From the IMG/VR virus record IMGVR_UViG_3300015194_000014, positions 1 to 20,937 of that record: DNA of 20,937 bases; one strand, given 5' to 3'. Below the pieces are notes generated by a model. It made no database searches. It was not told where the DNA came from and worked only from the letters and a program-made list of their open reading frames with translations. Positions 1 through 20,937 of this stretch are shown one piece after another (the stretch's first letter is position 1; every line of letters begins with the position of its first letter). Made by a program: the position numbers and the translations under genes. The DNA comes from a virus.

Positions 1-544
1 CAACAACAAGGTTATTATTGTAAGAAACCAATTTAGCGAGAGGTTCAATGTTGGTCGAACCATTCACCAGCGAAGTTTTGGGGGTATAAATATTACCACC
101 ATTAGTCGCCGAACCCCACATAAACGCCTGTGCCCAACCTTCTTGGATTCCCATTTCAGACTGCTGAATCCGGGATTTAACCAAATCAGTAAGTTTATTC
201 TGATTCTGGATAACTTCCTTCATCGAATACGAAATAGGGGCAGCCATTTGGCGCCACTCAAAAATAGCCTGAGTAATGCCATCGGTCGGGAGAGTTGAAA
301 ACTCGTCATAACCATCGTATGAATCCGCCGGGGCGAGAGCATACATCAAGTTTTGAGCAAGATAAGTACCACCATCCGCACTTTCATACATATCCGATTT
401 AATCAGATCGTAGAGAAATGCGTTAGTTGCACCGATATTGTCGATGAGCTGCTTCTTGTAATTCGCCAGAGACTGCGCGAACAATGAATCCAAGAAAGCC
501 GTAATATTACTCGGAGCGGAGGTAGAACCGAATGTAAGTGCCAC
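1..544 (-). CDS. Major capsid protein, HK97-fold type (3' end cut by window edge)
   Basis: The leftward frame opens at a GTG at 544 and stays open to the window edge, giving about 181 residues of the N-terminal part. It starts ALTFGSTSAPSNITAFLDSL and carries a conserved-looking block (GGTYLAQNLMYALAP, then a Trp-containing EWRQMAAPISYSMKEVIQNQN segment) that I associate with HK97-fold coat proteins of uncultured phages; this is recognition by eye. The GTG start is preferred because AAAGGA lies 8 nt upstream on the minus strand and because the preceding scaffold-like gene stops 4 bp before it. Order terminase-portal-scaffold-capsid supports the call. The role would be the icosahedral shell subunit. 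The C-terminal part is outside the window. Confidence 0.75.
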   Translation of the reverse strand, partial: MALTFGSTSAPSNITAFLDSLFAQSLANYKKQLIDNIGATNAFLYDLIKSDMYESADGGTYLAQNLMYALAPADSYDGYDEFSTLPTDGITQAIFEWRQMAAPISYSMKEVIQNQNKLTDLVKSRIQQSEMGIQEGWAQAFMWGSATNGGNIYTPKTSLVNGSTNIEPLAKLVSYNNNLVV

Positions 545-547
545 GAT

Positions 548-1411
548 TTATTCCTTTGAGAGTTTTTCGGCGGCAGCTGCGATTGCCGCATCGAGATTTT
601 TGAACGTAGAAGGTTTATCACCCGGATCGCCAGAAGCGGGGCTTGGACTTCTCTGGCTGGATATCTTACCAGCTATATCTGATTTATTCTTAGCAATTCG
701 TTCTTGCTTAGTCTTATCTAGTGGTTTCGTATTTCCACCTTTGCGAGAGGCGGCCAATGAATGAATGTCTGAAAGATAATCTTTTAGAGACTGTGAGGAA
801 GATTTTTTATAGGTATCCATGAGCTTACTCATCTCAGCGGATATTTCCTTGGGAAACTCATCTTCATCGTAAAACTCGTTTGCAATGGAATCAAGAATTG
901 ACGAGGCTTCCTGCTCCGTCTTGGTCATTTCAGCTCGATTGAAAGTATCCGTAATCTCTTTCGTCTTCGAGTCAACCAATTTCTCGACTGCTTTATTCAG
1001 AACGGGGGCAATTTTCTTAGCGAATTCCTCACCAAACTGGTCTTCAAAAAGAGCGACCAATTCATCCTTGGCTTCAACTACTTCCGCCTTGGTCCCTTCT
1101 TTAAGGGTTTCCTTCAATTCCTTGACTTCTGCTTTAGTGTAGCCGCCCTGTTTTGCGAGATAATCAATTGCAGCGGGAGCCTGAGTAGGGTCTTTAAGTG
1201 CCCTAAGCAGATTTTTTGCAGTTTCGATCTCTTCAGGAGTAAGATCATCGTCAGCCTTTTTATCTGATTCTTTCTTCTCCTCAGTTTTTTCCGCCTTAGG
1301 AGTCTTTTTTTCAGATTTTTCACCCGCATCGAGAGTCTCCTTGGCTTTTGCCATTGACTGATCGAGAGAAAGCTGAACTTCTTTGTTTGTGTCTACAATT
1401 TCTTCAGGCAT
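548..1411 (-). CDS. Scaffold-like protein, acidic and Lys/Glu-rich
   Basis: 287 residues, very rich in Lys and Glu, with a low-complexity N-terminal third (residues about 25-60, KSEKKTPKAEKTEEKKESDK) followed by segments that look helical or coiled-coil (LTPEEIETAKNLLRALKDP, EVKELKETLKEG, FAKKIAPVLNKAVEKLVDS). No protease motif is visible. Charged helical proteins encoded between portal and capsid genes are typically scaffolds that guide procapsid assembly, and that is the inference here; sequence alone does not prove it. The start is an ATG 11 bp after the portal stop, preceded by AAGGAAAAGACG. Its first five residues, MPEEI, and its ribosome-binding region are echoed by the gene starting at 7492. 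Confidence 0.6.
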   Translation of the reverse strand: MPEEIVDTNKEVQLSLDQSMAKAKETLDAGEKSEKKTPKAEKTEEKKESDKKADDDLTPEEIETAKNLLRALKDPTQAPAAIDYLAKQGGYTKAEVKELKETLKEGTKAEVVEAKDELVALFEDQFGEEFAKKIAPVLNKAVEKLVDSKTKEITDTFNRAEMTKTEQEASSILDSIANEFYDEDEFPKEISAEMSKLMDTYKKSSSQSLKDYLSDIHSLAASRKGGNTKPLDKTKQERIAKNKSDIAGKISSQRSPSPASGDPGDKPSTFKNLDAAIAAAAEKLSKE

Positions 1412-1421
1412 CGTCTTTTCC

Positions 1422-3278
1422 TTATCGAACCGTTTCGAGTGATTTTTGTTCCATTTGGGAAGCCCCGTTTGGATTTATTGCTTGGATATGCTTAGCAGCG
1501 ATGTTATTAGCATTTTGGCCCTGATCCTGCTGAACCCCGGAACCTCCGGTTGCTCCCGCTTGAGCCGCTTTTTCTGCCATAATCATCAATGCTGTTTTCT
1601 GCATTTTACTGATAATCTTTTCATTGCGGTAACCACACCTATAAGCCGCTTCCCGAATCAAGTCTGGATCAAGAGCAATCTCCGGAAAATTGTGCACGTA
1701 AGTTAAGAACTGTGCAAACGATTGATTATGGGCCGCCATTGCCGCCGGCGTCATATTCTCGACATTCACAGAAATCTCATGATCGTAACCATCACGGAGA
1801 TCCTGAGCTTGGATATATTTGAAAACCGGGCCTTTCGCTTGAGCCAGAGGATTCGGATCCATCACGGCTCCCGAAGAATCCTTAATCCATAAACCTTCAA
1901 CTAATCGTTCCTGCGCCGTGATAAGCAATTCCGCGCCGATTTGTTCAATGAACGTGGAAAAGTCCATCTGATCTGCTGATTCCCTGATCGCCGCTCTTGC
2001 ATCGACAATTTTCGCCGCAGTAGCTGTTTCTCTCTCAGTGGCTTGATTTCTAGCCTCCGCGGAAGTACCAGAAATGACGTTAAAATCATCTTTAGCCAAA
2101 AGAAGGGCATTCTCGGTTGTTTGGCCTTGTTCGGGATTTTGAATTGGAGAAATAGCATTAGCTTGGCCTACCTTGATTAAAACCCCATCTCCGCCGGATA
2201 CAAACTTTTCTACTTCGAGATCGTCGATTCCACCAGTATATTGAAATTTCCGAGTAAATCTACGACGATAGGATCTCGTTTGCTCACGAGCTTCATTAAT
2301 CTCATCCTGCGGAGAAATCCATTGAAAGCAAGGAGGTACGGGATAAAAACCTTCAGTATCCTCGTCCCACCGGAGATCAATCAAAGGTAATCTTTCAATA
2401 TCACCAGACCAAAGTGGTTCATCAAACCATTCATCCAAATATAGGAGTCTCTGGTTCGATACCATATCCCAAATATGCCAAATCTTGCAGACCGTGCCAT
2501 CGAAAAGCCCACGCATTAAATCTGAACGGTTCCCACGATCGAATGAATCCCCAAGAATGCCATTAGAAAAATCAGCCCCAACCATTCCGCCCGAAAACCC
2601 TTTAGGCCAATTAATCCCTTCGGTTTTTTTGAGTTCACTCGCATAAACAAAGTCATAGTAACCACACCATTCGTGGTCATTCAAATCCATCGCTTCCGAA
2701 ACCGAAACCCGAAATCTTTTGGGGTTGATCCTTTTTACATAGAATCGTTCCGAAATCGGGAGATCGGCATTCTTAACCACCTTAATCTTTTCCTCAGGAA
2801 CATTTTCATCTTCCCAAGAATTAAGTTGTGGAATTTCTTTCTGTGGGTTTCTCCAATCCGCAGCGTACCCAATTTCCATAATCCCAAAACGCGTGAAAGA
2901 ATCTTTTGCAGCCCGACGAATATGCTTTACAAAATTGACGTTCTTATTACGAACGATTGAATTCAAAACATCCTGCTTCATTACCGCCGATTGCATTGCA
3001 AAATCAAGATCCCAGTTTCCACCATCTCCCGGAGTAGGGGAAATAATGAAAGATGGCTTCTGGAACATGAAGTTCGCCAACTTCGTCTTAATCGTAGAGT
3101 AGAATAGATTAAGCTGATAGGGGTTGTAAGCGGTCGACGAATATTCCTTTTTATACTTCCATTGAAAACCCCTGACATAATCTTCGAGGGTATTGCACCT
3201 GAACCGGGATTCCCAATTCGAGTGATACCTGTTTGCATTCGTAACTCGAAGCTGCCATGGAGAATTTTGATTGGACAT
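1422..3278 (-). CDS. Portal protein
   Basis: 618 residues directly downstream of the large terminase, overlapping it by one base (TAATG). The length and layout fit a phage portal, the dodecameric ring at the DNA-entry vertex. Visible features include an N-terminal region with YNPYQLNLFYSTIKTKLANFM, a middle domain with a Trp-rich stretch (CKIWHIWDMVSNQRLLYLDE), the segment PQDEINEAREQTRSYRRRFTRK typical of the portal stem/crown transition, and a helical ATERETATAAKIVDARAAIRE segment. The last 25 or so residues are Gln/Asn/Ala-rich and probably disordered. Initiation has only a weak Shine-Dalgarno (GATGAG), so translation is probably coupled to the terminase stop. The order terminase-portal-scaffold-capsid strongly supports the call. 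Confidence 0.85.
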   Translation of the reverse strand: MSNQNSPWQLRVTNANRYHSNWESRFRCNTLEDYVRGFQWKYKKEYSSTAYNPYQLNLFYSTIKTKLANFMFQKPSFIISPTPGDGGNWDLDFAMQSAVMKQDVLNSIVRNKNVNFVKHIRRAAKDSFTRFGIMEIGYAADWRNPQKEIPQLNSWEDENVPEEKIKVVKNADLPISERFYVKRINPKRFRVSVSEAMDLNDHEWCGYYDFVYASELKKTEGINWPKGFSGGMVGADFSNGILGDSFDRGNRSDLMRGLFDGTVCKIWHIWDMVSNQRLLYLDEWFDEPLWSGDIERLPLIDLRWDEDTEGFYPVPPCFQWISPQDEINEAREQTRSYRRRFTRKFQYTGGIDDLEVEKFVSGGDGVLIKVGQANAISPIQNPEQGQTTENALLLAKDDFNVISGTSAEARNQATERETATAAKIVDARAAIRESADQMDFSTFIEQIGAELLITAQERLVEGLWIKDSSGAVMDPNPLAQAKGPVFKYIQAQDLRDGYDHEISVNVENMTPAAMAAHNQSFAQFLTYVHNFPEIALDPDLIREAAYRCGYRNEKIISKMQKTALMIMAEKAAQAGATGGSGVQQDQGQNANNIAAKHIQAINPNGASQMEQKSLETVR

Positions 3279-4771
3279 TATTGGATACTCATCGGAACCG
3301 CAACATTAGATTTTCTTTGTGCCAGCATCAAATTATAATAAGCAAAAGTATTCTTGGGTGCCCGCTTCTGCTGTTTGGCTGGCTGAATTCCATGCATCGC
3401 TACAAAATATCTTACACAATCGTAAGCATGGTCGGTAATCGAATCTTCCCGTTCATCTGAATAGAATGACTTCCCTTCAATTTGACCGATTAATTTCTTA
3501 CGTTGTGCGCCCAGTTCGGTTATCGCATGTTGGCAACCCATAGGATAATCCGGGGTTTTCTTTATAAAATAAATACCTTGGGCGGGTGATTCGCCGGTAA
3601 TGGGGTGTTTGAACTTGTCAGACTTTCTGAGCAATTCATTAATACGGTTGCGAGTTGCAAATTCATTATTATCGGCGGGAATCCAGTACAGGGCCGGAAC
3701 CTCTGACCCAACTTCGTTAGTGGAATATTCGTCTGCGACGGTCCAGAAACCCCCGTTATGCTGCGAAGTCTTTTTGAAGATTTGAGGGTCAGCAAAGTTT
3801 CCACTGTATTGTTCGCCTTCGGAGCATTCGTGAATATTCGATCTATGCCGAGAAATTACTTGTCCGGGGACATAATATTCTCGATAACAAATATATACCC
3901 CGTCCAAAGCGGCAAACCAAAGACAAGAAGTGGGGGAAGAATCACCATGATCCAATACCCGAAAAAGATTGCCATGTGATTTAATTCGGGCAATGAGTTT
4001 TGGATCTGGTTCAATAATCCCTGGCTTATCCAAGAAGTGAATTGCGGAGGAAGACCTACCCCATTTCCCAAGAACGTACTTATCAACCCATTCTTGATCT
4101 TTGGTGAGAGCTTCATTATAAGTTTCTACTGAACCAAGAGATTTATCCCACTGGCCTTCAGTATAGAAGTAATTCTTCTTCCTCTGTGGAGAATCAGGAT
4201 GATACTTCCGGTAAATATAGTGAAATTCCGTGTCCGGGTTCGTGAGAAGCATACCGTAGGACGGAACATAAGGTTTATTTGTATTTGGGTCTCTTGGCCA
4301 ATCCGGATAAACGCTCAAAAGATGATCTGGTACCAAAGCCCCGTCCCATCTTCCGAGTCGGGCATCCAGAATATCCATTGTTTTTTCGTCGGTTTCTTCA
4401 GCCTGATCGACCAAATAAGAATTTGTCTCAAGACCACGAAGTGTCTTTTCATCAACTTTGTCTAAATGAATCCAGTGGATTAAGGACGAGTTCGTTAGGA
4501 CTGTCATGCCATCTTGTTCATTATGGGACGCAATTAATTCAGACGGACACATCTTTAAAAAAGTCTGCATCGTCGTGATCTTGAGATCTTTGTACGTTTG
4601 GCGAGCAATAACCAAACGGTAATTGGGGAAGCTAAGAAGTAAAGTTAACGCCTTGAAACAACCACAGAAAGATTTACCATTGTTGAATGCACCTGAAAAA
4701 CATTGATTTCGAGCCGTGGCATAGTAGAATTCTCTCTGCGCCGGATTACGAAATGTGAAATTCAGATCCAA
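3278..4771 (-). CDS. terL: Terminase large subunit (packaging ATPase/nuclease), TTG start
   Basis: 497 residues. The N-terminal ATPase has Walker A GAFNNGKS (residues 27-34) and Walker B LVDQAEE (120-126, catalytic Glu in the EE pair). The C-terminal RNase H-like nuclease shows VLDHGD (D274, D277), NFADPQ (D328) and a final acidic motif ITDHAYD (D447, D451). It would translocate DNA into the procapsid and cut concatemers. The only upstream initiator before Walker A is TTG at 4771; no good Shine-Dalgarno precedes it. The stop of the 54-aa gene just upstream lies in the same reading frame, three codons before this TTG, so initiation probably depends on re-initiation. The stop overlaps the portal start by one base. 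Confidence 0.9.
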   Translation of the reverse strand: MDLNFTFRNPAQREFYYATARNQCFSGAFNNGKSFCGCFKALTLLLSFPNYRLVIARQTYKDLKITTMQTFLKMCPSELIASHNEQDGMTVLTNSSLIHWIHLDKVDEKTLRGLETNSYLVDQAEETDEKTMDILDARLGRWDGALVPDHLLSVYPDWPRDPNTNKPYVPSYGMLLTNPDTEFHYIYRKYHPDSPQRKKNYFYTEGQWDKSLGSVETYNEALTKDQEWVDKYVLGKWGRSSSAIHFLDKPGIIEPDPKLIARIKSHGNLFRVLDHGDSSPTSCLWFAALDGVYICYREYYVPGQVISRHRSNIHECSEGEQYSGNFADPQIFKKTSQHNGGFWTVADEYSTNEVGSEVPALYWIPADNNEFATRNRINELLRKSDKFKHPITGESPAQGIYFIKKTPDYPMGCQHAITELGAQRKKLIGQIEGKSFYSDEREDSITDHAYDCVRYFVAMHGIQPAKQQKRAPKNTFAYYNLMLAQRKSNVAVPMSIQ

Positions 4772-4780
4772 TGAATTATC

Positions 4781-4945
4781 TTAAACCGGGGGCATTAGAA
4801 AAGATGCAATGAATTCCTGAGCGGCATTGATAAACTTTTCCGCCGCAGCTTTATGAGCATCGGTTGCTTTGGAGCTATGGACAATCTGTTCGGCTACAGA
4901 AATCCCGGCCATTAGGCCCATTTGAATGAAAAAATTAAGCTTCAT
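4781..4945 (-). CDS. Small hypothetical protein (54 aa) upstream of terminase
   Basis: MKLNFFIQMGLMAGISVAEQ begins a 54-residue peptide that then becomes an Ala/Lys-rich helix (AHKAAAEKFINAAQEF). Start is ATG with AAAGGAAAATAAG just upstream; its start lies 1 bp past the TAA of the preceding 49-aa gene. It reads in the same frame as the large terminase and is separated from it by one TAA and three codons. The N-terminal hydrophobic stretch is short (about 15 residues), so membrane association is possible but not clear. I do not recognise a family. Confidence 0.6.
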   Translation of the reverse strand: MKLNFFIQMGLMAGISVAEQIVHSSKATDAHKAAAEKFINAAQEFIASFLMPPV

Positions 4946-4946
4946 C

Positions 4947-5096
4947 TTATTTTCCTTTTGAAACCATCTTCGCTGCTTTTGAAACTAAAGAGATATTTTT
5001 AAAATTACCTACTGAATTTTGAGGGCCTACCGATTTCGCTGATTTCTCACCCGAATCGGATACCTTACCACTTCCACCACACGCTGAACATTTCAT
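4947..5096 (-). CDS. Small protein with DnaJ-like CxxCGGxGK half-motif (49 aa)
   Basis: 49 residues starting MKCSACGGSGKVSDSG. CxxCGGSGK is one half of a DnaJ-type zinc-binding repeat; a single half-site would need a partner molecule or is a structural echo. The rest is Ser/Lys-rich and looks flexible. A good Shine-Dalgarno (AGGAG) lies 8 nt upstream, and the start overlaps the stop of the 215-aa virion-type gene by one base (TAATG). Position in the late operon suggests a minor virion or assembly role, but this is only inference from context. Confidence 0.55.
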   Translation of the reverse strand: MKCSACGGSGKVSDSGEKSAKSVGPQNSVGNFKNISLVSKAAKMVSKGK

Positions 5097-5743
5097 TAAC
5101 CGACTCCTATAAGACAAAGATTTTTTACTGTTGCTGAAATAGCTGGTTTAATAGCCACCATAAAGGTGCGCCAATCGTCAGTAGCAGCGACCTGTACATC
5201 CAAAGTATTAGCACCGACCGGGGTTTTTGGTCCACCATAAAAACCGCAGTTTGAACTCCCAATAGGGCCGATAGTGCCACTATTTGACGGGACGGGAATG
5301 TACCCTGTTTGAGTAATTGCCACCATGAAGAGCCAAGAGTTATCTACGCTGGTGGTAATACTAGTCGGAATATTTGTGTTTGGCGGAACTCCAGTAGAAT
5401 CTACAAATCCAGTTTGTGAAGGTATAATCCCATCGGTGCCAAACAACGACATGCTGCCGCCAAAAAAAACAAAGTAGGGTAGGGTGGCTGTAATAACTAT
5501 ATTATTCGTGCCTGTCGAAGGATTTGCAAGGTAATAGATAAAAGCTGCTCGTCCCGTTGTAAACAACTTAATACCGACCCGTGTCATTGCGACGCCGTTG
5601 TACTTCACGCTGGCAATTCTATCAGCATTTTGATTTAGGTAACCAACAACATATAAACTACTTCCAGCAGCACAAGTATGTGACCAAGTAGTTGTTAGAC
5701 CGGACCCAGAACCAGAACTTGTACTATCGAGTGTAATCGCCAT
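5096..5743 (-). CDS. Beta-rich virion-type protein (215 aa), possible decoration or tail-associated protein
   Basis: The sequence follows a pattern common in phage structural genes: Ser/Gly/Thr-rich start, WSHTCAAGSSLYVVGYLNQN, then SVKYNGVAMTRVG, YYLANPSTGTNNIVIT, SMSLFGTDG, and a final WRTFMVAIKPA. These alternating hydrophobic/polar segments with NPSTG and KPA signatures suggest a beta-sandwich domain seen in minor or decorative virion proteins. No signal peptide or catalytic motif is visible. The start overlaps the end of the upstream gene by 20 bp. It could equally be a receptor-binding or head decoration protein; the sequence does not decide. Confidence 0.5.
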   Translation of the reverse strand: MAITLDSTSSGSGSGLTTTWSHTCAAGSSLYVVGYLNQNADRIASVKYNGVAMTRVGIKLFTTGRAAFIYYLANPSTGTNNIVITATLPYFVFFGGSMSLFGTDGIIPSQTGFVDSTGVPPNTNIPTSITTSVDNSWLFMVAITQTGYIPVPSNSGTIGPIGSSNCGFYGGPKTPVGANTLDVQVAATDDWRTFMVAIKPAISATVKNLCLIGVG

Positions 5744-6257
5744 AAATAGCTTTTGCCTTTTCTACTAAATTGGCGCTACCGGGTAGCTTTATACGAATTC
5801 CATCAAGACTATTTTTCCATCCCTGCCTCGGAACATCGTACATCTGGATTTTCGAATTCCACTCAATACATTCCTTCAGTCTCGCATAATCATTAACTAC
5901 CCAACTGAATGGGATAACGATGGTTGGATAACTTTTCGCTGCGGTATAATAATTAATCCACGCAGAAAGTGCATCATCCATAGTTTGTGGATAACCCTTA
6001 TCTCCGATCCAACGGCTTACTAAAGATTCACAATTCTCCACCGGTTCCCGAATTAGTAAAAACTTTGGGATATCTTCTGGTGTATTAAAAACTTCCGGGT
6101 TGTGCCGATGAGATAAAACGCCATTCTCTGGAAAATGATCAAGAATTGGATCCGGGTTAATAATATTACTAATAACAAAAGTATTCCCACAATGCCAAAA
6201 CCCATCAAGAATGGCCCGGTGGTAAGACTTAACGGGAATAATATCAAGACTTCGCAT
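5724..6257 (-). CDS. Putative sulfotransferase-like protein (177 aa), low certainty
   Basis: 177 residues. The segment GFWHCGNTFVISNIIN (about 19-34) sits where sulfotransferases have their 5'-phosphosulfate P-loop-like motif, and KFLLIREPVENCESLVSRWI (about 65-84) resembles the R-x-P...S 3'-phosphate-binding region (usually RxPxxxxxS). The N-terminal canonical PRSGT is not present, so catalytic competence is doubtful. If real, it would transfer sulfuryl groups or bind a nucleotide. It is translated from an ATG with GAGG upstream, 2 bp after the preceding virion-type gene. Alternatives are a general nucleotide-binding or an unrelated structural protein. Confidence 0.35.
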   Translation of the reverse strand: MRSLDIIPVKSYHRAILDGFWHCGNTFVISNIINPDPILDHFPENGVLSHRHNPEVFNTPEDIPKFLLIREPVENCESLVSRWIGDKGYPQTMDDALSAWINYYTAAKSYPTIVIPFSWVVNDYARLKECIEWNSKIQMYDVPRQGWKNSLDGIRIKLPGSANLVEKAKAIYGDYTR

Positions 6258-6259
6258 TA

Positions 6260-6796
6260 TTAAACCTCAATATACTGCAAAATCCCACCAACTGCAATTG
6301 CCGCGGAAAGATTGATATTCAAAGCTTCCCCAGAGATAGTTTCAAACCATCCGTATGGGTTTAAAGGCATCGAGAATCCAGTGTTTGCAACTTCGTAAAA
6401 AAGCCCCGTTTTATCGGTCGGCGTCGTACTGGACTGAAATTTAACATTTACTGTGCCGTTTGAAGTAAGCACAAGCGCAATAACTCTGATCTTTTTACCC
6501 GAAACGGAAGCAATTTGGGTTGTTATACCCGAAGCGGAAGCATTGATAATCGACCATTTCGGGGTACAAGCAACACCACCGATATAAATATAAGTACCAT
6601 CCATTGAAGATGGCCCAATATTTATCCAACCGTTTACTGAACTCCAAATGGAATTGAAGATTTTATTCAATCCACGAAGTTTAGCTGAAACCGTTCCCGC
6701 GGTATCCCCAACTACTGCGGAATCCCCAACCGCACCTTGAGTATAATCTTGGCCATCCGCAGCACGATAACTATCTGGAGGAACAGTAAGTGGCAT
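6260..6796 (-). CDS. Virion-type protein, beta-rich (178 aa)
   Basis: 178 residues with SYRAADGQDYTQGAVGDSA near the start, then KLRGLNKIFNSIWSSV, a run of short beta-like segments (GKKIRVIALVLTSNGTVNVK), YGWFETISGEALNIN and a closing AVGGILQYIEV. This layout (linker, helix, beta-sandwich ending in Y-x-E/V) is familiar from phage surface or tail-fibre-associated proteins. Residues about 98-178 would form the sandwich. No enzyme motif is visible. Start ATG is 1 bp after the upstream stop (TAA-A-ATG), with only a weak Shine-Dalgarno. Confidence 0.5.
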   Translation of the reverse strand: MPLTVPPDSYRAADGQDYTQGAVGDSAVVGDTAGTVSAKLRGLNKIFNSIWSSVNGWINIGPSSMDGTYIYIGGVACTPKWSIINASASGITTQIASVSGKKIRVIALVLTSNGTVNVKFQSSTTPTDKTGLFYEVANTGFSMPLNPYGWFETISGEALNINLSAAIAVGGILQYIEV

Positions 6797-6797
6797 T

Positions 6798-7205
6798 TTA
6801 GCTTTCTACAACTTTGGTCGGATCATTGAGTGCGTCTAATACTTCCGGATCATCAGAATGTCGCCGGCATAAAATAGCATTAGTTGCTTTATCACGGATA
6901 GTTATTTCCCGGCCCCGGAAAGTTTTATCGAAGACTTCTTGAACTCCCGGCTGGAGAGTCTTTTCGAGGGCTTCGTGATAACCGGATAATTTACCTTCGT
7001 GATGTGCTTTTTCCTTGGTCATTTGGAGAAGTTCATCCATACGACCATTCACGAGAGTTTTAACCTCCGCCGTCTTACTAATACTCTTGATTGCTACAAC
7101 CAAACCAGTAATAGCAATTATCATTGGAGGAAGCCCGAGTATAAAAGCATTACCCAATGAAATAATAACCTGCGTATCAATAAGCATGGCGGGGTTAACC
7201 AACAT
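6798..7205 (-). CDS. Membrane protein, possible holin (135 aa)
   Basis: Residues about 8-42 are strongly hydrophobic (VIISLGNAFILGLPPMIIAI, then TGLVVAIKSI), long enough for one long or two short membrane segments. A soluble C-terminal part follows with KTLVNGRMDELLQMTKEKA, a motif I associate with small phage lysis-cassette proteins. A holin or lysis accessory role fits its place four genes after the peptidoglycan hydrolase. The start overlaps the upstream stop (TAATG) with AAGGAT upstream. The C-terminus carries HSDDPEVLDAL, similar to NDPEVLEAL in the gene at 15214; the meaning of this is unknown. Confidence 0.5.
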   Translation of the reverse strand: MLVNPAMLIDTQVIISLGNAFILGLPPMIIAITGLVVAIKSISKTAEVKTLVNGRMDELLQMTKEKAHHEGKLSGYHEALEKTLQPGVQEVFDKTFRGREITIRDKATNAILCRRHSDDPEVLDALNDPTKVVES

Positions 7206-7492
7206 TAGATATCCTTGAGAGTCGAATTGCCGAGAAAAGACTCGCCACTGTAAGATTGGGCGGTTTCTTCGACATCGAGATCCGAAACAAGTGGCATTAC
7301 CCAGATATTCTTGTAACCCATCCGATCGCCATGCTTGAAAGCACGATTTCGGGCGGAACGAAGATCCCCGGTATGCAGGAAACCTTTGAAATTAAAAGGT
7401 GACATCTTATTTCGGAAACACATAATGTAGAGCGTAGGGGCATCGTTAGAACTTAGGGCTGATTTCGGAACTTCAATGATTTCTTCGGGCAT
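7205..7492 (-). CDS. Hypothetical protein (95 aa), MPEEI start
   Basis: 95 residues starting MPEEIIEVPKSALSSNDAPT and including RNKMSPFNFKGFLHTGDL and a basic RSARNRAFKHGDRMGYK stretch. I do not recognise a family. Start ATG at 7492 is chosen over the upstream GTG at 7510 because AAAAGGAATAAGACT lies in front of it and the GTG would sit inside that ribosome-binding region. The first five residues and ribosome-binding region match those of the scaffold-like gene at 1411. Its stop overlaps the possible holin start by one base. Confidence 0.6.
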   Translation of the reverse strand: MPEEIIEVPKSALSSNDAPTLYIMCFRNKMSPFNFKGFLHTGDLRSARNRAFKHGDRMGYKNIWVMPLVSDLDVEETAQSYSGESFLGNSTLKDI

Positions 7493-7519
7493 AGTCTTAT
7501 TCCTTTTCACAAATCTTTA

Positions 7520-7654
7520 TTAATCAGAGTCTTCAACAGTCGAAGGAATAAATTCTTCCTTTTCACCATCAATCCAAACTTTAAATCCACCCTCAACTAC
7601 ATGAACGTAGAATTCGTTGGATGGGTGTTTTGTGAGGTATTCTTCGAGATTCAT
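7520..7654 (-). CDS. Small hypothetical acidic protein (44 aa)
   Basis: Starts MNLEEYLTKHPSNEFYVHVV and runs 44 residues, acidic overall, with a short beta-like FKVWIDGEKEEFIP segment and an acidic tail. The start ATG has AAGGAAATAAA immediately upstream, matching the AAGGAAA-type sites of its neighbours. It lies between the small-terminase candidate and the 95-aa gene. No family recognised; codon use and the site in front of it make it a likely real gene. Confidence 0.55.
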   Translation of the reverse strand: MNLEEYLTKHPSNEFYVHVVEGGFKVWIDGEKEEFIPSTVEDSD

Positions 7655-7663
7655 TTTATTTCC

Positions 7664-8011
7664 TTATTGAACTAATGTCTCAACCGCAGATTGCCGGGGG
7701 ATAAGAATGGGATTCAATGTTCCTTCCACGGGTTTCTTGGAATCATTGATAATAATATTGAACACTGGTTGCTGGGCCGGTTTATCTTCAAGCTCGCCAA
7801 TTAGTTTCCATGCCATTTCCAAAGCACGAAGTTTTACAGTATCCGTGCCCGCTCCGTCCGCAAGATCCAAAAGTCGTTGAATATTTTCCTGTCGGGAGAA
7901 CCCACCTTGCTCCAAAGCAGTTCGGAGATCGGAAGATTCCCCTTCGGGTTTTTCTTTCGTCAATCCTGCCATTCTTAGGGCATCTTGAACTCTTGGGTTT
8001 ATGATAGGCAT
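7664..8011 (-). CDS. Possible terminase small subunit (115 aa)
   Basis: 115 residues. The central segment TDTVKLRALEMAWKLIGELED (residues about 56-76) resembles the KLRALE..KLLG helix often seen in the oligomerisation part of phage small terminases, and a following NIIINDSK strand fits the same pattern. The N-terminal part (LRTALEQGGFSRQENIQRLLDLAD) looks helical and could be a DNA-binding region. A small terminase would recognise the phage genome and recruit the large subunit. It is separated from the large terminase by eight genes, which is unusual but not unknown. Initiation site is weak. Other DNA-binding structural proteins remain possible. Confidence 0.4.
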   Translation of the reverse strand: MPIINPRVQDALRMAGLTKEKPEGESSDLRTALEQGGFSRQENIQRLLDLADGAGTDTVKLRALEMAWKLIGELEDKPAQQPVFNIIINDSKKPVEGTLNPILIPRQSAVETLVQ

Positions 8012-8015
8012 ATAG

Positions 8016-8414
8016 TTAGGTGATAATCTTAGGAAGTCTGGGCTGGCCCGGAAATGGTTTTACTACAAAATCTTCAACGTCTTTTACGAGATTAAGGGCA
8101 ATATCGGGAAGGCAGTTCAGGCCCTTACAAAGGAAATTAAGATAATTCTGAGAATTGTTTTCCGATCGGGGTGCAAATTTCTCAACAAATTGCTTTAGCG
8201 TCAAACCACGCTTTGCATCAAGATTAATTTGACGAGCTAAATCTTCCCACCCATGTTCAAGGGTGTCGATAATTCCAATTGCATCGGGTTTTCCAACTGG
8301 GTGCGAAGAATGTGGAGAATGTCGAAGATCACCGGGGTTGTTATTCCGATTGGGAACGGAGCCGGGCGTATAGAACCCCTCGATTTGGGCGATTAATCTC
8401 ATTAATTTAGTCAT
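8016..8414 (-). CDS. Peptidoglycan hydrolase (endolysin or virion-associated lysin)
   Basis: 132 residues. The motif VPNRNNNPGDLRHS (about 20-33) followed by DTLEHGWEDLARQINLD and RGLTLKQFVEKFAP with ENNSQNYLNFL is a familiar arrangement in phage lysozyme-like/transglycosylase-type cell-wall enzymes, where Glu near the N-terminus (IAQIEGF, E12) would be the catalytic acid. No signal peptide or binding domain is seen, so export would rely on a holin, such as the candidate at 6798. The start at 8414 lies inside the tail of a 47-codon ORF on the same strand. The exact enzyme class cannot be settled from sequence alone. Confidence 0.65.
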   Translation of the reverse strand: MTKLMRLIAQIEGFYTPGSVPNRNNNPGDLRHSPHSSHPVGKPDAIGIIDTLEHGWEDLARQINLDAKRGLTLKQFVEKFAPRSENNSQNYLNFLCKGLNCLPDIALNLVKDVEDFVVKPFPGQPRLPKIIT

Positions 8415-8550
8415 GGGATTTCTCGATCGAGGGGGATTTTTCGGCCGGGTTTTTAATTTGCTTCGAGGCTAGAAATTGATTGAGTGGAGACGTTGATAAA
8501 CGATCTTTTCCGTACTCAACCGTTTTTTCTATTACCTTCGATTTTTGCAT
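8407..8550 (-). CDS. Possible small protein (47 aa) overlapping the lysin start
   Basis: An ATG at 8550 opens a frame of 47 residues (MQKSKVIEKTVEYGKDRLST, then Lys/Ser-rich) that stops 8 nt inside the lysin gene. The overlap style matches the operon, and the composition looks protein-like rather than random. No convincing Shine-Dalgarno is present (GGCCGCGGTCCC in front of ATG), so it may be a spurious frame or be translated weakly. No family recognised. Confidence 0.35.
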   Translation of the reverse strand: MQKSKVIEKTVEYGKDRLSTSPLNQFLASKQIKNPAEKSPSIEKSHD

Positions 8551-8619
8551 GGGACCGCGGCCTAACGGTAAGATACCATACAGTGTGGAGTGTGTCGAAT
8601 CGGTCTAAAGGCTACCGAA

Positions 8620-8808
8620 TCAGCCAGATAGACGTGGTTTCATGGCGACGCGCTCCCGAATTGGGGCAGCGTCGGGGAGTTGATCGAGAGATCGGAGGTA
8701 TTTTTTTTGGCTGCTTTTTTTTCTCAACCGGAGATCTGCTTTCTCCTCATTGGTCATCCCCCGCTCGGAAATAATTTGTCGAGTTTTTTCTCGGCCCCAT
8801 TTTCGCAT
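8620..8808 (-). CDS. Small basic hypothetical protein (62 aa)
   Basis: 62 residues, highly basic, starting MRKWGREKTRQIISERGMTN. Its start lies 4 bp after the KTSC gene stop with GAGGTAAGAG directly in front, a strong translation signal. The coding strand holds two A8 tracts (plus 8701-8708 and 8715-8722) within the KKSSQKK stretch, which are likely slippage points. A stem-loop with 6-bp arms CGACGC/GCGTCG lies inside the 3' part (8646-8674). Nucleic-acid binding is possible from the charge, but no family is recognised. Confidence 0.55.
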   Translation of the reverse strand: MRKWGREKTRQIISERGMTNEEKADLRLRKKSSQKKYLRSLDQLPDAAPIRERVAMKPRLSG

Positions 8809-8812
8809 TCTC

Positions 8813-9073
8813 TTACCTCACTCGTTCATAGGAATATTTATCTTTGATGTTTCGATTAAAGTACTCGCCTTTTGAAGATGATTCGATTAAACCAGCGGCC
8901 TCGAAAGGTGGGACGCTATAATATTCCCATGTGCCAATCTGGGGATTCGAGAAAGTTATTTTAAGGGTACCCTCGATTGGCTCGTAAGAAATATTTCCAA
9001 TGCAAGTTGAAGAGTAGCTTCCAAAACGGCCGCCTACCCTTCCTTGGTGAGAACCGACTAATGGGGATTTCAT
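8813..9073 (-). CDS. KTSC-domain protein (86 aa)
   Basis: 86 residues with the KTSC pattern: a central ISYEPIEGTLKITFSNPQIG, then WEYYSVPPFEAAGLIESSSK, and closing YFNRNIKDKYSYERV. In this domain the hydrophobic strand, the Y-x-x-VP motif and the SKG-x-YFN-x-x-I-K motif are conserved. KTSC domains are small and often fused or encoded near nucleic-acid enzymes; their biochemical role is poorly known. Start ATG at 9073 is chosen over a TTG at 9091 because AGGAAGG sits in front of it, 1 bp after the preceding stop. It lies at the promoter-proximal end of the late operon. Confidence 0.75.
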   Translation of the reverse strand: MKSPLVGSHQGRVGGRFGSYSSTCIGNISYEPIEGTLKITFSNPQIGTWEYYSVPPFEAAGLIESSSKGEYFNRNIKDKYSYERVR

Positions 9074-9074
9074 C

Positions 9075-9254
9075 TTATTCACCTTCCTCAAATGTAATGG
9101 TAAGTTGCTTATCGTTGACTAAAATACCACCAGTATATTTAATCCTCAGTTTCCTTTCCGCGCCGGGAGCCTCCAACTCAAACGTTACGTCCCGATCAAA
9201 AATATCGTCCCGATCAAAACTCTTTAAATCTTCTCGTATCTCGTTTAGTGTCAT
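9075..9254 (-). CDS. Small acidic protein (59 aa), first gene of the leftward operon
   Basis: 59 residues: MTLNEIREDLKSFDRDDIFD, then RDVTFELEAPGAERKLRIKY, ending in a beta-like LTITFEEGE. AAAGGAAACGAT precedes the ATG. It contains an imperfect tandem duplication at DNA level (18-bp units, FDRDDI-FDRDVT). It is the most promoter-proximal gene of the leftward series and stops 1 bp before the KTSC gene start. No family recognised. Confidence 0.6.
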   Translation of the reverse strand: MTLNEIREDLKSFDRDDIFDRDVTFELEAPGAERKLRIKYTGGILVNDKQLTITFEEGE

Positions 9255-9537
9255 ATCGTTTCCTTTTATTTTATTTTAATGTTTTTCAGAATCTACATAC
9301 ATTCGGTAGTGTGCGCACGTAGCCGTCCGGCTGGTGGTATGGGGTCATGGGTACCCTTCGGCGTTTTGATCGCGCCATGGGGCTGCTGTGGGCCAAGGCG
9401 TGAGTCGTGCCCGATCTATGGTGAGCAGTGAGAGGGTAAGAAGGTAACGTGCGCGCGGGCGAGAGGACCAGAGGAATCTGAGAAAGTTGTTGAATCTGGG
9501 AAAAGGTGTGGTAAGCTATGGGTAAGGAGAATCTAAG
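9255..9537. other. Divergent intergenic region (283 bp) between leftward and rightward genes
   Basis: No convincing gene is seen on either strand (the longest ATG frame found on minus is about 30 codons). The stretch is GC-richer than its surroundings and contains short palindromes: GTGCGCAC (9311-9318), AGCCG-TC-CGGCT (9321-9332) and GGGTACCC (9349-9356). The rightward gene at 9538 has AAGGAG in front of it. Promoters in both directions are expected here, but I could not identify convincing -35/-10 pairs; a weak TTGAAT/TAAGCT pair upstream of 9538 would put the start site on the ribosome-binding site. Confidence 0.5.
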
Positions 9538-9792
9538 ATGTACGCTGCTAAACTTACCAATGGAAAATGGACACGGTACTATGAATCATGGACTGTATTT
9601 AGCTCCATTATGCCCCGTGTGGAATATTCATGCGGAGCAAAGGTATTTGATGATGGTGAATTTATTGGTTACTATGCGCCGGATGGAATAATTCCGTCTA
9701 ACACTGTTAGAAGCTACTCTGATGCAGAACTCCACCGGGCATTTTGGCCGTTTGAATCAGTGGAAAAAATTCGGCGTGCTCTAGGGCTATAG
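9538..9792 (+). CDS. Hypothetical protein (84 aa), first gene of rightward cassette
   Basis: 84 residues starting MYAAKLTNGKWTRYYESWTV; rich in aromatic residues (many Tyr, Phe and Trp), with no signal or membrane segment. AAGGAG is 8 nt upstream of the ATG. With the next gene it forms a two-gene cassette ending at its own terminator. Short, isolated cassettes of this kind in phages often encode host-takeover or anti-defence proteins, but nothing in the sequence identifies one. The start is supported by the ribosome-binding site. Confidence 0.6.
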   Translation: MYAAKLTNGKWTRYYESWTVFSSIMPRVEYSCGAKVFDDGEFIGYYAPDGIIPSNTVRSYSDAELHRAFWPFESVEKIRRALGL

Positions 9793-9796
9793 ACTT

Positions 9797-10033
9797 ATGA
9801 AACCCTACGAAACACTAGACTCTTTTGAAATCAGGATGCGGCTGAATGATGGCCTATGGCATCGCGCTGGTTCCTTTTCTTCACTGGTTTGTGAGGACAA
9901 TAGCATTTTCCCGAAACGCCTCACATTCTATGTAGCGGGCGGCGAATGGTATGCGGCTGAATCAATAGAGTTTGAAACCCCGAAAACCACGGAATTCATG
10001 GGGCTTATCGATGCAGTGCTGGCGGACCTATAA
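9797..10033 (+). CDS. Hypothetical protein (78 aa), second gene of rightward cassette
   Basis: 78 residues starting MKPYETLDSFEIRMRLNDGL and running through LTFYVAGGEWYAAESIEFET, with beta-like alternation and an acidic overall character. It starts 4 bp after the preceding stop without a strong Shine-Dalgarno, so translation may be coupled. The transcript ends within about 40 bp at the UUCG-loop terminator. No family recognised. Confidence 0.55.
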   Translation: MKPYETLDSFEIRMRLNDGLWHRAGSFSSLVCEDNSIFPKRLTFYVAGGEWYAAESIEFETPKTTEFMGLIDAVLADL

Positions 10034-10039
10034 AAACCC

Positions 10040-10073
10040 AAAATGGGCCATTCTTCGGAGTGGCCTATTTTTT
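10040..10073 (+). terminator. Rightward intrinsic terminator with UUCG tetraloop
   Basis: The arms AAAATGGGCCATTC and GAGTGGCCTATTTT pair over 14 positions (two wobbles) around a TTCG loop closed by C-G, an unusually stable tetraloop, and the 3' side is followed by T residues (a run of six). It lies 7 bp after the stop of the 78-aa gene and closes the rightward two-gene cassette, insulating it from the leftward gene beyond. Confidence 0.85.
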
Positions 10074-10081
10074 GCCCGCTT

Positions 10082-10099
10082 AGTAAGTAAGCACTTACT
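10082..10099. repeat. Inverted repeat AGTAAGT/ACTTACT between two terminators
   Basis: Seven-base arms separated by AAGC, between the rightward terminator and the leftward terminator. It lacks a T-run. It could be a protein-binding site, a remnant, or chance. Confidence 0.4.
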
Positions 10100-10116
10100 G
10101 ACTTATCGGATGAACC

Positions 10117-10170
10117 AAAAAAAAGCCCGATACCAGAGAGTCCCATGGGAAACTCCGATACCGGGCTTTT
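10117..10170 (-). terminator. Leftward intrinsic terminator
   Basis: Read on the minus strand, AAAAGCCCG (from 10170) pairs with CGGGCTTTT and is followed by a run of T residues (A8 on plus, 10117-10124). The inner part can pair further around a CCCATGGG core. It lies just past the stop of the leftward 157-aa gene and ends that single-gene unit. The loop is longer than usual. Confidence 0.75.
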
Positions 10171-10184
10171 CAGCGTCCTAACGA

Positions 10185-10658
10185 TTAAGCGGTCGCGGCG
10201 GAGTCCTTAGCGGCGGATGCCTGCAAGCCCGCCTTGATAGCCGGCGTATTCTTAATAAGCTCCATCGCCGATTCCTTCGCCTTGCGCTTTTCCTCGACCG
10301 ACATATTTTTCTTGAGGCCGAAAACGGTTTTCGCCAGATTGAGACGGAGGGCATTCACGGAACCCATATCAGCTACAGTCCCAGCAAACTCACCGTTGAC
10401 CTTTTCGGTGTCTTCGCCTTCGGCATCCTTTTCGTAGGTGTGCCATCCCGAGACTTCAGCGCGAAGATTCCGACGGGTTTCCTCTTTCAGACCTTCGTTG
10501 AGCAGCGCGAGCATTTTCACAGCGTCATTGCCGATGCGGGCGAGAACTTCCGTGGTATCGGCAGCGGGGGTAAACTCACTCGCCTTAACAAGGGTAACCT
10601 CGTTAAACGTATCGAGGTCAAAAACGGTTTTCTGAATGATGATGGATTCGGTATTCAT
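10185..10658 (-). CDS. Single-gene unit: Lys/Glu/Ala-rich protein (157 aa)
   Basis: 157 residues starting MNTESIIIQKTVFDLDTFNE, mostly helical-looking: LARIGNDAVKMLALLNEGLK, then SVNALRLNLAKTVFGLKKNM and an Ala/Lys-rich tail (ASAAKDSAATA). It has its own promoter (10724-10751), an AGGA site 10 nt upstream of the ATG and its own terminator. Base composition is clearly more GC-rich than most neighbours with many GCC/GCG/ATC codons, suggesting different expression selection or origin. It is convergent to the two-gene cassette. The likely role is an abundant early or constitutive protein; no family recognised. Confidence 0.65.
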   Translation of the reverse strand: MNTESIIIQKTVFDLDTFNEVTLVKASEFTPAADTTEVLARIGNDAVKMLALLNEGLKEETRRNLRAEVSGWHTYEKDAEGEDTEKVNGEFAGTVADMGSVNALRLNLAKTVFGLKKNMSVEEKRKAKESAMELIKNTPAIKAGLQASAAKDSAATA

Positions 10659-10723
10659 TGGGTGGTTCCTTTAAGTTTGAGGCCGGATTCCTTCGCAGTC
10701 GGAGTCAATCGGCTTATGTATCC

Positions 10724-10751
10724 ACTATAGCATGGAATTCCTCAATTGCAA
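10724..10751 (-). promoter_or_regulatory. Leftward promoter for the 157-aa gene
   Basis: On the minus strand TTGCAA (-35, 10751-10746; 4 of 6 consensus bases) is followed after 16 bp by an extended -10, TG-C-TATAGT (TATAGT at 10729-10724). The start would fall near 10717, giving a leader of about 58 nt that can form a stem (GCCGATT/AATcCGGC) before the AGGA site. TTGCAA also occurs as the arms of the palindrome at 10811. Confidence 0.65.
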
Positions 10752-10810
10752 TAGCCTAGATCGAAAAAAGCTCACTTTGGATCAAAAAACCTTCGATCTC
10801 CGCATCGGAC

Positions 10811-10827
10811 TTGCAACTGAGTTGCAA
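10811..10827. promoter_or_regulatory. Perfect palindrome TTGCAACT-G-AGTTGCAA, operator candidate
   Basis: Eight-base arms around a single central G form a perfect symmetric site such as a dimeric repressor or replication initiator would bind. The core TTGCAA also forms the -35 element of the leftward promoter 60 bp away, so one regulator could act on both. No obvious repressor gene is in the window. Confidence 0.55.
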
Positions 10828-11128
10828 ACCATAGCAAGGATTGGGCATCTGTCCTCGGCTGGTATCGCTCTGTCCCTATCTGTCCTCGACCACCGGAAGG
10901 CTAAGCCGTTCAAAATGAAGGGTTTGCGCGTCAAAATTCCCTTGGGGGGGAGACTATATTTTTACTCCTGTGCCAGCGCTGCATTGTTACAAAGTCTATA
11001 TATATATCATTCTATTAGACTTAACTACGATTTCACATTTTCAGAAAGTTGATCCAAAACTCATCCAAACCCATTCCCGCTAAGCCGTTGATAACAAAGG
11101 ACTTAACTGAGGGCCCGGAAGCGACCTA

Positions 11129-11161
11129 GGGGGTAGGGTGATTTACCTAGGGAGGGAGGGG
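11129..11161 (+). promoter_or_regulatory. Five G-runs, possible G-quadruplex in the leader of the rightward operon
   Basis: G-runs of 5, 3, 3, 3 and 4 (11129-11133, 11136-11138, 11150-11152, 11154-11156, 11158-11161) lie directly in front of the ATG at 11164, the last ones also serving as the Shine-Dalgarno (GGAGGGG). Four or more runs of at least three G allow a quadruplex in single-stranded DNA or in the mRNA leader. Confidence 0.5.
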
Positions 11162-11163
11162 CG

Positions 11164-11349
11164 ATGAAAATAGTCCGCAAGTGGTTGATTCTAAAGCGAA
11201 ATCTCCTCTTTACAGCGTGGATAGATGGTGATAGAATGGGTCCAGTCGTAGACAGATGGTGCTCAGACGAGCCTCTCAGAGGCCGATGGCGTCAAAACGA
11301 TGCGACAATCAACGAAATAAAAATAGAAGTTTTAGAGGAAACCGAATGA
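11164..11349 (+). CDS. Hypothetical protein (61 aa), first gene of the replication operon
   Basis: 61 residues, basic N-terminus (MKIVRKWLILKRNLLFTAWI), ending in an acidic EIKIEVLEETE. A very strong purine-rich site precedes it. Stop overlaps the next tiny ORF start (ATGA). Transcription probably starts upstream in the control region. No family recognised. Confidence 0.55.
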   Translation: MKIVRKWLILKRNLLFTAWIDGDRMGPVVDRWCSDEPLRGRWRQNDATINEIKIEVLEETE

Positions 11350-11378
11350 AACCACAATCAATCAAGGCGGCCCGCTAA
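11346..11378 (+). CDS. Ten-codon relay ORF (MKPQSIKAAR)
   Basis: ATG-AAA-CCA-CAA-TCA-ATC-AAG..., stopping at TAA. The start overlaps the preceding stop as ATGA and its stop overlaps the next start as TAATG. GAGGAA lies 5 nt upstream of its ATG. The pattern fits a coupling minigene that passes ribosomes from the 61-aa gene to the 100-aa gene. The peptide itself may have no function. Confidence 0.4.
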   Translation: MKPQSIKAAR

Positions 11379-11680
11379 TGGCCGCTTACCTCACAGTCTA
11401 TGACCTGAAGAATATCAGGAACGTATACAACGCGTTGGGAATCTCAAATTCAGCCGTTCTGGACCAAGTCAAGCTGGGAATCCAAACCATGCACTTTGAT
11501 GAGGACGCGATAATGGAAATTAAGGACATTTTCAGCGATTATCAAACCATCCGTGAAAAGATCGTCTCCGAATCGGAACCAAAACTGTCGGCTTATGAAA
11601 CCGCGACTTTGGGAAAAGTGGAGCTAATCGACCGATGCCAGATAATTTCAAATGTGAAGAAGCTGGAAGGGAAGCGATAA
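11378..11680 (+). CDS. Hypothetical protein (100 aa)
   Basis: 100 residues starting MAAYLTVYDLKNIRNVYNAL; mainly helical character with KLGIQTMHFDEDAIMEIKDI and a second half rich in Lys/Glu/Ile. Start overlaps the relay ORF stop; AAGGCGG lies about 10 nt upstream. No family recognised. The gene is followed by the zinc-binding gene after one base. Confidence 0.6.
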   Translation: MAAYLTVYDLKNIRNVYNALGISNSAVLDQVKLGIQTMHFDEDAIMEIKDIFSDYQTIREKIVSESEPKLSAYETATLGKVELIDRCQIISNVKKLEGKR

Positions 11681-11681
11681 A

Positions 11682-12341
11682 ATGACCGCCAAACCTTGCG
11701 CTATCTGCCAAAACGAACTTTCCGCTTCCGACGCATCTATGTCGCTTTCCACGGGAGTATCGGCTTGCATGGATTGCCGATATTGCCTAAAATGTGGTAA
11801 CGTGGTCTCCGGTGCGGAAATAAAAGCCTTGATTCAAGCAGGCTCTAAAATTCAGCACGTAAGATGCGTAATAGCTTCGATGGCGAAGTTTACCCTAGTT
11901 TCCGTAACGCAAGCGGAACTGGATATGCTCAACCTTTGCCGGCTGATGGTGACTCCTGATGTTGAGGATTTATCAGTCGATACAAATAAGGCACGCGCGG
12001 AAAAAGCGGGAAACCAAGTTTGGGAATCCCTCAGCATGGAGCAAAAATATACTCACGTCCAAATGCTGGAAGCGGTATATGGGAACGCTTATGCACTGCT
12101 GAAGAAAGACCCCGAATCCCTGAAAAAGGCCCACCTTGAAAAAGATCGGGAGCGGGTATTCAGTGCCCGTGAAAAAGCCGAAAAGTCAACTGTTGCCATC
12201 GAACTGAAAGATAAGGCAATGAAAAAGGAGGCTAAGGAATCCCTATCGGCCCAACAAAAATTCATAGCCGGATTTAAGGGTACTCTCAGTGATGAAGCGA
12301 TGAAAGCGATATGGACCTCACAAGGGAAGGAATGGAAATGA
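11682..12341 (+). CDS. Zinc-binding protein with two to three CxxC pairs plus helical tail (219 aa)
   Basis: The first 70 residues contain C6AIC9, C29MDC32, C35LKC38 and a later H-x-x-C (HVRC), a LIM- or RING-like arrangement of metal ligands. The middle segment (about 95-180) is helical; the C-terminal half is Lys/Glu-rich (LKKAHLEKDRERVFSAREKA) and looks coiled-coil, ending SQGKEWK. It may be an adaptor or DNA-binding replication accessory. Start ATG follows GAAGGGAAG. Its last codons share a 19-bp sequence with the next gene, and the stop overlaps that gene (ATGA). Family not recognised. Confidence 0.65.
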   Translation: MTAKPCAICQNELSASDASMSLSTGVSACMDCRYCLKCGNVVSGAEIKALIQAGSKIQHVRCVIASMAKFTLVSVTQAELDMLNLCRLMVTPDVEDLSVDTNKARAEKAGNQVWESLSMEQKYTHVQMLEAVYGNAYALLKKDPESLKKAHLEKDRERVFSAREKAEKSTVAIELKDKAMKKEAKESLSAQQKFIAGFKGTLSDEAMKAIWTSQGKEWK

Positions 12342-12450
12342 AAATACATGATAATGATTGTGCGATTTATGATGGTGGTAATAATCTTTGTGATTGCCGA
12401 TTAGTGGAATGTGAAATCGGCGACGATGAAGCAAGGGAAGGAATGGAAAT
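12321..12450 (+). repeat. 19-bp direct repeat, copies at 12321-12339 and 12432-12450
   Basis: CAAGGGAAGGAATGGAAAT occurs twice, 111 bp apart, without mismatch. The first copy is the 3' end of the 219-aa gene and serves as the ribosome-binding region of the 40-aa gene; the second lies in the 3' end of the 40-aa gene in another reading frame. A 19-base exact repeat is unlikely by chance in this window and suggests a duplication or recombination event. Confidence 0.8.
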
Positions 12451-12460
12451 AGAGCGATAA
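12338..12460 (+). CDS. Small Cys-containing acidic protein (40 aa)
   Basis: 40 residues: MKIHDNDCAIYDGGNNLCDC, then RLVECEIGDDEAREGMEIER. Four cysteines (C8, C18, C20, C25) could bind metal. Start overlaps the preceding stop (ATGA) behind AAGGGAAGGAATGG. The 3' part repeats 19 bp of that same region (12432-12450), suggesting a local duplication. No family recognised. Confidence 0.5.
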   Translation: MKIHDNDCAIYDGGNNLCDCRLVECEIGDDEAREGMEIER

Positions 12461-12481
12461 ACCAAATTCAATTGCGATTTC

Positions 12482-12534
12482 ACACCAAAATGGCCCACTT
12501 TTTAGCCCAAAGCTAGATTGTGGGCCAGAGGTGT
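12482..12534 (+). ncRNA. Three-tier hairpin in the leader of the 52-aa zinc protein
   Basis: ACACC (12482-12486) pairs with GGTGT (12530-12534); TGGCCCAC (12491-12498) pairs with GTGGGCCA (12520-12527); TTTAGC (12501-12506) pairs with GCTAGA (12512-12517) with one wobble around a CCAAA loop. That is 19 pairs in 53 nt, with internal loops between tiers. No U-run follows, so it is not an ordinary terminator. It precedes the Shine-Dalgarno of the next gene and could be an RNase III site, stabiliser or regulator. Confidence 0.6.
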
Positions 12535-12551
12535 TTAGAAAGGGAATAAAG

Positions 12552-12710
12552 ATGGAAAATAGAAAAAAACATTCTCATAGGTGCAAAAAATGCGGCGAAG
12601 GAACGTATTGCTATAAAAAGCAATGTCAACTTCCGCAGAGAATCGAAATGTGTGTGAATTGCCAATGGAAGGCAAAAAACCTTGGATTTACTCCGGTGAT
12701 CTCCCAATGA
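12552..12710 (+). CDS. Zinc-ribbon protein (52 aa)
   Basis: 52 residues: HRCKKCGEGTYCYKKQC then MCVNCQWKAK. C11xxC14 and C34xxC37 pairs, with C20 and C25 between, form a likely zinc ribbon. Basic overall, so nucleic-acid binding is plausible. AAAGGGAATAAAG precedes the ATG. The stop overlaps the helicase start (ATGA). A small zinc protein directly upstream of the helicase may be a helicase partner; that is inference. Confidence 0.6.
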   Translation: MENRKKHSHRCKKCGEGTYCYKKQCQLPQRIEMCVNCQWKAKNLGFTPVISQ

Positions 12711-14452
12711 AACTCACCACAAAGTGCCCCGAATGCGGTAAGATTCTTGAACTAATTTCATCGCTGGAATTATCACCCTCGGAATCCCTAAATACTTACT
12801 CTTGTGGCCATGCGTTTATGGCGTCGGCAACCAGAACGTCGATTTCTGAGAAAGTCTACCCGACCACGTCCTGTGATACTTCAATGTTGACGTATGACTA
12901 CCAGAATGAAGGGATCGAATTTATCCTGAAAACTGGTTTCAATGCGCTTATCGCCGATCAAATGGGATTGGGAAAAACGATTCAGGCACTATTGGCCCTC
13001 CGCGCGGAATATCAGAATCGCACTCCGGCACTAATCCTAGTAAAGTCCGCCACGCTATGGCAATGGATTGGGGAATATAAGAAGTGGTGTGATCCACTTC
13101 CGCTCGGAATCTATATGATCGAAGGTTCAAAATCATGGATTCCGCCGGGATTCCAATCCTATATTTGCTCAATGGATACCTTTGGCCGAATTATCTCAAA
13201 TGAGAACGAACAACAAAAACTCTTAGATTTCGGATTCAAGCTCTTGATTGTGGATGAAGTCCATTCTTTCAAGAATTCCCAATCGAAACGAACTCAATCT
13301 CTTCTGCAATTCATCAAGAAAATTTCCCATCGTGAAATCAAACGCGAGATAACCTTGAATTGCATCATGTGCGGGAAGTCATGGAAAGAAGAAACCACGA
13401 TCGAAGTGGATCTTTCCTCAACAATCCAGCACGCCAAACACTACCATCATTCAAATTGTCCCCAATGTGCCGCTAGGGTTTCCATCGCTCAGGATAAAGC
13501 GATCGTAAAAGAAGAAACTGGCGATAAAATGGGCCTCATTTTCCTCTCTGGCACGCCAATTAAGAATCGTGCGGACGAATATTTCATTCCATTGAATCTC
13601 CTAGCACCGGAGCAATTCCCTTCGCTGGAGCGATTTCGTCGGAATTTCCTAGAACAAGACGATTCTGGGAAGTGGTCCCGAATCAAGCCATATATGATGG
13701 AAAATTTCAAAGAGAAAACTTCAAATTTCATCATTCGCCGGGAACGTAACCAAGTCTTGAAAGACCTGCCAAAATTCCATCGTATTTTCACAACCCTCAC
13801 AATCGAAGACCCCCGCATGAAAGCAGCGTACAATGCGGAGATTGATAAACTACTGGAGAAAGATTCCGAAGGTAAGCTATCAATGTCTGATATTACCGAT
13901 AATATCATGACAATGCGGAAAATCATCGGAATGGCGAAGGTGAAATTTGCCGCCGAATACATTCAAGAATATTTAGATGATACGGAAGATGATAAGATCG
14001 CCGTCGGGATTCACCATCACGCTGTAAGAGATTCGCTGATTTATGAATTGGGCCTGAAAATAAACCCAGTGAATATCAAAGCCGGCTCAAACATTCAATG
14101 GGACGTGGATACTTGGAAGGAATCGAAATCCCGCCGAGTGGGAGTAATTTCCATGTTGGGTGGCGGCGTCGGATTAAACCTCCAATTTTGCCATCACATC
14201 TTAAATGTCGAAAGACAATGGAATTCGGCCGATGAAGAACAATTGGAAGACCGGTTTAATCGAATTGGTCAAGAAAATCCCGTAACGGCAGAGTATTTAG
14301 TCGTGAAAGGAACAATTGACGCTTATTTTTCGAACATGGTTGAAGAAAAGCGGAAAATCTGCGGGGAAACCTTCGGGGTGAATTTTAATCCGATGGAATC
14401 TGAGTCTTCCATGAGAGATATGGTTGAATGGGCAATGGTGAATAAGCTATGA
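12707..14452 (+). CDS. SNF2-family (SF2) helicase/translocase with inserted zinc ribbon
   Basis: 581 residues from the ATG that overlaps the upstream stop. N-terminal zinc ribbon (C7xxC10, C33 and H35). Helicase motifs: Q-like YDYQNEGIEFIL (63-74), Walker A MGLGKT (86-91), DEVH (183-186), SGTP (281-284), motif V GGGVGLNLQ (485-493) and VI QLEDRFNRIGQ (512-522), the SNF2 arginine-finger pattern. Between motifs II and III an extra zinc ribbon is inserted (C219xxC222, C251xxC254). It uses ATP to move along or remodel DNA, here probably in phage replication or recombination. A longer start at 12623 is possible but would run through the zinc gene. Ribosome site is weak, so translation is probably coupled. 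Confidence 0.85.
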   Translation: MKLTTKCPECGKILELISSLELSPSESLNTYSCGHAFMASATRTSISEKVYPTTSCDTSMLTYDYQNEGIEFILKTGFNALIADQMGLGKTIQALLALRAEYQNRTPALILVKSATLWQWIGEYKKWCDPLPLGIYMIEGSKSWIPPGFQSYICSMDTFGRIISNENEQQKLLDFGFKLLIVDEVHSFKNSQSKRTQSLLQFIKKISHREIKREITLNCIMCGKSWKEETTIEVDLSSTIQHAKHYHHSNCPQCAARVSIAQDKAIVKEETGDKMGLIFLSGTPIKNRADEYFIPLNLLAPEQFPSLERFRRNFLEQDDSGKWSRIKPYMMENFKEKTSNFIIRRERNQVLKDLPKFHRIFTTLTIEDPRMKAAYNAEIDKLLEKDSEGKLSMSDITDNIMTMRKIIGMAKVKFAAEYIQEYLDDTEDDKIAVGIHHHAVRDSLIYELGLKINPVNIKAGSNIQWDVDTWKESKSRRVGVISMLGGGVGLNLQFCHHILNVERQWNSADEEQLEDRFNRIGQENPVTAEYLVVKGTIDAYFSNMVEEKRKICGETFGVNFNPMESESSMRDMVEWAMVNKL

Positions 14453-14634
14453 TTTGGAAAAAATGCCCATTTTGTGGTAAATGCAGACTCTGGCGACCAC
14501 TTCATTCATTCAAATGGTATTTATGTAGTTGGTGCGATCAGGATTTTAACGATTCGTTGGCACTTAGTGGTTTTACAATTAAGTGGTTTTGGTATTTCAA
14601 CGATGATTGGGGTTTCCCCGAAGGAGCGGATTAA
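14449..14634 (+). CDS. Small zinc-finger-like protein, Trp-rich (61 aa)
   Basis: 61 residues: CPFCGKCRLWRPLHS then CSWCDQDFND. The CxxC pairs (C6/C9 and C26/C29) form a rubredoxin-knuckle-like zinc site; unusually many Trp residues follow. Start overlaps the helicase stop (ATGA). Possible helicase cofactor or nucleic-acid binder; family not recognised. Confidence 0.55.
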   Translation: MIWKKCPFCGKCRLWRPLHSFKWYLCSWCDQDFNDSLALSGFTIKWFWYFNDDWGFPEGAD

Positions 14635-14635
14635 A

Positions 14636-14812
14636 ATGAAAGAAGAGATTAGCATTCAAAACAAAATAGCAGCGCGTGATTATGCTGCTCACTGCTTAGC
14701 TCACGTTAGTAGTAAAAAACCATTAAGCTTCCGAATTGCTTGTGCAGCACTTTCACATAGGATGCGTAAGGAAGCATTAGAGCTAATCGAAAAATCAAAA
14801 CTCAAAGGATAA
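14636..14812 (+). CDS. Small helical protein (58 aa)
   Basis: 58 residues starting MKEEISIQNKIAARDYAAHC, mainly helical, basic at the C-terminus (KEALELIEKSKLKG). Start ATG at 14636 has AAGGAG 9 nt upstream, which decides it over a longer in-frame start at 14474 inside the preceding gene. No family recognised. Confidence 0.55.
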   Translation: MKEEISIQNKIAARDYAAHCLAHVSSKKPLSFRIACAALSHRMRKEALELIEKSKLKG

Positions 14813-14816
14813 GATT

Positions 14817-15017
14817 ATGATTCTCACAAAAGAGCAAGTAAACGAATATCACAGAATTCTTGATGCCGGGCTTTCCAGAGGATTGGGAGAACGAGGAAAT
14901 CCAATTTGTATCGAAGCGGCGATTTGTCAGACTTTAGGGCTGCCACATGGGGATGATCCGGGTTGTGTTATTGAAATTCTCATTGAAATGAAGTCACCAG
15001 GATGTGAGCTTTTATGA
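14817..15017 (+). CDS. Hypothetical protein (66 aa)
   Basis: 66 residues: MILTKEQVNEYHRILDAGLS, then ERGNPICIEAAICQTLGLPH and a closing EMKSPGCELL. AAAGGATAAGATT precedes the ATG, 4 bp after the upstream stop. The pattern suggests a small alpha/beta protein. It resembles no family I can name. The stop overlaps the next start (ATGA). Confidence 0.55.
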   Translation: MILTKEQVNEYHRILDAGLSRGLGERGNPICIEAAICQTLGLPHGDDPGCVIEILIEMKSPGCELL

Positions 15018-15217
15018 CTATCGAATCCGAATACATAGTAGAAACCTTATATTTCACCTGTAAGATTAAAGTAGATGATGCTTCATCCAAAATTGTCGAA
15101 ACTGAAGCCGCCTTGCAAAAATTCAAAGGCGTGCAACTCTCAATCCTGAGAGATTGGCTTTACAAGAACTTTAAGAATCATTATAAAATCAGGTTACAAG
15201 AGAGGCTTGGGCTATGA
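15014..15217 (+). CDS. Hypothetical protein (67 aa)
   Basis: 67 residues, starting MTIESEYIVETLYFTCKIKV, then helical, ending in a basic KNHYKIRLQERLGL. Start overlaps the preceding stop and its own stop overlaps the next start (ATGA), so it is translationally coupled both ways. No family recognised. Confidence 0.5.
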   Translation: MTIESEYIVETLYFTCKIKVDDASSKIVETEAALQKFKGVQLSILRDWLYKNFKNHYKIRLQERLGL

Positions 15218-15540
15218 ACAAATTTGAAGTAGCTGAGAAGTTTAAACACAATGATAGAGAATGTGTAATCGTTGAATATTACCTCTGCTCAATAACTCCA
15301 TCGAAGGGGCTTCACCCTTCGGTAAAATACCAGAGTCTTCAAGAAGCTCAAGAAAAGCGAGATAATTTGCAAGCCAATACTTCTAAGAAACCCACGGAAC
15401 TTCGATGGTGTATTCGCCCAGTAAACGATCCTGAGGTTTTGGAAGCATTGGAGAAAATTTGGGGGCGCCCGGTAAATCCCGAAACTGGAGAACCGGCGCA
15501 AGATTATTTCACACATTCTGGGAGGTCGCGGTATGAATAA
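15214..15540 (+). CDS. Hypothetical protein (108 aa)
   Basis: 108 residues with a beta-like ECVIVEYYLCSITPSKGLHP first part, a helix (QSLQEAQEKRDNLQ), then LRWCIRPVNDPEVLEALEKI and a Pro-rich tail. The DPEVLEAL string recalls DPEVLDAL in the possible holin. Translated from an ATGA overlap and overlapping the next gene by 8 nt. No family recognised. Confidence 0.55.
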   Translation: MNKFEVAEKFKHNDRECVIVEYYLCSITPSKGLHPSVKYQSLQEAQEKRDNLQANTSKKPTELRWCIRPVNDPEVLEALEKIWGRPVNPETGEPAQDYFTHSGRSRYE

Positions 15541-15688
15541 CTTCACTTGCTTTTTCTGTGGAATGCACCCCAAGAAATGTACGTGCGAACAAATCTACCA
15601 TCCTAAAAAACATCCATTTCTCGATCCAATCGGAATAGGTGTGGTTTTGGGAATGATTGGTGGATTGGTTTGGTTGGTTGCACATTAA
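15533..15688 (+). CDS. Small membrane protein with Cys/His-rich N-terminus (51 aa)
   Basis: 51 residues: TCFFCGMHPKKCTCEQIYHP (Cys/His ligands C6, C9, C16, C18, with nearby His) followed by a hydrophobic IGIGVVLGMIGGLVWLVAH of about 19 residues that should span the membrane. GGAGG lies 8 nt upstream; start overlaps the preceding stop. Zinc-binding plus a C-terminal anchor suggests a membrane-associated early protein, function unknown. Confidence 0.55.
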   Translation: MNNFTCFFCGMHPKKCTCEQIYHPKKHPFLDPIGIGVVLGMIGGLVWLVAH

Positions 15689-15720
15689 AGATCAAAGAAA
15701 TCGAAAGGAAAAGATTAGAA

Positions 15721-16596
15721 ATGGAAAAATTTACCCTCGTCGCCAACTCAACCCAACTTCAAGCTTTCGGTGAATGCCCGGAGCAATGGAATCTCGCGCA
15801 TCGGGAAAACCTTGAGAAAAAGGACCAGCGCAAAGATGCCATGAACGCGGGATCGTTCGGGCACACAATGTTGGAAACCTACTATAAGTCAATCGCATCG
15901 GGGAAATCATTAAACGATGCACTAAACCTTGCTACGTCTCTCACCCCCGAACCAAGGTTAGAACTGGAGCCGGAAATGGTGAAGGTTTTAAAAGACAAGC
16001 TTTTTATTTACGGTATGACCTATGCCAAATCGGATTTCATCCCCGAATCGCCCGAAACCGTAGAATTAGGGTTTTCCGTTCCAGTCTATGAAGATAGTTC
16101 ACGGCTTTTTATTTTAGAGGGCCGATTGGATGCTTACCAGCATACTCCTATGGGCGGCTTTTTCAATGGTAGCCGGGCGATTATGGATCATAAATTCCAA
16201 ATGCGCCATCATGAATTATATCAGAAACGTCTTCAATTCCGGAATTACGCTTGGGCTACGAAATCTTCACTTTTCATTGTGAATTATATTTCAATGACCA
16301 AGAAAACCGACGATACTACCTTCCGGCGCAAAGTCATTCCCTTTAGTTCTTTGGAGCATCAGCTTTGGGAACGTCGGCTTATTCAAATGTTCATGAATAT
16401 GGAAATGGCAATCAAGATTTCGTCCGGGGCACTTACGGGAAAACCGCAGCCATACGAGCATCGCTGGAATTCGTGCGAGAATAAATATGGCTACCCTTGC
16501 CAATTTACGGATATCTGCGAACAAACGAATGAGGCAGCTATCGAAATGGTTAAGAAGACTCAGTACCATCAAATTAAGGAATGGAGATCGTGGTGA
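15721..16596 (+). CDS. Cas4/RecB-like PD-(D/E)XK nuclease with Fe-S cysteines
   Basis: 291 residues. Motifs: C19 within GECPEQW, GSFGH (44-48, His48) , EGRLDAY (133-139, D137), MDHKF (155-159, D156 and K158; the D-x-K pair), and YQKRLQFRNYAWA (167-179), then C252, C260 and C266 in the C-terminal SCENKYGYPCQFTDIC. One N-terminal plus three C-terminal cysteines is the 4Fe-4S pattern of Cas4/AddB-type nucleases. It would act as an exonuclease in recombination or DNA processing, near the helicase and ATPase. Start ATG at 15721 is chosen for AAAGGAAAAGATTAGAA in front of it; an earlier in-frame start at 15670 lacks such a site. Confidence 0.8.
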   Translation: MEKFTLVANSTQLQAFGECPEQWNLAHRENLEKKDQRKDAMNAGSFGHTMLETYYKSIASGKSLNDALNLATSLTPEPRLELEPEMVKVLKDKLFIYGMTYAKSDFIPESPETVELGFSVPVYEDSSRLFILEGRLDAYQHTPMGGFFNGSRAIMDHKFQMRHHELYQKRLQFRNYAWATKSSLFIVNYISMTKKTDDTTFRRKVIPFSSLEHQLWERRLIQMFMNMEMAIKISSGALTGKPQPYEHRWNSCENKYGYPCQFTDICEQTNEAAIEMVKKTQYHQIKEWRSW

Positions 16597-16826
16597 CTCA
16601 TTATAATTCGCGCGCGGAAGCTTTGGGAAATTATCATTCGCTTAAAGTTGGTGACACTTTTACTTCCGATGAAAAATGTCCAGGTTGTGAATTCAATTTT
16701 AAGGGATTTTACAGTGCTAGTGCAACTTTTGAGATAAACCGAAATCATAGTTGCATTAAAGAGTTAATGATCAAAATTAAGGAATTGGAGAAGGTTGTGG
16801 ATAGAATTGAGGGTTATATAAGATGA
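16593..16826 (+). CDS. Small Cys-containing protein with coiled-coil tail (77 aa)
   Basis: From a GTG at 16593 that overlaps the nuclease stop (GTGA) with GGAG 6 nt upstream; an ATG at 16581 is the alternative start. Contains C-P-G-C and later H-S-C, possible metal ligands, then a Lys/Glu/Ile helix (KELMIKIKELEKVVDRIEGY) that looks coiled-coil. No family recognised. It stops in an ATGA overlap with the next gene. Confidence 0.5.
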   Translation: MTHYNSRAEALGNYHSLKVGDTFTSDEKCPGCEFNFKGFYSASATFEINRNHSCIKELMIKIKELEKVVDRIEGYIR

Positions 16827-17050
16827 GAATCTCATTCCCGCCCCCAAAACCAGTAATTCGGAGAACTTGTTCCGCCCTCGAATATCTACAAATTCTTTAT
16901 GATGATCTAGGATTTGATCGACTTCATAGGAACGATCATTTTCTCCAAGAACTCAAGAAACCAATCAAATTCATCGACGAATTAGCTCCATACGAAATTA
17001 GCAAGCTTATCACCATTCTTAGAGATATGAAAGCGAGACGAAATGGCTAA
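16823..17050 (+). CDS. Hypothetical basic protein (75 aa)
   Basis: 75 residues, starting MRISFPPPKPVIRRTCSALE, then mainly helical with ELAPYEISKLITILRDMKAR. Basic, possibly nucleic-acid binding. Start overlaps the upstream stop (ATGA), its end overlaps the next gene by 8 nt. No family recognised. Confidence 0.5.
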   Translation: MRISFPPPKPVIRRTCSALEYLQILYDDLGFDRLHRNDHFLQELKKPIKFIDELAPYEISKLITILRDMKARRNG

Positions 17051-17264
17051 AATATACGAATTCAGTAGCAAGCTAACCGATGGATCGACGCAAAAAGAAA
17101 AATGTGAGATTCAACCAGAAATCACTACAGAGTATGGGATGACCCGGATTGATTTCCAAGAGAAAGTCGGGGAATATGATTTCCGTGTAGTTCATTCCAT
17201 TTTCATCCGAACCGATTTGATCGTAACGATTTCGGTAAAAGAAAAGGATAGTCCAATCGAATGA
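17043..17264 (+). CDS. Hypothetical protein (73 aa)
   Basis: 73 residues, starting MAKIYEFSSKLTDGSTQKEK and rich in short beta-like segments (YDFRVVHSIFIRTDLIVTIS). Start lies inside the end of the upstream gene; its stop overlaps the next start (ATGA). No family recognised. Confidence 0.5.
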   Translation: MAKIYEFSSKLTDGSTQKEKCEIQPEITTEYGMTRIDFQEKVGEYDFRVVHSIFIRTDLIVTISVKEKDSPIE

Positions 17265-17593
17265 AAAAAATCGAAGAGCATGAAATTCATTCCTATGTCC
17301 GATCACATTATACGGATAAGGGAGATAAGGTAGTTTATAAATGTGTCGGACACCCACTTTGCACGCATACAATAACTGTGCAGAAAAAGAACAGGTCTTT
17401 AATGGTTGGCCGGGTTTCGGTTTGTCCCCAGTGCACTGAGAATCATTTCGTTTTGACTGCAAAGGATCTTCAGCTTAAAACTCCGAAATGTATTCATTGT
17501 AAGGGCGGGGAAAAAGCGAAGAATCTTGCGGTTAACAAAGGAATCATGGATTCAGTTCTTGGGGATGTTTTTGGGAATAGGGGAGGTATATGA
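17261..17593 (+). CDS. Zinc-ribbon protein with three Cys clusters (110 aa)
   Basis: 110 residues. CVGHPLC (28-34), CPQC (55-58) and CIHC (77-80) provide six cysteines and several His residues, enough for two zinc sites; a basic helix follows. A DNA- or RNA-binding role in the replication operon is plausible. Start and stop overlap neighbours (ATGA). No specific family recognised. Confidence 0.6.
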   Translation: MKKIEEHEIHSYVRSHYTDKGDKVVYKCVGHPLCTHTITVQKKNRSLMVGRVSVCPQCTENHFVLTAKDLQLKTPKCIHCKGGEKAKNLAVNKGIMDSVLGDVFGNRGGI

Positions 17594-17850
17594 ACAGCAT
17601 TCAAACATTTTCCTATGCCGATCGAATGGTAATTGCCATGAAATTGATTGTTATGGATATGGATCAAATCAGGGAGAATAAAGAAGACCCTAATGGAGCA
17701 ATGGCGTTCTTTTGGCTGGGGCAGGCTTTGGCTAAGGTTTATGCGGTTTTCAGGGGGCTCACGAAAGATGAATTAGCTCGCGTAAAACCAGTCGATATGA
17801 TCCAGTGGGTTAAGGATCAGAAAATTGATAAGAATCTTTTGGTTCAATAA
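17590..17850 (+). CDS. Hypothetical helical protein (86 aa)
   Basis: 86 residues, starting MNSIQTFSYADRMVIAMKLI, mostly helical with MAFFWLGQALAKVYAVFRGL, and a C-terminal DMIQWVKDQKIDKNLLVQ. GGGGAGG sits in front of the start. No family recognised; it is followed by a 25-aa membrane peptide ORF. Confidence 0.5.
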   Translation: MNSIQTFSYADRMVIAMKLIVMDMDQIRENKEDPNGAMAFFWLGQALAKVYAVFRGLTKDELARVKPVDMIQWVKDQKIDKNLLVQ

Positions 17851-17852
17851 GA

Positions 17853-17930
17853 ATGATTAAATTTGAAGTCCTTGCAATATTAGTTACTATTTTCTTATTT
17901 TATTGGTTCACAACGAGGGGAGAAGATTAA
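17853..17930 (+). CDS. Tiny single-pass membrane peptide (25 aa)
   Basis: MIKFEVLAILVTIFLFYWFT followed by TRGED: about 16 hydrophobic residues spanning a membrane with a charged C-terminal tail. It sits 2 bp after the previous stop and directly abuts the ATPase start (TAA-ATG), fitting a translated gene, though its own Shine-Dalgarno is weak (AATAAGA). A membrane peptide inside a replication operon is unusual and may be a membrane-acting or inhibitory peptide. Confidence 0.45.
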   Translation: MIKFEVLAILVTIFLFYWFTTRGED

Positions 17931-18833
17931 ATGCCAGCTTTAGATGCACTTGCGCCGGATTCAAAATTCATGGGTTTATTTATCGGTCGTTCTGGGACTG
18001 GTAAAAAAGCCGCAGTCGCTACATTTCCAAGGCCAATTTTGTTCATGGACTTTGATGGTCGCATTCGGGGATTGATGGGCTGCCCTTGGCTTTTGGAGGA
18101 TGGTAGGCTTCCGAAGGGATTGGGAGATGTTGAGATTTTTCCACCCAAGAATAAAGCCGGGGAGTTTTCCTTTAACAAGGTGAATGACCATTTGGAGAAA
18201 CTTCAAGGGTTGGCTAATATTGCTTCAATCCCCTACAAAACCCTTTACGTTGGGTCTATGACTGGAGCGGCTTTTGGGTTTCTTCAGGATGCTAATATTC
18301 TCTCACATCGAGAGAATAAGGGCATGAAAATGGGAGCTATGAATATGACTGGCCCACAGGACTACAAGTTTGAATCCAATGGGGCTAAGCAGTTTCTTTC
18401 ATTTCTCCGGTTCCTCTATGCTCACCCAACTGGAATTCCCAATATTATCGTAGGAGCCCACGTTATTCCAAAATGGGGAAAGCCGGGAATGGAGGATTTG
18501 AATCTCAACGATGAAGTCGATAAGGGTAGCTCGGAAAACTACGTCGAAGAGTTGAATAAGAAATACCAGTATCTTCAAAATATCGTCGTGGGCGAAAAGC
18601 TCGCTCTCACAGATAAATTGGCGGAAGAAATTCAAATCTATTTCGATCATATCTTCAAGTTCGAGAAAGAAATGAAAATGGGAAAGCAAGCACCCCAGCA
18701 TTATGTGACGTTTCGATCGGAAATTGCGCGGACTTCACATTCTAAGCTGCCGGATGGAAAAGTGGATATCACAGGAAAGCCTTTTTATCCGGGGATGATG
18801 AAATTGGCTGGGTTTAGCGAGGGGAAGATTTGA
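17931..18833 (+). CDS. RecA/Sak4-like P-loop ATPase with altered Walker residues
   Basis: 300 residues. The N-terminus fits the Sak4-type phage ATPase family: IGRSGTGKKAAVATFPRPIL with FMDFDGRIRG after it. Walker A is GRSGTGKK (19-26), with Lys26 where Ser/Thr normally binds Mg. The Walker B-like strand reads TLYVGSMTG (104-112), with Gly108 where the family usually has Asp. A later NIIVGAHVIP strand matches the sensor-type segment. Sak4 proteins stimulate single-strand annealing in phage recombination. With both substitutions, ATP hydrolysis may be lost. GAGGGGAGAAGATTAA precedes the ATG. Confidence 0.7.
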   Translation: MPALDALAPDSKFMGLFIGRSGTGKKAAVATFPRPILFMDFDGRIRGLMGCPWLLEDGRLPKGLGDVEIFPPKNKAGEFSFNKVNDHLEKLQGLANIASIPYKTLYVGSMTGAAFGFLQDANILSHRENKGMKMGAMNMTGPQDYKFESNGAKQFLSFLRFLYAHPTGIPNIIVGAHVIPKWGKPGMEDLNLNDEVDKGSSENYVEELNKKYQYLQNIVVGEKLALTDKLAEEIQIYFDHIFKFEKEMKMGKQAPQHYVTFRSEIARTSHSKLPDGKVDITGKPFYPGMMKLAGFSEGKI

Positions 18834-19057
18834 TGGGGCTTTTTAGTTTTGAGTACTTAGGCTGTTTTATCATAATTACAACCCCGAAACCTAAAATAGA
18901 GATTATTAAAGGTAATACCACATTAAGACAAGTTAAAATTTACTTTAACACAGGGATGTTAGTCTGGGATAACTTGAAGGAAGATGAAGCCAATAATTTA
19001 TTCCACCTATTAAAACGAAGTTGGTACCCACATCCAAAGGGGAAAGAGGAAATTTAG
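18833..19057 (+). CDS. Hypothetical protein (74 aa)
   Basis: 74 residues with a beta-like FIIITTPKPKIEIIKGNTTL segment and a helical EDEANNLFHLLKRSWYPHPK. ATG at 18833 overlaps the upstream stop (TGATG) and has GAGGGGAAG in front; the TTG three bases earlier is the alternative. No family recognised. Confidence 0.5.
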   Translation: MGLFSFEYLGCFIIITTPKPKIEIIKGNTTLRQVKIYFNTGMLVWDNLKEDEANNLFHLLKRSWYPHPKGKEEI

Positions 19058-19059
19058 TC

Positions 19060-19260
19060 ATGCCACACCCCCCAGACCCCCTACTCCCAAATTCCCGAAC
19101 CCAAAGTTTGAAGTCAATTTTAGATGTAAATACAAATAGTACAATAGAAAAGGGGAAAACAAAACAATGCTCAAGATTCAAAATAAAGCTATTGAAATTG
19201 AAAAGAATTCTAAGTTTCCATTACTTATTCAATATACGGGAGTCCAAGACTACATTGTAG
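19060..19260 (+). CDS. Possible Pro-rich N-terminal ORF (66 aa) overlapping the next gene
   Basis: A frame from ATG at 19060 with GAGGAA 8 nt upstream gives MPHPPDPLLPNSRTQSLKSI, then Lys-rich. It overlaps the 19167 gene by about 94 nt in another frame. The strong ribosome-binding site favours translation; the overlapping frame at 19167 looks more protein-like, so this could be a spurious or leader-type frame. Confidence 0.3.
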   Translation: MPHPPDPLLPNSRTQSLKSILDVNTNSTIEKGKTKQCSRFKIKLLKLKRILSFHYLFNIRESKTTL

Positions 19261-19422
19261 CAAGGGTTGTTTCGGATATTGTAGCTGGAAAAAGTTTTAG
19301 AATTATTGAAACAAATTTTGGGGATTAAAATCATCCATTCACTCATCAATTCGCTGGGTTCTTTAGAAGTCAAAGATTTTAGCATTACCGTATCAAAGAT
19401 CGAAACCAAAGGAAACGACTAA
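19167..19422 (+). CDS. Small gene with +1 frameshift (53-aa frame, 84 aa if shifted)
   Basis: ATG at 19167 (AGGGGAAAACAAAACA in front) opens MLKIQNKAIEIEKNSKFPLL, through IVARVVSDIVAGKSFRIIETNFGD, and stops at 19326. Immediately after GGG (19320-19322) the +1 frame continues with IKIIHSLINSLGSLEVKDFS and ends SITVSKIETKGND, TAA at 19420, 1 bp before the next start with AAAGGAAACGAC in front of that ATG. The +1 frame is clearly coding-like. A GGGG run at 19320-19323 is the natural slip point. Either a programmed +1 shift (GGG slips to GGG), a mutation, or an assembly error in the homopolymer explains it. No family recognised. Confidence 0.5.
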
Positions 19423-19423
19423 T

Positions 19424-19933
19424 ATGCCAAAACTGCATATACCCTTCACTGATAATAAATATATTATCTTTGATGAAGAGGATTCCAGTGTAATCGCAAA
19501 ATTAAAGATTTTTATGGGCGGGACACTTGAGCATGAATCAGTTATGTGTTCTGAAAACTCTGATAGGAAACCAATGATTACTCTAGGCCGATATATGCTT
19601 GGGTTAAAAATTGGTGATGAATTAGAGTGTGACCATAAAGATAGGAATATCTTTAATTTTAAGAGGGATAACCTTAGAATAGCTACTAGAATGCAACAAC
19701 TTGCTAATAGAGGTATCTACGGCAATAATACTAGTGGTTATAAGGGGGTTATTTGGCATAAACAGAACAAATGTTGGAGGGTTCGTGTAAATCAAAACGG
19801 GATAACTAAATACGATCAGTGTTTTAATAATAAAGAAACTGCTGCAAGAGCTTATGATAAAGCAGCGAAGCGTATTTTTGGGGAATTCGCAGTATTAAAT
19901 TTTCCAGAAATTTCTGATAATGCTGTCAATTAA
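19424..19933 (+). CDS. HNH homing endonuclease with AP2 DNA-binding domain
   Basis: 169 residues. The HNH part is LECDHKDRNIFNFKRDNLRI (68-86), with D70-H71 and N83 in the usual positions; the AP2 domain follows from SGYKGVIWHKQNKCWRVRV (104-) to GEFAVLNFP (to about 161). HNH-AP2 proteins are free-standing mobile endonucleases common in phages; they cut DNA at or near their insertion site to spread. This gene is more AT-rich than the neighbours, consistent with recent arrival. It lies directly after the frameshifted gene. Start ATG has AAAGGAAACGACTAAT in front. There is no sign of an intron. Confidence 0.85.
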   Translation: MPKLHIPFTDNKYIIFDEEDSSVIAKLKIFMGGTLEHESVMCSENSDRKPMITLGRYMLGLKIGDELECDHKDRNIFNFKRDNLRIATRMQQLANRGIYGNNTSGYKGVIWHKQNKCWRVRVNQNGITKYDQCFNNKETAARAYDKAAKRIFGEFAVLNFPEISDNAVN

Positions 19934-19957
19934 AAAAAACACAAAGAGGAAAATCCA

Positions 19958-20404
19958 TTGCCGATTATTTCATTTACCGATTCAGACAAACTTGCCGCAG
20001 TTGTAGTTGACGCGGGTTATTACAAAGCCGTGGTCAAATCAATTGATATGAAGGCGTCCAAATCGGAAAGCTCGACGAATTTCTGGACCGAAATCGAACT
20101 CACCGAAGGGAAGAATAAGGGTAAGGAATTGAAAGTTACGTTCAATACCAAAACCTCTAGCAATTCCATCCTTGGTGATATGCAGCTTCGGCCGTATTCC
20201 GATATGCTTATGCTTTATGCAGCTATCTTCGGGCTGGAATTGGAAGCAGTTCCGCTTCAGTTCGATACGGATGAAATGCTCATGAAGGAATTCGATTTGC
20301 AGGTTCTTAATACACCGACTGAAAATGGTGGAGGTATTATGAATTCAACCGGAGTATTCCTCCCGGCCGGAAAAGCATCTTCGGCGGCTGGCGTGACGTT
20401 CTAA
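19958..20404 (+). CDS. Putative ssDNA-binding/DUF669-like protein (148 aa), TTG start
   Basis: 148 residues from a TTG at 19958 with AGAGGA 7 nt upstream. VDAGYYKAVVKSIDMKASKS, then STNFWTEIELTEGKNKGKEL and KVTFNTKT resemble the OB-like beta barrel pattern of DUF669/phage SSB proteins, which usually sit beside ATPase and helicase genes. The tail is GKASSAAGVTF; it lacks the acidic tip of bacterial SSB. It would coat ssDNA in replication or recombination. The gene is GC-richer than the endonuclease before it. A structured element follows directly after its stop. Confidence 0.45.
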   Translation: MPIISFTDSDKLAAVVVDAGYYKAVVKSIDMKASKSESSTNFWTEIELTEGKNKGKELKVTFNTKTSSNSILGDMQLRPYSDMLMLYAAIFGLELEAVPLQFDTDEMLMKEFDLQVLNTPTENGGGIMNSTGVFLPAGKASSAAGVTF

Positions 20405-20409
20405 ATTTT

Positions 20410-20488
20410 TGGCGCGCTCCCGAAAAGGGCAATTAAGCAATATCGGAAGATGAGGGCTAGCTGGCTTACTTAATTTTCCGACGCGCCA
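20410..20488 (+). ncRNA. Pseudoknotted RNA candidate (79 nt)
   Basis: Three perfect helices share one continuous 3' strand (20469-20488). S1: TGGCGCG (20410-20416) with CGCGCCA (20482-20488). S2: AATTAAG (20431-20437) with CTTAATT (20469-20475). S3: TCGGAA (20443-20448) with TTCCGA (20476-20481). S2 and S3 cross, so they form an H-type pseudoknot, closed by S1. A small CCC-GAAAA-GGG hairpin (20419-20429) sits between S1 and S2. The 3' strand is paired without a gap over 20 nt. A short T-run follows (20491-20495). It lies between the SSB-like gene and a 75-aa gene whose Shine-Dalgarno is 13 nt beyond it. I do not match it to a known riboswitch or ribozyme. Confidence 0.6.
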
Positions 20489-20510
20489 GATTTTTAAAAT
20501 GAGGAGAAAT

Positions 20511-20738
20511 ATGAAACTCATCTATCAATGGCTATCCAAATATTATGGCCCACCAGAAACAAAGGCATTGCATCGTATTATTGATATGCTTAGAACTGAA
20601 AATAAAATTATTAACAAACGGTTTAAAGAAACTGAAGTGCAAATGTGGCAATACTTTAAAGAAAGAAATTTGGCTCAGCGAGAAATTAATGAATTAAATG
20701 CTTCATTAGAGGTAAGGGTCAGAAAGGCTGATTTTTAA
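20511..20738 (+). CDS. Small helical, probably coiled-coil protein (75 aa)
   Basis: 75 residues starting MKLIYQWLSKYYGPPETKAL, then largely helical with Lys/Glu heptad-like spacing (TENKIINKRFKETEVQMWQY). Start ATG at 20511 has GAGGAG 7 nt upstream; an ATG at 20499 inside this site is not preferred. The structured RNA element precedes it. Stop directly abuts the next start (TAA-ATG). No family recognised. Confidence 0.6.
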   Translation: MKLIYQWLSKYYGPPETKALHRIIDMLRTENKIINKRFKETEVQMWQYFKERNLAQREINELNASLEVRVRKADF

Positions 20739-20937
20739 ATGTTCACAGTTTCCGGCCATGGTGCGTCAAATCCAGCAATTTTATTCGTAGGGGATTACCC
20801 TGTCGGGAGCGATCTTCAATCGGGTTATGCGCTTTCTGGCTACTCTGGTAATACAATTAAAAATTCCCTTGCTGACGTAGGCTTAAATATTTCGATGGCT
20901 TTTCGGACTCTGCTCATAAAGGATGAGTACCGGGAAA
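20739..20937 (+). CDS. Uracil-DNA-glycosylase-like protein or UDG-domain fusion (3' end cut by window edge)
   Basis: 66 residues are visible. NPAILFVGDYPVGSDLQSGY, then ALSGYSGNTIKNSLADVGL, follows the family 4-type UDG pattern (hydrophobic strand ending in GE/DxP, then small-residue G-x-PLSG-like region and a helix). Such domains occur alone or fused to the N-terminus of phage family-A DNA polymerases. The residues following (NISMAFRTLLIK) fit either. Start immediately follows the upstream stop (TAA-ATG). The C-terminal part is outside the window, so the fusion question cannot be answered here. Confidence 0.6.
   Translation, partial: MFTVSGHGASNPAILFVGDYPVGSDLQSGYALSGYSGNTIKNSLADVGLNISMAFRTLLIKDEYRE

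Follow-up and report, generated by a model that had tools for sequence, protein, structure and literature searches.

What is the short segment that lies between an SSB-like gene and a UDG-type DNA polymerase gene in an uncultured phage, and does it act as a structured RNA? The segment belongs to a 20.9-kb virus record from IMG/VR, taken here over its whole length of 20,937 nucleotides (the window), and a sequence-only reading had described it as a candidate compact pseudoknotted RNA in which three perfect helices share one 3' strand.

Results

The features of the locus are as follows, with S1 corresponding to the closing stem P1 and the core of S3 to P3.

19958 to 20404, plus strand: SSB-like gene, Pfam DUF669 (148 aa, TTG start; PF05037 at 23.1 bits against a cut-off of 21; homologues in relatives).
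20408 to 20490, plus strand: whole RNA element, 83 nt, the smallest of nine copies (single descriptor match in the window; eight other phage groups have a homologue at this locus).
20408 to 20416, plus strand: P1 (S1) 5' strand, UUUGGCGCG, whose inner CGCG is invariant in the family (covariation).
20419 to 20429, plus strand: optional linker hairpin CCC-GAAAA-GGG (MFE folds).
20431 to 20437, plus strand: S2 5' arm AAUUAAG, claimed pseudoknot arm (nested-ensemble pair probability 0; shuffle p 0.12-0.21 in the window).
20443 to 20446, plus strand: P3 (S3 core) 5' strand UCGG, within the conserved AUCGGA (invariant in 9/9 copies).
20443 to 20451, plus strand: 5' arm of a window-specific extension of P3 to 9 bp, UCGGAAGAU, pairing with 20473-20481 (pair probabilities 0.58-1.0).
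20469 to 20475, plus strand: S2 3' arm CUUAAUU (nested-ensemble pair probability 0).
20473 to 20481, plus strand: extended P3, 3' arm, AUUUUCCGA (MFE fold, pair probabilities).
20478 to 20481, plus strand: 3' strand of P3, CCGA, directly adjoining the P1 3' strand (unchanged in eight copies; L251 has CCGG, which still pairs, through U-G).
20482 to 20490, plus strand: P1 (S1) 3' strand, CGCGCCAGA (covariation, pair table).
20491 to 20495, plus strand: U5 run directly after P1, terminator-like (P1 ends at 20490).
20499 to 20738, plus strand: ORF 3' of the element, 79 aa from 20499 or 75 aa from 20511.
20739 to 20937, plus strand: first part of the UDG-type DNA polymerase gene, which runs off the contig end (46% identity to residues 2-62 of the 808-aa UDG-polymerase of L044).

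The DUF669 SSB-like gene ends at 20404, and the element begins 3 nt past its stop codon. The ORF that follows it matched no family above cut-off in a Pfam search (sub-threshold matches only) and is unlike the ORFs that follow the element in other phages, and the Pfam UDG score of the polymerase start stays below its cut-off. Several further observations concern this neighborhood. Just 5' of the SSB-like gene, 19424-19933 encodes an HNH endonuclease that carries an AP2-like domain (phrog_99; PF00847 below cut-off), and none is seen at the corresponding place in L044, the closest relative. The TTG start of the SSB-like gene at 19958 has GAGGAAAA upstream, and the closest relative has ATG at the same residue, its protein beginning MPII. 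The hexamer ATTTTT is present on both flanks of the RNA element, for which a target duplication of a mobile element was considered.

The three helices reported in the sequence-only reading are indeed present. S1 (20410-20416/20482-20488), S2 (20431-20437/20469-20475) and S3 (20443-20448/20476-20481) are perfect, their 3' arms are contiguous over 20469-20488, and S2 and S3 cross; S1 furthermore lengthens through U-A and U-G pairs to 20408-20416/20482-20490. This arrangement had been called very unlikely to be chance, too strong a verdict if only the topology is considered: sets of three perfect helices with at least 20 bp in total on one contiguous 3' strand numbered 312 in 2738 Markov-random 20.9-kb sequences, a chance rate of about 0.11 per window (roughly 6e-4 per 106-nt gap), and as such the topology is by itself suggestive and not decisive. 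It is because of the comparative evidence given below, rather than the topology, that the element is not attributable to chance. In comparison with shuffled sequences, the nested fold shows a moderate gain in stability (z -2.4 and 2/200 for 106 nt; z -2.8 and 0/200 for 83 nt), and the MFE fold consists of S1, S3 lengthened to 9 bp and the small CCC-GAAAA-GGG hairpin, without S2.

The fate of S2 bears directly upon the proposed H-type pseudoknot, and here the comparison speaks against the earlier claim. S2 is without a significant counterpart in seven of the eight copies tested, window included, while the core of S3 is kept; the 7-bp S2 is found only in the window among the copies compared, and the exception is L254, where roughly the same regions form an 8-bp pairing (p = 0.01 versus shuffles). 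In the window, the outer three pairs of the extended S3 (20449-20451/20473-20475) take up part of the S2 3' arm, and the best nested fold with S2 stands at -23.5 kcal/mol versus -30.7 kcal/mol for the MFE (7 kcal/mol worse), S2 adding about 1 kcal/mol on top of S1. These values are for nested structures only, and since a nested calculation cannot represent a true pseudoknot, they bear solely on the competition between S2 and the extended P3. On geometric grounds, stacking S2 upon S3 would require 5 nt to bridge about 13 bp, since 5 nt is all that separates the 5' arms and the 3' arms are directly joined. Given the absence of conservation, the competition with P3 and its energies, the zero-length 3' loop and the 5-nt 5' linker, the pseudoknot is unlikely, and S2 is probably not a functional helix. 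The competing GAAAA/TTTTC pairing, from which a switch had been thought possible, is present at 20422-20426/20474-20478, and no evidence was found for any switch.

Searching the phage collection at the DNA level with this region of the window gave no match. A terminase search led to 29 related viral loci and an alignment search with the Sak4-type ATPase to 32 loci of the replication region; the SSB gene of these relatives was located by profile, and the gap on its 3' side was inspected. The design of the element was seen in L233/L034, L245, L247, L249, L252 and L254, and later in L250 and L251, making nine distinct copies with the window, the other eight from uncultured phages (IMG/VR). All relatives are metagenomic. 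A tblastn search with Sak4 gave no match in cultured phages, and terminase and polymerase searches of cultured phages gave remote relatives only. One further sequence, the G010 copy (L244 5530-5561, GCCGCG..CCGACGCGGC), has the locus and CCGACGCGGC in common with the others but is without UCGG, and was excluded from the nine. A degenerate DNA pattern applied to viral contigs lacked selectivity, returning many G+C-rich matches of which none was linked to the locus, and both matches from a pattern search of genome contigs lay inside coding sequence and were rejected.

In each copy the element follows a common order: P1, a CGAAUAA-like linker in most copies, sometimes a hairpin, AUCGGA, a variable hairpin stretch, and (C)CACCGA abutting the P1 3' strand. 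P1 is a closing stem of 7-10 bp in which the inner CGCG/CGCG is invariant and the outer pairs vary, with one internal mismatch in L245. The linker of the window departs from CGAAUAA (CUCCCGA), and the linker hairpin, which appears as UCAUC-GAAA-GAUGA in L034 and CCUG..CAGG in L252 and is absent from L247, L250 and L254, is not conserved in sequence.

Because MAFFT misaligned the full-length copies, pairs were counted on collapsed cores, whose boundaries around P1 and P3 were set by eye. In eight aligned cores, 5 of the 9 P1 pairs and 20 cells changed on both sides, and the covariation score was 0.423 versus 0.107 for shuffled and at most 0.152 for slid alignments; leaving out the window and including L251 gave 0.415 versus 0.122. 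S3 survives as the 4-bp UCGG/CCGA core of P3, which pairs in every copy (9/9) and stacks on P1. Being invariant save for the U-G that replaces U-A in L251, P3 gains no support from covariation and is therefore backed by constancy. A hairpin just 5' of CCGA (P4, UGG..CCA) occurs in the eight other copies, individually weak (p 0.02-0.32), and is absent in the window, which extends P3; it was not treated as family-defining. Variation in P1 favors G-U pairs over A-C mismatches, 5 to 1 (small numbers), and fits a plus-strand RNA transcribed in the same direction as the genes. When the window was left out of the covariance model (collapsed loops), the model gave it a non-significant score of 8.6 bits (E 2) and also missed most of the loci from which it had been made, probably because collapsed loops penalize insertions; a model on collapsed cores is insensitive to copies with long linkers.

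A family descriptor (P1 of at least 7 bp with CGCG/CGCG, AUCGGA in the 5' part, and CCGA or CCGG abutting P1 on the 3' side) has one match in the window, at 20408-20490. Among 26,887 shuffled windows it matched 3 times, and its matches in 1.45 Mb of relatives (both strands) all lie at the SSB-polymerase locus. As the descriptor was composed after the copies had been seen, the shuffles gauge rarity and are not an independent test, and the locus specificity is the stronger point. The window gave no match at the gathering threshold of Rfam 15, in keeping with the earlier statement that no known riboswitch or ribozyme could be recognized; Rfam scans of the relatives that carry the element gave nothing at the element, and scans at permissive settings, run on the window, L250 and L247, yielded chance-level matches or none. 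No description of the element was found in the open-access literature searched.

All nine copies, like the one in the window, sit 3' of a DUF669 SSB-like gene and 5' of a UDG-type polymerase gene; in L250 and L251 a small ORF intervenes. The T4 gene 32 autoregulatory pseudoknot, in contrast, lies 5' of its phage SSB gene; both RNAs are associated with a phage SSB, but in the element the knot is also unconserved. The copies begin 3-32 nt past the stop codon of the preceding ORF, and in most the next start codon falls within about 40 nt. By eye, the ORFs that follow look unrelated between phages. The earlier suggestion of a cis-regulator of the 75-aa and UDG-like genes is accordingly kept in part: a cis element is favored, but because the downstream ORFs differ it belongs to the SSB-polymerase interval and is not tied to one downstream gene.

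A run of four or more U adjoins the 3' end of P1 in seven of the nine copies (absent in L250 and L254) against a background of 6.2% per position, for which the binomial value of 1e-7 overstates independence, the copies being related. A scan for simple terminators found none at the element in the window, and the earlier view that it is not a simple terminator holds: there is no loop of 3-8 nt, and P1 in the window encloses 65 nt. In three copies, UUUUAAAAU lies directly 3' of P1 (window 20491-20501, L247 about 5003-5015, L252 about 5572-5582), overlapping or adjoining a start codon.

Other structured RNAs were seen in the same gap. A second type combines a closing stem with a hairpin that contains a nearly constant AAUAYACAAAUAG, and its stem sequences differ in each phage (L242 3927-4040, on the same contig as L097; L244 5516-5690; L248 3843-3960; L243 4758-4950), and has no Rfam match. 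A third type has UAACACU..UAAAU..AGGCAUC in common together with the closing strand UAGCAGCC (L239 4932-5070, L240 5113-5240, L246 5114-5260 and possibly L274 1330-1460), and lies directly 5' of the next start codon in L239 and L240. In L236 (5066-5400), the SSB gene is followed by a non-coding gap of about 330 nt with a very stable predicted fold (about -67 kcal/mol for the first 200 nt), and the related phage contig L057 carries two tRNA genes at 592-763 (Rfam 64.8 and 59.2 bits).

Discussion

On the comparison of sequences, we conclude that the element is a real, so far undescribed RNA family that recurs in at least eight other uncultured phages. Our preferred reading of its role, tentative and somewhat short of an even chance, is that it may be a cis-acting intergenic mRNA segment, terminator-like at its base, that separates expression of SSB from that of the polymerase genes. 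Upon transcription the core would fold, and P1 would close directly before the U-run; P1 and the U-run could then act as a partial, possibly regulated, transcription terminator or 3'-end barrier, such that much of the SSB mRNA would end or be protected at the element and fewer transcripts would reach the polymerase. As P1 begins a few nucleotides past the upstream stop codon, a ribosome finishing the upstream ORF may delay P1, and coupling to translation is possible. The terminator-like role is favored by the nine copies at one locus, the strong covariation of the outer P1 pairs (0.42 versus at most 0.15 in slid controls), the locus-specific descriptor, the U-runs in seven of nine copies and the G-U bias on the plus strand. 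Like an intrinsic (Rho-independent) terminator, the element has in those copies a G+C-rich stem followed by a U-run; unlike one, its stem closes a structured, partly conserved domain of roughly 64-135 nt, far above the standard terminator loop, and two copies are without the run. Furthermore, the conserved CGAAUAA, AUCGGA and CCACCGA are needless for a plain terminator, and the structured RNAs of other phages in the same interval are mostly without a U-run.

These conserved unpaired letters suggest more than a plain terminator, possibly a bound ligand or protein, or catalysis. It is conceivable, if doubtful, that the element is a sensing RNA, riboswitch-like or an autoregulatory operator bound for example by the SSB-like protein, whose core would decide the formation of P1 and so control its neighbors. 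The clustering of the conserved letters at the P1/P3 junction, as in binding pockets, and the U-run directly 3' of P1 would both suit such a device, but downstream genes that are unrelated between phages would be unusual for a metabolite riboswitch.

A self-cleaving ribozyme or processing site, cutting the polycistronic mRNA between the SSB and polymerase genes, is unlikely. The compact stem-junction, in which conserved letters flank P1 on either side, and the diversity of structured RNAs in the interval would be compatible with it, and known ribozymes are enriched near phage genes (PMC10085705). However, no Rfam ribozyme model matches, the comparison reveals no cleavage site, and U-runs would not be expected; the passages of PMC10085705 consulted on permuted hammerheads suggest no match.

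Less likely again is a structure that acts in single-stranded DNA, as a replication origin, an SSB-loading site or a nuclease site. The element does sit among replication genes, and a role of this kind has also been considered for STAXI, a motif found near SSB genes (PMC2864571), but P1 prefers G-U over A-C on the plus strand, small as the numbers are, and mRNA better accommodates both the U-run and the close spacing between ORFs that run in the same direction. STAXI (Rfam; Weinberg et al. 2010, PMC2864571), a pseudoknot in two or three tandem repeats with frequent UUCG loops, is the nearest known system in setting, being likewise a candidate structure near SSB and other DNA-manipulation genes that could act either as RNA or as single-stranded DNA; the element differs in its single unit, its CGCG closing stem, its lack of a conserved pseudoknot and of an Rfam match. 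The L17 downstream element (PMC2864571) is similarly a conserved structured RNA of 3'-UTR type after one gene and before the next, whereas the present element is found in phages after an SSB-like gene, the resemblance having been checked by Rfam scan only.

Last, a pseudoknot or switch formed by S2 and S3 is very improbable, for although S2 in the window is a perfect 7 bp contiguous with S3 and L254 has its 8-bp pairing, the other seven copies tested, window included, offer no significant counterpart, and competition from the extended P3, the 7 kcal/mol deficit and the poor loop geometry weigh against it.

Returning to the terminator-like segment, the company it keeps allows a broader, speculative suggestion, which we hold with no great confidence: in this large group of uncultured phages, the SSB-polymerase gap might be a docking site for interchangeable RNA devices, with at least three structurally different conserved RNAs (the CGCG-stem, AAUAYACAAAUAG-hairpin and UAACACU..UAGCAGCC types) controlling the SSB-to-polymerase balance, possibly through sensing of a ligand or protein or through self-cleavage. 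What began as a curiosity in a single sequence is now a testable family with nine aligned copies, an orphan RNA family with covariation support and a fixed place in the replication operon of phages known from metagenomes only. Should the element prove to be a regulated terminator or switch, this would account for how one transcript yields abundant SSB but little polymerase in these phages.
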